64,000 bases of DNA from Geothrix terrae (GTDB taxonomy: Bacteria > Acidobacteriota > Holophagae > Holophagales > Holophagaceae), in contig NZ_JAKZLA010000003.1 in assembly GCF_022808775.1 (NCBI RefSeq), positions 310,001 to 374,000 on the forward strand. Reading direction: 5' to 3'. The notes beneath the pieces were generated by a model. That model had not been told where the DNA came from. It worked only from the letters and a program-made list of their open reading frames with translations, and ran no database searches. Within the stretch, counting starts at the first letter, position 1. Each line of letters opens with the position of its first letter. Positions 1 to 64,000 of the stretch are shown one piece after another. The position numbers and the translations under genes are program-made.

Positions 1-1
1 G

Positions 2-1252
2 CTGGTGGCCGGCGGCCTGGCGGCACGGGGCCGCAGCGGGGGCGCCCTGACCGTGGCCCTGGTCTCCGGCCTCGCCGCGCCGCTGGTCTTCAGCCAGGGC
101 GGCCACCACGAGGTGGCCCTGGCGATCTACCTGGCCGTGCTCATGGCCGCGGCGCTGGCGGTGCCCTACCTCGCCAAGGCCGGGGAAACCTGGCACGGCG
201 CCCGCTGGACGGCGCTCATCGGCACCTGGCTCCTGCTGCTCTCCGCCTGCGCCGAGGTGCTGAAGGCCGATGCTCCGGCCCTGGCGGGCCTGCTGGCCCT
301 CCATCTGGCCCTGGCCGGAGGCTGGGCCTGGCTGCCGGGACGGGAGGAGAAGCCGGGCACGCCGACCGTGCTCTGGCTGGTCGCCTCGATCCTGGCCACC
401 ACGTACGGCGGCCTGGTGTGGAAGCGCCTGGACCTCGCGCCCGAAGCCTTCGCCGCGCCGGTGCTCGTCCTCGCCGCCCTGAACCTGGCCCTCGTGAAGC
501 CGCTGCGCCGCCGCCTGGGCGGCCGTCAGGCGGATTGGGGCCTGTTGGCGCTGGCGGCGGGGCACCTCGCCCTGGCGGTGCCCGTGGCCCTGGCCTGGCG
601 CTGGGTGGGCCCCCTCTGGGGCGTCTTCGCCCTGGGTCTGGCCTGGGCCTCCCGGAAGGCCGAGGAGGGCGAGTTCGCGCAGGAGGCCACCGCCCTGCGC
701 TGGCTGGCGGCGGGCATGGCGCTGCTCACCACCTTCCGCTGGGCGTTCCACGGCCTGGACAGCCTGTTCTTCCACGGCAGCGGGTCGGTGCCCTTCCTCC
801 ATGCCGCCTTCTTCGAAGGAGCCCTGGTCTCCGCCGCCTGGTTCCTGCTCACGCGGCGCGGCGGCCCCCTGGGCATGGTCTCGTTCCTCGCCCTGGAGGT
901 GACGGCCAACGTGACCCTGGCCTTCGAGGCGGCCCGGCTGGTGCAGTGGCTCCAGACCCCCGCCCCGGCCGGCTGGGGCCCCTCCCGCGCCGCCTCCATC
1001 GCCATGACGCTGGTGTGGGCCCTGTCCGGCGCCTGGCAGTGGATGCGCGGCCTGGGCCAGCGCGACACGGCCCGCCGCGCCCTGCTCGCCGCCGGCTACG
1101 CCTGGATGGGGATCGCCAGTTTCAAGCTCATCGTGTCGGATCTCGACCGCGCCGACACCCCTCTGCGCGCCCTGGCCTTCCTGGGGGTGGGGGCCATCGG
1201 CATGGCGGCCGCCATCCTCGCCCACCGGCACCATCCCGAGGGGAACGCATGA
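2..1252 (+). CDS. DUF2339-type multi-spanning membrane protein (5' end outside window)
   Basis: The reading frame is open from the first bases of the window, so the true start lies upstream and only the last 415 or so residues are seen. The protein is a run of hydrophobic Ala/Leu/Gly/Trp-rich helices separated by short Arg-rich loops, typical of a polytopic inner-membrane protein. The next gene is a DUF3999-like lipoprotein that overlaps it by 4 nt (ATGA). DUF2339 and DUF3999 proteins are commonly encoded side by side, which supports the family call more than any single motif does. Function is unknown; an envelope role is inferred. Confidence 0.7.
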   Translation: MVAGGLAARGRSGGALTVALVSGLAAPLVFSQGGHHEVALAIYLAVLMAAALAVPYLAKAGETWHGARWTALIGTWLLLLSACAEVLKADAPALAGLLALHLALAGGWAWLPGREEKPGTPTVLWLVASILATTYGGLVWKRLDLAPEAFAAPVLVLAALNLALVKPLRRRLGGRQADWGLLALAAGHLALAVPVALAWRWVGPLWGVFALGLAWASRKAEEGEFAQEATALRWLAAGMALLTTFRWAFHGLDSLFFHGSGSVPFLHAAFFEGALVSAAWFLLTRRGGPLGMVSFLALEVTANVTLAFEAARLVQWLQTPAPAGWGPSRAASIAMTLVWALSGAWQWMRGLGQRDTARRALLAAGYAWMGIASFKLIVSDLDRADTPLRALAFLGVGAIGMAAAILAHRHHPEGNA

Positions 1253-2505
1253 GATCCATTCGCCTGATCGCTCCCTTGGGTCTCCTCCTGCTCGGCCTCG
1301 CCTGCGCCCGCGAAGACGCCGGAGCCCTGCGCCGCAGGCCCATCCCGGCGCCATCCGCCAGCGGGTGGGCGCGCCTGCCCCTGGACGCGGACGCCCAGCG
1401 CCAGATGAAGGGCGCCTGGATCGGTGATGCGGAGGGGCGGAGCGTCCCCTTCCTGGAGGCCCGCGAGGGGCTCTGGGAATCCCGCACCCTAGCCCTGGAC
1501 CACCTGCTGACCGGGCGGGACGCGGAAGGCCGGCCCACGGCCGAATTCTCCCTGAAGCTCCCCGAGGGCTGGCGGGTGGGCGAGCGGGAGACGCTGGAAC
1601 TCGACTTCGACCTCGATGGACGCGCTCCCTGGGTGGCCCAGGTGAAGGCTGAGCGGCGACGCGAGGACGAGGGCGACGGCGGCGCCTTCATCGCCTACGA
1701 CGCCTCCGCCTCCATGCACCTCTACGACCTGTCGCCCTCGGGCCACCGGCACACCCTCCACCTCCCCTGGGACGGCCAGCGCTACCGCATGACGCTGCTG
1801 GCCTCGCAGGGAGAGGCCCCGCGCATCCGCGGCCTCTCGGTGCGGGCGGAGACCCGGCCTGAAGCCCTGGAAGCGGAGCTGGCCCTCGAGGGCGCCCTCG
1901 CCCCGCAGCCGGACCGGCCGCGAACCTGGCGGCTGACGCTGCCCGACACGGAGCGCATCGTCGGGCTCGACCTGGTGCTGGCGCCGCCCGCCGCGCCCCT
2001 CGCGCCGGAAGTCCGGTTGGGAGAGCGGGCCGAGACGGAGCGGTCCGGGATGGCGCAGACGATGGTGCAGACCTGGACCGGCGGCGACCTCGTATGGAAC
2101 CTCCCGGCCCTGGGCACGCGCTCCAGCCGCATCGCCCTCGCGCCGGCGCTGGCGAAGACGCTCACCCTGACCCTGCCTGACGGCGCCACGCCCCAGCACG
2201 TGCGCGCCCTGGTGCGGCGGCAGACCTTGATCTTCCCCGTGGAGGCGGGACAGGCCTACGCCCTCCACCTGGGGGGCGAGGCCAAGCCCGCGCCCGGCAG
2301 CCTGGGCGCCCTGCCCTCCCTCCAAGTCCTGACCGCCGCCGCCCCCCTGGTCCTCGGCGCCAGCGAGCCCGATCCCCAGGGCCTTCCCCGCCGGATCGGC
2401 GCTGACGAGCGCGCCCGGCCCTGGATGCCCTGGGTGGCGGGGGTGGCCGTGCTGGTCCTGGCCGCCGTCGCCTGGAAGCTGCTGAAGCAGACTCCCACCG
2501 CATGA
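1249..2505 (+). CDS. DUF3999-like membrane-anchored lipoprotein
   Basis: A 418-residue protein. It begins with a lipoprotein signal (hydrophobic residues 5-18, Cys19 as lipid attachment site). A large beta-rich extracytoplasmic region follows, and a single transmembrane helix lies near the C-terminus (about 395-412) with a basic tail. This layout matches DUF3999 proteins, which are usually co-encoded with DUF2339 proteins. The ATG overlaps the previous stop (ATGA), implying translational coupling. Function is unknown. The family call rests on layout and neighbour, not on a searched profile. Confidence 0.65.
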   Translation: MRSIRLIAPLGLLLLGLACAREDAGALRRRPIPAPSASGWARLPLDADAQRQMKGAWIGDAEGRSVPFLEAREGLWESRTLALDHLLTGRDAEGRPTAEFSLKLPEGWRVGERETLELDFDLDGRAPWVAQVKAERRREDEGDGGAFIAYDASASMHLYDLSPSGHRHTLHLPWDGQRYRMTLLASQGEAPRIRGLSVRAETRPEALEAELALEGALAPQPDRPRTWRLTLPDTERIVGLDLVLAPPAAPLAPEVRLGERAETERSGMAQTMVQTWTGGDLVWNLPALGTRSSRIALAPALAKTLTLTLPDGATPQHVRALVRRQTLIFPVEAGQAYALHLGGEAKPAPGSLGALPSLQVLTAAAPLVLGASEPDPQGLPRRIGADERARPWMPWVAGVAVLVLAAVAWKLLKQTPTA

Positions 2506-3266
2506 CGCTCCGCGCCGTCTTGCCCGCGGCCCTCTCGCTGGTGGGACTCGCATGCCGCTCGCCCCTGGCCGACCTGCGGCCGGGACCCGGGGGGCCGGCG
2601 CTGGCCCTGGCGGTCCATGTCGAAGACCACAGCCGGAAGCTCGCCCGCCTGAAGGAGCCCGATGGAGAGGCCGACACGCCCGAGTCGCGCGGGGCGGCCC
2701 TCGAGGCCCAGCGCGCGGCCTTCGAGGCCGACCTGCGCGCCGAGGCCGCGGCCCGGAGCCTGCGCCTGGATCCGGCCTCGGACCTGCGCCTGGACCTGAC
2801 CATCACCAGCCTGGGCGAGGTGCGGATCAAGTACATCGCCTGGGGGATCGCCAGTGGGGTGGGATGGGGCGTGGGCGTGGGCGTGCTGGCCCATGACCCG
2901 CGGCTGGCCGTGGGCCTCGGGGCCTACGAGCTGGTGGAGGAGAGCGCCTTCTGGATCGGCGGCTCGGTGCTCATGGGCCGCTGGTCCAGCCCCGCAGTGG
3001 TGGAGGCGAAGCTCCTCCGCGCCGACGCGGGGAAACCGCTGTGGGAGGAGACCTACCACGTGCTGTGGGCCCGCCGGGAGCTGGGAGCCCTGGCCCCGGC
3101 CGAGCGGGCGAAGCGGGAGCGCCAGCTCCAGGCCTCCCTCCGCAAGATCGAGGCGAAGCTCCTCCACGACCTCGAAGCCATTCCCGGCTTCCCCCGCCCC
3201 GTCAGCCCTCCGCGGCCCCTGGTGTCGCCGGCCGCAGCTGCACCAGCGCCACCGCCCCCAGGATGA
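2502..3266 (+). CDS. Hypothetical lipoprotein
   Basis: A 254-residue protein overlapping the DUF3999 gene by 4 nt (ATGA), so probably the third gene of the same transcript. It has a lipoprotein signal with Cys18 after a Leu/Ala-rich stretch, a charged Ala/Glu/Arg helical region at about 45-90, and a Gly/Val/Trp-rich hydrophobic patch at about 110-130 that could be membrane-associated. The tail is Pro/Ala-rich. I do not recognise a family. The last 65 nt overlap, tail to tail, the end of the opposite-strand transporter gene, so the Pro/Ala tail may be a recent read-through extension. Confidence 0.6.
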   Translation: MTLRAVLPAALSLVGLACRSPLADLRPGPGGPALALAVHVEDHSRKLARLKEPDGEADTPESRGAALEAQRAAFEADLRAEAAARSLRLDPASDLRLDLTITSLGEVRIKYIAWGIASGVGWGVGVGVLAHDPRLAVGLGAYELVEESAFWIGGSVLMGRWSSPAVVEAKLLRADAGKPLWEETYHVLWARRELGALAPAERAKRERQLQASLRKIEAKLLHDLEAIPGFPRPVSPPRPLVSPAAAAPAPPPPG

Positions 3267-4071
3267 TCGCCATGCCCAGGATCTCGCGCGGGCCGAAGGG
3301 CTCGTGGAGGATGAGCCCCCCGAGTAGCACGGCCACCAGCGGGTTCAGGTAGGCATAGGTGCCCATCTTCGCCGGTGGCCAGGCCTTGGCCAGGTAGACG
3401 TAGGCGGAGAAGGCCAGCATGGAGCCGAACAGGGCCAGGTAGACCGCGGCCCCCACGGCCTTGTGGGTGAGCGGTCCCCGCAGGAACCCGCCGGTGAGGG
3501 GCGCGGCCGTGAGCCCGATGACCGCGGCGGTGGCCATCTGGATGCCCACGTTGGTGAGCAGCCCCCCGCCGTGGACGAAGTGCTTGCCGTGCAGCGTGCC
3601 CCAGGACCAGATGATCGGCGCCGCCACCAGGGCCGCCAGCCCGCCCGCGTGAACGCGCGCGCCGCCCGAAGGCCACACCAGCACGACGACGCCGGCCAGC
3701 CCCAGCAGAAGTCCCATCCAGCCCTTGGGGCCCAGCGGCTGCTTCGCCATGGAGAAGACCGCCAGCCACAGGGGCACCAGCGCCGCCAGCACCGCCGCCA
3801 GGCCCGAGGAGACATGCAGCTCGGCCCAGGAGACCAGCGCGTTGGAGCCTCCCAGCAGCAGGGCCCCCACGATCATGAGGTGGCCCACTTCCCGGGCCGG
3901 GGGCCAGGGCTCCCGCCGCAGCCGCCCCACCGCCAGGGCGAGCACCGAGGCGAGGGAGAAGCGCGCCGCCACCAGCCCGTAGGGCGTGAAGGACTCCAGG
4001 CCCAGCGCGATGGCGAAGTAGGTGGAGCCCCACACCACGGCCACGGTGAGGTAGGCGAGCCAGGCGAGCAT
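3202..4071 (-). CDS. EamA/DMT-superfamily transporter
   Basis: A 289-residue protein with about ten hydrophobic helices arranged as two EamA repeats. The first repeat starts with the characteristic VVWGSTYFAI stretch near the N-terminus; the second carries the typical YLNPLVAVLLGGLILHEPF segment near the C-terminus. Members of this family export amino acids or other small metabolites across the inner membrane. The ATG was chosen because it overlaps the stop of the upstream gene (TGATG); the frame can be read further upstream but gives no credible signal. Downstream of an Lrp-type regulator, so an amino-acid-linked export role is plausible but inferred. Confidence 0.85.
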   Translation of the reverse strand: MLAWLAYLTVAVVWGSTYFAIALGLESFTPYGLVAARFSLASVLALAVGRLRREPWPPAREVGHLMIVGALLLGGSNALVSWAELHVSSGLAAVLAALVPLWLAVFSMAKQPLGPKGWMGLLLGLAGVVVLVWPSGGARVHAGGLAALVAAPIIWSWGTLHGKHFVHGGGLLTNVGIQMATAAVIGLTAAPLTGGFLRGPLTHKAVGAAVYLALFGSMLAFSAYVYLAKAWPPAKMGTYAYLNPLVAVLLGGLILHEPFGPREILGMAIILGAVALVQLRPATPGAAEG

Positions 4072-4397
4072 CAGGGCGCGTCCATGCCCGCTTCGCGCTC
4101 CACGCGGCAGACCCGCAGGTGGAAGGATCCGTACCACCGCTCCCGGCCCAGGCGCTGGGCCACGGCATGCTCGGCATGCGCCTTCCACGCGGCGATGGAG
4201 GCCTCGTCCCTCCAGTAGGACACGGTGATGCCGAAGCCCTCGGCGTCCCGGGCGCTCTCCACGCCGAGGAAGCCGGGCTGCGAGCGGGCCAGCTCCACCA
4301 TGCGGTCGGCCATGGCCCCGTAGCCCTGGTCGCCCGGGGTGCGCTGGCTGCTGAAGATGACGGCGAGGTAGGGCGGCTCGGGAGTTCGCGCGATCAC
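4071..4397 (-). CDS. Antibiotic biosynthesis monooxygenase (ABM)-domain protein
   Basis: A 108-residue protein resembling small ABM-fold ferredoxin-like dimers. Visible features are the segment AVIFSSQRTPGDQGYGAMADRM near the start, QPGFLGVESARD in the middle, and the conserved ISYW-like stretch VSYWRDEASIAAWKAHAEH. Members include monooxygenases and many uncharacterised stress proteins; catalysis cannot be assigned. The start is GTG, overlapping the upstream regulator stop by 4 nt (GTGA), and its stop overlaps the transporter start, so all three form one transcript. Confidence 0.75.
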   Translation of the reverse strand: MIARTPEPPYLAVIFSSQRTPGDQGYGAMADRMVELARSQPGFLGVESARDAEGFGITVSYWRDEASIAAWKAHAEHAVAQRLGRERWYGSFHLRVCRVEREAGMDAP

Positions 4398-4900
4398 TTC
4401 TTGGCCTTCTTCCCCGCGGCGTCGCCCGCCGGGAAGGGGCTGGGGCCGGCCTTCTCCCAGTGGGTCTCCAGCACGATGGTGGTGCGGGTGGTCACCATGG
4501 GCCCCAGGGCGCGGATGCGGCGCAGGCGCTCGGCGATGCCCGCCGGCGTGTCAGCCACGACCTTCAGCATGAGGGCGTCCTCGCCGGCCACCGTGTGGGC
4601 CTCCAGGATGTCCGGCTCGTCCTCCAGCGCCTTGATGAAGCGCTGCTCGATGGCCTCGTTGTTGTCCTTGTAGCGCACCGCCACGAAGGCCACGTTGGGC
4701 TTGTTCACGGCCGCCGGGGCCACGCGGGCGGCGTAGCCCGCCAGGATGCCGTCGGCTTCCAGGCGCTTCACGCGGTCGATGATGGTGGGGCGGCTCACGC
4801 CCAGCCGCTCCGCCAGTTCCGCGTGGCTCATGCGGCCCTCCTGCTGGAGCAGGGCCACCAGGCGCCGGTTCAGATCGTCTTCCATCAACGTCTTCGCCAT
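4394..4900 (-). CDS. Lrp/AsnC-family transcriptional regulator
   Basis: A 168-residue protein with an N-terminal helix-turn-helix (about residues 22-50, including AELAERLGVSRPTIIDRVKRL) followed by a RAM ligand-binding domain (about 65-150, with VAFVAVRYK and the ETHWEK end). The tail is Lys/Ala-rich. Lrp-family proteins sense amino acids or related effectors and usually control adjacent genes. Here the regulator is first in a three-gene transcript with an ABM protein and a DMT exporter and is divergent from kdsA, so control of the exporter is the simplest inference. Confidence 0.88.
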   Translation of the reverse strand: MAKTLMEDDLNRRLVALLQQEGRMSHAELAERLGVSRPTIIDRVKRLEADGILAGYAARVAPAAVNKPNVAFVAVRYKDNNEAIEQRFIKALEDEPDILEAHTVAGEDALMLKVVADTPAGIAERLRRIRALGPMVTTRTTIVLETHWEKAGPSPFPAGDAAGKKAKK

Positions 4901-5000
4901 GCTGGACTCCGGGAATGGGGTTGATGAGAATCATTGAACACTGTGCTAGATGGTTCGGCAATACGGATGACAACCCGTAAATGGCCCATGCCGAGGTAAA
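4901..5000. promoter_or_regulatory. Divergent promoter region between Lrp regulator and kdsA
   Basis: A 100-nt gap between two outward-facing genes, noticeably more AT-rich than its surroundings (for example around 4921-4985). It must hold both promoters. A short stretch TGAGAATCATT near 4924-4935 resembles half of an inverted operator, but I cannot define -35/-10 boxes with confidence. Confidence 0.35.
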
Positions 5001-5849
5001 ATGCAGGCAGAGGTGCACATGGACTTCGCCCGACCCTTCACCGGCCAGAGCTTCTTCCTGATCGCGGGGCCCTGCGTCATCGAAAGCCGGGAGCATGCCC
5101 ACCTGATGGCCGCGAGCCTGCGGGACCTGGCGGAGGCCCGGGGCATTCCCTTCATCTACAAGTCCAGCTTCGACAAGGCCAACCGCACCAGCCGGGACAG
5201 CCACCGGGGTCCGGGCATGGAGGAGGGCCTGGACATCCTGGCCGAGGTCCGCAGCCGCTACGGCGTGCCCGTCCTCACCGACGTCCACGAGAGCAGCCAG
5301 TGCGCGCCCGCGGCCCAGGCCGTGGACGTGCTCCAGATCCCCGCCTTCCTCTGCCGCCAGACGGACCTGCTCCTGGCCGCCGCGGCCACGGGCCGCACGG
5401 TGAACCTGAAGAAGGGCCAGTTCCTCGCCCCCTGGGACCTGAAGCATGGCGTGGAGAAGCTCCAATCCGTACCCGGTCACGGCCCCGTGTGGGTGACCGA
5501 GCGCGGCTCCAGCTTCGGCTACGGCAACCTGGTGGTGGACTTCCAGAGCTTCCCGCACCTGCGCAAGACCGGCTGCCCCGTGATCTTCGACGCCACCCAC
5601 AGCGTGCAGAAGCCCGGCGCCCTGGGCAAGGCCACCGGCGGCGCCCGGGAGATGATTCCGACCCTGGCCCGGGCCGCGGCCACGGCCGTGGATGGCTTCT
5701 TCTTCGAGGTGCACGACTGCCCGGAGAAGGCCTTCAGCGACGGCCCGAACGCCATGCGCCTGGAGCAGTTCGGCGCCCTGCTCGATGAGCTGCTGGTCCT
5801 GTGGAGGGCTGGCCGCGCCGCGGCGCAGCTCGATCCCGCCGGCAAGTGA
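5001..5849 (+). CDS. kdsA: 3-deoxy-8-phosphooctulonate synthase (Kdo-8-phosphate synthase)
   Basis: A 282-residue protein, close to the usual 280-285. It condenses phosphoenolpyruvate with arabinose-5-phosphate to make Kdo-8-phosphate for lipopolysaccharide, in the cytosol. Diagnostic segments are IAGPCVIES, YKSSFDKANRTS, PVLTDVHE, IPAFLCRQTDLL, LKKGQFLAPWDL and IFDATHSVQ. The Cys in IAGPC, the His in DATHS and the Glu/Asp of EVHDC...SDGPN are the positions that bind metal in metal-dependent KdsA enzymes, so this looks like the metal-dependent class. Divergent from the Lrp regulator and followed 8 nt later by an acetyltransferase. Confidence 0.95.
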   Translation: MQAEVHMDFARPFTGQSFFLIAGPCVIESREHAHLMAASLRDLAEARGIPFIYKSSFDKANRTSRDSHRGPGMEEGLDILAEVRSRYGVPVLTDVHESSQCAPAAQAVDVLQIPAFLCRQTDLLLAAAATGRTVNLKKGQFLAPWDLKHGVEKLQSVPGHGPVWVTERGSSFGYGNLVVDFQSFPHLRKTGCPVIFDATHSVQKPGALGKATGGAREMIPTLARAAATAVDGFFFEVHDCPEKAFSDGPNAMRLEQFGALLDELLVLWRAGRAAAQLDPAGK

Positions 5850-5857
5850 GGGTCGCG

Positions 5858-6406
5858 ATGCCGGAGGCGATCAAGGCCGGGCGTGCCCTGGAGCTGCGCC
5901 CCCTGTGCCTGCGCGATGCGCGCCCCCTGTTCGCCCTCGTGGACGCCAACCGGGACCGTCTGCGCCATTGGCTGCCCTGGCCCGACGACAACCGAAGCGT
6001 GCAGGATTCCCGCGCCTACATCCTGAGGGTGCGGGCCCAGGCGCGCGCGGGCATGGCCCTTCCCTTCGGCCTCTGGTGGAAGGGGGGCCTGGTGGGCGTG
6101 GCGGGCTTCGTGTGGCTCGATCCGGCCAACCGCAGCGGGGGCATCGGCTACTGGCTGGCCCGGGAGGCCGAGGGCCACGGCCTGATGACCGCCGCCGTGT
6201 CGGCCCTGGCCCGCCACGGCTTCTACACCCTCAAGCTCAACCGCGTGGAGATCCGGGCCGGCGTCCGCAACCGCCGCAGCCGCGCCATTCCCGAGCGCCT
6301 GGGCTTCCGCCACGAAGGCACCCTGCGCCAAGCCGAGCGCCTGGTGGGCCGCTACGTGGATCATGCGGTGTACGGAATGCTGGCGGAGGAATGGCGGACC
6401 CGCTAA
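5858..6406 (+). CDS. GNAT-family N-acetyltransferase (RimJ/RimL-like)
   Basis: A 182-residue acetyl-CoA-dependent transferase. It shows the RimL-like opening LRPLCLRDARPLFALVDANR, the RHWLPWPD segment, the IGYWLAREAEGHGLMTAAV acetyl-CoA loop, the NRVEIRAGVRNRRSRAIPERLGF segment and the YVDHAVYGML end. Members acetylate protein N-termini or small amines; the substrate is not predictable. The ATG 8 nt after the kdsA stop gives the family's usual length and is preferred over the upstream frame overlapping kdsA. The stop codon lies at the very edge of the inverted-repeat element that follows. Confidence 0.88.
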   Translation: MPEAIKAGRALELRPLCLRDARPLFALVDANRDRLRHWLPWPDDNRSVQDSRAYILRVRAQARAGMALPFGLWWKGGLVGVAGFVWLDPANRSGGIGYWLAREAEGHGLMTAAVSALARHGFYTLKLNRVEIRAGVRNRRSRAIPERLGFRHEGTLRQAERLVGRYVDHAVYGMLAEEWRTR

Positions 6407-6634
6407 GAGTGCCTAACAAAACCCCCAGGGGGCGCGCGAGGGCCGCCGCTCCTCGCCCGGAGGGAGAAAGCCAGGTGGGCGCCACGGCGTCAGGTCCCTT
6501 GAACGATGTCCCGCATCGCCCTGCGGGCCCTTCCTTCTCGGTATCGCCTTCGGCGATACGCGAGACAAACTGATATCTGCGGTGCATCCCACCTGGCCTT
6601 CTTGCGGCCCCGTCGGGGTCTTGTTAGGCACTCT
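6406..6634. repeat. Short element bounded by 20-bp terminal inverted repeats
   Basis: A 229-bp non-coding stretch whose ends are inverted repeats: AGAGTGCCTAACAAAACCCC at 6406-6425 and its complement at 6615-6634, 19 of 20 bases matching. The left end overlaps the last base of the acetyltransferase stop. Inside lies a small hairpin (GTATCGCCTTCGGCGATAC, 6541-6559) and a 24-nt sequence at 6498-6521 that recurs, in opposite orientation, inside the element at 23320-23592. No transposase is present. It looks like a MITE-like, non-autonomous element or intergenic repeat. Confidence 0.7.
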
Positions 6635-6666
6635 AAACCGCCTGCGCGCCTGGCAGTAACCGGGGT

Positions 6667-7116
6667 ATGCGCCGCTGGATCCCCCTCCTCGCTCTTTCCG
6701 CCCTCCCCCTGGGGGCCCAGACGGCCATGGTCTCGCTGATCCGCCAGCCGAAGGCCACCGCCGCCGAATTCACGGTACCCATCACGGAGATCCAGGTGCG
6801 GGACGGCGGGGATTTCGCGCACCTCCACCTGGGCGTCGGCCTCGGAGCCCGGCACTGGGACGATGGCGACACCAGCCTGCGGTTCGTCATGGACGCCAAC
6901 GCCACCGCCAACGCGGTTTTCGTGGGGTTCGGCGCCATCGTGGAGGTCCCGCCCGGCGAGGGCGCCTTCCTCGGCCCCCGGCTCCGCGTGGGCTGGGCCT
7001 TCCATCCGGCCTGGGCCCTCAGCCTCGAAGGCGAGCATCTGGAGCGTCCCTTCACCGACGGGATCACGCCCCGCCGGCGGAGCGCCCTGGGACTGGCGCT
7101 GACCTGCCGCTTCTGA
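6667..7116 (+). CDS. Small exported protein, possibly outer-membrane barrel-like
   Basis: A 149-residue protein with a cleavable signal peptide (MRRW followed by a Leu/Ala-rich stretch ending at about ALPLGAQ). The mature part alternates hydrophobic and polar residues in strand-like blocks (HLHLGVGLGAR, GAFLGPRLRVGWAFH, WALSLEGEHLE) and ends in a strand with terminal Phe (LGLALTCRF), as outer-membrane beta-barrel proteins do. It is short for a full barrel. I do not recognise a family. Convergent with the folate gene, 10 nt apart. Confidence 0.6.
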   Translation: MRRWIPLLALSALPLGAQTAMVSLIRQPKATAAEFTVPITEIQVRDGGDFAHLHLGVGLGARHWDDGDTSLRFVMDANATANAVFVGFGAIVEVPPGEGAFLGPRLRVGWAFHPAWALSLEGEHLERPFTDGITPRRRSALGLALTCRF

Positions 7117-7126
7117 GAGCGGCGGC

Positions 7127-7987
7127 CTACTCCACGCCCGCCGCGTAGGTCAGGTTCAGCAGGGCCATGGCCCGTGTGACTTTGCCCACGCTGTTCTTGG
7201 TGGTGTCGGTGTAGAGGATGCCGCGGCGGTCCAGGGCCTCGTAGTCGAAGTTGCCGTCGCCGCTGAGGTCGAAGCAGAGGGCGCCGTCCTTGATCCAGTC
7301 CGTGCGGATCTGATAGCCGGGGGCCGGCACGGCGCTCACGATGACATCGGCCATGCGCACGAAGCCTTCCAGGTGCGTCGGGTTGGTGGCGGCATGGCAG
7401 AGGATGGGCGTGCCCTTGAGGTTGGCCACCATGGCGGTGAGGGGTCGGCCGATGCGCAGGCTGTCGTTGATGACGAGCACGGTCTTCCCGGCCATCCAGC
7501 CGTCGCCGAAGCCGCGCTTGAGGGTCTTCACGATGGCCCGGGCGGTGCAGGGCGTCATGCAGCGGTGCTGGGAGCCGTCATCCAGGCGCTTCCGGTACTT
7601 GGTGAGGAATCCGATGTTGATGGCGTGGAGGCCCTCGATGTCCTTGCCCGGATCCACCAGGTCCATCACCTCGTCATCCTTGATCTCGGGGTAGCGCAGG
7701 GGATAGAAGATGAACACGCCGTGGGTCTTCTCGTCCTGGTTCAGGCGGGCGATGAGCTTCACGAGCTGCATGCCGTTCTCCACGCGCAGGTCCGCCGCGT
7801 TGATGCCCAGGTCCTCGCAGTCCTTCATGAGCCAGCGCTGGTAGGTGACGCTGCCGGGGTCGCTGCTGCCGAGGATGACGCCCAGGCCCGGCGAGAAGCC
7901 CAGCTTCTTCACGTTCGAGCGCACCAGATCCAGGTAGTGCCGGGCGGTCTCCTGGCAGTCGAGCTTCCCCGTGAGCGTGGTGGGCAT
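7127..7987 (-). CDS. MTD1-like methylenetetrahydrofolate dehydrogenase (FolD superfamily)
   Basis: A 286-residue protein with the FolD fold: N-terminal folate-binding lobe, KDIEGLHAINIG, a TPCTARAIVKTL segment, and a Rossmann lobe with VLVINDSLRIGRPLTAM. In bifunctional FolD the motif Y-x3-K supplies the cyclohydrolase lysine. Here Tyr49 is present but the lysine position is Leu53, while the second Lys (Lys55) is kept. The segments SDPGSVTYQRWLMK, KDIEGL, TPCT and WIKDGALC resemble, from memory, the yeast monofunctional NAD-dependent enzyme MTD1. I infer oxidation of methylene-THF without cyclohydrolase activity. The ATG at 7987 is divergent from nth. Confidence 0.8.
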   Translation of the reverse strand: MPTTLTGKLDCQETARHYLDLVRSNVKKLGFSPGLGVILGSSDPGSVTYQRWLMKDCEDLGINAADLRVENGMQLVKLIARLNQDEKTHGVFIFYPLRYPEIKDDEVMDLVDPGKDIEGLHAINIGFLTKYRKRLDDGSQHRCMTPCTARAIVKTLKRGFGDGWMAGKTVLVINDSLRIGRPLTAMVANLKGTPILCHAATNPTHLEGFVRMADVIVSAVPAPGYQIRTDWIKDGALCFDLSGDGNFDYEALDRRGILYTDTTKNSVGKVTRAMALLNLTYAAGVE

Positions 7988-8053
7988 GCGGCACCTCACC
8001 TTCCAGTTTATCCATCCAGGGGCCCTCCGGAGGATCGGCCCTATCCTGGATCC

Positions 8054-9526
8054 ATGCGAGCATTCCGACCCGTTCCCCGCGAGCTCCAGGCCCGGCTCCG
8101 GGCCGCCTACCCCGATGCCCGCTGCGCCCTCGACCACCGGGACCCCTTCCAGCTGGTGGTGGCCACCATCCTCAGCGCCCAGTGCACGGACGCCCGGGTG
8201 AACCTCACCACGCCGGCCCTCTTCGCCCGCTTCCCCGACGCGGCCAGCCTGGCGGCGGCCCGCACGGAGGAGCTGGAGGGCCTCATCAAGTCCACGGGCT
8301 TCTTCCGCAACAAGGCGAAGAACCTCATCGGACTCGGGCAGGCCCTGATGGCGAAGCACGGCGGCCGGGTGCCCTCGGATCCCACCGAACTGGGCGCCCT
8401 GCCCGGCGTCGGGCAGAAGACCGCCAACGTGGTGCTGGCCAATGCCTTCGGCGTGCCAGCCCTGGCCGTGGATACCCACATCTTCCGGGTGGCACGGCGC
8501 CTGGGCCTGTCGAAGGCCACGACCCCCGAGAAGGTGGAAGCGGACCTCTGCCGCCTCTTCCCCCGGGAGGACTGGATCGAGCTGCACCACCAGCTCATCT
8601 TCCACGGGCGCCGCACCTGCGATGCCCGCCGCCCCGCCTGCGCCGCCTGCCCCCTGCTGGACCTCTGCCCCACGGGCCTGGGGCAGATCAAGGATCCGCA
8701 CCTGGGGGTGAAGCTGACCGCAGTTCCCAGGGGGGACACGCCTCGCCCTGCGGGGGCCCGGGGGAACCTCGCGAGCGAAGCAAGCAGGCGGTCTCCCCGG
8801 AGCGTGTCAGGACCGCAGCGCATCGTCAGCCTGGTGCCCTCCGTCACGGAGCTGTTGGTCCAGTGGGGCCTGGCGGCGCAGCTGGTGGGGCGCACGCGGT
8901 ACTGCATCGAGCCGAGGTGGATCCGCAACACGGTGCCCGCCGTGGGCGGCACCAAGAACCCGGATCTGGACTGCATCCGGGACCTGGCCCCGGACCTGGT
9001 GATCCTTGAGCGGGACGAGAACCCGAAGGAGGTCGCCGAGGCCCTCACGGCCCTGGGCATCCCCTGGCTGGCCTTGGAGATCCGGACCGTGAAGGACTGC
9101 GTGCGCGCCCTGCGCCAGCTGGGAGAGCGGCTCGGCGCCGTCGAGGCCGCCGAGGCCCGCGCCTCAGCGCTGGAGACCACCCTGAAGGGGCGCCGCCGCA
9201 GGGGTCTCCGCACCCTCGCCCTCATCTGGAAGGACCCCTGGATGAGTGCCGGGCCCGACACCTACGTGGGCGATCTCCTCCGGTCGGGGGGTCTGGTGCC
9301 CCTCGGTCCGGACCGCTACCCCTCGCTGACCGACGACGATCTGGCGGCCCTCGCGCCCGAGCTGATCCTCCTCCCCACCGAGCCCTACCACTTCAACCGC
9401 CGCCATCAGGCGGAGCTGCAGAAGCGTTTCCCGGGCGCGGAGGTGCGCGTGGTGGATGGCCAGGCCCTCACCTGGTACCTCAGCCGGACGGAGCAGGGCC
9501 TCGACCTGGTGCAGAGCTTCCGATAG
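8054..9526 (+). CDS. nth: Endonuclease III fused to BtuF/TroA-type metal- or cobalamin-receptor domain
   Basis: One continuous 490-residue frame. Residues 1-212 are endonuclease III, a base-excision-repair DNA glycosylase/AP lyase: helix-hairpin-helix with LPGVGQKTA, catalytic Lys122, Asp140 in VDTHIF, and the iron-sulphur cysteines Cys189, 196, 199 and 205 with C-x6-C-x2-C-x5-C spacing. Residues about 254-490 are a periplasmic-binding-type domain (RIVSLVPSVTELL, GRTRYC, VGGTKNPDLD, LAPDLVILERDEN), usually a separate protein. No signal peptide precedes it, so the second domain would be cytosolic. The linker (about 213-253) is low-complexity. An in-frame GTG at 8804 could start the second domain separately. 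Confidence 0.85.
   Translation: MRAFRPVPRELQARLRAAYPDARCALDHRDPFQLVVATILSAQCTDARVNLTTPALFARFPDAASLAAARTEELEGLIKSTGFFRNKAKNLIGLGQALMAKHGGRVPSDPTELGALPGVGQKTANVVLANAFGVPALAVDTHIFRVARRLGLSKATTPEKVEADLCRLFPREDWIELHHQLIFHGRRTCDARRPACAACPLLDLCPTGLGQIKDPHLGVKLTAVPRGDTPRPAGARGNLASEASRRSPRSVSGPQRIVSLVPSVTELLVQWGLAAQLVGRTRYCIEPRWIRNTVPAVGGTKNPDLDCIRDLAPDLVILERDENPKEVAEALTALGIPWLALEIRTVKDCVRALRQLGERLGAVEAAEARASALETTLKGRRRRGLRTLALIWKDPWMSAGPDTYVGDLLRSGGLVPLGPDRYPSLTDDDLAALAPELILLPTEPYHFNRRHQAELQKRFPGAEVRVVDGQALTWYLSRTEQGLDLVQSFR
8716..8818. repeat. Repeat-like insertion forming the linker of the Nth fusion
   Basis: The linker DNA is bounded by direct repeats GACCGCAG at 8716-8723 and 8811-8818, and inside these by inverted GACACGC (8735-8741) and GCGTGTC (8802-8808). 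The intervening sequence, rich in GCGAGCGAAGCAAGC-type words, reads as Arg/Ser/Pro-rich filler. This looks like a small intergenic repeat that landed in or between genes and left the frame open. Confidence 0.45.
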
Positions 9527-9558
9527 GGTGGTGGGCAATCCCCGCCGAGAGGTGTCCC

Positions 9559-10314
9559 GTGTCGCGTCCTCCGCTGAGCAGTCTTCTCCTGGCCCTCTCC
9601 TGCCTCTCCCTGGGCGCCCAGGGCGTGTTCAACAACGCCAACAGCCCTAGCGACCCCATCTGCCCGAGGGTCATGCAGGAGAAGACCGAGCTGAACTACA
9701 AGAGCCAGTACGGCCGCAACGGGGCGGACGCCTCCGCGGTCCGCTACTCCCAGCGGGGGGATCAGTTCTTCCCTCCGGCGGAACGGAAGGATGTCTCCGC
9801 CTTCGCCGCCTATGACGAGAAGAACAAGGGCATCTCCATCGCCAGCCTCAAGGGCAAGGTGGTGCTGGTGGGCCTCTGGAGCAAGAACTGCGACCCCTCC
9901 GCCAAGATGCTCCAGGAATTCGCCAGCCTTTATCCCAAGAAGGGCCAGTACGGCTTCGAGATCCTGGCGGTCAATTTCGATGAGAACCAGCAGGATAGCG
10001 GCATCGAGGGCGGCTGGCGGGCCATCCACAAGTTCATGAGCCGGAACCGCCAGTTCTTCGAGAGCAGCCACATGCCCGTCTTCACGCCGGGCCTCGGCAA
10101 AGAGGGCCCCTCCAACTTCATGGACACGGTCTACTCCGTGCCCGTGTTGTTCGTCGTGGACCGCCAGGGGAAGCTGGCCGAACTCCACATCGGCTACCAG
10201 GACGGCTTCGTGGGCCAGGCCGTGATGCGGGCCCTGCGGGAGCGGGTTGCTCCCCCAGCTCCAACTCCGGCCCCCGCCGTGCCGGCAGAGCCGGGTAAGC
10301 CCACTCAGCCGTGA
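9559..10314 (+). CDS. Exported redoxin/TlpA-like protein lacking a CxxC pair
   Basis: A 251-residue protein starting at GTG, with a signal peptide to about residue 20 (LLLALSCLSLGA) and a thioredoxin-like domain from about 90 (SLKGKVVLVGLWSKNC ... FEILAVNFDEN ... YSVPVLFVVDRQGKL). Where TlpA-type proteins have WCxxC, this one has N110-C111-D-P-S114, so the second cysteine is missing. That argues for a one-cysteine peroxiredoxin-like or a non-redox role. The tail is Pro/Ala-rich. It precedes a canonical TlpA protein by 54 nt, in the same direction. Confidence 0.7.
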   Translation: MSRPPLSSLLLALSCLSLGAQGVFNNANSPSDPICPRVMQEKTELNYKSQYGRNGADASAVRYSQRGDQFFPPAERKDVSAFAAYDEKNKGISIASLKGKVVLVGLWSKNCDPSAKMLQEFASLYPKKGQYGFEILAVNFDENQQDSGIEGGWRAIHKFMSRNRQFFESSHMPVFTPGLGKEGPSNFMDTVYSVPVLFVVDRQGKLAELHIGYQDGFVGQAVMRALRERVAPPAPTPAPAVPAEPGKPTQP

Positions 10315-10368
10315 CATCGTGAATCGAGGTATCCTGTCCGGCGAGCCTGACCACCCGCCGGAGGATCC

Positions 10369-11409
10369 ATGCCGCTGCCCCTGTTCTCCCTGATGATGGC
10401 GCTGCCCGCCCTCCAGGCACCCGCGCCCGTCCATGGAACCCAGGCCATCCTGGACGCCGCCAAGGCGAAAGCCAAGGCCGTGATGGAAGCGCGCGCCGCC
10501 TTCATGAAAGCCGGCGGCAACACCAAGGACTTCAAAGGCGACTGCGCCAAGGAGCTGGCGGACCTGGATGCGCGCCTGGCGGTCGAAAAAGCCCCGGAGC
10601 TGCGCCAGGCCATGCTGGTGAGCAAGCTGTTCCACCTCCAGCTGGCCAAGGCCGAGCCCACCTCGACCTTCCTGGCCCAGCTGAAGCAGGAGGTCCCGCC
10701 CACGGCCGCTGCCTGGAGCCTGGACCCGGGGCTGCTCACCGCCCGCGCCGAGGCCGATCCCAAGGGCTGGGACGCCTACGTGGCCGAGGCCCGGACGAAG
10801 CACGCCGACGCCGACCTCCGCCGCATCCTGCTCTTCGAGCACTTCTGGGAGCGCCTGGACGCCAAGGACGAAGCCGCCTGGAAGCCCGCCTTCGACGGCC
10901 TCCAGAGGGACTTCCCGGGCAGCCGCCAAGCCACGCTGGCCAAAGAGATCCTCGAAGCCGAGCTGAAGACCGGCCTCGGCCGGCCCGCCCCCGCCTTCAG
11001 CCTCAAGGCCCTGGGCGACCCGAAGACCACCTACACGCTGGCTACGTTCAAGGGCAAGTACCTGCTCATCGACTTCTGGGCCACCTGGTGCCCGCCCTGC
11101 CGCGCCGAGATGCCCTCCATGCACGCCGCCTGGGCCAGGTTCAAGACCAAGCCCTTCGAGATCCTCTCGCTCTCCTTCGACCGCCGCGTGGAGCACATCG
11201 CGCCCTTCCGGAAGCAGGCCGCCACACCCATGCCCTGGAAACACGCCTTCGTCGAGGGCGGGTTCCAGAACCCCGTGGCCGACGCCTACGGTGTGAAGGG
11301 CATCCCCAAGCCCCTGCTCATCGGACCCGATGGCAGGATCGTGGCCAGCGGCGCCCAGCTCCGCGGCGAGAACCTGGAGAAGACCCTGGAGACGTTCCTC
11401 GGGAAGTGA
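10369..11409 (+). CDS. TlpA-family thiol-disulfide oxidoreductase with helical N-terminal domain
   Basis: A 346-residue protein. A short hydrophobic N-terminus (about 1-18) suggests export. Residues 25-200 are an Ala/Lys/Glu-rich helical region of unknown role. Residues about 203-345 are a TlpA/thioredoxin domain (GRPAPAFSLKAL, YLLIDFWATW, active site Cys241-Pro-Pro-Cys244, cis-Pro region VKGIPKPLLIGPDGRIV). Such proteins reduce disulphides or haem-binding cysteines in the periplasm. The nearby DsbD could supply electrons; that link is inference. Confidence 0.85.
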   Translation: MPLPLFSLMMALPALQAPAPVHGTQAILDAAKAKAKAVMEARAAFMKAGGNTKDFKGDCAKELADLDARLAVEKAPELRQAMLVSKLFHLQLAKAEPTSTFLAQLKQEVPPTAAAWSLDPGLLTARAEADPKGWDAYVAEARTKHADADLRRILLFEHFWERLDAKDEAAWKPAFDGLQRDFPGSRQATLAKEILEAELKTGLGRPAPAFSLKALGDPKTTYTLATFKGKYLLIDFWATWCPPCRAEMPSMHAAWARFKTKPFEILSLSFDRRVEHIAPFRKQAATPMPWKHAFVEGGFQNPVADAYGVKGIPKPLLIGPDGRIVASGAQLRGENLEKTLETFLGK

Positions 11410-11421
11410 GGTCGGCTGGAG

Positions 11422-11451
11422 CCCCCATCTGAAGACTCCATATGGGGGTTT
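11422..11451 (+). terminator. Possible intrinsic terminator after the TlpA gene
   Basis: A stem CCCCCAT/ATGGGGG (11422-11428 with 11442-11448), 13-nt loop, followed by TTT. It sits just after the TlpA stop codon. The stem is short and the T-tract weak. Confidence 0.4.
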
Positions 11452-11512
11452 GCGGATTGACGATCCGGAGGTTATGTTCCCTGCATCTGGAGGTCCAGAG
11501 CCGGGGGATCCC

Positions 11513-12109
11513 ATGGCCACGCCTTCGTCAGCCCGCGTCGCCGGTGTGGCGCGCGGGGCGTTCGTCCTGCTCCTGGCCCTGCCGCTCCGCGGGCAGGAGC
11601 CGGCCCTGAGGCCCGATTGGGAGGGGTCCGTCGGGCTCTCCCTCGTCTGGGCGGACTACAAGCCAGCCTTCCCCGTCGCCGGGGCGCCGGATTCCCGCAC
11701 CACGGCCGGCTTCACGATCTACGGCGGCGGGCGCTGGCGCCGGACCTGGGGGTTCGAGGTGGACCAGACCTTGTACGGGGACTTCACGGTGATCGCGGGA
11801 GGAGTTCCCGAGGACCGGGACGTCTGCACCACCAGCCTCACAGGCATGGCCTGGCTCCCCCTCGGCGGCTCCGCGTCCGCCTATGCCCGCGCCGGCGTGG
11901 CCTACTGGACCGCCACCAAAGGCGAGGGCTACGTCTTCCTCGCGGATACGGACGAGACTGCCACCTCGGGCTTCACCCCCCACCTCGGCCTCGGGGTCGA
12001 GGTGCCGCTCGGAAAGCAGTGGCTCCTGCGCCTGGACGGGAGCCTGTTCCCCCGGGTGCTGTCCCATCGCCTCATCCGCGTGAGCGCGGGCGCGGCCTGG
12101 CGCTTCTAG
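11513..12109 (+). CDS. Outer-membrane beta-barrel protein
   Basis: A 198-residue protein with a signal peptide (hydrophobic stretch ending near PLRGQE, about residue 29). Amphipathic strands follow: WEGSVGLSLVWADY, GFTIYGGGRWRRTWGFEV, ASAYARAGVAYWTA, FTPHLGLGVEVPLG. The final strand ends in Phe (AGAAWRF), the usual signature for Bam-mediated outer-membrane insertion. Size fits an eight-stranded barrel of the OmpA/opacity-like kind. Convergent with dsbD, 16 nt apart. Specific function unknown. Confidence 0.7.
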   Translation: MATPSSARVAGVARGAFVLLLALPLRGQEPALRPDWEGSVGLSLVWADYKPAFPVAGAPDSRTTAGFTIYGGGRWRRTWGFEVDQTLYGDFTVIAGGVPEDRDVCTTSLTGMAWLPLGGSASAYARAGVAYWTATKGEGYVFLADTDETATSGFTPHLGLGVEVPLGKQWLLRLDGSLFPRVLSHRLIRVSAGAAWRF

Positions 12110-12125
12110 ACGAGGCCGGCTCCCG

Positions 12126-13871
<1,746 letters not shown>

Positions 13872-13963
13872 GGACACTCCTGGCGTGCCGTGGGGCACGC
13901 TCCATGATCCCCTGGGCAGACCGCCCTCCGCCAGCGGCCACTGCGCTGGCAGGGGCCTGGCGG

Positions 13964-14440
13964 TCAGGACAGGCCGCCTGCGGCCCGCTGGACGAAGTTC
14001 TGGAGGCCCATCTGCCCGATGAGGTCGAGCTGAGTCTCCAGCCAGTCCACGTGTTCCTCTTCGCTCTCCAGGATGTCCTGGGCGAGGTCGCGGCTCACGT
14101 AGTCCCGGATGCCTTCGGCATAGGCGATGGTCTCGCGCAGGTCCTTCATGGCGTCCATCTCCAGCGCCAGGTCGCCCTCCAGGACCTCCTTGGGATTCTG
14201 GCCGATGCGCAGCTTGTGCAGGTCCTGCATGGAGGGCAGGCCTTCGAGGAAGAGGATCCGCTCGATGAGCCGGTCCGCGTGCTTCATCTCGTCGATGGAT
14301 TCCCGGTACTCGTGCTCCCCCAGCTCCTTCAGGCCCCAGTTGCGGCACATGCGGGCGTGGAGGAAATACTGGTTGATGGCCGTGAGTTCGTTGCGGAGGA
14401 GCCGGTTCAGGTGCTGGATGAGGGTCGCATCGCCTTGCAT
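13964..14440 (-). CDS. bfr: Bacterioferritin
   Basis: A 158-residue iron-storage protein, the usual length, forming a haem-containing 24-subunit cage in the cytosol. Ferroxidase ligands are visible in [11 protein letters not shown] (Glu), IDEMKHAD (Glu-Met-Lys-His), [10 protein letters not shown] (Glu) and [10 protein letters not shown] (Glu and His). The Met of DEMKH is the haem-ligand position. It lies 59 nt downstream of a bacterioferritin-associated ferredoxin in the same direction, the classic store-and-release pair. Confidence 0.95.
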
Positions 14441-14499
14441 GGGGCCTCCCCTGGAAAGGCCCTCACCATAGCCACCTTTGCCGGTTCTTCACAAGGATT

Positions 14500-14820
14500 T
14501 CAGCCGGCCTTGGCGACCTCCGCCGGCGGGCCCCAGGCCGGGTCCGAAGTCGGTCCCCAGGTCGGGCGACAGCGGCCCCGACAGCCCCAGGGCGTGGCCC
14601 TGAGATCCCGAGCGGGATCCAGGGCGGGATCCAAGGCCACCCCCACCGGTTCCCCGGCCCGGATGGCCAGCACCGCCTCGGCCATGGCCCCCAGGCAGCG
14701 CCCGCAGTCCGGCTTGGCCTCCAGGGCCTCGAAGACCGCCTTCACCGATGCCGCGCCACGCTCCCGCACGGCCCAGACAACCTGGTCCTCCGTGATGGCG
14801 TTGCAGACGCAGAGATACAT
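14500..14820 (-). CDS. bfd: Bacterioferritin-associated ferredoxin (BFD-like [2Fe-2S] protein)
   Basis: A 106-residue protein. Residues 1-52 are a complete BFD domain with four cluster cysteines at 4, 6, 39 and 42 (CVC ... CGRC), which accepts electrons to release iron from bacterioferritin. The remaining 50 or so residues are an unusual Pro/Trp/Gly-rich extension with an extra CRGRC-like pair; ordinary BFD proteins stop at about 60-75 residues. The extension's DNA contains small repeats (GCGGGATCCA twice, about 14620-14640). Upstream of bfr. Confidence 0.88.
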   Translation of the reverse strand: MYLCVCNAITEDQVVWAVRERGAASVKAVFEALEAKPDCGRCLGAMAEAVLAIRAGEPVGVALDPALDPARDLRATPWGCRGRCRPTWGPTSDPAWGPPAEVAKAG

Positions 14821-14927
14821 GCCCGACCTCAGGAATCAATTCTAGGCAAAAGAGAAAGAGTCTCAATATTGAATTGTGTGACCTCCGCCACAACCTCCGC
14901 CCACGTCGGCTCGATTAGGCTGGAACC
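14821..14927. promoter_or_regulatory. Divergent promoter region between bfd and HD-hydrolase gene, AT-rich
   Basis: The block 14834-14878 is strikingly AT-rich for this genome. On the bfd strand it includes TTGAGACTCTTTCTC, loosely similar to an iron-regulated (Fur) operator as often found before bfd. The match is weak, and no -35/-10 pair is certain. Confidence 0.3.
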
Positions 14928-15599
14928 ATGACGCCGAGCCCCGCCTTCCCCTGGTCCGCCCCCCTGCTGGCGCGCCTGCGGGCCCACCTGGCCGCCGAGC
15001 CCTTCCCCCGGGATGCCGCCCATGACCTGGGCCACATCCTGCGGGTGGCGCGACTGGCGGGCGCCTTGGCCGTCGAGGAGGGGGCCGATGCCGAGGTCTG
15101 CCTGGCCGCGGCCCTGCTCCACGACCTGGTCTACCGCCCCAAGAACCACCCGGAGTCGCCCCTCACCGCCCGCCTGGCCGCGGACCTGGTGCCCCGGTGG
15201 TGCCAGGAGACGCCGGGGCTGGAGACGAAGGCGGAGGCCATCGCCGCCGCGGTGGCCACCCACAGCTGGAGCGGGGGCCAGGCGCCTGGCAGCCTGGAGG
15301 CCGCCGTGCTGCAGGACGCCGACCGCCTGGAGGCCCTGGGCGCCATCGGCATCGCCCGGGTCTTCGCCACGGGCGCCAGCTTCGGGGCCGGCCTCTGGCA
15401 CCCGGAGGACCCCTGGGCCGAGGGCCGCGACCTGGATGACAAGGCCTGGAGCCTCGATCACTTCGAGCGCAAGCTCCTCAAGCTGGCCGCCGGCATGACC
15501 ACCGCCGCGGGGCGCCGCCGCGCCGGGGCCCGCCAGGCGGTCATGACGGCCTACCTGGCCGCCCTCCGCGCGGAGCTCGGGCCGACAGCCGAGCCCTGA
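14928..15599 (+). CDS. HD-domain metal-dependent phosphohydrolase (YedJ-like)
   Basis: A 223-residue protein with the HD signature in order: His36 (HDLGHILRVARLA), His65-Asp66 (ALLHDLVY), a further His in AVATHSW, and Asp in LQDADRLEALGAIGIAR. The YRPKNHPESP and DADRLEALGAIGI segments match the small uncharacterised YedJ-like HD proteins. The likely chemistry is hydrolysis of a phosphomonoester or nucleotide; the substrate is unknown. Divergent from bfd. Confidence 0.85.
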   Translation: MTPSPAFPWSAPLLARLRAHLAAEPFPRDAAHDLGHILRVARLAGALAVEEGADAEVCLAAALLHDLVYRPKNHPESPLTARLAADLVPRWCQETPGLETKAEAIAAAVATHSWSGGQAPGSLEAAVLQDADRLEALGAIGIARVFATGASFGAGLWHPEDPWAEGRDLDDKAWSLDHFERKLLKLAAGMTTAAGRRRAGARQAVMTAYLAALRAELGPTAEP

Positions 15600-15648
15600 C
15601 CGCCGTTCCTCATGTCCGCAGTCCCATGGCCGATAGCTATACTCAGCC

Positions 15649-15999
15649 ATGCCCTTCACCCTCTCCCTCCGACGCCCCTTCGTGGCCGATCATTTCCACA
15701 ACCTTCCTGGATTCCAGGAGGATCGGCATGGGCACAACTGGGAGGTCGAGGCCACCGTCGAACTGGCCTCCGAGGCCGATGAGACCGCCTTCGCCAAGGC
15801 CCTGGACGCCTGGCTGGAAGCGGTGGACTACCACCTGCTGAACACCCTTCCCCCGCTGGAGGGGAGGAACCCCACCGCGGAGGTCCTGGCCGAGTGGGCC
15901 TTCGAGCACCTGCGGGAGGCGGATCTGCAGCCGCGCAGCGTGAGGATCCGGGAAAAGGCCAACTACTGGGCGCTCTGCCGGGGAGACGCCACGTCATGA
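15649..15999 (+). CDS. 6-pyruvoyltetrahydropterin synthase/QueD-family protein without the usual catalytic Cys
   Basis: A 116-residue T-fold protein. The zinc histidines are present (His15/His17 region, then His27 and His29 in RHGHNW), as are the VDYHLLN segment and the Glu of NPTAEVLAEW. The family's catalytic cysteine, four residues before HGH, is Gln23 here, followed by Glu24. Some family members acting in folate rather than queuosine synthesis replace this Cys, so the function may differ from QueD. It overlaps the next gene by 4 nt (ATGA). Confidence 0.75.
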   Translation: MPFTLSLRRPFVADHFHNLPGFQEDRHGHNWEVEATVELASEADETAFAKALDAWLEAVDYHLLNTLPPLEGRNPTAEVLAEWAFEHLREADLQPRSVRIREKANYWALCRGDATS

Positions 16000-17396
16000 G
16001 ACCCGCCCGCAGGCCAGGTCTGGGCCCAAGTCTGCGGATGGGCGCGCGCACGGGCCTGTTCCCGGGTCTGCTCCTGGGGATGTTCCTGGCCTTGGCGGGC
16101 TGCGGGCGCCAAGCGGCCCGGGAGGCGGCCTCGCGGCCCGCTCCCCCGCCCAGGCCCGCCACCTCGGCCCGGAAGGACTGGTCCTGGCGCCCGGTGGGGG
16201 GGCTGGCCATCCTGGAGGGCGAGCTGGCCACCCCCGCGGAGCTGGTGCTGGAGGGGCGGTCCATCCGGGAGGCCCGCTTCGCCGAGGCCGGTCCGGTGCG
16301 CTGGGAGCTGTTCCGGCCCCCCGTGGGCGAGACCGCCCTGCTGCGCACCGGCTCCGGCCAGATCCTGGCCCGCTTCGAGTTCGTGCTGCCTCCGCCGGCC
16401 AGGGTCGCGCCGCCCATGAAACCCGGCACCCGCGCCGCTTCCACGATCCCCCCCAAGGCGCGGCGGGCCGAACCGCCGGCCGGAGCCCGAGTGGCAGCCG
16501 CCGTCCCGCCGGCCCGGCCTCTGAAAGCCGTGCCTGGATCGCCCGCCCCGGCCCCGGACCGGGCCATCCCCCTTCCGAGCCCCGCTCCGCTCATCTTTCC
16601 CCGAGCCGCCGCGCCCGCGCCAGGCCCCGGCCCCTGGCCCGGCATGGGCGAGGCGCTCAACCTCACCCGCGGCCCCGGGGGACAGAAGCGGCTGCTGCTC
16701 AGCTTCGACGGCGGCTCCAACGCCGAGGTCGCCACTGAGATCCTCGACACCCTGAAAGCCCGGGGCGTGCACACCACCATCTTCCTCACAGGCGCCTTCA
16801 TCCAGCACTTCCCGGCCCTGGTGAAGCGCATGGCGGCCGAAGGTCACGAGCTGGGCAACCACACCATGAACCATCCCCACTTCGCGCCGGGCATGAAGCG
16901 CGATCCCAAGTGGACCAAGGAGCGGGTGCAGCGGGAGCTCCTGGAAGCGGATGCGGCCCTGGTGCGCCTCCTCGGCCGCCCCATGGACCCCTACTGGCGG
17001 GCGCCCTACGGCGAGCAGACCGCCGAGATCCGCCGCTGGGCCGAGGAGCTGGGCTACCGCCACGTGGGCTGGAGCGAGGGCGCGGACACCCTGGACTGGG
17101 CCACGCCGAAGGAGCGCCGCCTGTACCGGAGCGGCGACGCCATCCTCCAGCGCCTCAGGCAGCGTCTGGACCGCGACGGCGACGGCCTCATCGTGCTCAT
17201 GCACCTGGGGTCGGAGCGGGTCGAGAAGGACCGGCCCTCCGCGGGGCTGGGAGCCTTCATGGACCGCGCACAGCGGGAAGGCTGGGCCTTCGTGCCGGCC
17301 AGCGCCTTCCTGCATGATCTCGGCAAGCCCGTCTGGAACCCGCAGCTGCGCCTGGCCTTCCTGCAGCCTCCGGCCCCCGCGCCCCAGGCCCGCTGA
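15996..17396 (+). CDS. Polysaccharide deacetylase (NodB-domain) lipoprotein
   Basis: A 466-residue protein anchored by a lipoprotein signal (Cys36, LALAGC). Residues 45-130 form a small domain, 135-220 a Pro/Ala-rich linker, and about 230-440 a NodB deacetylase domain. Motifs are SFDGG (Asp238), His289-x3-His293 (GNHTMNHP), and Arg335 in WRAPYG. The usual second Asp of the FDDG motif is Gly239, as in some family members with altered metal binding. Likely removes acetyl groups from peptidoglycan or another glycan in the periplasm. An in-frame ATG at 16038 is an alternative start. Confidence 0.85.
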   Translation: MRPARRPGLGPSLRMGARTGLFPGLLLGMFLALAGCGRQAAREAASRPAPPPRPATSARKDWSWRPVGGLAILEGELATPAELVLEGRSIREARFAEAGPVRWELFRPPVGETALLRTGSGQILARFEFVLPPPARVAPPMKPGTRAASTIPPKARRAEPPAGARVAAAVPPARPLKAVPGSPAPAPDRAIPLPSPAPLIFPRAAAPAPGPGPWPGMGEALNLTRGPGGQKRLLLSFDGGSNAEVATEILDTLKARGVHTTIFLTGAFIQHFPALVKRMAAEGHELGNHTMNHPHFAPGMKRDPKWTKERVQRELLEADAALVRLLGRPMDPYWRAPYGEQTAEIRRWAEELGYRHVGWSEGADTLDWATPKERRLYRSGDAILQRLRQRLDRDGDGLIVLMHLGSERVEKDRPSAGLGAFMDRAQREGWAFVPASAFLHDLGKPVWNPQLRLAFLQPPAPAPQAR

Positions 17397-17444
17397 GCGC
17401 CGCGCCCCTGGGCTACACTGAAGCCCAGACACCTTGGAGGCGCG

Positions 17445-20018
17445 TTGCAGGGGATCGGCCGTTGGATGCTGAGGGCGGGACTGGGCTTCGTGGCCCTGGT
17501 GCTGCTGCTCTCGCTGGCCAGCTTCCATCCGCTGGACCCGCATCCCTTCACCCAGGGCGCCGCCGTGGCGGGCGTGCAGAACCTCTGCGGCACCGTCGGG
17601 GCCACCATCGCGGGCCTGCTCCAGACCCTCATGGGCATGGGCGCCTGGATCGTCCCGCCCTACCTGCTCTGGGAGGCCTGGCCCCGGGAGGAGCACCGCT
17701 GGCCCGGCCGCCTGGCCTGGCTGGGCCTGGCCCTGGCGATCTGGACGGCCCTCGGCGCTTTCGGCAGCCGGTCCTGGCCGGGCCTCGACGGGGTGGGCAC
17801 CGTGGAGATCCGCTGGGGCGGCTGGCTGGGGAGCACCCTGTGGCCCGCCCAGCGCCACCTCCTGGGTCCCGTCGGATTGCCCCTCTTCCTGGCCCTGGTG
17901 ATGCTCACCTGCGCCCTCATCCTGGCCCCGTCCGTGACGCGGGGCCTGGGCAGGCTGCTGCACCGCTGGCTGGGCGAGACCGCCTGGCCCTGGGTGAAGC
18001 CCATGCCCGCCAAGGGCTTCCAGGGTTTCCTCAGCATGGTGAAGCGGCCCTTCCTCCGCGGCCGCAACCCAGACCAGCCGGACCTGGACGCGGCCGATGG
18101 CGCGGCCCTGCTCGCCCTGGCCCAGCGCCAGGACGCCTTGGAGGCCCAGCGCGAAGCCCTGCTCAAGGCCGAGCTGGAAACGGCGGAGGTCCGCAAGATG
18201 CAGCCCCGCATCCGGGCCGAGGACCTGCTTCCGCCCATCCAGTCCATCAACCTCGACGCGGCCCAGACTCTCATCGAGGCCCAGCCCCTGCCGGCGACCT
18301 CGGCGCCCACGGCCGGCGCGCCGAACAGCGCCCTGACCGGCGTCCCAACCGGCGACGCCCCCTTCCGCGCCAAGCTGCTCGCCGAGGCTCCGCCGCCGCC
18401 CAAGCCGAAGCCCACCGTGGCCAAGGTCCAGGTGGCCAAGGACCGCTTCGGGCGGGAGATCGTCCAGCCCCCGCTGCCCCTCACGGAACCCACCCCGGCG
18501 CGCCCCCTGCCCGCCCCGCCGCCCGAGCCGGAGCCGGGCCCGGCCTCCCGCGAGACCCTGCCCCCGCGCCGGCTCTTCGATCCGCCCGGCCAGCACGCGA
18601 AGGCCGACCTCGCCGCGCTGGAATCCATCAAGGAAGTCATTGGACAGAAACTGTCCGAATTCAAGATCAAGGGCGCCGTCACCGGCATGCAGCCCGGCCC
18701 CGTGGTGACGGTCTTCGAGTTCCAGCCCGATCCCGGCATCCCTCTGTCCCGCATCCTGGGCATGGAGGAGGACCTGGCCCTGGCCCTCCAGGCCGAGGCC
18801 GTGCGCATGGACCGCATCCCCGGCAAGAACCTGGTGGGCATCGAGGTGCCCAACCCCAGGCGCGAGATCATCACCTTCCGCGAGGTCATCGACAGTCCTG
18901 CCTTCCGCGACGCGCCGGGGCTGCTGCAGCTGGCGCTCGGCAAGGACATCGCGGGGAAGCCCGTGGTGGCCGACCTCAACAAGATGCCCCACCTGCTCAT
19001 CGGCGGCAGCACCGGCAGCGGCAAGAGCGTCGGCGTGAACGCCATGATCTGCTCCTGCCTCGTGCGCGCCCAGCCCGACGAGGTGAAACTCATCCTCGTG
19101 GATCCCAAGATGGTGGAGCTGGGCGTCTACGAGGACATCCCGCACCTGTGGGCGCCGGTGGTCACGGACATGAAGGAGGCGGGCCGCGTGCTCAAGTGGG
19201 TGGTGGCCCAGATGGAGGACCGCTACCGCCGCCTGGCCCTGCTCAGTGTGCGCGACCTCAAGGGCTTCAACACCAAGATCGCCGATGCCGGCGGCTCGCT
19301 CGACATCTCCGAGCGCACACCCAACCCGCGCTGGCCCGACCGGCCCGCGGTGCTGGACCCCATGCCCCACGTGGTGGTGGTCATCGACGAGCTGGCGGAC
19401 CTCATGATGGTGGCCCGCAGCGAGGTGGAGGACAGCATCGCGCGCATCGCCCAGAAGGCCCGCGCCGTGGGCATCCACCTCATCCTCGCCACCCAGCGGC
19501 CCTCGGTGGACGTGGTCACGGGCGTCATCAAGGCCAACCTGCCCAGCCGCCTCAGCTACCGCGTGCGCACCAAGATCGACAGCCGCACCATCCTGGATTC
19601 CGGCGGCGGCGAACAGCTGCTGGGCGCGGGCGACGCGCTCTTCCTGCCCAACGGCGCCAGCCACCCCAAGCGCATCCACGCCCCCTTCCTCACGGAGGAC
19701 GAGACCCTGCGCCTCGTCACCTGGCTGCGGGAGCGCGGCCGGCCCGACTACAACCAGTCCCTCGTCAGCGCCATGGAGACCGAGGAGGAGACGGCCCTCT
19801 TCGACGAGGCGGAGATGGGCGGCGGCGATGACATCTACGTCCGCGCTCTCGCCGTGGTGCGGCGCGAACGGAAGGCCAGCACGAGCCTCCTCCAACGCAA
19901 GCTCAACCTCGGCTACGGCCGCGCGGCACGGCTCATCGACCGCATGGAAGAAGAGGGCATCGTCGGACCGGACCGGGGCGCGGGGAAGCCTCGGGAAGTG
20001 CTGGTCGAGGCCGAATAG
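17445..20018 (+). CDS. ftsK: DNA translocase FtsK/SpoIIIE
   Basis: An 857-residue motor that pumps DNA and links chromosome segregation to division. Four transmembrane helices (about 15-165) are followed by a coiled, then Pro/Ala-rich linker (about 210-375), the alpha/beta motor (Walker A GGSTGSGKS around 520-528, Walker B LILVDPK), and a C-terminal gamma winged-helix domain (about 795-857, ASTSLLQRKLNLGYGRAARLIDRME) that reads orienting DNA sequences. The start is TTG at 17445 with GGAGG five bases upstream; an ATG at 17466 is the alternative but lacks a clear ribosome-binding site. Confidence 0.95.
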   Translation: MQGIGRWMLRAGLGFVALVLLLSLASFHPLDPHPFTQGAAVAGVQNLCGTVGATIAGLLQTLMGMGAWIVPPYLLWEAWPREEHRWPGRLAWLGLALAIWTALGAFGSRSWPGLDGVGTVEIRWGGWLGSTLWPAQRHLLGPVGLPLFLALVMLTCALILAPSVTRGLGRLLHRWLGETAWPWVKPMPAKGFQGFLSMVKRPFLRGRNPDQPDLDAADGAALLALAQRQDALEAQREALLKAELETAEVRKMQPRIRAEDLLPPIQSINLDAAQTLIEAQPLPATSAPTAGAPNSALTGVPTGDAPFRAKLLAEAPPPPKPKPTVAKVQVAKDRFGREIVQPPLPLTEPTPARPLPAPPPEPEPGPASRETLPPRRLFDPPGQHAKADLAALESIKEVIGQKLSEFKIKGAVTGMQPGPVVTVFEFQPDPGIPLSRILGMEEDLALALQAEAVRMDRIPGKNLVGIEVPNPRREIITFREVIDSPAFRDAPGLLQLALGKDIAGKPVVADLNKMPHLLIGGSTGSGKSVGVNAMICSCLVRAQPDEVKLILVDPKMVELGVYEDIPHLWAPVVTDMKEAGRVLKWVVAQMEDRYRRLALLSVRDLKGFNTKIADAGGSLDISERTPNPRWPDRPAVLDPMPHVVVVIDELADLMMVARSEVEDSIARIAQKARAVGIHLILATQRPSVDVVTGVIKANLPSRLSYRVRTKIDSRTILDSGGGEQLLGAGDALFLPNGASHPKRIHAPFLTEDETLRLVTWLRERGRPDYNQSLVSAMETEEETALFDEAEMGGGDDIYVRALAVVRRERKASTSLLQRKLNLGYGRAARLIDRMEEEGIVGPDRGAGKPREVLVEAE

Positions 20019-20383
20019 GGCATGCGCCTGAGCGGGGCTTCCGAAGCCAAAGAGCTGCAGGCAGAGCCCACGGAGACGCACGGAGGGCGCAGGGACAGGG
20101 CAGAAGCCTTTTCGCCGCCGGCGAACACGGATCCAAAAGCTGATCAGGAAAAGGAACGGCGAGCCAGGCGGGGTCGTTCGCGCCTCGCCGGGCCGCGACC
20201 GCGGCGCGGGAAAACCCCCGGGGCCTTCGCTCAGCCCGAGTGGTTCGGCAGGCCTGCTTTTTCATCTCCCTGCGAGGTGGACTGAAGCCTCCACCGGGGT
20301 GTCCGTAGACCGCGGTCACAATCCGGCGGGCCCGGCGTGCAAAGGGCCCTAGACTCCATTCGTACATGACCACGGGAGAGTCT
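20019..20383. other. 365-nt intergenic stretch with degenerate repeat-like sequence
   Basis: Between ftsK and the rhodanese gene. The part at 20069-20110 contains CACGGAGACGCACGGAGGGCGCAGGG, of a repeat type often scattered in intergenic DNA and similar in flavour to the hairpin element at 27019. A short open frame (20022-20285) has no start signal, family resemblance or coding bias and is not annotated. A promoter for the downstream gene is expected near 20300-20370 but not definable. Confidence 0.5.
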
Positions 20384-21757
20384 ATGGCATTCCATCCCCA
20401 CCTCATCCTTCCGCTGGCCGCCGCCTGCGCCCTGGCCAACGCCGACATGCCGGTCCAGAGGCCGGCCTCCGCAAAGATCTGCACCACCTGCCACACCACG
20501 GCCGCCGACAACCTCCGCGGCCACTTCGACAACCTCATCCTGAAGAACAACTCCTTCCAGATGAAGATCGACGAGCGGACGGAGGTGCTGCGCTTCGACA
20601 AGGCCACCCTGAAGGTGGTCACCCCCGAGCCCGCCGCCAACGCGGAGGCGGCGCTGAAGTCCATCGCCAAGGGCCACGAGGTGCGCGTCCAGTTCACCGA
20701 GAAGGATGGCGTGAAGACGGCCGTGGCGGTGTTCGCCAAGCCCCCCGTCAAGCTGGCGGCCAGCGAGACCATCTCCCTCGACGAGCTCCAGAAGCTGGTG
20801 GCCATGGGCCCCGAGAAGGGGAAGTACTTCCTCTTCGACTCGCGGCCCGCGCCGCGCTTCATGGAGGGCGCCATCCCCACGGCCGTGAACCTGCCCTTCC
20901 CCGCCTTCGACAAGCACGTGGACAAGCTGCCAGCCGACAAGGGCGCGCTGGTGATCTTCTACTGCAGCGGGAAGACCTGCAACATGAGCCCCGGTTCCCT
21001 GGCCAAGGCCAAGAAGCTGGGCTACACCAACGCCAAGGTGTTCGTGGACGGCATGCCCGCGTGGACGAAGAAGGCCTACGGCGTGCTGAGCCCGGCCTCC
21101 CTGAAGGCCGCGTTCCTCGACACGCAGACACCCCTGGTGGTCCTCGATGCCCGCCCCGCGGCCGAGGCTTCCAAGGGCTTCATCAACGGCGCCGTGGCCG
21201 CGGATCCCGCGAAGACGGCCGACCTGCTCAAGACCTTCCCCTCCGCCAAGCTCAAGCCGCCCATCGTGGTGGTGGATGAGACCGGTGGCGACGCGGCGAA
21301 GGCCGTGGCCTCCGATCTCGTCAAGGCCGGCTACGTGGGCGTGAACGTCCTCTCCGGCGGCTTCAAGGCCTGGCAGGCCGCCGCCATGCCCGTGGAGAGC
21401 GGTGCCCTGGCCGCCAAAGCCACCTTCGTCCCCAAGCCCCGCCCGGGCGCCATCACCCCCGCAGAATTCAGCAAGATCGCGGAACTGGCCCCCGCACAGC
21501 GTGGCGCCGTGATCCTGGACGTGCGGAACCCTGACGAAACGAAGAACGGCATCATCAAGGGCGCCCTCACCATCCCCGAGCCCCAGCTCCTGGCCCGCCT
21601 CGCCGAGGTCCCCAAGGGCCAGAAGGTGATCTGCCACTGCTCCACGGGCATCCGCGCCGAGCTGGCCTACCACCTGCTGAAGGAGAAGGGCTACGACGTC
21701 CAGTTCCTCCCCACGGAGATCACCATCATCGACAGCGGCGAGTTCACCCTCGACTGA
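20384..21757 (+). CDS. Exported triple-rhodanese protein with a c-type haem motif
   Basis: A 457-residue protein. Signal peptide about 1-20, then a haem c motif Cys33-Thr-Thr-Cys36-His37, then three rhodanese-like domains. The first (about 120-225) has a Cys loop (YCSGKTC). The second (about 230-335) has no active Cys (VVVDETGG) and is probably inert. The third (about 360-457) has the classic loop CSTGIRA. The combination suggests periplasmic sulphur or cyanide-type sulphur transfer coupled to an electron carrier; this is inference. The ATG at 20384 is chosen because GGGAGAG lies four bases upstream; an ATG at 20366 is possible. Confidence 0.8.
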   Translation: MAFHPHLILPLAAACALANADMPVQRPASAKICTTCHTTAADNLRGHFDNLILKNNSFQMKIDERTEVLRFDKATLKVVTPEPAANAEAALKSIAKGHEVRVQFTEKDGVKTAVAVFAKPPVKLAASETISLDELQKLVAMGPEKGKYFLFDSRPAPRFMEGAIPTAVNLPFPAFDKHVDKLPADKGALVIFYCSGKTCNMSPGSLAKAKKLGYTNAKVFVDGMPAWTKKAYGVLSPASLKAAFLDTQTPLVVLDARPAAEASKGFINGAVAADPAKTADLLKTFPSAKLKPPIVVVDETGGDAAKAVASDLVKAGYVGVNVLSGGFKAWQAAAMPVESGALAAKATFVPKPRPGAITPAEFSKIAELAPAQRGAVILDVRNPDETKNGIIKGALTIPEPQLLARLAEVPKGQKVICHCSTGIRAELAYHLLKEKGYDVQFLPTEITIIDSGEFTLD

Positions 21758-21777
21758 ATCCCGTCGCCTTCAACGGG

Positions 21778-21807
21778 AAGGCCGGCCCCCCGGGGCCGGC
21801 CTTTTTT
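21778..21807 (+). terminator. Intrinsic terminator
   Basis: Perfect 12-bp stem AAGGCCGGCCCC/GGGGCCGGCCTT (21778-21789 with 21792-21803) followed by TTTT (six T's in all from 21802). It lies 20 nt after the rhodanese stop and is the clearest rho-independent terminator in the window. Confidence 0.9.
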
Positions 21808-21879
21808 ATGCCAGCCACCCTCAAGCAACACTCAAGTAAGGCCGGGCCGGGCCGATAACGGAAGGCATGAGGATCTGCC

Positions 21880-22299
21880 ATGGACGCCAGCCTTGCCCCC
21901 TACCACCATCACCACCAGGAGCTGCGGCGCCTGGCGCGCGAGCATGAGGCCCGGCTGGCCCCGGCCCTGGTGCGAAGCCATCCGGATCAGTGCCTGGCCG
22001 GCGCGCAGACCCTCCTCGCCACGGTCAAGGCCCACCTGTCCATGGAGAACACCATCCTGTACCCGGCGCTGCTGGAGGCCATGGACGCCGATATCCTGGC
22101 GGCCGCCAAGGGCCTGGAGGCCGGGCTGGACGAGCTGAGGACGCGCATGCGCCAGTTCACCCAACACTGGCCCAGCGCGGAAGCCATCCGGCTGGCGCCG
22201 GAGGCCTTCATCGAGACGTCCAGGGACCTACTCCACGTCCTCCGCCAGCGGATCGACCTGGAGGAAGCCCGGCTGTTCCCCCTCGTGGAACGGGCCTAG
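21880..22299 (+). CDS. Hemerythrin HHE cation-binding domain protein
   Basis: A 139-residue four-helix protein. Metal-ligand-type residues are His-rich near the start (YHHHHQELRRLAREHE), then TVKAHLSMENTILYPALLE (His and Glu), the segment RQFTQHW, and RIDLEEARLFPLVE at the end. HHE proteins bind a di-iron centre and take part in oxygen, nitric oxide or iron handling. It follows the rhodanese terminator, so it has its own promoter. Convergent with the cytochrome gene, 12 nt apart. Confidence 0.85.
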   Translation: MDASLAPYHHHHQELRRLAREHEARLAPALVRSHPDQCLAGAQTLLATVKAHLSMENTILYPALLEAMDADILAAAKGLEAGLDELRTRMRQFTQHWPSAEAIRLAPEAFIETSRDLLHVLRQRIDLEEARLFPLVERA

Positions 22300-22311
22300 C
22301 CTCGTCTCATC

Positions 22312-23271
22312 TCAATTCTCGGAAACGGCCTTCACGCGTGGCACCCGCCAGCGGCTGCGCTGCGCCGGATCGGCCATGCCTCCGGCGTGGCAGGCCTTGC
22401 AGGCCTCCAGATGGGTGTTCTGGTTCCGCCAGTAGGCCCGGGCCTCGCCGCCGGTCTCCTGGCGGCGGTCGATGGGCACCTGGGGCCAGTAGAAGGTGAG
22501 CGCGGGCGTCTCGCCCTTCATCTCCAGGGCGTAGAGAGGGCCGGGTTCGGTGCCGGGACGGCCCCAGCGGTCCTCCAGGGTGCTGAGCACCACCAGGGAG
22601 CCCGGAGGCAGGGTCCGGCCGGCCCGGTAGGCCGAGGCGGCCGTGGAATTGGCCCAGGCGCGGATCCATCGGCCGCCGTGGGCGGGGGACTTGACGGGCT
22701 CGGCGTGGATGGCCTCGAGGGACGCGAAATCCAGGGCCCGCACGGGAGCCTGGGCTTCGGGATCCACTGGCGGCGCCGGGGGCGCCTGGACGACCTTCAC
22801 GGGCGCGGGGGGGACGGGGCGGCCCGGATGGGCCAGGCTGTAGCCGGAATAGCCGGTCGCCAGGAGCGCGCCGGACCAGGCGAGCCCCAGCAGCAGCGCG
22901 AGGACGCCCAGGCTCTGGTGGTCCTTCCGCGGCCGGTTCATGGACCAGAGCGCGGGAACCGAGAGGAGCGCCGCGGCGGTGGCGATCACCGCGTGGCGGA
23001 ACAGCAGAGCATCCGCCCCCAGCCCCGAGGCCGGCAGGGGGAAGATCCGCCCCGCGGGGATCAGCGCCGACAGGCGGCCCAGCGCGGGGCCGCTGACGAG
23101 CGCGGCGATCAGGCCCAGCAGGCCGATCCAGCCCAGGTACCGGCATACGGTCCACCAGGGGCGCATGCCCCGGCCCGCGCGCTGGGAGGCGAACAGCGCC
23201 CAGGGCAGGAGCAATCCGGTCGCCACCGGGAGGTGGGCCAGCAGGGCGTGTTTGAGGGCAATCCATTCCAT
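22312..23271 (-). CDS. Membrane protein with C-terminal P460-like cytochrome domain
   Basis: A 319-residue protein. The N-terminal half (about 1-150) holds four or so transmembrane helices. A Pro-rich hinge (about 155-180) leads to a periplasmic domain resembling cytochrome P460 (AHGGRWIRAWANSTAASAY, GSLVVLSTLEDRWG, PLYALEMKGE) that ends in one haem c motif, Cys291-Lys-Ala-Cys294-His295. A redox role in the membrane is inferred; natural partner unknown. The ATG at 23271 gives a proper membrane N-terminus; the upstream extension of the frame is not membrane-like. Confidence 0.75.
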   Translation of the reverse strand: MEWIALKHALLAHLPVATGLLLPWALFASQRAGRGMRPWWTVCRYLGWIGLLGLIAALVSGPALGRLSALIPAGRIFPLPASGLGADALLFRHAVIATAAALLSVPALWSMNRPRKDHQSLGVLALLLGLAWSGALLATGYSGYSLAHPGRPVPPAPVKVVQAPPAPPVDPEAQAPVRALDFASLEAIHAEPVKSPAHGGRWIRAWANSTAASAYRAGRTLPPGSLVVLSTLEDRWGRPGTEPGPLYALEMKGETPALTFYWPQVPIDRRQETGGEARAYWRNQNTHLEACKACHAGGMADPAQRSRWRVPRVKAVSEN

Positions 23272-23319
23272 GGGACCCACGCTCGGAAGGGGCAAGACTC
23301 CCCGCAGTCTGCCAGGGCT

Positions 23320-23592
23320 AGGGTCTGTCTTCAAATTGGATGTGAGCCGCGACGGCGTCCAGCCGCGCTCATGGCAAGGCGCCGGCCGCGGGGCGATGCG
23401 GGACATCGTTCAAGGTCGGCAACGCCGCCAGGGGTGCGGCTGGGCGCCGTCCCAGAGGGCAAGGGGCGGTGCCCGGCGCGATGCTGCGTCAAGCTCCTCG
23501 CCGATAGGAGTCGCTATCGCCTTCGTCGCTTTCCTGGCCTCGCTTGGGCGGCGCCCCTTGCGCGGCCGCACCCCAATTCGAAGACAGACCCT
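23320..23592. repeat. Second short element with 20-bp terminal inverted repeats
   Basis: A 273-bp non-coding stretch with ends AGGGTCTGTCTTCAAATTGG (23320-23339) and its complement at 23573-23592, 19 of 20 matching. Inside, 23391-23414 is the reverse complement of the 24-nt core found in the element at 6406-6634. There is no transposase. With flanks it accounts for almost the whole 362-nt gap between the cytochrome gene and gmhA; the gmhA promoter must lie in the last 40 nt or inside the element. Confidence 0.7.
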
Positions 23593-23633
23593 GGGCGGAT
23601 CCTGGGAATGGAATTCCTGTCACAATCGGCGGC

Positions 23634-24197
23634 ATGAAGCAGATCCTCCTCCAGCACGTCCAGGAGTCCGTCCAGCTCAAGCAGGCCTTTTTCGCCCAAG
23701 AGATGGACCACCTCCTCGCCCAGGCTGACGACATGGCCGAGCGGCTGCGGCGGGGCGGCCGCATCCTCGTCTGCGGCAACGGGGGCAGCGCCGCCGACGC
23801 CCAGCACTTGGCCGCGGAGCTGAGCGGGCGCTACCTCAAGGAGCGGCGCGCCCTCGCGGGCATCGCCCTCACCACGGACACCTCGGCCCTCACGGCCATC
23901 GGCAACGACTACGGCTTCGACCAGGTCTTCTCCCGGCAGGTGGAGGCCCTGGGCCGTCCCGGCGACCTCCTCATCGGCATCAGCACCAGCGGCAACAGCC
24001 CCAATGTGATCCGGGCCGCGGCCTCGGCGAAGGAGCTGGGGGTCCGCACCCTGGGCCTGCTGGGCCGCGACGGCGGCAAGCTGGCGGGCCTGATGGACGA
24101 CGCCCTCGTGGTGCCCTCCACCGTGACGGCGCGCATCCAGGAGATCCACCAGATGATCTACCACTTCTGGTGCGAGGCCCTCGATGCCCAGTTCTGA
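23634..24197 (+). CDS. gmhA: Phosphoheptose isomerase (SIS domain)
   Basis: A 187-residue enzyme converting sedoheptulose-7-phosphate to heptose-7-phosphate, the first step of LPS-core heptose synthesis. It shows [23 protein letters not shown], the [17 protein letters not shown] segment, and [14 protein letters not shown], all characteristic of GmhA, with the Glu/His of QEIHQMIYH near the end. Length is typical (185-195). It begins 42 nt after the inverted-repeat element and is followed by HemW-linked genes. Confidence 0.93.
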
Positions 24198-24206
24198 GGC
24201 CGCCGG

Positions 24207-24938
24207 GTGATCGCCGCCGCGGCACTGCTCGTCGTGGCCCTCCTGGGCCAGCCTTCGCGAACCTACTACTGGCGCGATGCCGGCGGGCAGACCCACATCA
24301 CCAACACACCGCCGCCGGCCGACGCGGAGATCCTGGAGCCCCCACCCCCGCCCGCGGTGGAGCCGGGCCGCCCCCGCCAGGCCCAGACCGGTTCCCAGAA
24401 CCTGGTTCCCCGCGGCTACCGCCAGGTGACGCTCAATCCCACCCAGAAACAGGCGTGGGAGGCCCTGGACCAGCACCTGCTCCGGGCCCGGACCGCCAAC
24501 GACCGCCGCACCCTCGAGGCCGTCACCGATTCCCTCATCCACGACTGCCTCTGGGGCAACGGCCTGTGGGCCATGCCCCTGGTCCCGCTCCTGGCGCTGG
24601 CGCTCATGGTCCTCATGGGCTGGTGGCTGGCCCTGGGGCTGGGCACCGCGCTCCGCCTCCCGGTGGTGGGCGGATTCCTGGTTCTGGGCCTCGCCTTCGG
24701 CCACCTGCTCCTGAACGTCTTCCTCTACCACCCTCAGGCGGCCCGCCTCCAGCAGAACCTCGAGCTGCTCGAGCTCCACATGGGCGGGCGGATCCCCCGG
24801 CCCGAACGCCATGCCTTCCTGCAGCAGCGGTACCAGGCCCTGGAGCGGACCGCGGAGCCCACCCAGGCTCCCTGGCGTTTCCCGAAGGAGGTCCGGGCCC
24901 TGCGGGAGGCGGTGAAGCAGGTGATGGTTGACCCCTGA
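24207..24938 (+). CDS. DUF4124-domain membrane protein
   Basis: A 243-residue protein with a GTG start 9 nt after gmhA. An N-terminal signal/anchor is followed by a DUF4124 motif (YYWRDAGGQTHITNTPPP), a Pro-rich stretch, and two or three transmembrane helices at about 115-175, then a helical cytosolic or periplasmic tail. DUF4124 domains are of unknown function, usually periplasmic. The end overlaps hemW by 11 nt, so the genes are co-transcribed. Confidence 0.75.
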   Translation: MIAAAALLVVALLGQPSRTYYWRDAGGQTHITNTPPPADAEILEPPPPPAVEPGRPRQAQTGSQNLVPRGYRQVTLNPTQKQAWEALDQHLLRARTANDRRTLEAVTDSLIHDCLWGNGLWAMPLVPLLALALMVLMGWWLALGLGTALRLPVVGGFLVLGLAFGHLLLNVFLYHPQAARLQQNLELLELHMGGRIPRPERHAFLQQRYQALERTAEPTQAPWRFPKEVRALREAVKQVMVDP

Positions 24939-26118
24939 CCTTCCGCCCCCCCTGGCGGAGAGGCTGCCGGCGCTCAGGGCCGCCGCGCACCGGGAGCCGC
25001 TCGGGCTCTACCTGCACATCCCCTTCTGCCTGGACCGCTGCACCTACTGTTCCTTCGCCACCACCCGGGACCGCGACCTCCAGCCGGCCACGATCCGGCG
25101 CCTGACGGAGCAGGTCCGGGTCTGGGGCGCCGCCCTGGAGCGACCCGCCGTGGACACGATCTACCTGGGCGGGGGCACCCCCTCCCTGCTCTCCCCGGGA
25201 GAACTGGCGGTGCTCACGGCCGCCCTTCGCGAGGCCTTCAGCCTCTCGCCCCTGATGGAGGCCACCTTCGAAGCCAACCCCGGCACCGTGGACCTGGCCT
25301 GGCTCCAGCAGGCGCGGGACCTGGGCTGGGACCGCGTGAGCCTCGGCGTGCAGGCCCTGGACGACGCCCTGCTCGCCCGGCTGGGGCGGATTCACGGGGC
25401 CACGCAGGCCCTCGAGGCGCTGGACCTGGCGGAACGTGCAGGCTTCCGCCGCCGCAGCGCCGACCTCATGGTGGGCATTCCTGGACAGTCGCTGTCCAGG
25501 GTGATCGGAGACGCTCGCACCCTCGCCGCCACGGGCCTCGACCACCTGAGCGTCTACCTCCTGGACCTCGACAAGGCCTGCCCCCTGCGCGCGGAGATCG
25601 ACGCGGGCCGCCTGGCGCTGCCCTCGGAGGACGAAGTGGCCGATGTCTTCGAAGCCCTCCAGGCCGAGCTTCCGCCGCTGGGTCTGGCGCCCTACGAGAT
25701 CAGCAACTACGCGCGGCCCGGGGGTGAGTCCATCCACAACACCCGCTACTGGGAGCGCCGCCCCTACCTGGGCCTGGGCCCCAGCGCCGCCTCGCAGCTG
25801 GCGGCCTTCCGCTGGACGGAGACCTCCGTCATCCCCGCCTGGACCCAAGGCCGCGGCGGGGTCGACCTCCAGGAACTGGACGCGGCGGAGGCCCTTTCGG
25901 AGATCCCCCTGCTGGGCCTGCGCCTGCACCGCGGGGTGGACTGGGGCACCCTGCGACGGGAGGCGGAGAACCTGAATCTGCGGCCTCTGACGGATGGGTG
26001 GGAGGCGCGGCTCCGGGCCCTCGCGAAGGAAGGGCTCACGGTCTGGGAGGGCGACCGGGTGCGCCTCAGCCCCCGGGGCATGCTCATGAGCAACGGCATC
26101 CTGCAGATGTTCGTATGA
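24928..26118 (+). CDS. hemW: HemW-like radical SAM protein
   Basis: A 396-residue radical SAM protein. The iron-sulphur motif is Cys34-x3-Cys38-x2-Cys41 (CLDRCTYC), preceded by GLYLHIPFC. Other family segments are YLGGGTPSLL, VSLGVQALDD, DLMVGIPGQS, YEISNYARPG and the C-terminal MLMSNGILQMF. HemW is thought to be a haem chaperone; it used to be annotated as oxygen-independent coproporphyrinogen oxidase. The start is TTG at 24928, overlapping the previous gene. The stop overlaps the next ATG (ATGA). Confidence 0.9.
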   Translation: MTPDLPPPLAERLPALRAAAHREPLGLYLHIPFCLDRCTYCSFATTRDRDLQPATIRRLTEQVRVWGAALERPAVDTIYLGGGTPSLLSPGELAVLTAALREAFSLSPLMEATFEANPGTVDLAWLQQARDLGWDRVSLGVQALDDALLARLGRIHGATQALEALDLAERAGFRRRSADLMVGIPGQSLSRVIGDARTLAATGLDHLSVYLLDLDKACPLRAEIDAGRLALPSEDEVADVFEALQAELPPLGLAPYEISNYARPGGESIHNTRYWERRPYLGLGPSAASQLAAFRWTETSVIPAWTQGRGGVDLQELDAAEALSEIPLLGLRLHRGVDWGTLRREAENLNLRPLTDGWEARLRALAKEGLTVWEGDRVRLSPRGMLMSNGILQMFV

Positions 26119-27002
26119 CGTACCTCGGCGAAAGTGCCGCCCTGCTCACCTCCGCCTGCTGGGCCCTCAATTCCGTCTGCTTCACCATCGCAGGCCGGCG
26201 GGTGGGGTCCGCCAGCGTGAACCTGGTGCGACTTCTCATGGCCTGGGTCCTGCTGATCCTGCTGCACCTCGTCCTCTACGGCCAGGCCTTCCCCTGGCAG
26301 GCGGGGACGGCGCGCCTCAGCTGGCTGGCGGTATCGGGCCTCATCGGCTTCGCCCTGGGCGACACCGCGCTCTTCGAGGCCTTCGTGCTCATCGGCGCGC
26401 GGCTGGCCATGCTGTTCATGACCCTCTCCCCCATCTTCAGCGCCCTGCTGGCCTGGCTGTTCCTGGACCAGAGCCTGAGCCTTCCGAAGGTCCTGGCCAT
26501 GGCCCTCACCCTGGGCGGCATTGCCTGGGTGGTGTGGGATGGCGGCGATCGCGAGCCCCATCCCCACCTCTGGCGCGGCGTGGCCCTCGGGGTCGGCGGT
26601 GCCCTGGGCCAGTCCGTGGGCCTCCTCTTCAGCATGAAGGGCCTGGCGGACGGCTTCCCTCCCATCTCCGCCAACCTCATCCGGGTGACCGCGGGTCTGG
26701 GCGCCCTGGGGCTCTCCTTCGCCGCCACGGGCTGGTTGCGCGACGGGCTGGGCGGTCTCCGCGACGGCCGGGCCGCGGCCTTCATCAGCCTCGGCGCGAT
26801 CACCGGCCCAGTGCTGGGCGTGGTGCTGTCGCTGGTGGCCATCGCCAGGGCCCCCATGGGCGTGGCCGCCACCCTCATGTCCCTCTCGCCCATCATCCTG
26901 CTGCCGGTCTCCCATTTCGGGTTCAAGGAGAAGGTCGGTTGGCATGCCATCCTGGGCACGCTGCTGGCCCTGGCGGGCGCCGCGGCCCTGTTCTTCGTGT
27001 GA
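26115..27002 (+). CDS. EamA/DMT-superfamily transporter
   Basis: A 295-residue protein with about ten membrane helices in two EamA repeats: SACWALNSVCFTIAGRR at the start, a GDTALFEAFVLIGARLAMLFMTLSPIF segment in repeat one, and ARAPMGVAATLMSLSPIILLPVSHF in repeat two. Exports small metabolites; the substrate is unknown. The ATG overlaps the hemW stop (4 nt). Sequence differs substantially from the other DMT protein at 3202-4071. Confidence 0.85.
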   Translation: MTYLGESAALLTSACWALNSVCFTIAGRRVGSASVNLVRLLMAWVLLILLHLVLYGQAFPWQAGTARLSWLAVSGLIGFALGDTALFEAFVLIGARLAMLFMTLSPIFSALLAWLFLDQSLSLPKVLAMALTLGGIAWVVWDGGDREPHPHLWRGVALGVGGALGQSVGLLFSMKGLADGFPPISANLIRVTAGLGALGLSFAATGWLRDGLGGLRDGRAAAFISLGAITGPVLGVVLSLVAIARAPMGVAATLMSLSPIILLPVSHFGFKEKVGWHAILGTLLALAGAAALFFV

Positions 27003-27018
27003 CCCTTTGTAAAAGACA

Positions 27019-27131
27019 CCACACTCGCGGAGGATGCAGGGAGAGCAGAGGAACGCGGAGGAAGGCCGCATGATGTTCGTAGTCTTTGACTCTGCGGCCC
27101 TCCCGCTTCTCCGCGATCTCTGCGAGTGTGG
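27019..27131. repeat. Intergenic hairpin-forming repeat
   Basis: Inverted arms: perfect CCACACTCGC/GCGAGTGTGG at the tips (27019-27028 with 27122-27131), matching GGCCGCA/TGCGGCC near the centre (27064-27070 with 27093-27099), and imperfect pairing between. The whole 113-nt stretch could fold into one long hairpin. It lies between the DMT gene and the peptidase gene, with no open coding function. Confidence 0.65.
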
Positions 27132-27163
27132 TTTCCTTGGTTCTAACGCCCCCAGGAGTCTCG

Positions 27164-28126
27164 ATGTCCCTGCGCAAGGATCCCGTCAGCTGGCTCTACC
27201 CGCCCATCGAGCCCACCCGGGTGCTGCGCCTGAAGGTGTCAGGTCCGCACGAGCTGCACGTGGAGGAGAGCGGCAACCCCAGCGGCAAGCCCGTCATCTT
27301 CCTCCACGGAGGACCCGGCGGTGGCACCAGCCCCAAGCACCGGCGCTACTTCGACCCGGAGAGGTACCGCATCATCCTCTTCGACCAGCGCGGCTGCGGC
27401 CAGAGCACTCCCTACGCCGAGGTCCGCGAGAACGGCACCTGGGACCTGGTGGCCGACATCGAGCGCATCCGCATGGAGCTGGGCATCGAGCGCTGGATGG
27501 TCTTCGGCGGCTCCTGGGGCGCCACCCTGGGCCTGGCCTACGCCGAGACGCACCCCGATCGCGTGACGGAGCTGATCCTCCGCGGCATCTTCCTGCTGCG
27601 CCAGCGCGAGGTGGACTGGCTCTACCAGGAGGGCGCCAGCCGCATCTTCCCCGACGCCTGGGAACCCTACCGCGACGCCATTCCCGAGGCCGAGCGCGGC
27701 GACTTCCTGCAGGCCTATGCGAAGCGGTTGCTGAGCGAGGACCCGGCCGTGAACCTGCCCGCCGCCAAGGCCTGGAGCATCTGGGAGGGCGCCACCAGCA
27801 AGCTCATCCCTGATCCCGACTTCATCGCCTCCTACGGCGACGAGGCCACCACGCTGGCCTTCGCCCGCATCGAGTGCAGCTACTTCCTGAACAAGGGCTG
27901 GATGGACGAGGCCCAGCTGCTGCGCGACGCGCACCGGCTGAAGGGCATCCCGGGCGCCATCGTCCAGGGCCGATACGACATGGTCTGCCCCATCGAGAGC
28001 GCCTGGGCCCTGTCGAAAGCCTGGCCCGAGGCCGACCTCGTCATCGTCCCCGACGCCGGCCACAGCGCCTACGAGCCCGGCATCTCGCGGGCCCTGGTGG
28101 CGGCTACGGATCGATTCGCGGGCTGA
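27164..28126 (+). CDS. pip: Proline iminopeptidase (alpha/beta hydrolase S33)
   Basis: A 320-residue serine peptidase that removes N-terminal proline. Landmarks: YPPIEPTRVLRL opening, oxyanion loop HGGPGGGTSPKHRRYFDP, DQRGCGQSTP, nucleophile Ser117 in GGSWGA, the Glu-containing cap region (RIECSYFLNKGW), Asp in GRYDMVCP and His in DAGHSAYEP. The full triad and cap match the family, and length is typical. The ATG at 27164 has AGGAG upstream (27154-27158). Confidence 0.93.
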   Translation: MSLRKDPVSWLYPPIEPTRVLRLKVSGPHELHVEESGNPSGKPVIFLHGGPGGGTSPKHRRYFDPERYRIILFDQRGCGQSTPYAEVRENGTWDLVADIERIRMELGIERWMVFGGSWGATLGLAYAETHPDRVTELILRGIFLLRQREVDWLYQEGASRIFPDAWEPYRDAIPEAERGDFLQAYAKRLLSEDPAVNLPAAKAWSIWEGATSKLIPDPDFIASYGDEATTLAFARIECSYFLNKGWMDEAQLLRDAHRLKGIPGAIVQGRYDMVCPIESAWALSKAWPEADLVIVPDAGHSAYEPGISRALVAATDRFAG

Positions 28127-28783
28127 TCAGCCTTTGCTCCGGTTCTTGACGTGGTCGTACACGAACCATGCGACGCCCGCCGCGATGAGCACGCCGATGA
28201 CGGCATCCAGCTTGTGGAAGTACTGGCCGAGGGTGTTCCACTTCTCGCCGAGCTTGTACCCGATCCAGGCCAGGCCCAGGCACCAGGGGAGGCTGCCCGC
28301 GAAGGTGTAGAGGTGGAAGCGGGTGCGGTTCATGCGGGCGATGCCCGCGGGCAGGGCGATGAAGGTGCGCACCACGGGGAGCAGGCGGCCGAGGATGATG
28401 GCCTCGGGGCCGAACCGCTCGAAGAAGCGGTGGGCCTGGTCCAGGTGCCCGGTGTGCAGCCAGATGTACTTCCCGTACTTCTCGATGGCCCGCCGCCCGC
28501 CCCAGGCGCCCACCTCGTAGGCGGGGATGCTGCCCAGGTTGCAGCCCAGGGCGCCGAAGATTCCGGCGATCCAGATCTGCGCCACGGGGCTTCCGGCCCC
28601 CAGGCCCAGGAAGGTGAGCTTCCCCTGGAAGGCCAGGTAGCCCGCGAAGGGCATGATGACCTCGCTGGGCAGCGGGATGCAGGCGCTCTCGATGGCCATG
28701 AGCAGCATGACGCCCAGGGGCCCCAGGACGGCCATGAGGGCCACCATCCAGGCGATGACGGGAGCGAGGAGCTTCTGGAGCAT
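28127..28783 (-). CDS. DedA-family membrane protein
   Basis: A 218-residue inner-membrane protein of the DedA/SNARE-associated group, with the hallmark segments ESACIPLPSEVIMPFAGYLA, GSIPAYEVGAWGGRRAI, FFERFGPEAIILGRLLPVVRTFIALPAG and the MNRTRFHLYTFAGSLPWC stretch. The re-entrant helix Glu and the Gly-Arg-x-x-P-x-x-R motif are intact. DedA proteins are lipid scramblase-like carriers, several of them moving undecaprenyl phosphate. Convergent with pip; its ATG is 44 nt from smpB, divergent. Confidence 0.9.
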   Translation of the reverse strand: MLQKLLAPVIAWMVALMAVLGPLGVMLLMAIESACIPLPSEVIMPFAGYLAFQGKLTFLGLGAGSPVAQIWIAGIFGALGCNLGSIPAYEVGAWGGRRAIEKYGKYIWLHTGHLDQAHRFFERFGPEAIILGRLLPVVRTFIALPAGIARMNRTRFHLYTFAGSLPWCLGLAWIGYKLGEKWNTLGQYFHKLDAVIGVLIAAGVAWFVYDHVKNRSKG

Positions 28784-28827
28784 GGGCGATCCGAAAACCC
28801 CAGTCTACCGGCGGATACACTGGAGCC

Positions 28828-29283
28828 ATGAGCGAGGATCTCGTCCGCAACCGCAAAGCCCTGCACAACTACCACGTCCTGGAGACCTGGGAGGCGGGCA
28901 TCGCGCTCCAGGGCACGGAGGTGAAGGCCCTGCGGGCGGGCCTGGGCCAGCTGCAGGACGCCTATGTGGATGCGGTGGCAGGGGAGCTGTGGCTCAAGCA
29001 GGCCCACATCTCGCCCTATGAGTTCGGCACCTACGCCAACCACGACCCGCTGCGGCCCCGCAAGCTGCTGCTGCACAAGGCCGAGATCACCAAGATGACC
29101 GCGAAGGTCGTCCGCAAGGGCCTCACCATCATCCCCCTCGCGATCTACCTGAACGAGCAGGGGAAGATCAAGGTGAAGGTCGCCCTGGCCGAAGGCAAGG
29201 CCGTGGGCGACAAGCGCGAGGCCCTGAAGCAGCGCGAGCAGAAGCGCGAGATGGACCGCATCCGCAAGGGGGCCCGGGAGTAG
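28828..29283 (+). CDS. smpB: SsrA-binding protein SmpB
   Basis: A 151-residue partner of tmRNA in rescue of stalled ribosomes. Family features: NRKALHNYHVLETWEAGIALQGTEVKALR, ISPYEFGTYANHDPLRPRKLLLHKAEI, and the basic C-terminal tail KREALKQREQKREMDR that enters the ribosome A site. No tmRNA gene is visible in this window. Length is typical. Confidence 0.95.
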   Translation: MSEDLVRNRKALHNYHVLETWEAGIALQGTEVKALRAGLGQLQDAYVDAVAGELWLKQAHISPYEFGTYANHDPLRPRKLLLHKAEITKMTAKVVRKGLTIIPLAIYLNEQGKIKVKVALAEGKAVGDKREALKQREQKREMDRIRKGARE

Positions 29284-29301
29284 GCTGCTCCCGGCGGAGC
29301 C

Positions 29302-29709
29302 TCAGGACTCCCCCCTGGGAACCGGCCCGGCCGGCGGCCGAGGTGTTCCGCGCTCGAAGGCGAGGCGGACCAGGCGCGCGTCGGGCCCGAACTCAAGCCT
29401 CAGCGCCCGGTGGCCAGGAAAGGGTGCCACCACGCCTCCGCCATAGCTGCCCGCGACGGCGATGAATCCCCGCGCTTCGGTCCAGCGGTAAACGAGGATC
29501 TTCCCGCCGTCCACCACCTCGTCTGGTTCCCCCAGATGGAGCAACACGTCCTCCCGGGTGGACGCGCCCACCCGAAGGGAGGAGACGTACTGCGGGGTGA
29601 TCCGGCCTCGCCCAGCGAGCAGGTCTCCCGTGGGGAAGGGCCAGATCAGACATCCGGTCTGGAGGGACAGGGCCAGGAAGCCCAGGAGCAACCCGCGGGA
29701 GCGCTTCAT
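29302..29709 (-). CDS. BamE/SmpA-like lipoprotein, copy 3 of a tandem set
   Basis: A 135-residue lipoprotein (LQTGC lipobox, Cys20). The core motif is RVGASTREDVLLHLGEPDEVVDGGKILVYRW, of the G-x-T-x-x-x-V-x-x-x-L-G-x-P kind found in BamE/SmpA and similar outer-membrane lipoproteins. A final strand pair (LRLEFGPDARLVRLAFE) recurs in all three copies. Last of three consecutive related genes; its ATG overlaps the stop of copy 2 by 4 nt. A true Bam-complex role is not shown. Confidence 0.7.
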   Translation of the reverse strand: MKRSRGLLLGFLALSLQTGCLIWPFPTGDLLAGRGRITPQYVSSLRVGASTREDVLLHLGEPDEVVDGGKILVYRWTEARGFIAVAGSYGGGVVAPFPGHRALRLEFGPDARLVRLAFERGTPRPPAGPVPRGES

Positions 29710-30074
29710 CCGGATATCACGAGGCTATGGCGGACCAGCCTTCCATCCACCGCGAAGACCAACACCAGGCTGTGCACATGGTGATCGGAGAAGACGGGTG
29801 TCTTCAGCGCCCGGTCCCAGCGCCGTCCCACGGGACCCCAGGCTCCCGCCGCGTTCCGCGAGAAGGCATAGGTGAGGATCCGCTCCCCCTCGAGGCGCGC
29901 GCTGGGCGTCCCGAGCCGGAGCAGCACGTCCTCCCGCGTGGTCTTCCCATCGCTCAGGAAGGCGAACCACTCCAGCTCGCTCTCCGCTGGCGCCGCCTGC
30001 CTCAGCTGCGGAGGAGTGCAGCCCACCAGGAGAGCCATGCCCAGGAGGAGACCGAGAGGAAGAGGCTGGCCCAA
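29706..30074 (-). CDS. BamE/SmpA-like lipoprotein, copy 2 of a tandem set
   Basis: A 122-residue lipoprotein starting at TTG, with LLVGC lipobox (Cys19). It carries SDGKTTREDVLLRLGTPSARLEGERILTYAF and ends SLVLVFAVDGRLVRHSLV. It resembles copy 1 more than copy 3 (the KTTREDVLLRLGTP and LVLVF...DRLVRHSL stretches are nearly shared). Lies 18 nt after copy 1 and overlaps copy 3. Confidence 0.7.
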   Translation of the reverse strand: MGQPLPLGLLLGMALLVGCTPPQLRQAAPAESELEWFAFLSDGKTTREDVLLRLGTPSARLEGERILTYAFSRNAAGAWGPVGRRWDRALKTPVFSDHHVHSLVLVFAVDGRLVRHSLVISG

Positions 30075-30092
30075 GGTGGACTCCTTCAGAAC

Positions 30093-30503
30093 CTACTGGG
30101 GCGATGAGGCCGCCACATCCTGAGGAGAAGGATCGGATTGACGCGGATCCTTCACCAGACTGTGCCGAACCAGGCGGTCATCCGGTCCGAACACCAGCAC
30201 CAGACTTGAGGTGCGCGGATGGGGATAGGTCCAATCGCTCGCCCCGCCGCCCCCAGCCCGGCGCCACTCCCCATTCAGGTCCACCACGAAATCGTACGTG
30301 AGGATCCGGCCTCCCTCGAAGGCCGAGGTCGGGGTGCCGAGCCGCAGCAGAACCTCCTGGCGGGTGGTCCGCCCGTCCTGGATGGGTCCCAGCAGCCCGG
30401 CCTCGAAGGTCCGCGCCTTCTCCTGTCTCGCGCTTGGACTGACACAGGCGACCCCGAGAGCCAAGGCCATGGAGAGCATCGGGAGGAGAGCTCGAGGGAG
30501 CAC
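30093..30503 (-). CDS. BamE/SmpA-like lipoprotein, copy 1 of a tandem set
   Basis: About 136 residues if the GTG at 30503 is the start; that gives a short basic then hydrophobic lipoprotein signal ending GVAC and a GAGG four bases upstream. The frame is open to 30602, but the extra N-terminus is Arg/Pro-rich and not signal-like; ATGs at 30479 and 30470 are shorter alternatives. Core motif DGRTTRQEVLLRLGTPTSAFEGGRILTYDF and the end SLVLVFGPDDRLVRHSLV match the other copies. First gene of the tandem set, 105 nt from the riboflavin synthase stop when that frame is followed. Confidence 0.65.
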   Translation of the reverse strand: MLPRALLPMLSMALALGVACVSPSARQEKARTFEAGLLGPIQDGRTTRQEVLLRLGTPTSAFEGGRILTYDFVVDLNGEWRRAGGGGASDWTYPHPRTSSLVLVFGPDDRLVRHSLVKDPRQSDPSPQDVAASSPQ

Positions 30504-30608
30504 AGGGCCTCGGAGAGGGGATGGGCGTGTCGCGGTCAATGTATCGCGCAGGGCGGTCTCCGTCAAAAGAGGCCTGGCCGGCGGTCGAGCCGGAGATGCC
30601 ACTTCGGA

Positions 30609-31259
30609 TCAGCCGCTCCACCCGCCCTGGGCGAACCTGGCGAGCTTCTCCTCGCTGCCGCGGAGGGCCAGGGCGCGGGCCACGAAGCGGCCGACGGGAT
30701 CGGCCTCCAGGTTCACGGGGTCGCCGGGGCGCATGGCATCCAGCGCCGTACGGGTGACGGTCTCGGGGATGAGGGCCACGGTGAACCAATCCAGGCCGCA
30801 GTCCACCACCGTGAGCGAGATGCCGTCCACGGCGATGGAGCCCTTGGGGGCGGTCATGGGCGCCAGCTCCGGGGGCATGGCGAAGCGCCAGATGCCCTCG
30901 TCGATGCCGCCCTTGGCGCTGGGGCGCTCCAGCAGCCGGCCCACGCCATCCACGTGCCCGGAGACCAGGTGGCCGTCCAGGGGGTCGCCCACGCGCAGGG
31001 CCGGCTCCAGGTGTAGGGTCGCGCCCAGGGGCAGGCGGCCCAGGGTGGTCTTCTGCAGCGTCTCCTCGCTGAGGTCCGCCTCCCAGGCCCGGCCATCCGC
31101 GGCCACGCTGGTGAGGCAGGCGCCGTTCACGGCGATGCTGGCGCCCAGGTCAGCCCGGGCCAGCAGGTCCGGCGGGGCCGCGATGCGCAGCCGGGCCCCG
31201 CCGGGCCGCGAGGCGCGGGATTCCAGGGTGCCGAGGTGTCTGATCAATCCGGTGAACAT
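30609..31259 (-). CDS. ribE: Riboflavin synthase alpha subunit
   Basis: A 216-residue enzyme that dismutates two 6,7-dimethyl-8-ribityllumazine molecules to riboflavin. Two lumazine-binding repeats are visible: MFTGLIRHLGTLES ... VNGACLTSV ... DLSEETLQKTTLG ... DGHLVSGHVDGVG in the first, and GSIAVDGISLTVV ... LIPETVTRTALDAMRPGDPVNLEADP in the second. Length is typical. The other rib genes are not nearby, and the short leader leaves no room for an FMN riboswitch. Confidence 0.95.
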   Translation of the reverse strand: MFTGLIRHLGTLESRASRPGGARLRIAAPPDLLARADLGASIAVNGACLTSVAADGRAWEADLSEETLQKTTLGRLPLGATLHLEPALRVGDPLDGHLVSGHVDGVGRLLERPSAKGGIDEGIWRFAMPPELAPMTAPKGSIAVDGISLTVVDCGLDWFTVALIPETVTRTALDAMRPGDPVNLEADPVGRFVARALALRGSEEKLARFAQGGWSG

Positions 31260-31278
31260 GGGGGCCGCTCCGGATCCA

Positions 31279-32853
31279 TCATCGCGCAGCCGGCGTCTCC
31301 AGGCGGCTGTTCCGCGAGCCGAAGAAGAAGTAGATCACCAGCCCGATGCCCAGCCAGCCGAAGAAGCGGTACCAGGTGATGGCCGGCAGGCCCTTGGCGA
31401 TCCAGAAGCAGCCCAGGATGCCCAGGGGCGCCACGACCCAGGCGAAGGGCATGACGAACTTCCGGGGGGCCTCGGGCCGGCGCTTCCGCAGGATGAGCAC
31501 GGCGGCGCAGACGATGACGAAGGCGAAGAGGGTGCCGATGTTGGCCAGCTCCACCACCTCGTCGATGTTGAGCAGGGCCGCGGGGATGGCCACCAGGAAG
31601 CCGGTGAGCACCGTGGCCGTGGAGGGGGTCTTGTACCGGGGATGGACCTTCCCGAACCAGGACCCCAGCAGGCCGTCGCGGCTCATGCTCAGGAAGATGC
31701 GGGGCTGGCCCACCTGGTAGACGAGGAGGGCGGCGGTGGTGGCGATGACGGCCCCGAAGCTGATGACGGCGGCGATGCCGGCCATCTTGTGCTGGGTGAA
31801 GATGTAGGCCAGGGGATCGGCGATGCCGCCCAGCTTCGTGTAGTGCAGCATGCCCGTCACCACCAGGGCCACGGCGGCGTAGATGACGGTGCAGATGACC
31901 AGGGAGCCCAGGATGCCCCGGGGCAGGTCGCGGCCCGGGTCGCGGCATTCCTCGGCCGTGGTGCTCACGGCGTCGAAGCCGATGAAGGCGAAGAAGATGA
32001 TGGCCGCGCCCGCCTGGATGCCCCGCCACCCGTGGGGCACGAAGGGATGCCAGTTGCCCGGGCTGATGAACTTGATGCCGAGCCCCACCACCGCCAGCAG
32101 GATGATCACCTTGACCACCACCATGACGCCGTTCACCCGCGCGCTCTCCTTGATGCCGATGTAGCAGAGCCAGGTGATCAGGGCGGTGATGATCACGGCG
32201 AGGAGGTTGATGGTGATGGGGAAGCCCCCCAGGCTGGGTGCGGCCTTCACCACCTCCCAGTTGGCGAAGGTGGCGCCGCCGCTGATGAGTCCCGCCTTGG
32301 CCTGGGCCAGGGCGTGGAGCTTGGCGCCGAGGTCCATGGCCGGCACGCCCTCGGCCAGCTTGAGGGCGCTGCGGGGGTCCATGCCCAGCCAGCCGGGGAT
32401 GTCCACGTGGAGCACCGTGGACAGGAAGCTCCGCGCGTAGTCGCCCCAGGAGATGGCCACGGCCACGTTGGAGATGGCGTACTCCAGCAGCAGGTCCCAG
32501 CCGATGATCCAGGCCATCAGCTCGCCCAGCGTGGCGTAGGCATAGGTGTAGGCGCTGCCCGACACGGGGATCATGGAGGCCATCTCGGCGTAGGCCAGGG
32601 CGGTGAAGCCGCAGATGACCGCCACGATGAGGATGCTGAGGACCAGGCCGGGCCCGGCCGGGAGCCGCCCGTCGACCATGTTCCCGGCCGCGGCGGTGCC
32701 GATGCTGGAGAAGATGCCCGCGCCGATGATGGCGCCGATGCCGAACATGGTCAGGTCGAAGGCCCCCAGGTTCTTCTTGAGCTGGTGCTCCGGCTCATCG
32801 GCGCTGGCGCGGAGCTGCTCCAGGGTTTTCGTGCGAAGGACACGTTCCAGCAT
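31279..32853 (-). CDS. APC-family amino acid permease (cationic amino acid transporter-like)
   Basis: A 524-residue protein with about twelve to fourteen membrane helices. The opening cytosolic helix (RTKTLEQLRASADEPEHQLKKNLG), the GIGAIIGAGIFSSIGTAAAG first-helix motif, the AFIGFDAVSTTAEECRDPGRDLPRGI segment and the SMSRDGLLGSWFGKVHPRYKTPSTA loop are typical of CAT-type permeases. Imports amino acids with cations; the exact substrate is unknown. Divergent from the DUF58 gene across a 74-nt gap. Confidence 0.92.
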   Translation of the reverse strand: MLERVLRTKTLEQLRASADEPEHQLKKNLGAFDLTMFGIGAIIGAGIFSSIGTAAAGNMVDGRLPAGPGLVLSILIVAVICGFTALAYAEMASMIPVSGSAYTYAYATLGELMAWIIGWDLLLEYAISNVAVAISWGDYARSFLSTVLHVDIPGWLGMDPRSALKLAEGVPAMDLGAKLHALAQAKAGLISGGATFANWEVVKAAPSLGGFPITINLLAVIITALITWLCYIGIKESARVNGVMVVVKVIILLAVVGLGIKFISPGNWHPFVPHGWRGIQAGAAIIFFAFIGFDAVSTTAEECRDPGRDLPRGILGSLVICTVIYAAVALVVTGMLHYTKLGGIADPLAYIFTQHKMAGIAAVISFGAVIATTAALLVYQVGQPRIFLSMSRDGLLGSWFGKVHPRYKTPSTATVLTGFLVAIPAALLNIDEVVELANIGTLFAFVIVCAAVLILRKRRPEAPRKFVMPFAWVVAPLGILGCFWIAKGLPAITWYRFFGWLGIGLVIYFFFGSRNSRLETPAAR

Positions 32854-32927
32854 GGGGGGCCTTGTGGGGAGAGAGGATCATGCTAGCAGGCGGATATCCG
32901 GTCGCATGGCGAGGTAGGCTGGAGGCC

Positions 32928-33878
32928 ATGCAACTGTGGAGCGACCGCCGCCTTCGCCTCTCCCTCACGGGGCTGGGCGCGCAGTGCCTGCTGGCCCTGC
33001 TGGCCGTGGGCGCCTTCTCCGTGAACACGGGGAACAACCTGCTCTACCTGGTGTTCTCCCTGATGCTGGGCCTCTTCCTGGTCTCCGGGGTCCTGAGCCG
33101 CCGCGCCCTTCAGGGCCTCCGGATCGTCAGCCTTGAGGAGGGCAACCTCTTCGCCCGCGTCCGGGGCGGCCTCCGGCTCCGCCTCCAGGACCGGGGCCGA
33201 GAGCATGGTCGGGGCCGGATCCGGGGCCTGGAGCTCCACCTCACCCTGGAGGATGGCCAGGTGGAGCCGGGCTTTCTGGGCCGGACCACCTCCGGCGGCG
33301 AGACCCTGGTGGTCCTCCAGGCCCGCGCCGGCCACCGGGGCTGGACGAAGGCGCACCGGCTGGAGCTCCGCACCCGCTTCCCCTTCGGTCTGGTGGAGAA
33401 GGCCCGCTTCATCGACCTGGACCAGGACCTGCTCATCCTGCCCCACCCCCGCACCCCGCCGGCCCCTCCCGCGGGATGGCGGGGTGAGGGCCATCGCACG
33501 GTGACCCAGGAGGGAACCAGCAGCCCGGAGGGGGCGCGCCCCTGGCGGGCGGGGGATCCCCCGGGCCGGGTCCACTGGAAGCGCACGGCCCAGCGGAGCC
33601 AGCTCTGGGTGCGCACCTTCCACGAGGAGCGCCCCCAGGGCCTGCACCTGCGGCTCGACCTCGCCGCCTGGGCCCCGGGCCGACCCTTCGAGCGGGAGCT
33701 GGAGCGGCTCTCCGGCGCGGTGCTCCAGGCCCGCCTCCAGAAGCGGGAGGTCAGCCTGGAGCTCCAGGGCGCCCTGGAGACCCGGGAAGTGCGGGGGCAC
33801 GCCCCCTGCTGGCGCGCCCTGGCCCTCGCCCAGGCCGAGGGTTCCGGAGACCCGCCGGCCCCTGAGAACCTCCGCTAA
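32928..33878 (+). CDS. DUF58-domain protein
   Basis: A 316-residue protein. Two transmembrane helices near the N-terminus (about 14-57, including NTGNNLLYLVFSLMLGLFLVSG) are followed by a beta-rich region and a DUF58 core with the RPWRAGDPPGRVHWKRTAQRSQLWVRTF signature. DUF58 proteins are often co-encoded with MoxR ATPases, but none is seen here. Function unknown. The ATG at 32928 has GGAGG upstream (about 32920). Confidence 0.85.
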   Translation: MQLWSDRRLRLSLTGLGAQCLLALLAVGAFSVNTGNNLLYLVFSLMLGLFLVSGVLSRRALQGLRIVSLEEGNLFARVRGGLRLRLQDRGREHGRGRIRGLELHLTLEDGQVEPGFLGRTTSGGETLVVLQARAGHRGWTKAHRLELRTRFPFGLVEKARFIDLDQDLLILPHPRTPPAPPAGWRGEGHRTVTQEGTSSPEGARPWRAGDPPGRVHWKRTAQRSQLWVRTFHEERPQGLHLRLDLAAWAPGRPFERELERLSGAVLQARLQKREVSLELQGALETREVRGHAPCWRALALAQAEGSGDPPAPENLR

Positions 33879-33900
33879 TCTGAACGTGACGGAGGCGCCG

Positions 33901-34317
33901 GTGTTCGACGATCCCCAATCCCCATCCTGGACGCCCCTGCTGGAGGCGGCCTGGAAGGCCCGGGCGAATGCCCACGCCGCCTATTCCCATTTCCAGGTCG
34001 GGGCGGCGCTGCTGACCGCCTCGGGCGACATCGTGGCCGGATGCAATGTGGAAAATGCCGCCTACCCCGTCACCCTCTGCGCCGAGCGGGGGGCCCTCAG
34101 CGCCGCCGTGGCCGCCGGCCTGCGTCCGGGAGGCCTGGTGGCCGCCGTGGTGGTGACGGACGTGGATCTGCTGACGCCACCCTGCGGCGCCTGCCGGCAG
34201 GCGCTGGCCGAGTTTGCCGAGCGCCTGCCGGTCCTCCTGGCCAATCGCCGGGACCGCGAGCTCCATCGCCTGGAGGATCTGCTGCCCCACAGCTTCACGG
34301 GGCGCAATCTCGCCTAG
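33901..34317 (+). CDS. cdd: Cytidine deaminase
   Basis: A 138-residue tetrameric zinc enzyme converting cytidine/deoxycytidine to uridine/deoxyuridine. Zinc ligands and catalytic Glu are in TLCAERG (Cys60, Glu62) and PPCGACRQ (Cys95, Cys98); the AAYSHFQVGAALL and CNVENAAYP substrate segments are intact. The start chosen is GTG at 33901 with GGAGG at 33891-33895 and a five-base spacer. A GTG at 33886 would add five residues but has no comparable site. Confidence 0.93.
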   Translation: MFDDPQSPSWTPLLEAAWKARANAHAAYSHFQVGAALLTASGDIVAGCNVENAAYPVTLCAERGALSAAVAAGLRPGGLVAAVVVTDVDLLTPPCGACRQALAEFAERLPVLLANRRDRELHRLEDLLPHSFTGRNLA

Positions 34318-34388
34318 ACCACAGGATCTATCCAAGTGGGCCCCCGCCGCCTACACTTTCCGAACCGTCAGGCATCTTGAGGAAGTGA

Positions 34389-37166
34389 ATGGCCATTGAT
34401 CGCGTCAAAGTCAAGAAGGAAGCCGACAAGCTCTTGACGGCGGGGAAAGTCGATCGGGCCATCGAGGAGTTCCACAAGCTCGTCGAGGACAATCCCAAGG
34501 ACTACGCCACCCTGAACCAGATCGGCGACCTCTACGTGCAGATCGGGCGGTCCCGGGAGGGCGTGGAGATCCACAAGCGGCTCGGCGGGGCCTACGAGCG
34601 GGACGGCTTCCATGCCCGCGCCGCCGCCATTTTCCAGAAGGTGGTGCGCAACGCGCCGGAGGACATCGACGCGGCCCAGCGCCTGGCGGACCTCTATCGG
34701 CAGATGAACAAGGTCACCGACGCGGTGAAGGTCCACCTGCAGGTGGCCGAGCACTTCCAGAAGAAGGGTCTCATCAAGCGGGCCCTGGAGGAGTTCAACA
34801 AGGTCGTCGACCTGGACCCCAAGAACCTGAAGATGAAGGTCAAGCTGGCGGACCTCTACAACAAGGAGGGCATGAAGGACCGCGCGGCGGGCATCTACCT
34901 CGAAGTGGCCGAGTCCCTGGCCATGGAGCAGATGCACGGGGAGGCCAACCAGATCCTCGAGCGCGCCAAGTCGATGATCTCCACGCCCCACGTCTTCCTC
35001 ACCCAGAGCCGGCTGGGGGTGATCCAGGGCGACTACGCCCTCGCCGCCCAGCACCTGCGGGAGGGCCTAGCCAGCAACCCGCGTGACACGGAGCTGCTGG
35101 AGGCCCTGGCCGAGATCGAACTCCGCAGCGGCCACCCCGACCGCGCCCTGGAGGCCCTGACGGAGGTCGCCCAGCTCCCGGAGAAGTCCCTTCCGCTGGC
35201 CGAGAAGGCCCTCCGCAACCTGGTGAATGCCGATCGCGGGAACGAAGGCCTCCGGCTGTTCGCACCCATCGCCCGCGAGCTGGCCCGCCGGGGTTCCGGC
35301 GACATCGTGGGCCGCAGCCTCCGGGGGGCCATGCAGAGCGCCATGAGCCTCGAGGCCTGGGTCCTGCTCGCCGAGATCGCCCACCAGAGCGGCAACCGGA
35401 CCGACCAGGTGCATGCCCTGCAGAACGCGTACAGCCTGGCCCACCAGACCAATGACCAGACGCAGATCGGGCAGCTCGCCAACCAGCTGCGCGGGCTGGG
35501 CGCGGTTCCCGATGCCTCGGCGCCGCCGCCGAGCCCGCTCCAGCCCGGTTCCCCCGCGGGCTTCCAGGCCCCGGCGATCATGGAGACCACCCTTCAAGGC
35601 GGTGGGGACACGGAGCTGGATCCCGTCCGGCGCTTGCGGATCGAACAATTCTCCCGGGAGGCCGAGGCCCTGCTGCGCGGCGGCAGCCACGACCGCGCCG
35701 TGGAAAGCTACAAGAAGGCCCTGGAACTCGACCCCTCGGACCTCGCGATCATCGAGGCCATCGTCGCCGTGCACCGGACCACGGGGCACCTCACCAAGGT
35801 GCAGATGCAGTACGTGCAGAGCGCCCAGGCCCTCAACCAGCTCGGCAGGAAGCGGGAAGCCGCCCAGCTGCTGGACATGGCCGAGCAGCTCTTCCCGGGA
35901 TCGACCCGCATCCACCGCCGGACCCTGGGCCTTCCCGAGCCCGGCGCCCGCCTGCCCGAACCTCCGGCCCCCCCGCCGATTCCCGTGCCGGCCCCGCCCC
36001 CGCCACGGCCGGCCATCCCCCTCGCCGCGCCCGCTCCTGTCCCCGCTCCCAGCCCTCTGCCCGAGCCCCTGCCCGAGCCTTCAATCTCCCTGGAACAGCC
36101 CATCGAGCTGGAGCTCCCCGACCTCGCCCCGGCGCCCCCGGCCAAGAAGCCGCTTCCCCCTTCACGGGAGCCCATCCCCCTGGGCGAAGGCCTGCCCGTG
36201 CGGCCGGAGCCCATCGTCCCGGCCGCAGCCCTGCCTTCGGCGGCGGTCTCGCCCGCGGCGCTCGACGCCTCCGACCTGAGCTGGATGGACGAGACACTGT
36301 CCGACCTGAGCGCCGGATCGAATCCCCTCTCCGCCCCCACGCTGCAGCTCCCCCCTATGCCCACCGGCGTCCTCTCGCCGGAGGTCGTCGAAGCCCTGCC
36401 ACCGCTCTCGGCCGCCGAACCCTGGGCGCCCCCGGTGGAGCCGGCCCTCCCGGATGAGCTGGTCAGCCTCCTGGGCGACATCGACTTCCAGCTGGACTAC
36501 GGGAGCCCGGAGGAAGCGGAACTCGAGATCCAGGCCGCCCTCAAGCAGTTCCCGGGACACCCCGAACTGGAAACCCGCATGGAGCGGGCCTCCATCGCCC
36601 TCCAGAAGCTGGGCCACGCCCCCAAGGCCAATGCCCTGGAGGAAGGCGACTTCGCCAATTCCTTCTTCGACCTCACGGACGTGCTGGGCACCGCCCTCCT
36701 GGACACGGGCGAAGGCGAGGAGATGCACGACGCCACCCATGTGGTGGAGAAGATCCAGAGCGTCGACGAGCTGTTCAGCGCCTTCCGGGAGGGCGTGGAG
36801 AAGCAGGTCAAGGGCGACGACTACGACACCCACTACAACCTGGGCATCGCCTACAAGGAGATGATGCTCATCGATCCCGCCATCGAAGAGTTCAAGATCG
36901 CCATGGGCGACCCCGAGCGGACCCTCGAGTGCTGCTCCATGCTCAGCATCTGCGAGCAGAGCCGGGGCGATCTCCAGGCCGCCGTGGACTGGCTCCGGCA
37001 GGGCGTCGAGGCCCCAGGCTTCCCGCCCGAGGACAGCATCGGCCTCCGCTACGATCTGGCCGAGATCTACCTCCAGCAGGGCCAGGCCGCCCTGGCCGCC
37101 GCCGAGTTCAAGGCCGTCCACGCCATGGACCCCGACTACCGGGACGTGGCCGCGCGCTTGGCCTGA
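34389..37166 (+). CDS. Large TPR-repeat protein with Pro/Ala-rich linker
   Basis: A 925-residue protein without signal peptide. Residues 1-370 are tandem tetratricopeptide-type helices (ADKLLTAGKVDRAIEEFHKLVEDNPKD, then several more). A short linker leads to another TPR-like stretch (about 415-510), then a Pro/Ala-rich linker (about 515-690) with repeated LPEP/PAPSPLPEP words. A C-terminal TPR block (about 690-925) includes YDTHYNLGIAYKEMMLIDPAIEEFK. Likely a cytosolic protein-interaction scaffold. Similar large TPR proteins occur in gliding/twitching bacteria; a motility role is only a guess. Confidence 0.75.
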   Translation: MAIDRVKVKKEADKLLTAGKVDRAIEEFHKLVEDNPKDYATLNQIGDLYVQIGRSREGVEIHKRLGGAYERDGFHARAAAIFQKVVRNAPEDIDAAQRLADLYRQMNKVTDAVKVHLQVAEHFQKKGLIKRALEEFNKVVDLDPKNLKMKVKLADLYNKEGMKDRAAGIYLEVAESLAMEQMHGEANQILERAKSMISTPHVFLTQSRLGVIQGDYALAAQHLREGLASNPRDTELLEALAEIELRSGHPDRALEALTEVAQLPEKSLPLAEKALRNLVNADRGNEGLRLFAPIARELARRGSGDIVGRSLRGAMQSAMSLEAWVLLAEIAHQSGNRTDQVHALQNAYSLAHQTNDQTQIGQLANQLRGLGAVPDASAPPPSPLQPGSPAGFQAPAIMETTLQGGGDTELDPVRRLRIEQFSREAEALLRGGSHDRAVESYKKALELDPSDLAIIEAIVAVHRTTGHLTKVQMQYVQSAQALNQLGRKREAAQLLDMAEQLFPGSTRIHRRTLGLPEPGARLPEPPAPPPIPVPAPPPPRPAIPLAAPAPVPAPSPLPEPLPEPSISLEQPIELELPDLAPAPPAKKPLPPSREPIPLGEGLPVRPEPIVPAAALPSAAVSPAALDASDLSWMDETLSDLSAGSNPLSAPTLQLPPMPTGVLSPEVVEALPPLSAAEPWAPPVEPALPDELVSLLGDIDFQLDYGSPEEAELEIQAALKQFPGHPELETRMERASIALQKLGHAPKANALEEGDFANSFFDLTDVLGTALLDTGEGEEMHDATHVVEKIQSVDELFSAFREGVEKQVKGDDYDTHYNLGIAYKEMMLIDPAIEEFKIAMGDPERTLECCSMLSICEQSRGDLQAAVDWLRQGVEAPGFPPEDSIGLRYDLAEIYLQQGQAALAAAEFKAVHAMDPDYRDVAARLA

Positions 37167-37180
37167 CGTTCTCCGGGGGT

Positions 37181-37208
37181 CCTCGCCCAGCGAAGCCGGG
37201 CGAGGGCT
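37181..37208 (+). terminator. Possible terminator after the TPR gene
   Basis: Stem CCTCGCCC/GGGCGAGG (37181-37188 with 37198-37205), nine-base loop, followed by GCTTT. Lies between the convergent TPR and fmt genes, so could serve either strand. The T-tract is weak. Confidence 0.5.
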
Positions 37209-37252
37209 TTCATCCTGCTCGCCCACCCGCTTTCCCTCGGACCTGGCGTGAG

Positions 37253-38173
37253 CTAGCTCAGTGCCCGGCTGCCGCTGGCGCCCCAGGGCTGGAGGGCCTG
37301 GAGGGCGGGTTGGACGGGCTTGCCGGGACGCTGGAGTTGCGTGAGCTCCAGGGCACCTTCGGGGGTGGTGAGCCAGGCGCCCTCCTTGCCCCAGAGGAGC
37401 TGGCCCGGGTCGCGGTAGCAGGTCCGCAGGGCCCCCACGCCGCAGACCTTGAGGGGCTGGCCCTCCAGCTGCAGCTCGGACCCCGGCCAGGGCCAGAGGG
37501 CCCGCACCTGGCGGTGGAGCTCCGCCGCCGGGCGGTGCCAGTCGAGGTGGCCCATGTCCTTGCGGAGCTTCGACGCGTAGGTGGCCTCCTCGTGGTGCTG
37601 CTCCGCCGGCCGGCCGCAGCCACAGAGCAGCAGGGGCAGCTGATCCATGAGCAGCTCGGCCGCGTCCTGCGCCAGGGCCGCCAGCAGGCTCTCGGCCGTG
37701 TCCCCGTGGCCGATGGCACGCCGTGACTGGGCCAGAATGGGCCCTTCATCCAGCCCCAGGGTGAGGCGCATGAGGCTGACGCCCGTTTCCTCGTCTCCCG
37801 CCAGGAGGGCGTGGTTCACGGGTGCCGCGCCCCGCCAGCGGGGCAGCAGGGAGAAGTGCAGGTTCCAGACGCCGTTGGGGCAGGAATCCAGCATCCAGCC
37901 GGGCAGCAGGTGCCCGTAGGCCACCACCACGGCCAGGTCGATCTTCAGGGAGTCCCACAGCTCGCGGGTCTCCGGCGCCTTCCAGGTCGGGGGCTGGTGG
38001 ACGGGCAGGCCCAGCTCCAGGGCCGCCCCCTTCACCGGCGGGGCTTCCAGGTGACGCCCCCGGCCCGCGGGCCGGTCGGGATTGCAGAACACCGCCTCGA
38101 TCCCCTCCTCGGCCAGGGCCCGCAGGGCGGGGACGGCCGCGCGGGGAGTGCCGAGGAACGCGATGCGTGTCAT
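37253..38173 (-). CDS. fmt: Methionyl-tRNA formyltransferase
   Basis: A 306-residue enzyme that formylates initiator Met-tRNA using 10-formyl-THF. Visible: MTRIAFLGTPRAAVPALRAL, DRPAGRGRHLEAPPVK, VVAYGHLLPGWMLD, the catalytic Asn-x-His stretch NLHFSLLPRWRGAAPVN, and TGVSLMRLTLGLDEGPIL. The C-terminal tRNA-binding domain is present but slightly short. The start overlaps the def stop by 4 nt, so the pair that installs and removes N-formyl groups is co-transcribed. Confidence 0.95.
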   Translation of the reverse strand: MTRIAFLGTPRAAVPALRALAEEGIEAVFCNPDRPAGRGRHLEAPPVKGAALELGLPVHQPPTWKAPETRELWDSLKIDLAVVVAYGHLLPGWMLDSCPNGVWNLHFSLLPRWRGAAPVNHALLAGDEETGVSLMRLTLGLDEGPILAQSRRAIGHGDTAESLLAALAQDAAELLMDQLPLLLCGCGRPAEQHHEEATYASKLRKDMGHLDWHRPAAELHRQVRALWPWPGSELQLEGQPLKVCGVGALRTCYRDPGQLLWGKEGAWLTTPEGALELTQLQRPGKPVQPALQALQPWGASGSRALS

Positions 38174-38673
38174 CCCCGCGCCTGTTTCTGGTACTTGCGT
38201 TGAATGACCTGGCGCTTGACGGGCCCGAAGTACTCCACGAAGAGCCGGCCGCGCAGGTGGTCGATCTCGTGGCAGAAGGCCCGGGCCAGCAGATCTTCGC
38301 CCTCCAGTTCATGCCAGCTGCCGTCCTTGGCCCGGTTGCGGATGGCCACCTTCTGGGGGCGCTCGAGCACTTCCCGGATGCCGGGAATGGACAAGCAGCC
38401 CTCCGGCCCCACCTGGCTGCCCTCGGTCCGGACGATCTCAGGGTTGATGAGGACGAGCTTCTGGGCCGGATCCTCCCCGCAGGAGCAGTCGATCACGGCC
38501 AGGTTGAGGTTCACGCCGACCTGAGGTGCCGCCAGACCCACGCCCTCCTCGTCCAGGGCCGTCTCGAACATGTCGGCCACGAGCTGCTCCAGCTCGGGGG
38601 TCCATGCCCCCACATCCTCACTGTTCTTCTTCAATCGGGGATCGCCCCAGGTCAGTACGGGCAGGACGGCCAT
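38170..38673 (-). CDS. def: Peptide deformylase
   Basis: A 167-residue iron/zinc hydrolase that removes formyl groups from nascent proteins. The three motifs are present: GVGLAAPQVGV, EGCLSIPG (metal Cys) and HEIDHLRGRLF (HExxH-type His/Glu). MAVLPVLTWGDPRLKK is the usual opening. Length is typical. First gene of the def-fmt pair. Confidence 0.95.
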   Translation of the reverse strand: MAVLPVLTWGDPRLKKNSEDVGAWTPELEQLVADMFETALDEEGVGLAAPQVGVNLNLAVIDCSCGEDPAQKLVLINPEIVRTEGSQVGPEGCLSIPGIREVLERPQKVAIRNRAKDGSWHELEGEDLLARAFCHEIDHLRGRLFVEYFGPVKRQVIQRKYQKQARG

Positions 38674-38750
38674 GCATTCGCTCCAGCATTCCAGTGTAAT
38701 CCATTGCCGTTCCCGAGGTAATCTGGGAGGTCCGTGCTCCGGAGCCCCGC

Positions 38751-40655
38751 ATGCTGCGTTCCTTCCGCCAGGTCTTCAAATCCAACCGCACGCCCATGGC
38801 CGCGATCATGATCGTGGTCCTGCTGGGCCTGGTGGCGTATCTGGCCCCCTCCGGGCGGGTGGATACGCCGGATACCGTCGTGGCGAGGGTCTACGGCCGC
38901 GACGTGCTGCTGCGCGACCTGGCCGAGCACATGCAGGAGCTCTACCAGCGCTATGGCAAGCAGGCCAGCCCCGAGGCCCTCAAGCCCTTCGTCCAGTCCC
39001 AGGCCCTGAAGGACCTCATTAACCAGAAGCTCATGGAGGAACTGGCGGAACGGCACCACGTGGTGGTGACAGACGAAGAGGTGGGCGCCCGCCTCCGGGC
39101 CTTCCTGAAGCAGTACCCCGTCCTCCTGGATGCCAACGGCAACCTGAAGTCCACCGCGGAACTGAAGCAGATCTTCCAGGACACCGGCTTCAACCCGGCC
39201 ATCCAGGAGCGGAACCTGCGCAGCGAGCTGCTGCGCACCAAGCTCATCCAGCAGGCGGCCTTCCAGGTACCCGTGGACGAAGCCTGGCTGGCGGTGGAGA
39301 ACCGGCTGCGCAACGAGAAGGTGGCCTTCCAACAGGCCACCCTGGCCGTGGATCCGGCCGCCGTGGCCGATCCCGGCGACGCCCCTCTGGAGGCGTTCTA
39401 CAAGGCCGGCGGCCAGCGCTTCCTCCAGCCCCCTCGCCGCGTGATCCAGTACGTGGCCGTGGATCGCGCCGCCCTGGGCAAGGACCTCCAGGTGGACGAC
39501 GCCACCCTCAAGGCCGCCTTCGAAGCCCGGAAGAGCGACTTCATCGAGTTCAAGGCGCGCCACATCCTCTTCAAGGCCGAGGGCGACACCCAGTTCCAGG
39601 AGGCCACGGCCAAGGCCGAGCTGCTGCGGGGACGCCTCGTGAAGGGACAGGACTTCGCCAAGGCCGCCGAGGAGCTCAGTGAGGATCCCAGCGCCAAGGG
39701 CAACGGCGGCGACCTGGGCTGGTTCAACGCCTCGAAGATGGTCAAGCCCTTCTCGGATGCCGCCGCGGCCCTCAAGCCCGGCGAGATCAGTCAGCCCGTG
39801 CGGACCGTCTACGGCGTCCACCTCATCAAGCTGGAAGGCCGCCGGGAGAAGCGGTTCGAGGAGGTCAAGGACCAGCTGGCCCGCGAGATCTCGGAGGACC
39901 GCTTCAACTCCCGCGCCCAGGAGCGCCTGGAGCAGATCCGCAAGCGCGCCAACGGGGGCGACCTCGGTGCCGCGGCCAAGAGCTTCGCCAGCCAGGCCCA
40001 GCTCAGCCAGCCCTTCAGCAATGAGCCCGGCGCCCAGTCCGAAGGCCTTCCGGAACTGTCCCAGATGGCCGGCGAGGCCTTCCGCCTGAAGGTGGGCGAG
40101 GTCTCCAAGCCCATGCGGTTCGCCGATCGCCACATCCTCTTCCGCGTGCAGGAGGAGCTGCCCGAGGCCGTGCCGCCCTTCAAGGAGATCCGCACCAAGG
40201 TGCTGGCCGCCTACCGCTTGGAGGAATCCCGCAAGCAGGCCCTGGCCAAAGCCGAGCAGGCCATGAAGACCGGCGGCCTCCAGGCCGTGGGTCCCGTCTC
40301 CGACCAGGCCGCGGCCCCTCTCAGCGGCCTCCGCGACCTGGTGTCCCACCCCGGCATCCGCAAAGCTCTGCTGGACACCCCCATCGGACAGACCACGCCC
40401 CTGCTCTGGGCACCGGACGGCAAGCTGTGGGCCGCCCGCATCGTCTCCCGGGAGCCCGCCCCGGCCCTCGGCTTCGAAGGGCGCCGGAGCCTCATCCAGG
40501 AGGTCCAGACCTCCGAGGCCCAGAAGCTCCTCTCCGCCGAGCTCCAGTCCCTGGACCAGGAAGGCCGCCTGCGCCCCGGCCTCAGCAGCTTCTGGGGCCA
40601 TTTCGGCGGCATCTACGTGAACGCCAGCGCTGTGCAGGTGCCGGTCGAAGACTAG
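38751..40655 (+). CDS. PpiD/SurA-like peptidyl-prolyl isomerase, membrane-anchored
   Basis: A 634-residue foldase. One N-terminal transmembrane helix (about 15-36, [16 protein letters not shown]) anchors it with the bulk in the periplasm. A SurA-N chaperone region (about 50-210) is followed by a parvulin domain (about 263-365; [10 protein letters not shown] ... [24 protein letters not shown] ... [24 protein letters not shown]) and a second chaperone-like/parvulin-like region to the end. Layout matches PpiD. Assists outer-membrane and periplasmic protein folding. Divergent from def. Confidence 0.88.
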
Positions 40656-40662
40656 GCCCCCC

Positions 40663-41082
40663 TCAGGACTTCGCTTTCTTCGAAGGGTCCCCCTTGCCGG
40701 AGCCATTCAGGGCGACCGCCTGGCGGACGAGCGCCTTGAAGGCGGACGCGTCCACCGCTTCGCCTTCGCGGATGTCGATCGCGCGCCGCGCGTTCCCGTC
40801 GAGACTCGAGTTGAAGAGACGGGCCGGATCCTTCAGAGATGCGCCCTTGAGGAAGGTGAGCTTCACGGCGTTCTTGTAGGATTCGCCTGTGCAGATGATG
40901 CCGTCGTGCGACCAAACGGGAGTGCCCATCCACTTCCATTCCTCGACGACGTCCGGGTCTGCTTCCTTGATGAGCTCGCGCATTCGGCGGAGGGTCTCCC
41001 CGCGCCAGTCCCCGAGTTCGGCGATTCTTCCCGAGATGAGCTCCGAGGCTGACTGGCCCTGGTCTGCGTCCGACTTTTTCAT
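40663..41082 (-). CDS. DUF1801-domain protein
   Basis: A 139-residue protein with the YdhG/DUF1801 layout: [36 protein letters not shown], then [22 protein letters not shown], then [13 protein letters not shown]. The fold is thought to bind small molecules or iron; function is unproven. Last gene of a run of four small genes on this strand (ArsR, SRPBCC, DoxX-like, DUF1801), a grouping common in environmental bacteria. Confidence 0.85.
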
Positions 41083-41113
41083 GATCCCACCCTAGATATT
41101 CCGTGGATCCGAC

Positions 41114-41527
41114 TCACGCCGACCGGCGGAGGGGAAGGAGGTGGCGGAGACGGGCGTCCCGCACGTACAGGCCGCCCCAGGCGAACAGGCCCGCGGCCAA
41201 CGGAATCGCTGCGCGTGCCGGGTCCGCGATCCGCAGATGCGCGGCCACCGCGCCGCCGAGATAGCCGGTCATCAGGATGGCGGCGAGGATGGACGTTCGC
41301 GGGACGAGGTAGAGCACCACCAGGACGCATTCCGCGATGACGATGCGGACGATGGCTGATTCGGGATAGCCATAGGCCGTGACGATTTCAGCCACGGCGT
41401 TGGTGTGGTGGGTGGCCCGGACCCAGGCGCTGCTCAGCAGGATCGCGACCGGGATGAAGGAGAGGACCCGGCCGGTCCAGAGCCTCCAGCGAGGGATGGG
41501 AACGGGGCGGGCGGTTTCAGTGGGCAT
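41114..41527 (-). CDS. DoxX-like four-helix membrane protein
   Basis: A 137-residue protein with four hydrophobic helices (SFIPVAILLSSAWVR, IVIAECVLVVLYLV, SILAAILMTGYLGGAVAAHLR, AIPLAAGLFAWGGLYV) and the GYLGGAVAAHLR segment typical of DoxX-like proteins. Function is poorly known; some members take part in thiosulphate or redox membrane complexes. Downstream of an SRPBCC gene on the same strand, with a 171-nt gap in which I see nothing else. Confidence 0.75.
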   Translation of the reverse strand: MPTETARPVPIPRWRLWTGRVLSFIPVAILLSSAWVRATHHTNAVAEIVTAYGYPESAIVRIVIAECVLVVLYLVPRTSILAAILMTGYLGGAVAAHLRIADPARAAIPLAAGLFAWGGLYVRDARLRHLLPLRRSA

Positions 41528-41698
41528 CGGGCACCTCTGGGTTGGGGGGGCTGCGAGTTTCGTTCGAGAAGCCGGAATCACTTCCCCACCCGCTGTTACG
41601 AGGGACGGCTTCTGCAGGGGCGATTCCAGGGGGTGCGACGCATGGAAACCCATGCTGGGCGGTGAGGACAGGCTGCTAGCGCGAGGCGGGGACGCCGC

Positions 41699-42106
41699 TC
41701 ACGACAGGTCCCCCACCACACGTTCGAGGCCCGCGAGGAACTTTTGCCAGCCGACCTGGGCGCCCTGATAGGCCTGCTGCTGATCCGCCCGGAAGCCCGA
41801 CTGCTCCATGCGCAGGTGGGTCCCGGCGCCCGCGGGGGTGAGCGTCCACGTGACGACGCTCTTGAGGCCATGGGCCTCCCACGTGTAGGACAGCGCCTGG
41901 TTCGGCTCGACCGCCAGGACCTGGCACTCGACCACGCCCCAGTTGGCGCGCAGATCGAACCGGTGGCCCACGATGGGCTTGAAGTCGTTCTCCATCAGCC
42001 AGGCTTCGATGAGCGGGCCCTGGGTGAGCGCCCGCCAGACTTTCTCGAGGGCATGCGGCAGCTCCCTTTCCACGATCAGCGTCCTGGTGTCGCTGGGGTG
42101 CGTCAT
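41699..42106 (-). CDS. SRPBCC-family protein (AHSA1-like)
   Basis: A 135-residue single-domain protein: VERELPHALEKVWRALTQGPLIEAWLM, the WGVVECQVLAVEPNQALSYTWE segment and the C-terminal helix GWQKFLAGLERVVGDL. START/Bet v1-like fold that binds a hydrophobic ligand in a deep pocket. Its start overlaps the stop of the ArsR regulator (4 nt), a common regulator-plus-SRPBCC pair. Confidence 0.85.
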   Translation of the reverse strand: MTHPSDTRTLIVERELPHALEKVWRALTQGPLIEAWLMENDFKPIVGHRFDLRANWGVVECQVLAVEPNQALSYTWEAHGLKSVVTWTLTPAGAGTHLRMEQSGFRADQQQAYQGAQVGWQKFLAGLERVVGDLS

Positions 42107-42426
42107 GGGTCCATCCTCTTCAAGAGGGCTTCCAACCGGTCGAACCGGTGATGCCAGAAGGTTGAATAGAAGCTGATCCAGTCGATCAGCGGTGCCAACG
42201 CCTTGGGTTCGGCCCGGTAATACGTCTCCCGCCCGTCCCGCCGGCCCCGCACCAGGCCGACATGCTTGAGCGCGCCGAGGTGCTTCGAAATGGCGGGCTG
42301 GGAGACCCCGGACGGATCGGTCAGCGCATGCACCGTCATTTCGCCCTCCCGGCTCAAGCGCTCGAAAAGGGCGCGCCGGGTCGGATCAGCCAACATTTTC
42401 AGGACGGCTGTCGGTTCGGCGTGCAT
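42103..42426 (-). CDS. ArsR-family transcriptional repressor
   Basis: A 107-residue winged-helix regulator: AVLKMLADPTRRALFERLSREGEMTVHAL, recognition region GVSQPAISKHLGALKHVGLVRGRRDGRETYYRAE, then the C-terminal dimer helix. No ELCxCD metal motif is seen, so it is probably not a metal sensor. The ATG at 42426 is chosen on family length; the upstream frame is Pro-rich. It likely controls its own transcript with the SRPBCC gene. The 42427-42545 gap before it is more AT-rich and holds its promoter. Confidence 0.9.
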   Translation of the reverse strand: MHAEPTAVLKMLADPTRRALFERLSREGEMTVHALTDPSGVSQPAISKHLGALKHVGLVRGRRDGRETYYRAEPKALAPLIDWISFYSTFWHHRFDRLEALLKRMDP

Positions 42427-42545
42427 GGGGAGTCCTCGTCCAGGCACGGGTGGCCGGCAGGGACAAACCATAGCCAAATGGTTATTGATCGTCAAGAGGC
42501 CATCCTGGGGCGCCTCGCGGCCCGCACCCGGAGTTGAAGGCGGAC

Positions 42546-43316
42546 CTAATCTTCCGCGACTGGAACCTGGAGCATCGCCATCCGGAGGGTCCGCAGGGAC
42601 GGGGGTTCCGGGTCGGGCCATGCTTCGCGGATCGGCCCGTTCCAAAGCGCTTCACCGGCGCGCAGCAGCAGCAGGTGATCGCAGAGGCTCCGCGCGGCGG
42701 CCAGGTCGTGGCTGGCGAACAGCAGGGCCAGGCCTTCGGCCTTCAGGCCCAGCAACACCTCCAGCAGGTGGCCCGCCAGGGTCGCATCCAGGGCTGAAAA
42801 AGGCTCGTCCAGCACCAGCAGGGCCGGTTCCAGCATGAGTGCCCGCCCCAGGCAGAGCCGCTGGGCCAGCCCTCCGGACCAGGCCCCGGGCCGCTGATCC
42901 AGGGCCGCCTCCGGGAACCTCACGCGCGCGGCCATGCGGGCCGCGGCCTCCTGCCGCGCCGTGTCCGTGCCACGCTTCCAGATCTCCAGGGGCTCCTGAA
43001 GGATCTCCCAGCCCGTGCGGTGTGGCGGCAGGCTGGCCAGGGGATCCTGGAAAACCGCCTGGATCCTCGGCCGGCGCGGGCGGCGCTCCCGTTCCGGCAG
43101 GGGCGACCAGGGCTCGCCTTCCAGAGAGATGCGACCCTCGGTCGGTTCGAGCAGACCCAGCACCAGGTTCAGGAGGGTGCTCTTCCCCGCCCCGCTCTCG
43201 CCCATCACACCCAAGGCCTCGCCCGGGGCCACGGTGAAGGTCACGCCCCGCAAGTCCCAGCGCCCCTCTCGGCGAAGGCCGAGACCTTCCACCGAGAGCG
43301 GGGGGGTGGTGGTCAG
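42546..43316 (-). CDS. Orphan ABC-transporter ATP-binding protein (Dpp/Nik-like)
   Basis: About 256 residues. Walker A GESGAGKST, Q-loop AVFQDPLASL, signature WSGGLAQRLCLGRAL, Walker B LLVLDEPFSALD and switch His in FASHDL are intact. The Q-loop and signature resemble oligopeptide/nickel importer ATPases. No permease or binding protein is nearby. No ATG fits: a CTG at 43316 overlaps the serS stop (CTGA) and has GAGGTGAT three bases upstream; the next candidate is GTG at 43292 without such a site. Translation coupled to serS is therefore likely. Confidence 0.8.
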   Translation of the reverse strand: MTTTPPLSVEGLGLRREGRWDLRGVTFTVAPGEALGVMGESGAGKSTLLNLVLGLLEPTEGRISLEGEPWSPLPERERRPRRPRIQAVFQDPLASLPPHRTGWEILQEPLEIWKRGTDTARQEAAARMAARVRFPEAALDQRPGAWSGGLAQRLCLGRALMLEPALLVLDEPFSALDATLAGHLLEVLLGLKAEGLALLFASHDLAAARSLCDHLLLLRAGEALWNGPIREAWPDPEPPSLRTLRMAMLQVPVAED

Positions 43317-44581
43317 CGGATCACCTCGACCCCGAGGTAGGGCCGCAGGGCCTCGGGCACCACGATGCTGCCGTCCGGCTGCTGGTAGTTCTCCAGAATG
43401 GCCACCCAGGTGCGGCCCACGGCAAGGCCGCTGCCGTTGAGGGTGTGGGCGAAGGCGGGCTTGCCCTCCTTCCCCTTCATCCGGATGTTCGCGCGACGGG
43501 CCTGGAAGTCCCCGAACCAGCTGCAGGAGCTGATCTCCCGGTAGGTGTCCTGCGAAGGCAGCCACACCTCCAGGTCGTAGGTCTTCTGGCTGCTGAAGCC
43601 CATGTCGCCTGTGCAGAGCAGCACCCGGCGGTAGGGCAGGCCCAGGGCCTCCAGGATGGCCTCCGCGTTCCCCGTGAGCCGTTCCAGCTCGGCCTCGGCC
43701 TCATCGGCGGCGGCGAAGGTGACCAGCTCCACCTTGTGGAACTGGTGCTGGCGGATGATGCCCTTGGTGTCCTTGCCGTAGCTGCCCGCCTCGCTGCGGA
43801 AGCAGGGCGTGAAGGCGCAGTGGCGCAGGGGCAGCGCGTCCGCCGGCAGGATCTCGTCGCGGTAGAGGTTCGTGACGGGGACTTCCGCCGTGGGGATGAG
43901 GTAGAGCGCGGCGCCGTCGCCGCGGGAGGTCTTGAAAAGATCCTGCTCGAACTTGGGCAGCTGGCCCGTGCCGTACATGCTGTCGGCGTTCACCAGGTAG
44001 GGCGGGATCACCTCGGTGTAGCCCGCCGCCGTCTGGCGGTCGAGCATGAAGGCGATGAGGGCCCGTTCCAGCTTGGCGCCCAGGCCCTTCAACACGGCGA
44101 AGCGCGCGCCGCTCAGCTTGGCGGCGCGGTCCAGGTCGAGGATGCCCAGGGCCGTGCCCAGCTCCACGTGGTCCTTCGGCGCGTCGATCTTCGGGACCTT
44201 CCCCCAGCGCTTGATCTCGACATTCGCATGCTCGTCACACCCCGAGGGCACGCTGGTGTGGGGCGGGTTGGGGATGCCGGCCAGGAAGTCCCGGAAGGCC
44301 GCTTCGATCTCGCGCTCGGCGGCTTCCAGCGCCTTCAGCCGGTCGCCCACCTCCCGCTGCTGGGCGATGAGGTGGTCCGCGTTCTCCTTGGCCCGCTTGA
44401 GACGCCCCACCTCCTCGCTCACGCGGTTGCGCTCCGCCTTGAGGGCCTCCGCCTCCTGGAGCGCCGCCCGGCGCCGCTGGTCCAGCTCCTGGTAGCGCGC
44501 CCGGTCCAGCGTGTAGCCCCGCTCGGACAGGCGGGTCGCCACGGCGTCGAGGTCGTTGCGCAGGAGGTTGGCGTCGATCAT
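43313..44581 (-). CDS. serS: Seryl-tRNA synthetase
   Basis: A 422-residue class II synthetase. The N-terminal coiled-coil arm (about 25-105, Arg/Glu/Ala-rich) binds the tRNA variable arm. Core motifs: TEVIPPYLVNADSMYGTGQLPKF, motif 2 FRSEAGSYGKDTKGIIRQHQFHKVE, and motif 3 HTLNGSGLAVGRTWVAILENYQ. Length is typical. The ATG at 44581 begins MIDANLLRNDLDAV, the standard opening. Confidence 0.96.
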   Translation of the reverse strand: MIDANLLRNDLDAVATRLSERGYTLDRARYQELDQRRRAALQEAEALKAERNRVSEEVGRLKRAKENADHLIAQQREVGDRLKALEAAEREIEAAFRDFLAGIPNPPHTSVPSGCDEHANVEIKRWGKVPKIDAPKDHVELGTALGILDLDRAAKLSGARFAVLKGLGAKLERALIAFMLDRQTAAGYTEVIPPYLVNADSMYGTGQLPKFEQDLFKTSRGDGAALYLIPTAEVPVTNLYRDEILPADALPLRHCAFTPCFRSEAGSYGKDTKGIIRQHQFHKVELVTFAAADEAEAELERLTGNAEAILEALGLPYRRVLLCTGDMGFSSQKTYDLEVWLPSQDTYREISSCSWFGDFQARRANIRMKGKEGKPAFAHTLNGSGLAVGRTWVAILENYQQPDGSIVVPEALRPYLGVEVIR

Positions 44582-44613
44582 GTCGGTTTCCCAATGACCT
44601 ATCAGTTTACCTG

Positions 44614-44646
44614 GCTCCAAAACGTGCTACGGACGCGTTTTGGAGC
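44614..44646. repeat. Perfect 11-bp hairpin upstream of serS
   Basis: GCTCCAAAACG (44614-44624) pairs perfectly with CGTTTTGGAGC (44636-44646) around an 11-base loop. It lies in the 176-nt gap between the asparaginase stop and serS start, 33 nt before the serS ATG in transcript sense. It could be a leader structure or an asparaginase terminator; no poly-T is present. Confidence 0.5.
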
Positions 44647-44757
44647 TCATCAACGGCAGAAGCTCAATCCTGTGACCTCCCGACCAGGCGGGTCGCGGAA
44701 CAGGCTGCGGGGTAGCCTGTGGAGCGGGGCCCCCACAGGGAGGGAATCACTCGACGC

Positions 44758-45765
44758 TCAGTCCTGCGACCACGCCCCCTCCGGCATGGGCTCCCCGGCC
44801 CAGGCCACCCCGAACGCCTCCCGCACGGCCTCGATGCCGCCACCGGTGCCCAGGACCAGGCCCATCTTGGCCAGGGCGGCCCACCGGGTGTGCAGGCCGC
44901 CGGAGATGGCGCCCATCGCCTCGATCTGCCGCCCCAGCTCGTAGGCCGAGAGGTCCACGCCGCCGTAGGGGCACTGGGAGATCACCACCACGGGCAGCCG
45001 CCGCAGCCGCGCGTCCTCGAGCATGGCCCGGAGATCCGCCCGGCCCATGGGCAGGTTGCCCGCGCCGAAGGCCTGGATCAGGACGGCCCTGGCGCCCGCG
45101 GGGGCCAGGCTCCAGGCCATGCCCGGGTGGGGCGTCAGGGTGTGGATGGCCAGATCCAGCCGCTCTCCCACGCCCTCTGGCACCTGCCGGACGAACTGGC
45201 CCACGTCGGGATGGAGGCGGATTTCCGCTCCGATCTCCGCCAGGGGGGGCAGGTTCGGGCTCTGGAAGGCCTCGAACTGGTGGACGCTCAGCTTGTCCGC
45301 GGCCACCCCGCGGATCCAGTGGGTGCCGAAGCAGATCCCCACCTCGGGGATCCCGCGGCAGGCCAGGTCCACCGCATTGACGAGGTTGCTGCGGGCGTCG
45401 CTGCGCACGAAGGCGAGGGGGCGCTGGCTGCCGGTGATGACCACGGGCTTGCCCAGGTCCGCCAGCAGGAAGCCCAGACAGGAGGCCGTGAACGCCATCG
45501 TGTCCGTGCCGTGGATGATCACGAACCCGTCGACCTCCTGGGCCGCGGCCCGCACGCGCGAAGCCAGCGCGAGGATGTGCTCCGGCTCCAGGCAGGAGGA
45601 ATCCTGGTTGAACGGGACCTCCACGGAGAGCTTCGCCATCTGGCCCAGCTCCGGCACCTGCTCCAGCAGGTGGTCCAGGAAGCGCCCCGGCGCCAGCGAG
45701 GCCGGTTCCCCGCTGGGCATCATGCCCAGGGTGCCACCCGTGTGGAGGAGGAGGATCGTCCGCAT
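44758..45765 (-). CDS. ansA: Type I L-asparaginase
   Basis: A 335-residue amidohydrolase converting asparagine to aspartate and ammonia. Catalytic Thr motifs are LLHTGGTLGMM near the start and IIHGTDTMAFTAS in the middle (Thr-Asp pair), with VVITGSQRPL and NLVNAVDLA following. No signal peptide, so it is the cytosolic low-affinity type. Divergent from the DUF1275 gene. Confidence 0.93.
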   Translation of the reverse strand: MRTILLLHTGGTLGMMPSGEPASLAPGRFLDHLLEQVPELGQMAKLSVEVPFNQDSSCLEPEHILALASRVRAAAQEVDGFVIIHGTDTMAFTASCLGFLLADLGKPVVITGSQRPLAFVRSDARSNLVNAVDLACRGIPEVGICFGTHWIRGVAADKLSVHQFEAFQSPNLPPLAEIGAEIRLHPDVGQFVRQVPEGVGERLDLAIHTLTPHPGMAWSLAPAGARAVLIQAFGAGNLPMGRADLRAMLEDARLRRLPVVVISQCPYGGVDLSAYELGRQIEAMGAISGGLHTRWAALAKMGLVLGTGGGIEAVREAFGVAWAGEPMPEGAWSQD

Positions 45766-45890
45766 GCTTCCACCCTAATCGAAACGGACCGGACTTCTCC
45801 ATCGGGTGGGCCGCCCACGGCGGGTCCTGGCCGGACGGTTGGCCGCCCTGGGTCCCGGATGGTTAACTGGACTGGGCCTATCGCCACCTC
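45766..45890. promoter_or_regulatory. Divergent promoter region (ansA / DUF1275 gene)
   Basis: A 125-nt gap between outward-facing genes. It must contain both promoters, but it is GC-rich and I cannot point to convincing -35/-10 boxes. Confidence 0.3.
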
Positions 45891-46796
45891 ATGCGCCGCA
45901 TTCCACGCTACCTCCAGCTGATCGCTGGCCGCTACCTCCGGCGGCTGCTGAGGGGGCGTCTGTCCGGCCGGCAGCTGCAGACGGCCGTGGAGACGGCCAT
46001 CGCCACCCTGCCCATCCAGGAGAAGCTCCTGGTGCGCGAGGGGGCCCTGCGTTCCGAGACCCTGAACCGCCAGCTGGCCTGGGCCATGGCCTTCGTGGCC
46101 GGGGCGGTGAACGCCGGCGGCTTCCTGGCGGTGAGCCACTACACCTCGCACGTGACCGGCGTGGTCTCCTCCATGGCTGACGAACTGGCCGACGGGGACC
46201 TGGCCACCGCCCTGGCCGCCCTCGCCATGATGCTGAGCTTCCTGGCGGGGGCTTTCGTCTGCACCACCCTGATCAGCTTCGGCCAGCGCCGGCGCATGCG
46301 CAGCCGCTACGCGCTGACCCTGGTGTTCGAGGCCATCCTGATGATGGTCTTCGGGCTCATGGGCAACCGCCTCCAGCAGGAGATCCGCTTCACCCTGCCC
46401 AGCACCGTCATGCTGCTCTGCTTCATCATGGGCATGCACAACACCGTCACCTCCATCATCTCCGGCGCCGCCGTGCGCACCACTCACCTCACGGGCACGG
46501 TCACGGACATTGGCATCGAACTGAGCCGCCTGACCTACGTGAATGTCCACCACCGGCACGGCCGGGAGCGCATCGTCGCCAACCGCCAGAAGCTCACGCT
46601 GCTCCTGCTGATCCTGATCTCCTTCATCGTCGGCGGCGTATCGGGGGCCCTCGGGTTCCGGCACATCGGCTTCAAGGTCACAGTGCCCCTGGCCCTGTTC
46701 CTGTGCTTCCTCGCGGCCCGCCCCCTGCTGCTGGAGATGCGCCTCCTGCTGCACCGCCTCCGCCGGCAGTGGGATCCGGATCACACCTCGCCGTGA
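45891..46796 (+). CDS. DUF1275 (YoaK-like) membrane protein
   Basis: A 301-residue protein. A basic amphipathic N-terminal extension (about 1-60) precedes six or so membrane helices. Signature segments: FVAGAVNAGGFLAVSHYTSHVTGVVSSMADELA, LVFEAILMMVFGLMGNRLQ, and MGMHNTVTSIISGAAVRTTHLTGTVTDIGIEL. DUF1275 proteins are uncharacterised inner-membrane proteins, perhaps transporters. The N-terminal extension is longer than usual. Confidence 0.85.
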   Translation: MRRIPRYLQLIAGRYLRRLLRGRLSGRQLQTAVETAIATLPIQEKLLVREGALRSETLNRQLAWAMAFVAGAVNAGGFLAVSHYTSHVTGVVSSMADELADGDLATALAALAMMLSFLAGAFVCTTLISFGQRRRMRSRYALTLVFEAILMMVFGLMGNRLQQEIRFTLPSTVMLLCFIMGMHNTVTSIISGAAVRTTHLTGTVTDIGIELSRLTYVNVHHRHGRERIVANRQKLTLLLLILISFIVGGVSGALGFRHIGFKVTVPLALFLCFLAARPLLLEMRLLLHRLRRQWDPDHTSP

Positions 46797-46874
46797 CCCC
46801 CGGAACTGTAACCTCCGGCCCTCTGCCCCCGCCTGGCTGCCGGCCGCAGGCTACAACGCGGGTTGCCATGAGGC

Positions 46875-47519
46875 TTACAGCGCGACCACAGCCGCCTTCA
46901 GCTCGTCGAAGCCCTGGTCGCAGGTGCAGCTGATCACCACGGCGCACTGGCCCGGCTGGCTTGGCGGCAGCTGGACCTCCCCATCGAAGTGGCCATCGCT
47001 GCCCGTGCGCCCGGTCAGGAGGCTGATGGCCTTCTTGAGGCTGGACACCAGCTTCACCGAGACCTCGGCATCGGCCACGGGGCTCTGGCTCTGGCTGAGG
47101 CGGGCCCGCAGGCGCACCCGGAAGGGGGCTCCGAAGGCCGGCTTCAGGGGCTGGTCCAGCACCAGCTCCAGCGTGTCCACATCGCCCTCCAGCTGGAGGA
47201 ACTCGAGGATGGCCTGGTCCAGAGGCCGGTCGTTAAAGGCCTGCTTCTCCAGCAGATCCGGCGGCGTCTGGTCGTACTTGCCGTTCTTGATGTCCCGGAT
47301 CACCGCCCGGTGCTGCTCATCCATGCGCTCCTGAACGGCGACATCGGACACGGGCGGGGCCGAGATCAGGTCCTCATAGGAAGACCGGTAGTTGTCCAGG
47401 ATCTCGCCGCCCACGTAGATGAGGGTCTCGATCTTGGGGTTCGACATGCCCTTGTCTTCGGTCTGCACGTGGTAGACGCGGTTCCCATGGCGGACATCGG
47501 TGTTGTAGCCGGTGATCAT
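46875..47519 (-). CDS. Conserved-looking protein of unknown function
   Basis: A 214-residue protein, no signal peptide or membrane helix. The N-terminus (GYNTDVRHGNRVYHVQTEDKGMSNPKIETLIYVGGEILDNYRSSYEDL) has a pattern I recall from uncharacterised proteins of delta-proteobacteria and acidobacteria. The C-terminal half (about 115-214) looks like a beta-sandwich with an Ig/carboxypeptidase-regulatory flavour (FRVRLRARLSQSQSPVADAEVSVKL ... TGSDGHFDGEVQLP). It lies 42 nt downstream of the response regulator on the same strand, implying a joint function. Confidence 0.65.
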   Translation of the reverse strand: MITGYNTDVRHGNRVYHVQTEDKGMSNPKIETLIYVGGEILDNYRSSYEDLISAPPVSDVAVQERMDEQHRAVIRDIKNGKYDQTPPDLLEKQAFNDRPLDQAILEFLQLEGDVDTLELVLDQPLKPAFGAPFRVRLRARLSQSQSPVADAEVSVKLVSSLKKAISLLTGRTGSDGHFDGEVQLPPSQPGQCAVVISCTCDQGFDELKAAVVAL

Positions 47520-47561
47520 GGGAGGAACCCGGAAGACGGAGGGGCAGGGCGGATCATGAAC

Positions 47562-49028
47562 CTACCTCTGCAATCTTCCAGCCAGTTCCGGCATGACTTC
47601 CCAGGCGATCTCGCGGATCACCTGATCGCCCATGCGGGCCACCAGGGCCTTCACCAGGGCATCCATCAGCGCAGGATCGGCCAGGAGCGCCTGGACCTGG
47701 GCAGGCGTGAGGGCCGCCTGCCCGGGTGCGGCAGGCGCCTGCCCAGGCGCGGCAGCTGCCACCTCCACCGGGGCGGCCATGGCTGGCGGGACAGGCGCAG
47801 CGGAAGGAACCACCGGCGGAATTCCGGCGATCGGGAACGCTGGAGGGGGAGGCTCCAAGACCGGGGCCGCCGGGGGTTCCGGCGCGGCCTGGTGAGTGGA
47901 CGGATGGGTGGGCTGGTGGGCCTCCTGCGACCGCTCCAGCAGACCGGCGGCCCCGGCCGCCAGGCCGGCGAAGGCGACGCCCGCCACGGGAAGAATGGGA
48001 GGGCGCTCGGCCGCGGCGGGCGGCTCGGGCAGAGGCGGCAGGTCGAGGGTGCCCAAGTCGTCGAGGGTCTCGAGGCCCGTGAAGGCGGGCAGGCTTTCCT
48101 CCACCAGGGCCTCCGCCGGGGTGGGCGCGGGGGCGGGCTCGAGCGCCGGCGCAGGCATCGGGGGAAGCGCCGAAGGAGCCGGCAGGGGTTCGGCCACCGC
48201 GGGGAGGGCGACAGGCAGAGGAGGAAGCGACTCGGTGGCCAGGCCGTGAAGGCTGTCCAGGTCCAGCTCTTCCAGGTCGAGGTGGACTTGGGCCACGGCC
48301 GGAGGCTCGGGGACCAAGGTGGAAGTCGGGGCGGGAACCTGTGCGGGAACCGGGGCGGGAATCGGCTCAGGAGCGGACGGGGGGGCCATCTCGGCCACCA
48401 CATCCTCGGGCCAGAGGTCCTCGGCCGTCAGGACCAGCAGGTCGTCCTCGGCCGTGTCGGCGAGGGCGATCTGCGGAGGCACGGCGTCGGTGCCAAGGGC
48501 AGGAAGGTCGATATCCAGGGCCGGAAGGGCCTCCAGCGCCGGGGGCGGAGGGTTCGGCGGAAAGACCGGTCGGGCGAATTCGGCCGTCTTCGCAGGCTCC
48601 GGCGTCAGGGGAGCCACAGCGGCAACAGGTGCGGCGGCGGCAGGCGCGGCTGAGGCGACCGGGGTCGCCAGCAGGGCCTTCACGCGATCCGCCAACTCGC
48701 GGAGCTCGATGGGCTTCTTCAGGAAGCCCTGGACGGGGGCCTGGGCCAGCCTGGCCGGATCCACGGGGTCCAGCACGCCGGCCATCATGGCGATGGGAAG
48801 GCGGGCGGTGGCCTCCATCTCCCTCAGGCGGGCCAGCAGGGCCCACCCGTCCATGCCGGGCATGGCGGTATCCACCAGGGCCACGTCGAACCGTTCGCCC
48901 CGGACGATCCGGTCCAGGGCCTCGGCGGCGGAGTCGACACAGACCACTTCCACATCCGTGGGAGCCAGCAGGGATTCGGCGATGCGGTGGATGCTGGGAT
49001 TGTCGTCCACGAGGAGGAGGCGGGGCAT
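47562..49028 (-). CDS. Response regulator with long Pro/Ala linker and helical C-terminal tail
   Basis: A 488-residue protein. Residues 1-115 are a receiver domain: acidic pair Asp8/Asp9, phosphoacceptor Asp53 (ALVDTAMPGMDG) and Lys in FLKKP; the usual Thr/Ser switch position looks like Ala (IAMMAG). Residues about 120-430 are an acidic Pro/Ala/Glu/Leu-rich linker with short hydrophobic repeats such as LPALDIDLPAL and LGTLDLPPLPEPP. The tail (about 440-488) is helical, ending VIREIAWEVMPELAGRL. No DNA-binding or enzymatic output domain is visible. The ATG at 49028 gives the canonical receiver start. Confidence 0.8.
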   Translation of the reverse strand: MPRLLLVDDNPSIHRIAESLLAPTDVEVVCVDSAAEALDRIVRGERFDVALVDTAMPGMDGWALLARLREMEATARLPIAMMAGVLDPVDPARLAQAPVQGFLKKPIELRELADRVKALLATPVASAAPAAAAPVAAVAPLTPEPAKTAEFARPVFPPNPPPPALEALPALDIDLPALGTDAVPPQIALADTAEDDLLVLTAEDLWPEDVVAEMAPPSAPEPIPAPVPAQVPAPTSTLVPEPPAVAQVHLDLEELDLDSLHGLATESLPPLPVALPAVAEPLPAPSALPPMPAPALEPAPAPTPAEALVEESLPAFTGLETLDDLGTLDLPPLPEPPAAAERPPILPVAGVAFAGLAAGAAGLLERSQEAHQPTHPSTHQAAPEPPAAPVLEPPPPAFPIAGIPPVVPSAAPVPPAMAAPVEVAAAAPGQAPAAPGQAALTPAQVQALLADPALMDALVKALVARMGDQVIREIAWEVMPELAGRLQR

Positions 49029-49139
49029 CTGGTTACCTCGGGAGGCCGGGAGGAAGAAAGAGTGGCTGGGCACAACGCTACCAGAAATCTGCACTTCCAA
49101 CGCAAGCGAATGGGCCGGAGGCGTGTCTGGAATCTGACG

Positions 49140-50444
49140 CTAGCGCAACAGCTTCTTCAAGACCCGTACCCGTTCCACTTCCACCAGGCGGACCAGCAGG
49201 ACGCGATCTCCCACCCAGATCCAGGCGACGCCCAGGGGTTCGCGCAGGGCGACCTCGGGGCCCCCGGGCAGCCAGCCTTTGACGGAGACGCGCAGGTTCA
49301 AGGCGGCGCGCCAATCCGGACGGAAGGCCTCGCTCAGCGCCTGGCGCTGGCGCTCCGGCGGCAGGGCGCTCTCGTTCCACCGCTGGTCCCAGGCATCGAA
49401 GGCCCCGTTGTCCCGCCAGGCCCAGGCCGCGTCCCAGGCGGGCCAGGGCAGCGCCCCCTCGGGCACCGGGGACCAGTCCACCCCGGTCACCGGGCTGGTG
49501 CGGCGGGCCATCCCCTCGTCGGCGAGAGGCGAGGTCAAGGCCATGCGCTGGGGCGGATGGGCCGTGAGCAGCCCCGGCCCCGCGGCGGCGCGGCGCCACC
49601 GGCCCTCCTTCAGAACCCAGGCGACCCACCCCTGGACGCCTCCGTACCAGAGGCGGTCCGCCCGCGGAAACCAGAGCCGATCCCCCGCGTGCCAAGGCAG
49701 CTCGATGCGGGCACCGGGCAGGTCCCGGCCATCGTCCGACAGGGCCTCCGGCTTCGTGGCCAGGCCCCGGGGCGGAGCGGGGAGATCCGCTTCATCCCAG
49801 CCGGCGAGGGTGGCTTCCCCCAGATCCGTCTCCAGGGGCAGGACCCCGACCAGCAGGCGGGATTCCGCCCTGGGATCGGCTTTCTCGAAGAAGCCCAGCA
49901 GCACCGCCCTCCCGTCCCAGCTGAACCGGCTCCACGGCCCGGACTCCGTGGACCAGATCACCCGGCCCTCGGGCACCTCCAGCAACCGGGTCTCGTAGCG
50001 GCCGTCCCCCATCTGGAGGGTGACCAGCAGGCGGTTGCCCTTGGCCGGATCCAGCCGGGCGGAGGAAAGGGGGGCATCGAACCGGTACCGGCGCCATTCC
50101 AGCCCGCGCCAGAGGACGACCTCGCTCCGCCCCTGGGGGCCGTTCAGGGCCAGGCCCTGGTCGCCCAGGTAGGGCGAGGCCGGCTCCCAGGGCGTGCCGA
50201 AGCCGCCTTCGAAGGGCCAGGGCTCGGATTGGTCCGGATCCAGGGCCCCCTGGAAGCGCGGCGCCCAGCCCTCCTCCAACCTCAGCTCGGCGAGGGTCTC
50301 GCTGCCGCCGAGGCTCATCACCGCGGGGGCGTCCACCGCGCCCACCCCGCCCGAGGTCACCGGACGCGGCGCCTGCACCACCGCGAAGAGCAGCAGCATG
50401 GCGGCGATGAAGAGGGTGGCGATGATGTACCGTTGTGGGATCAC
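49140..50444 (-). CDS. Membrane-anchored protein of unknown function, possible beta-propeller-like
   Basis: A 434-residue protein with GTG start. One N-terminal transmembrane helix (about 7-25, YIIATLFIAAMLLLFAVVQ) puts the rest outside the cytoplasm. The body has repeated short strand-like units with Trp (EGWAPRFQG, GLEWRRYRF, GDGRYETRLLEVPEG, WSRFSWDGRAVLLGFFE, GDRLWFPRADRLWYGG), which suggests a beta-propeller or similar fold. I do not recognise a family. The end (VRLVEVERVRVLKKLLR) is basic. Confidence 0.6.
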   Translation of the reverse strand: MIPQRYIIATLFIAAMLLLFAVVQAPRPVTSGGVGAVDAPAVMSLGGSETLAELRLEEGWAPRFQGALDPDQSEPWPFEGGFGTPWEPASPYLGDQGLALNGPQGRSEVVLWRGLEWRRYRFDAPLSSARLDPAKGNRLLVTLQMGDGRYETRLLEVPEGRVIWSTESGPWSRFSWDGRAVLLGFFEKADPRAESRLLVGVLPLETDLGEATLAGWDEADLPAPPRGLATKPEALSDDGRDLPGARIELPWHAGDRLWFPRADRLWYGGVQGWVAWVLKEGRWRRAAAGPGLLTAHPPQRMALTSPLADEGMARRTSPVTGVDWSPVPEGALPWPAWDAAWAWRDNGAFDAWDQRWNESALPPERQRQALSEAFRPDWRAALNLRVSVKGWLPGGPEVALREPLGVAWIWVGDRVLLVRLVEVERVRVLKKLLR

Positions 50445-50494
50445 GATGGGACCGCAGGGACAGCACCATCATGCCTGATCGGAGGCGCGCCGCG

Positions 50495-51019
50495 ATGAAG
50501 CACAAACCCGCCGTGGAGACCGAGCTCAAGCTGCGCATCCCGGCCACGGGCCCCTACCGCGCCCTGCTGGAGGCCCTGGGCTTCCGCGAGGTCGTCCCCG
50601 CCCAGGCGGAGGTAAGCGTGCTCTGGGATCGGGATGGCGAGCTGCGGGCGGCGGGCTCGGCGTTGCGGACACGGCGCTTCGCCGGAGCCTTCCGACTGAC
50701 CTGGAAAGGCCCCAAGGTGCCGGACCCCATGCTCAAGATCCGCCCCGAGCACGAGGCGGGCATCGACGATGGCGAATCCCTGGAGGCCATCCTCCGCGCC
50801 CTGGGCTTCTCGCCCGTGCTGCGCATGGAGAAGACCCGGGCCGTGTGGGAACGGGACGAGCTGGAGGCCTGCCTCGACGAGACCCCCTTCGGCTGCTACC
50901 TGGAGCTGGAGGGCGATCCCCAGGCCATCCGCGTCGCCATGGAGGGCCTGGGCCTCGCCCCCAACCGCGCCGAGCCCCGCAGCTATCCGGAGCTGTACCA
51001 AGCGCATGGGCTGGGCTGA
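50495..51019 (+). CDS. CYTH-domain protein
   Basis: A 174-residue CYTH (triphosphate tunnel) protein. It has the ExExK-type opening VETELKLRI, alternating charged strands (LRTRRFAGAFRLTWKGP, LKIRPEHEAGID, RMEKTRAVWERDELEACLDE) and FGCYLELEG. Substrates across the family range from thiamine triphosphate to inorganic triphosphate and ATP (class IV cyclase); which one is used here is unknown. The ATG at 50495 has GGAGG at 50481-50485; an ATG at 50471 is an alternative. Confidence 0.85.
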   Translation: MKHKPAVETELKLRIPATGPYRALLEALGFREVVPAQAEVSVLWDRDGELRAAGSALRTRRFAGAFRLTWKGPKVPDPMLKIRPEHEAGIDDGESLEAILRALGFSPVLRMEKTRAVWERDELEACLDETPFGCYLELEGDPQAIRVAMEGLGLAPNRAEPRSYPELYQAHGLG

Positions 51020-51035
51020 TGTTCTGAAGGGCCAT

Positions 51036-51123
51036 GCGCAGAGGCAAGGTCTCCTTGCCTCTGCGCGGGGGTCCGGGGGTGTTCGCGCAGCGTGCCCTTA
51101 GATCCTGCGGGACGCATGCGTCC
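51036..51123. repeat. Palindrome-rich convergent intergenic region
   Basis: Two perfect inverted repeats: GCGCAGAGGCAAGG/CCTTGCCTCTGCGC (51036-51049 with 51053-51066, three-base loop) and the self-complementary GGACGCATGCGTCC (51110-51123). Both lie between the convergent CYTH and PLP-enzyme genes. The first could act as a bidirectional terminator, although no T-tract follows. Confidence 0.6.
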
Positions 51124-51148
51124 GCGCAGGGGAACCCCCGGAGCGATA

Positions 51149-52303
51149 TCAGACCTTCAGCACCTGCTCCAGGTCCTCGATGAGGTCCTGGACGTCTTCC
51201 ACGCCCACGCTAAGGCGCAGGAGGTTGTCGTTGATGCCGAGGCGCTGGCGGTCGGCCTCGGGCACGCTGCCGTGGGTCATGCTGGCCGGGTGGCAGACCA
51301 GGCTCTCCACACCGCCCAGGCTCTCCGCCAGGGAGAAGACCTTGAAGCTGGAGGCCATGCGCCGCGTGCGCTCAGCGTCGCCGGTGTCGAAGCTGACGAT
51401 GCCCGAGAAGCCCTTCATCTGCTGCTTGGCGAGGGCGTGCTGGGGGTGGGATTCCAGGCCGGGGTAGTAGACGGCCTTCAGGTCCTTGCGGGCCTCCAGC
51501 CAGCGGGCAATCTGGAGCGCGCTCCGGTTGTGGCGCTCCATGCGCAGGTGCAGCGTCTTGGTGCCCCGCAGGATGAGCCAGGATTCCATGGGCGAGAGGA
51601 TGCCGCCCGCGGCCTTCTGGTGGAAGCGCAGGCCCTCGGCGATGTCCTCGCGGCTGGTGATGGCGATGCCGCCGATCGTGTCGCTGTGGCCGTTCAGGTA
51701 CTTGGTGGTGGAGTGGAAGACCAGGTCGGCCCCCAGCTCCAGGGGGCGCTGGTTGTAGGGCGTGGCGAAGGTGTTGTCCACGGCCAGCACGGCCGTGCAG
51801 CCCGCCTCCGTCATCACGCGGCGCACGCCGGGGATATCCGTGATCCCCAGCATGGGGTTGGTGGGCGTCTCCAGCATCACGAGCTTCGTGGCCGGGCGCA
51901 GGGCTGCGCGGAAGGCGGCCAGGTCGCCGGTGTCCACCTGAGTGTAGGTGAGGCCGAAGCGGGTCATCACCTTGTCCAGGAGACGGAAGGTGCCGCCGTA
52001 GACGTTGTCGCCCAGCACCACGTGGTCGCCGCTGGAGAGCTGCTCGAAGATGGCCTGCACCGCCGCCATGCCCGAGCCGAAGGCCATGCCGTGGGCGCCG
52101 CCCTCGAGGGCCGCCAGGTTGGCCTCCAGGGCGTCGCGGGTGGGGTTGCGCACGCGGGCGTAGTCGAAGCCCTTGTTCTGGCCCAGGCCCTCCTGCACAT
52201 AGGTGCTGGTGAAGAAGACCGGCGTCATGATGGCGCCGCTGGTGGGATCCGGGCTCTGGCCGGCGTGGATGCAGCGGGTGTCGAAACGGCCTTGGGGATT
52301 CAT
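51149..52303 (-). CDS. Cystathionine gamma-synthase/gamma-lyase-type PLP enzyme
   Basis: A 384-residue trans-sulphuration enzyme. Landmarks: RFDTRCIHAGQSPDPTSGAIMTPVFFTSTYVQ, YARVRNPTRDALE, FGSGMAAVQAIF, the PLP lysine in HSTTKYLNGHSD, and SLGGVESLVCHPASMTHGSVP near the end. The Cys/Met metabolism family is clear, but synthase and lyase activities cannot be separated by eye. No other methionine gene is nearby. Divergent from a small lipoprotein gene. Confidence 0.92.
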   Translation of the reverse strand: MNPQGRFDTRCIHAGQSPDPTSGAIMTPVFFTSTYVQEGLGQNKGFDYARVRNPTRDALEANLAALEGGAHGMAFGSGMAAVQAIFEQLSSGDHVVLGDNVYGGTFRLLDKVMTRFGLTYTQVDTGDLAAFRAALRPATKLVMLETPTNPMLGITDIPGVRRVMTEAGCTAVLAVDNTFATPYNQRPLELGADLVFHSTTKYLNGHSDTIGGIAITSREDIAEGLRFHQKAAGGILSPMESWLILRGTKTLHLRMERHNRSALQIARWLEARKDLKAVYYPGLESHPQHALAKQQMKGFSGIVSFDTGDAERTRRMASSFKVFSLAESLGGVESLVCHPASMTHGSVPEADRQRLGINDNLLRLSVGVEDVQDLIEDLEQVLKV

Positions 52304-52345
52304 GGGACCATCCTTCCTGATCCACCAGTGTGAAGGTGAGCGTCC

Positions 52346-52759
52346 ATGAGGAAAAGCATCGCTTTGGTTTCTATGCTGGCGATCCTCCTGGCTTGTCGAT
52401 CCGACAAGCCCGAGGACCGGATCCGGAGCGCCTTCGAAGCCTGCCGCGTCGCCGTGGAGGATGGGGACGCGGCGGCCGCCGTGGGGCCTCTGGATGCGGC
52501 CTTCCGTGGCCCCGAAGGCATGGACAAGGCCGGCGCCCGCCTGTTCCTCATGGGCCTCCTCCGGCAGGACAAGGTGGGGGTGACGGTGCTGCGCAACGAC
52601 CTCACCGTTCGGGGGAGCGAGGCCTTCCAGGAGGTGGACCTCGTCATCACGAGCCGCCAAGCCGGCCTCCTGCCCCGGGACGCGACGCGCCGCTCCTTCG
52701 GCCTGCGCTGGCGGAAGGCCGGCGACGACTGGCGGATCCTGGAGATCCAGGAGCGCTAA
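52346..52759 (+). CDS. Small lipoprotein of unknown function
   Basis: A 137-residue protein with lipoprotein signal (MRKSIALVSMLAILLAC, Cys17). The mature part is a small alpha-beta domain with SNTF2-like flavour: DRIRSAFEACRVAVEDGDAAAAVGPLDAAF, then VDLVITSRQ, and the end FGLRWRKAGDDWRILEIQE, typical of ligand-pocket NTF2/SnoaL-like folds. Family not certain. Its last 4 nt overlap the kinase gene tail to tail. Confidence 0.65.
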   Translation: MRKSIALVSMLAILLACRSDKPEDRIRSAFEACRVAVEDGDAAAAVGPLDAAFRGPEGMDKAGARLFLMGLLRQDKVGVTVLRNDLTVRGSEAFQEVDLVITSRQAGLLPRDATRRSFGLRWRKAGDDWRILEIQER

Positions 52760-54177
52760 TCCCCCAGGTAGGCCATGAACTCCTGGTGCAGCTCCAGGGG
52801 GAGGTGGCAGGCGGCGGCCTCCTCATCCACGAGCTGGGCGCAGCGGGGGACCGCCTTCAGGAGCGGGGCCGGGATGCCGCCATCCCGGGCGTGGCGCAGG
52901 CTCTGCATCATGGCCTCCCGCCAGCCCAGGCGATAGAGCGTGACCAGCAGCATCGCGTGGGCCTTCGCATTGCCTGGATCGATGGCGAGGGCCTGGAGCA
53001 ATTGGCGCCGCGTGGTCTCCAGGACGTCCTTCCGCACTTCCGCCTGGCCCGCGGGCCGCTTCTCGAGCGGAACCTCCTCCTCGTGGTCCGGATCCGGCGC
53101 GATCCCTCCGGCCCCGGCGGCCCGCCGGGGCCCCGAAGCCGGAGAAGGGAGCCTCGCGGGGGGCGTGTCCCGGGAACGCCCGGAGGGGGCGGCGGAGGCG
53201 GGGAGTTCCCTCGGCGCCGTGGCCTCCTGGGCTTTTACGGGCCGAGGCGGGGGCGCCGCTGGGAACGGGCTCGGGGCCACTCGGGGAAGCGGGGGACCGG
53301 CGTGGAGGCACTCCGGGCTCCAGCGCCAGTTCGGATCCTTGGCGGCCCTCAGGGCCGCCGCCAGGGCCTCGGCGCTCTGGAACCGGTGCGCCGGGTCCTT
53401 GGCCAAGGCGCCGCTCAGGAGGCTCTGGATGTCGCGGCTGATGCCATGGGAGGCCGTGGGCAGCAGCGGAGGCGGGGGCTCGTGCAGCAGGCGGTAGATC
53501 ACGGCGCCGGGATTGGGCCCGTCGAAGGGGGGAATGCCCGTCAGCGTCTCGTAGAGGACCACCCCCACGGCGAACAGGTCGCTGCGGGCATCCGGACGGC
53601 CCCCCTGGAGGTACTCGGGCGCCATGTAGGTCACGGTGCCGAAGACGATGCCCTCATCCGTGGTGTCGGTGTTGAAGATCTTGGCCACCCCGAAATCCAG
53701 GACCTTGGCCTGGAGGGCCTTCCCATCCCACACCACCCGGATGTTGGACGGCTTGATGTCCCGGTGCAGCACCTGGTGCTGGTGGGCCACCGCCAGCCCA
53801 TCGCACACCTGGGCCAGCACCTCGAGGGTGTCCCGCGGCGAGAGGGTCCCCGCCCGGATGAGCGTGGCCAGGTCCTCGCCCTTCACCAGCTCCATGGCGA
53901 GGTAGAGCACCCCCTGCTCCTCCCCCATCTCATGGATGGTCACGATGTTCGGGTGGTTCAGCGCCCCGGCGGCCCGGGCCTCCCGGGCGAACCGCTCGCG
54001 CGCCTCGGGCCCCGCGGCCGCCGTGGCCTGGATGACCTTGATGGCCACCTCCCGGCCGATGATGGGATCGCGGCCCACGTAGACATCGCCCATGCTTCCC
54101 TGGGCGAGCAGGCGGAGGATGTCGAACTTGCCGAGGCGCGTGAGCACGGGACTTTCCAAGGATTCGGCCCCGATCAT
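52756..54177 (-). CDS. Hanks-type serine/threonine protein kinase
   Basis: A 473-residue cytosolic kinase. The kinase domain (about 17-285) has glycine loop LAQGSMGDVYVG, Lys47 (VAIKV), HRD with Asp140 (VLHRDIKPSNI), DFG at 161-163, and APE (YMAPEYL). The Arg before Asp140 marks an RD kinase, activated by activation-loop phosphorylation (IFNTDTTDEGIVFGTVTY). A Pro/Ala-rich linker (about 310-385) and a helical TPR-like C-terminus follow. There is no transmembrane or PASTA sensor region. The ATG at 54177 is chosen over the upstream frame on start sequence. Confidence 0.92.
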   Translation of the reverse strand: MIGAESLESPVLTRLGKFDILRLLAQGSMGDVYVGRDPIIGREVAIKVIQATAAAGPEARERFAREARAAGALNHPNIVTIHEMGEEQGVLYLAMELVKGEDLATLIRAGTLSPRDTLEVLAQVCDGLAVAHQHQVLHRDIKPSNIRVVWDGKALQAKVLDFGVAKIFNTDTTDEGIVFGTVTYMAPEYLQGGRPDARSDLFAVGVVLYETLTGIPPFDGPNPGAVIYRLLHEPPPPLLPTASHGISRDIQSLLSGALAKDPAHRFQSAEALAAALRAAKDPNWRWSPECLHAGPPLPRVAPSPFPAAPPPRPVKAQEATAPRELPASAAPSGRSRDTPPARLPSPASGPRRAAGAGGIAPDPDHEEEVPLEKRPAGQAEVRKDVLETTRRQLLQALAIDPGNAKAHAMLLVTLYRLGWREAMMQSLRHARDGGIPAPLLKAVPRCAQLVDEEAAACHLPLELHQEFMAYLGD

Positions 54178-54209
54178 CGGACGATCCCCAACCCGCCGTC
54201 CAGGCCTTT

Positions 54210-59177
<4,968 letters not shown>

Positions 59178-59178
<1 letters not shown>

Positions 59179-59666
59179 CAGCCCAGCCGGGGAGAAGGCC
59201 CGGAGTACATCAGGCGCCAGGTCGCCCAGCCCCAGAGGGGCAGGCTGAGCAGGGCCCAGAACCACCCGGGACCCCAGGCGTGCGGACCCGCCGCCAGGCG
59301 CACGGCCGCGTGGACCAGCAGGGTGTGCGCCACGACCAGGCACGCCAGCCGCGCCAGCCAGCCCTTCAGGCCCTCCAGCGGCCAGCGGCCCGCCATCCAG
59401 CCAGCCGCCAGGGTCAGGGTCATGTCCGCCCAGGCCGTTCCGCCCAGGTGCGGATAGAGCCGGAGGGACCCTTCGAAGGCCCAGCCGGCGGCCGCGGCCC
59501 AGAGCAGGCCCGTCAGGGGAGAGCCGGCCCGGGGCGCCAGCGCCAGCACCAGCAGGACATGCACCACGGCCTGGAGCCGCGGGAAGGGGGCGCAGAGGAA
59601 CACCAGGCCCAGGGCGGCCGCGCACAGGAGGTTCTGGCGCATGGCGGAAGGAGCCGGAATCCTCAT
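59178..59666 (-). CDS. mreD: Rod-shape-determining protein MreD
   Basis: A 162-residue, four-to-five-helix membrane protein. Its sequence is divergent, as MreD usually is, and the call rests mainly on position between mreC and mrdA together with size and hydrophobicity (LLCAAALGLVFLCAPFPRLQAVVHVLLVLALAP, WADMTLTLAAGWMAGRWPLEGL). ATG overlaps the mreC stop by 4 nt. A second Met at residue 9 is an alternative start. Confidence 0.82.
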
Positions 59667-60550
59667 GGCGTCCCCCGCTTGCGCTGCGGTTTCTGTTCAG
59701 GTGCCACGAAGGGCGGCTGCACCTCCAGTGGTGGCTGGGCGGGCAGCAGCAGCACGGTGGAGATCCGGTCCAGGGGCGCCGACAGGTTCACCTGCACCTT
59801 CAGCTCCAGATCGCCGGGCGCCACTTCGGCCACGTAGCCCACCAGGAGGCCCCGGGGGAACACGCGGTCCAGGCCCGACGTGAGCACGGCCTCACCCACC
59901 TGCACCACCTCCTGGTTGCTGATGTAGCGGATGAGGGCGCGCCCAGATCCCAGGCCCTGGAGCACCCCCGTGGCGCGGCTGCGCATGAGCATGACGGCCA
60001 CGGAGGCGTTCGGCGCGTCCGCCGGCAGGATCTTCGATTGGGTGGGGCCCACGGACCAGAGGCGGCCCACGATGCCCTCGGGCACCAGCACGCCCTGGTC
60101 CGCCACCAGGCCCAGATCCTGGCCCCGGTCCAGGATGAGGCCTCCGAACGCGGCGGGCCGCGTGCTGAAGATCACCCGCGCGCCCTTCAGATCCAGGGGG
60201 ACCTGCCGCTTCAGCCCCAAGAGCCGCACGGCCTCGTCCACCTCCATCAGCCGGGGCGCCTCCTGCGCCGACTGGGTCCGCAGCTGCGCGAGCTCGGCGC
60301 GCAACCGTTCGTTCTCGGCCTGGGTCTCCGCGAAGCTGCGGGCCGACACCCGCTGGGCCGCCCGCCACTGCGCCCATCGGGACGCCAGGCCCTGGCCGGG
60401 CTTCGAGAGGACATCGGCCACCCGCGCCCAGTGTCGGCTGGGGTGCGGGCCCAGCAGGACCCAGGTTCCGTGGCCCAACCACAGAAGGAGGACGAGCAGG
60501 CGCTGCCAGCCTGTGCGGCTCCATCCCCACTTGGCTGCGCGGAGGGCCAT
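59663..60550 (-). CDS. mreC: Rod-shape-determining protein MreC
   Basis: A 295-residue protein with one N-terminal transmembrane helix (about 16-33), a coiled coil (about 68-95, AETQAENERLRAELAQLRTQ) and a double beta-barrel periplasmic domain (GARVIFSTRPAAFGGLILDRGQDLGLVADQGVLVPEGIVGRL ... NQEVVQVGEAVLTSGLDRVFPRGLLVGYV). Links cytoplasmic MreB to the wall-synthesis enzymes. The ATG at 60550 has GGGAGG upstream and follows the mreB stop by 19 nt. Confidence 0.93.
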   Translation of the reverse strand: MALRAAKWGWSRTGWQRLLVLLLWLGHGTWVLLGPHPSRHWARVADVLSKPGQGLASRWAQWRAAQRVSARSFAETQAENERLRAELAQLRTQSAQEAPRLMEVDEAVRLLGLKRQVPLDLKGARVIFSTRPAAFGGLILDRGQDLGLVADQGVLVPEGIVGRLWSVGPTQSKILPADAPNASVAVMLMRSRATGVLQGLGSGRALIRYISNQEVVQVGEAVLTSGLDRVFPRGLLVGYVAEVAPGDLELKVQVNLSAPLDRISTVLLLPAQPPLEVQPPFVAPEQKPQRKRGTP

Positions 60551-60569
60551 CTGTCGAACCTCCCGCCAG

Positions 60570-61613
60570 CTAGTCGAGGATCTGGATGCGGCGCAGGAGC
60601 GGGATGTTCTCCAGCAGGAGCGCGGTGCCCCGCACCACGGCGGTCTGGGGGTCCTCGGCGCGGAAGACCGGCAGATGGGTCTCCTTGCGCAGCCGCTCAT
60701 CCAGGCCCTGGATCAGCGAGCCGCCGCCCGTGAGGCAGATGCCCCGGTCGATGAGGTCCGCCGCCAGCTGGGGCGGCGTCTCGTTGAGGGCCTTGCGGAC
60801 CAGGTCGATGATGGCGTTGATGGGCTCGGCCAGGGCCTCGCGGATCTCCGCGTCGTTGAGCGTCAGGGTCTTGGGCAGGCCCTCGAACTGGTCCCGGCCG
60901 CTCACCTCCATGGTGCGCGTCAGCTCCGAGGGGAAGGCCGAGCCCAGCGTCCACTTCACCTCCTCGGCCGAGGCCTCGGAGATGAGCACGTTGTACTTCT
61001 CACGGATGTACTTGATGACGGCCTCATCCATCTCGTCGCCGGCGATGAGGATGGAATCCGAGAACACCTTGCCGTTGTAGCTGATGACGGCCACGTCCGT
61101 GGTGCCGCCGCCGATGTCCACGATCATGCAGCCGCGCTTCTCGTTGATGGCCAGGCCCGCGCCGATGGCGGCCACCATGGTCTGGTCCACGATGAAGACT
61201 TCGCCGGCCTTGGCGTCGTAGCAGACTTGCTTCACGGCCCGGCGCGCCACCTGGTGGGCCCGAGGGGGCACGCTCACGACGATGCGGGTGCGGGCGATGC
61301 CGCGGTTGGGCCGGGCCTTGGAAATGAACTGGGCCAGCATCTTCTCGGCGGCATCCACCTCGAAGATCATGCCGTCCTTCATGGGCCGGATGGTCCGGAC
61401 GCCCTGGGGGGCCCGGCCCAGCAGCTGCTTGGCCTCGTCGCCCACGGCCTCCACGTCATGGGTGACCGTATTCACGGCCACGATGGAGGGCTCGTAGATG
61501 ACGATGCGGCCCGCCTGCTTCGTATGGATCAGAGTCGACGCCGTGCCGAGGTCGATGGCGAGGTCCGAATTGAAGATGTTGGACCAGAACTGGCTGGAAA
61601 AAATGCTGGCCAC
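60570..61613 (-). CDS. mreB: Rod-shape-determining actin homologue MreB
   Basis: A 347-residue cytoskeletal ATPase. ATP-binding segments: SDLAIDLGTASTLIHTKQAGRIV (phosphate 1), CMIVDIGGGTTDVAVISYNGKV (phosphate 2) and GICLTGGGSLIQGLDERL (adenosine). The N-terminal amphipathic stretch ASIFSSQFWSNIF is the membrane-binding helix. The start is GTG at 61613 with GGGAG upstream. First gene of mreBCD-mrdA-rodA-ligA. Confidence 0.97.
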   Translation of the reverse strand: MASIFSSQFWSNIFNSDLAIDLGTASTLIHTKQAGRIVIYEPSIVAVNTVTHDVEAVGDEAKQLLGRAPQGVRTIRPMKDGMIFEVDAAEKMLAQFISKARPNRGIARTRIVVSVPPRAHQVARRAVKQVCYDAKAGEVFIVDQTMVAAIGAGLAINEKRGCMIVDIGGGTTDVAVISYNGKVFSDSILIAGDEMDEAVIKYIREKYNVLISEASAEEVKWTLGSAFPSELTRTMEVSGRDQFEGLPKTLTLNDAEIREALAEPINAIIDLVRKALNETPPQLAADLIDRGICLTGGGSLIQGLDERLRKETHLPVFRAEDPQTAVVRGTALLLENIPLLRRIQILD

Positions 61614-61634
61614 TGGCGGCTCCCGGAGAACCTC

Positions 61635-61808
61635 CTAGAGTGCCACGAACCACCCCCCCCAGGCCAGCCGAGGAGAACCCGCGGGCAGGGACGTGCCGGA
61701 GCGGATCACCGCGCGTGTCCCGGCCGGCTCACTCCCCGCCGCCAGCAGCTCCTCGACGAGCAGATCCCCGTCCAGCCGCTGGGGCAGCTCCTTGTGATCG
61801 CCCCGCAC
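61635..61808 (-). pseudogene. Remnant of a second glutaredoxin-like gene (C-terminal part only)
   Basis: A 57-codon frame from a GTG at 61808 to TAG at 61635. Its first 25 residues match the end of the intact glutaredoxin immediately upstream (VRGDHKELPQRLDGDLLVEELLAAG versus VRGYHKELPQRLDGDLLVEELLAAG). Five of six changed codons are synonymous. The N-terminal half with the active site is absent, and the tail runs into unrelated sequence. The repeat period between the two copies is 113-114 nt. Confidence 0.7.
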
Positions 61809-61841
61809 CGGCGAGCATCACAAGCGCGTGTCCGGGGCGGT

Positions 61842-62135
61842 TCACCTCCCGGCCGCCAGCAGCTCCTCCACGAGCAGGTCCCCGTCCAGCCGCTGGGGCA
61901 GTTCTTTGTGGTAGCCCCGGACCCAGCGCCCCCCATTCACCAGCACGAACGGGATGGCCCGTTTCCCGGTTTCCATCTCGAGTTTTTCCGCCGCGCCCGG
62001 GGTCGTCTCGATGTCCACCTTCCGGTGGGCCACACCCTGACCCGTCAGCCAGGCCTCCAGGCGGCGACAATCCGGACACCAGGTGGCGCTGTAGACCGCC
62101 AGATCTAGGCCCTTCAGGTCATCAATTCGACTCAT
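61842..62135 (-). CDS. Glutaredoxin-family protein
   Basis: A 97-residue thioredoxin-fold protein with active site CPDC (VYSATWCPDCRRLEAWL), a cis-Pro region (RAIPFVLVNGG) and the C-terminal helix. Such small proteins reduce disulphides or mixed disulphides with glutathione or a mycothiol-like thiol in the cytosol. Its 5' end is divergent from the lipoprotein gene at 62191. Downstream lies a decayed copy of its own 3' end. Confidence 0.85.
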   Translation of the reverse strand: MSRIDDLKGLDLAVYSATWCPDCRRLEAWLTGQGVAHRKVDIETTPGAAEKLEMETGKRAIPFVLVNGGRWVRGYHKELPQRLDGDLLVEELLAAGR

Positions 62136-62190
62136 GCGATCCTCCCGGACCTGTCATTCTGGAGACTTTGATGCCTTTGTTGGGGGTTCC

Positions 62191-62802
62191 ATGTCCAAGA
62201 TGACCCATCGAGCCGGCCTGATCGCGGTGCCGGCCCTTTTCCTTGCCCTCGCCCTGGGCTGCGGCAAGGCCGTCAAGCCGGATTCCAGCCGCGTCATCGC
62301 CAACATCGGTGGGAGCAAGCTCACCGAGGCCGAGTTCCAGGACATCGTGAAGAGCCTGTCGCCGGATCCCAAAGAAGCCCAGGCCTTCCTGACGGACGCC
62401 GCCGCCCGCAACGACCGGGCCCAGCTCGCCCAGCGCATCGCCATGTCGCGGGCCATCACCACCTATGCGGCGCAGACGGGGCTCGATCAGGATCCCTCCG
62501 TGAAGCGGCAGCTGGAGCAGCAGCAGGCCAACGTCTACTTCCAGGCCCTGATGAAGAAGCGCATGGCGGGCATGAACCCCACCGACGAGCAGCTCCAGGC
62601 CTTCTACAAGGAGCGCGTCGAAGCCCTCAAGGCCCAGGGCCGCGCCCAGGGCATCCCCCCCTTCGAGACCGTCAAGTCCCAGCTGCCGGAGCTCTGGCGC
62701 CAGCAGCACATGCAGACCCTCAGCGACCAGATCCAGAACGAGGTCAAGCAGAAGGTCCCCGTCACCCTGGCCGATGACTACCGGCCAGCGGGGGCGGAAT
62801 AG
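62191..62802 (+). CDS. SurA-N-like lipoprotein
   Basis: A 203-residue protein with a lipoprotein signal (LALALGC, Cys24). The mature part is helical with SurA-N character: VIANIGGSKLTEAEFQDIVKSL, LAQRIAMSRAITTYAAQTGLDQDPSVKRQLEQQQANVYFQALMKKRM, PTDEQLQAFYKERVEAL. No parvulin domain is present. A periplasmic chaperone or scaffold role is inferred. The ATG at 62191 is preferred to 62134 because only it yields a clean signal peptide. Confidence 0.75.
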   Translation: MSKMTHRAGLIAVPALFLALALGCGKAVKPDSSRVIANIGGSKLTEAEFQDIVKSLSPDPKEAQAFLTDAAARNDRAQLAQRIAMSRAITTYAAQTGLDQDPSVKRQLEQQQANVYFQALMKKRMAGMNPTDEQLQAFYKERVEALKAQGRAQGIPPFETVKSQLPELWRQQHMQTLSDQIQNEVKQKVPVTLADDYRPAGAE

Positions 62803-62822
62803 GAACCTTTCGCGCGTTCACG

Positions 62823-62855
62823 AAACCAAGGCCCCCGGTTGGGGGCCTTGGTTTT
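62823..62855 (+). terminator. Strong hairpin (14-bp stem), likely terminator
   Basis: AAACCAAGGCCCCC/GGGGGCCTTGGTTT (62823-62836 with 62841-62854) around GGTT, ending in TTTT. Follows the SurA-N-like lipoprotein gene by 20 nt. The 18 bases right after it duplicate the 3' end of tRNA-Phe (62855-62872). Confidence 0.8.
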
Positions 62856-62872
62856 GGTGCCTGGAGACGGAA
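62855..62872 (-). pseudogene. 18-nt duplicate of the tRNA-Phe 3' end
   Basis: TGGTGCCTGGAGACGGAA at 62855-62872 is identical to 63115-63132, the CCA plus acceptor and part of the T arm of tRNA-Phe. The rest of the tRNA is absent. Like the real gene, it abuts a long GC-rich hairpin. Confidence 0.75.
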
Positions 62873-63079
62873 CCCTCGGGGGCCTCGCTCACGCACGTCC
62901 CCTCCGCCGCACGCAGTCTAGGGGCGCCTTCGGCCTCCAGACGCCAGACGCGAGGCGACCTCCGGCCTCCGGAACGCGCCCTGAGACTGCCTCCACTGAT
63001 CGGGCGCCCCGCCGGGGCACCCTCCCAATCGCCTTCGGCTCTCGGCAGTGGAGCCTCGACTTCGCTTCCGTCTTTCCAG
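62873..63079. other. Non-coding spacer between tRNA end copies
   Basis: 207 nt with no credible gene. It contains a few short inverted words (for example CTCCACTG near 62987 and CAGTGGAG near 63043), consistent with decayed repeat sequence. Confidence 0.5.
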
Positions 63080-63113
63080 AAATCAAAGGCCCCCGAGCGG
63101 GGGCCTTTGATTT
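63080..63113 (-). terminator. Strong hairpin (15-bp stem) abutting tRNA-Phe
   Basis: AAATCAAAGGCCCCC/GGGGGCCTTTGATTT (63080-63094 with 63099-63113) around GAGC. It begins two bases after the tRNA 3' end in transcript sense and is the tRNA's likely terminator. Confidence 0.8.
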
Positions 63114-63114
63114 C

Positions 63115-63190
63115 TGGTGCCTGGAGACGGAATCGAACCGCCGACACATGGATTTTCAATCCATTGCTCTACCAACTGAGCTACCCAGGC
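63115..63190 (-). tRNA. tRNA-Phe (GAA)
   Basis: A 76-nt cloverleaf with encoded CCA. The acceptor stem pairs GCCTGGG with CTCCAGGC-type 3' sequence; D-arm, T-arm (GGTTCGATTCC) and anticodon stem GGATT/AATCC-type are intact, and the seven-base loop TTGAAAA places GAA as anticodon. Transcribed on the minus strand into a strong hairpin. Confidence 0.95.
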
Positions 63191-63295
63191 GGGAAGAGCC
63201 AGCATATCAGGCAGCGGCGCATTTTCAAGTGCCGGAACCGAGGGGATTGGTGCATCCTCAATGGTTTGAGTGCTGCTCCGTCAGAGAGGTCCGCC

Positions 63296-63976
63296 ATGGC
63301 CCGTCCCACCAAGAACCGCGAGATCCAGGTCCAGAAGCCGGCGCAGAGCCTGGCCCACTTCCAGACCAAGCTGGGCAAGAGCGAAGACGAGGATGGAGCG
63401 CTCCTGAAGCCCATCCTCATCGGCATCGGGGCCCTGGTGCTGGCGGGGCTCATCTACGGCGGCTGGAGCGCCTATCAGACCCAGGCCGTGGAAAAGCACG
63501 AGGCCGCCCTCTCGGCTCTGGAAATGGAAGTCGAGGGTGATGGCGTGACGCCCGTCCCCCCCGCCGAAGTGGAGAAGCGCATGCGGGAGCGCCTGGGTCG
63601 CCTGGAGGCCCTGGTGAACCAGGCGCCCTCGTCGCGGAAGGCCGCCACCGCCGGATTGCTGGCGAGTTGGCGCCTGGCCCTGGACGGGAAGGAGCAGGCC
63701 CCGAGCAAGGCCGAGGACCCCTGGGGCAAGATCCGCCTCGCCCAGCGGGCCCTGGCCCTGGGCCAGGCCGATGCCGCGCGGGCCCAGCTGGACGGCCTGC
63801 GGGCCAAGGCCACCCCAGGGGAGCCCTGGGCCGAGGCCTTCTGGGCCAGCCAGATGGATGTGGACCGCCTGGCCGGTGACCGCGCGCAGGCCATGAAGGA
63901 CCTGGCCGAATACAAGGCCCGCTTCAAGGGCCGCAGCGACGGCGGGGCCTTCGAAAGCCTGGTCCAGAGCATCTGA
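63296..63976 (+). CDS. YfgM-like membrane protein with TPR-type periplasmic domain
   Basis: A 226-residue protein. A basic cytosolic N-terminus (1-38), one transmembrane helix (about 40-58, ILIGIGALVLAGLIYGGW), then a helical domain (about 65-226) of TPR character: ALLASWRLALDGKEQ, KIRLAQRALALGQADAARAQLDGLRAK, AEYKARFKGR. Layout resembles YfgM, which acts with the secretion machinery and periplasmic chaperones. Function here is inferred. The ATG at 63296 follows the tRNA by 106 nt. Confidence 0.75.
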   Translation: MARPTKNREIQVQKPAQSLAHFQTKLGKSEDEDGALLKPILIGIGALVLAGLIYGGWSAYQTQAVEKHEAALSALEMEVEGDGVTPVPPAEVEKRMRERLGRLEALVNQAPSSRKAATAGLLASWRLALDGKEQAPSKAEDPWGKIRLAQRALALGQADAARAQLDGLRAKATPGEPWAEAFWASQMDVDRLAGDRAQAMKDLAEYKARFKGRSDGGAFESLVQSI

Positions 63977-64000
63977 GGGCCTTCAGCCGAGGATCATCCC

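Follow-up and report, generated by a model that had tools for sequence, protein, structure and literature searches.

An endonuclease III joined in one reading frame to a TroA-like receptor domain in the Holophagaceae

Endonuclease III (Nth) is a DNA-repair enzyme recognised by a catalytic Lys and Asp together with a [4Fe-4S] motif of the form Cys-X6-Cys-X2-Cys-X5-Cys. BtuF is a periplasmic receptor whose cobalamin pocket is built from aromatic residues, which we take to be Tyr50, Trp66, Trp85, Phe168 and Trp196. REP elements are short dispersed hairpins associated with RAYT-type transposases. Rickettsia palindromic elements (RPEs) are palindromic repeats that lie in frame within protein-coding genes, according to a review (PMC10969869). 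The gene described below encodes an Nth and a receptor of the BtuF/TroA type as one frame, with a palindromic repeat (element A) in the linker between them. A search of the literature found neither such an Nth-receptor fusion nor element A in print.

The window, a 64,000-nucleotide stretch of the Geothrix terrae genome, encodes a protein of 490 amino acids on its forward strand, from an ATG at 8054 to a TAG ending at 9526, and the translation contains no internal stop. As the preliminary description had read it, this single frame holds a complete Nth followed by a BtuF/TroA-type domain without a signal peptide, and both halves score above their profile cut-offs. Residues 10-196 belong to the endonuclease III family TIGR01083 (259.7 bits against a curated cut-off of 211.7). 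Residues 256-475 belong to the TroA_like family NF038402, a “helical backbone metal receptor” (157.8 bits against a cut-off of 30, spanning model positions 1-217 of 219). The Pfam domains, HhH-GPD and Peripla_BP_2, are concordant. The Nth half (residues 1-216, 8054-8701) ends in a family-specific DPH tail and is followed by an interdomain linker of 39 codons (8702-8818) and the receptor half (residues 256-490, 8819-9523), all on the forward strand. AlphaFold predicts a disordered linker between two folded domains, with pLDDT below 50 for residues 225-250. The pTM is 0.53, and given this value and the disorder of the linker, the relative orientation of the domains in the model is untrustworthy. 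A Foldseek ranking places EndoIII 1orp at the top, followed by BtuF and haem binders.

The Nth half carries the catalytic pair and the four-Cys cluster of endonuclease III. Lys122 (8417), Asp140 (8471) and Cys189, Cys196, Cys199 and Cys205 (8618, 8639, 8648 and 8666), which had all been named beforehand, are in place and are invariant across 38 aligned fusions taken from 60 fused loci. The best Foldseek match of this half is 1orp_A, an EndoIII-DNA complex, at 48% identity. Exactly one Nth above the cut-off is encoded by each of the 14 genomes tested, and it is the fusion in all 11 that are fused. The DPH motif (residues 214-216) stands at the Nth tail, right before the linker, and is also present in the family's eight unfused Nth proteins (loci L069-L076).

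By sequence profile, the best relatives of known structure for the receptor half are BtuF proteins, which by fold are among the best, and haem and siderophore binders match as well. However, the receptor half reaches only 36.8 bits with the BtuF equivalog NF002894, for which the cut-off is 234. In the profile consensus, Tyr50 alone is retained from the aromatic pocket, with Trp66 replaced by Thr, Trp85 by Asn, Phe168 by Met and Trp196 by Tyr. The Thr that replaces Trp66 is invariant among the receptor domains, so BtuF-style cobalamin binding is doubtful even though Tyr50 is kept. Moreover, the receptor is the C-terminal domain of a repair enzyme rather than a periplasmic protein exported by a signal peptide. 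Residues invariant in 18 fused and solo members include, among others, Cys29, Pro32, GGTK 43-46, Glu67-Asn68, Trp137 and Trp219 (domain numbering).

Stand-alone TroA_like relatives without a signal occur in Bacteroidota, Balneolaceae, Proteobacteria, Chloroflexota and Acidobacteriota. The best 80 loci from at least 591 pattern matches in a genome scan comprise 18 fusions and 62 stand-alone receptors. None of 62 stand-alone relatives has a hydrophobic 12-mer ahead of the domain, many being too short there to contain one, and the lack of a hydrophobic N-terminal segment suggests that the stand-alone relatives are probably cytosolic. An nth gene was found at 18 of 108 receptor loci, all 18 of them fusions; none of the other 90, the stand-alone loci, has an nth in the flanking DNA, which reached up to about 5 kb and less where a contig ended. 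The neighbours of the stand-alone receptors are mostly lineage-specific. The largest neighbour cluster that is plausibly genuine is of a PAS histidine-kinase type (14 loci); clusters of 31 and 27 loci were discarded because they are shadows of the receptor gene on its opposite strand. As raw counts, a gene of the methylmalonyl-CoA-mutase type with a B12-binding domain lies near 6 of the 90 stand-alone receptors, and 4 of the 90 have an ABC-transporter ATPase nearby; these neighbours hint that the ligand is a corrinoid or a chelate. In L182, L191, L197 and L207, long upstream frames were considered as other receptor fusions and set aside as apparent chance frames, judged by eye. The mutase-type gene is found in the flanks of L156, L166, L182, L185, L207 and L208, and L156 has MeaB and B12-binding domains.

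We surveyed 77 genomes of the order, all from one family, with 47 in the window's genus and 30 in other genera. The fusion occurs as one frame in 60 of the 77 and in seven genera: in 42 of the 47 genomes of the window's genus and in 18 of the 30 others (genera g16, g19, g20, g21, g22 and g23). The remaining five genomes of the genus have contig-edge pieces only, or no match. Among the other genera, eight genomes (g17, g18, g24, g25 and genome G086 of g21) carry nth but show no match to the receptor at E <= 1e-25, and four genomes gave no match at all. A whole-genome search with NF038402 (E <= 1e-20) in the unfused G073, G074 and G075 returned nothing. Separate nth and receptor genes at this locus, which the preliminary description had proposed to look for in relatives, did not appear: none of the 77 genomes has both domains out of frame. 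Named records of the fusion come from Geothrix (e.g. G. fuzhouensis and G. rubra) and from MAGs labelled Geothrix, Holophagaceae or Acidobacteria.

The fusion gene is preceded by a divergent FolD-type gene (THF dehydrogenase/cyclohydrolase, PF00763 and PF02882; 7127-7987, reverse strand) that is syntenic in most of the fused loci examined. Downstream on the forward strand lie a thioredoxin/AhpC-like gene (9559-10314, PF00578), with synteny in part of the loci, and a second thioredoxin-like gene (10369-11409, PF00578 and PF13905), which is also found directly 3' of the unfused nth in g17. By eye, an upstream listing of fused loci displays a conserved -10-like box, TATCCT, just 5' of the ATG (8042-8056, forward strand), and nearly all genus members listed have a TATCCTGG or TATGCTGA box a few bases 5' of the ATG. 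A -10-like box so near the ATG points to a leaderless mRNA.

When the receptor halves of 17 sampled fusions were placed in a tree, they fell into a single clade (support 100/99), in which the small-genome genus g16 branches first. The fused genera do not form one clade in an rpoB tree covering 23 of 28 genomes (p-AU 0.0004); unfused genera are nested among them and at least four changes are needed. The Nth tree was poorly resolved, with long branches oddly placed and the outgroup rows L049 and L052 left out, and because it did not settle the history, the question of gain versus loss rests on the rpoB and receptor trees. From these two trees, the history was probably one old fusion, early in the Holophagaceae, after which the receptor half was lost several times. 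The fused gene may, alternatively, have been transferred horizontally. The folD-nth arrangement persists in unfused g18 and the nth-thioredoxin arrangement in unfused g17, so that both probably represent the same locus minus the receptor half. At L069 (G086, g21), Nth runs into a tail that resembles a linker and ends at a stop, with no receptor half, and the genus mates G083 and G084 are fused; it looks like a case of recent receptor loss.

The linker set comprises all 60 fused loci, which were recognised by their open frame. Linker length ranges from 27 to 186 nt (9-62 codons), and both length and sequence are hypervariable between species, in frame in all 60. There are no in-frame stops in any of the 60, and stops are present in the +1 frame of 43 and the +2 frame of 21, counts that derive from linkers related by descent and hence not from 60 independent tests. 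We compared codon positions in 25 equal-length pairs from nine hand-chosen groups; because the pairs share history, the p-value obtained is too optimistic. Differences at first, second and third positions number 160/174/322 in the linkers, 470/391/1488 in the receptor half and 220/211/1182 in the Nth half. Two element-free groups show a strong third-position excess in their linkers (12/7/62 and 8/6/31); several small groups show a slight one, and linkers that carry element A show almost none (20/22/25). Because all 60 linkers are open and in frame and third positions are favoured, the junction appears to be translated, and from this comparative evidence we regard it as solid that Nth and the receptor domain are made as one protein.

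The preliminary description had drawn attention to a direct repeat, GACCGCAG, at 8716 and 8811 and to an inverted pair, GACACGC at 8735 and GCGTGTC at 8802. All are present, but they do not stand out from chance: when the 131-nt linker region was shuffled 5000 times at the mononucleotide level, an 8-mer direct repeat arose in 1356 cases and a 7-mer inverted repeat in 4237. The terminal inverted repeats as first drawn were rejected, 7-mer inverted repeats being at chance level in the shuffles. The linker does bear a real dispersed repeat, as had been supposed, but it is a different palindrome from the one named. This is element A, a 59-nt stretch at 8752-8810 (forward strand) with the core GGGGGAACCTCGCGAGCGAAGCAAGCAGGCGGTCTCCCC. 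Looking for the linker sequence elsewhere in the genome, as the earlier description had advised, proved productive: a composite query has 10 other own-genome matches (E <= 0.01), six of them intergenic and four touching an ORF or ORF end by a GC3 criterion. The family is bipartite, a variable stem being followed by GGGGGGACATCGCGAGCGAAGCGAGCAGGCGGTCCCCCC, and it is present in 46 of the 47 genus genomes (E <= 0.001), in a few weakly. Seven own-genome stretches matched no family in Rfam. A RAYT-type transposase of the same genome was considered as the source of element A and rejected, since Y1_Tnp (PF01797) has no match there; it was found in 5 of 14 control genomes. Element A is commonest in G018 (29 matches) and G027 (27), and some neighbouring copies lie 99 bases apart in a tandem-like fashion.

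Only five of the 60 linkers contain element A (the window, L039, L040, L077 and L080); the other 55, spanning all seven genera, have no match. The copy is longer in L039, L040 and L080, and the window linker is 21 codons shorter, which is consistent with the window's copy having been cut back by an in-frame deletion. Element B is a different insert with two hairpins and matches 10 of the 60 linkers. It was discarded as a dispersed element: it occurs in only 9 of 47 genomes, in eight of them within the linker and in one as a 31-nt stub elsewhere. The linkers of L041 and L055 contain large in-frame nested palindromes with RNA folding energies of about -96 and -84 kcal/mol, and degenerate CAGTCYTCAGTC-type runs were seen by eye in the linkers of several species. 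Also by eye, L033 and L035 have an apparent element-A-type variant hairpin 70 bases upstream of nth (cf. L216 and L217), and both ends of this locus may therefore have received such a hairpin.

The nearest relative compared, L039 (receptor half 93% identical), carries element A. L010 (Nth 94% and receptor 91% identical) and L011-L013 have the fusion but not the element, and the same holds for all fused genera outside the window's genus, which shows that element A did not make the fusion. A target-site duplication was also considered and rejected: the 3' GACCGCAG lies within Gly-Pro-Gln-Arg codons and is found in the insert-less L011 as well, and the ends in L039, L040 and L080 are unmatched. 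Comparison across loci shows one translated frame, conservation of that frame and fusion in the absence of the insert.

The reading we favour, and consider well supported when its parts are taken jointly, is that of a two-domain single protein with one early Holophagaceae origin and later losses, a tolerant linker and a tether without rigid allostery. The product would be the sole endonuclease III over the family cut-off, tied by a disordered tether to a cytosolic receptor of TroA/BtuF fold. A single fusion early in the family would have been followed by loss of the receptor half in several lineages. Selection would hold the frame of the linker and much less its sequence, which would make the linker a tolerant site for palindromic DNA. 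Palindromes (element A in some Geothrix, others elsewhere) would sit in the linker and decay in three-base units. The Nth half would perform ordinary base-excision repair, and the receptor half would bind a small metal chelate or a corrinoid/tetrapyrrole-like ligand in the cytosol. The fusion may serve simple tethering, co-production or local delivery; a long, variable tether speaks for these roles and against allostery through a rigid interface, and our best guess is a flexible tether with no allosteric effect. Long, variable, disordered linkers and the apparent repeated loss of the receptor also argue against tight coupling; that every fused copy has stayed in frame speaks against pure accident.

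A competing view, to which we give appreciable weight but somewhat less than an even chance, is that the halves are functionally unrelated: adjacent genes became fused, were hard to separate later, and selection acts on each half alone. It would fit the absence of nth from the flanks of all 90 stand-alone loci and the apparently repeated loss of the receptor half. Yet a stop and an internal start could undo such a fusion, and all 60 two-domain loci stay one frame; the element-free linkers, moreover, bear the mark of protein-level constraint.

Ligand-regulated repair, in which the receptor senses an iron chelate, haem or corrinoid and alters endonuclease activity, DNA scanning or Fe-S loading, is a tentative proposal that we think rather improbable. 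Seven genera have kept the fusion, many positions of the receptor are invariant by alignment, Nth bears a [4Fe-4S] cluster motif and the receptor fold resembles BtuF, haem and siderophore binders, all of which would suit a sensor. Against it stand linkers of 9 to 62 residues that are disordered and weakly conserved in sequence, lineages in which the receptor half was apparently lost and Nth retained, and stand-alone receptors without nth nearby. Similarly doubtful is the larger claim that the only endonuclease III of the family is receptor-tethered and reports a metal-chelate or corrinoid ligand to repair or to the Fe-S cluster, with the linker as a recurrent landing site for in-frame palindromes.

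The preliminary description had also allowed for two proteins by way of the GTG at 8804; on this reading, an Nth would end within the linker and the receptor would be initiated at that codon. The GTG exists, 5 codons ahead of the receptor domain, but it has no Shine-Dalgarno match under the pattern used, and 26 of the 60 fused loci lack a start codon within 25 codons of the domain. Because of these missing starts and the coding-like substitutions of the linkers (weak in repeat carriers), a separate receptor protein from this codon is unlikely, and we assign the two-protein reading very little weight. The original suggestion, in which insertion of a small repeat between two genes took out the stop and gave rise to the chimera, can point to the dispersed repeat in the linker but is refuted by L010-L013, which are fused without it, by the 55 linkers of all seven genera that lack a match and by the chance level of the repeats named, and we consider it virtually untenable.

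At this locus a DNA-repair enzyme of near-universal occurrence is joined to a member of a widespread family of cytosolic receptors; we found no function assigned to that family, and the fusion offers a handle on what it binds. The 60 linkers, from 9 to 62 residues long and with or without palindromic inserts, form a natural series in which repeat DNA may be followed as it turns into protein outside Rickettsia.

Set beside known systems, the fusion shares with endonuclease III (TIGR01083) a score over the cut-off, the catalytic Lys and Asp, the four cluster Cys and the 1orp/2abk fold, and differs in its C-terminal DPH tail and in the linker and second domain that follow. The receptor half shares with TroA_like (NF038402) a score over the cut-off along the whole model, whereas the 90 stand-alone loci examined are unfused to Nth and the fusion was encountered in this family alone. 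It shares fold and sequence profile with BtuF; BtuF, however, is periplasmic, and the receptor half is signal-less, falls below the NF002894 cut-off and has four of five pocket aromatics replaced. Element A resembles REP elements with RAYT in forming short dispersed hairpins in many genomes of one genus, but differs from them in that its own genome lacks a Y1_Tnp match. The RPEs belong to an unrelated host, and six of the ten other element A copies in the own genome are intergenic; the likeness drawn here is one of arrangement. In that arrangement (PMC10969869), element A agrees with the RPEs, being a dispersed palindrome that lies in frame inside an ORF in 5 of 60 linkers.
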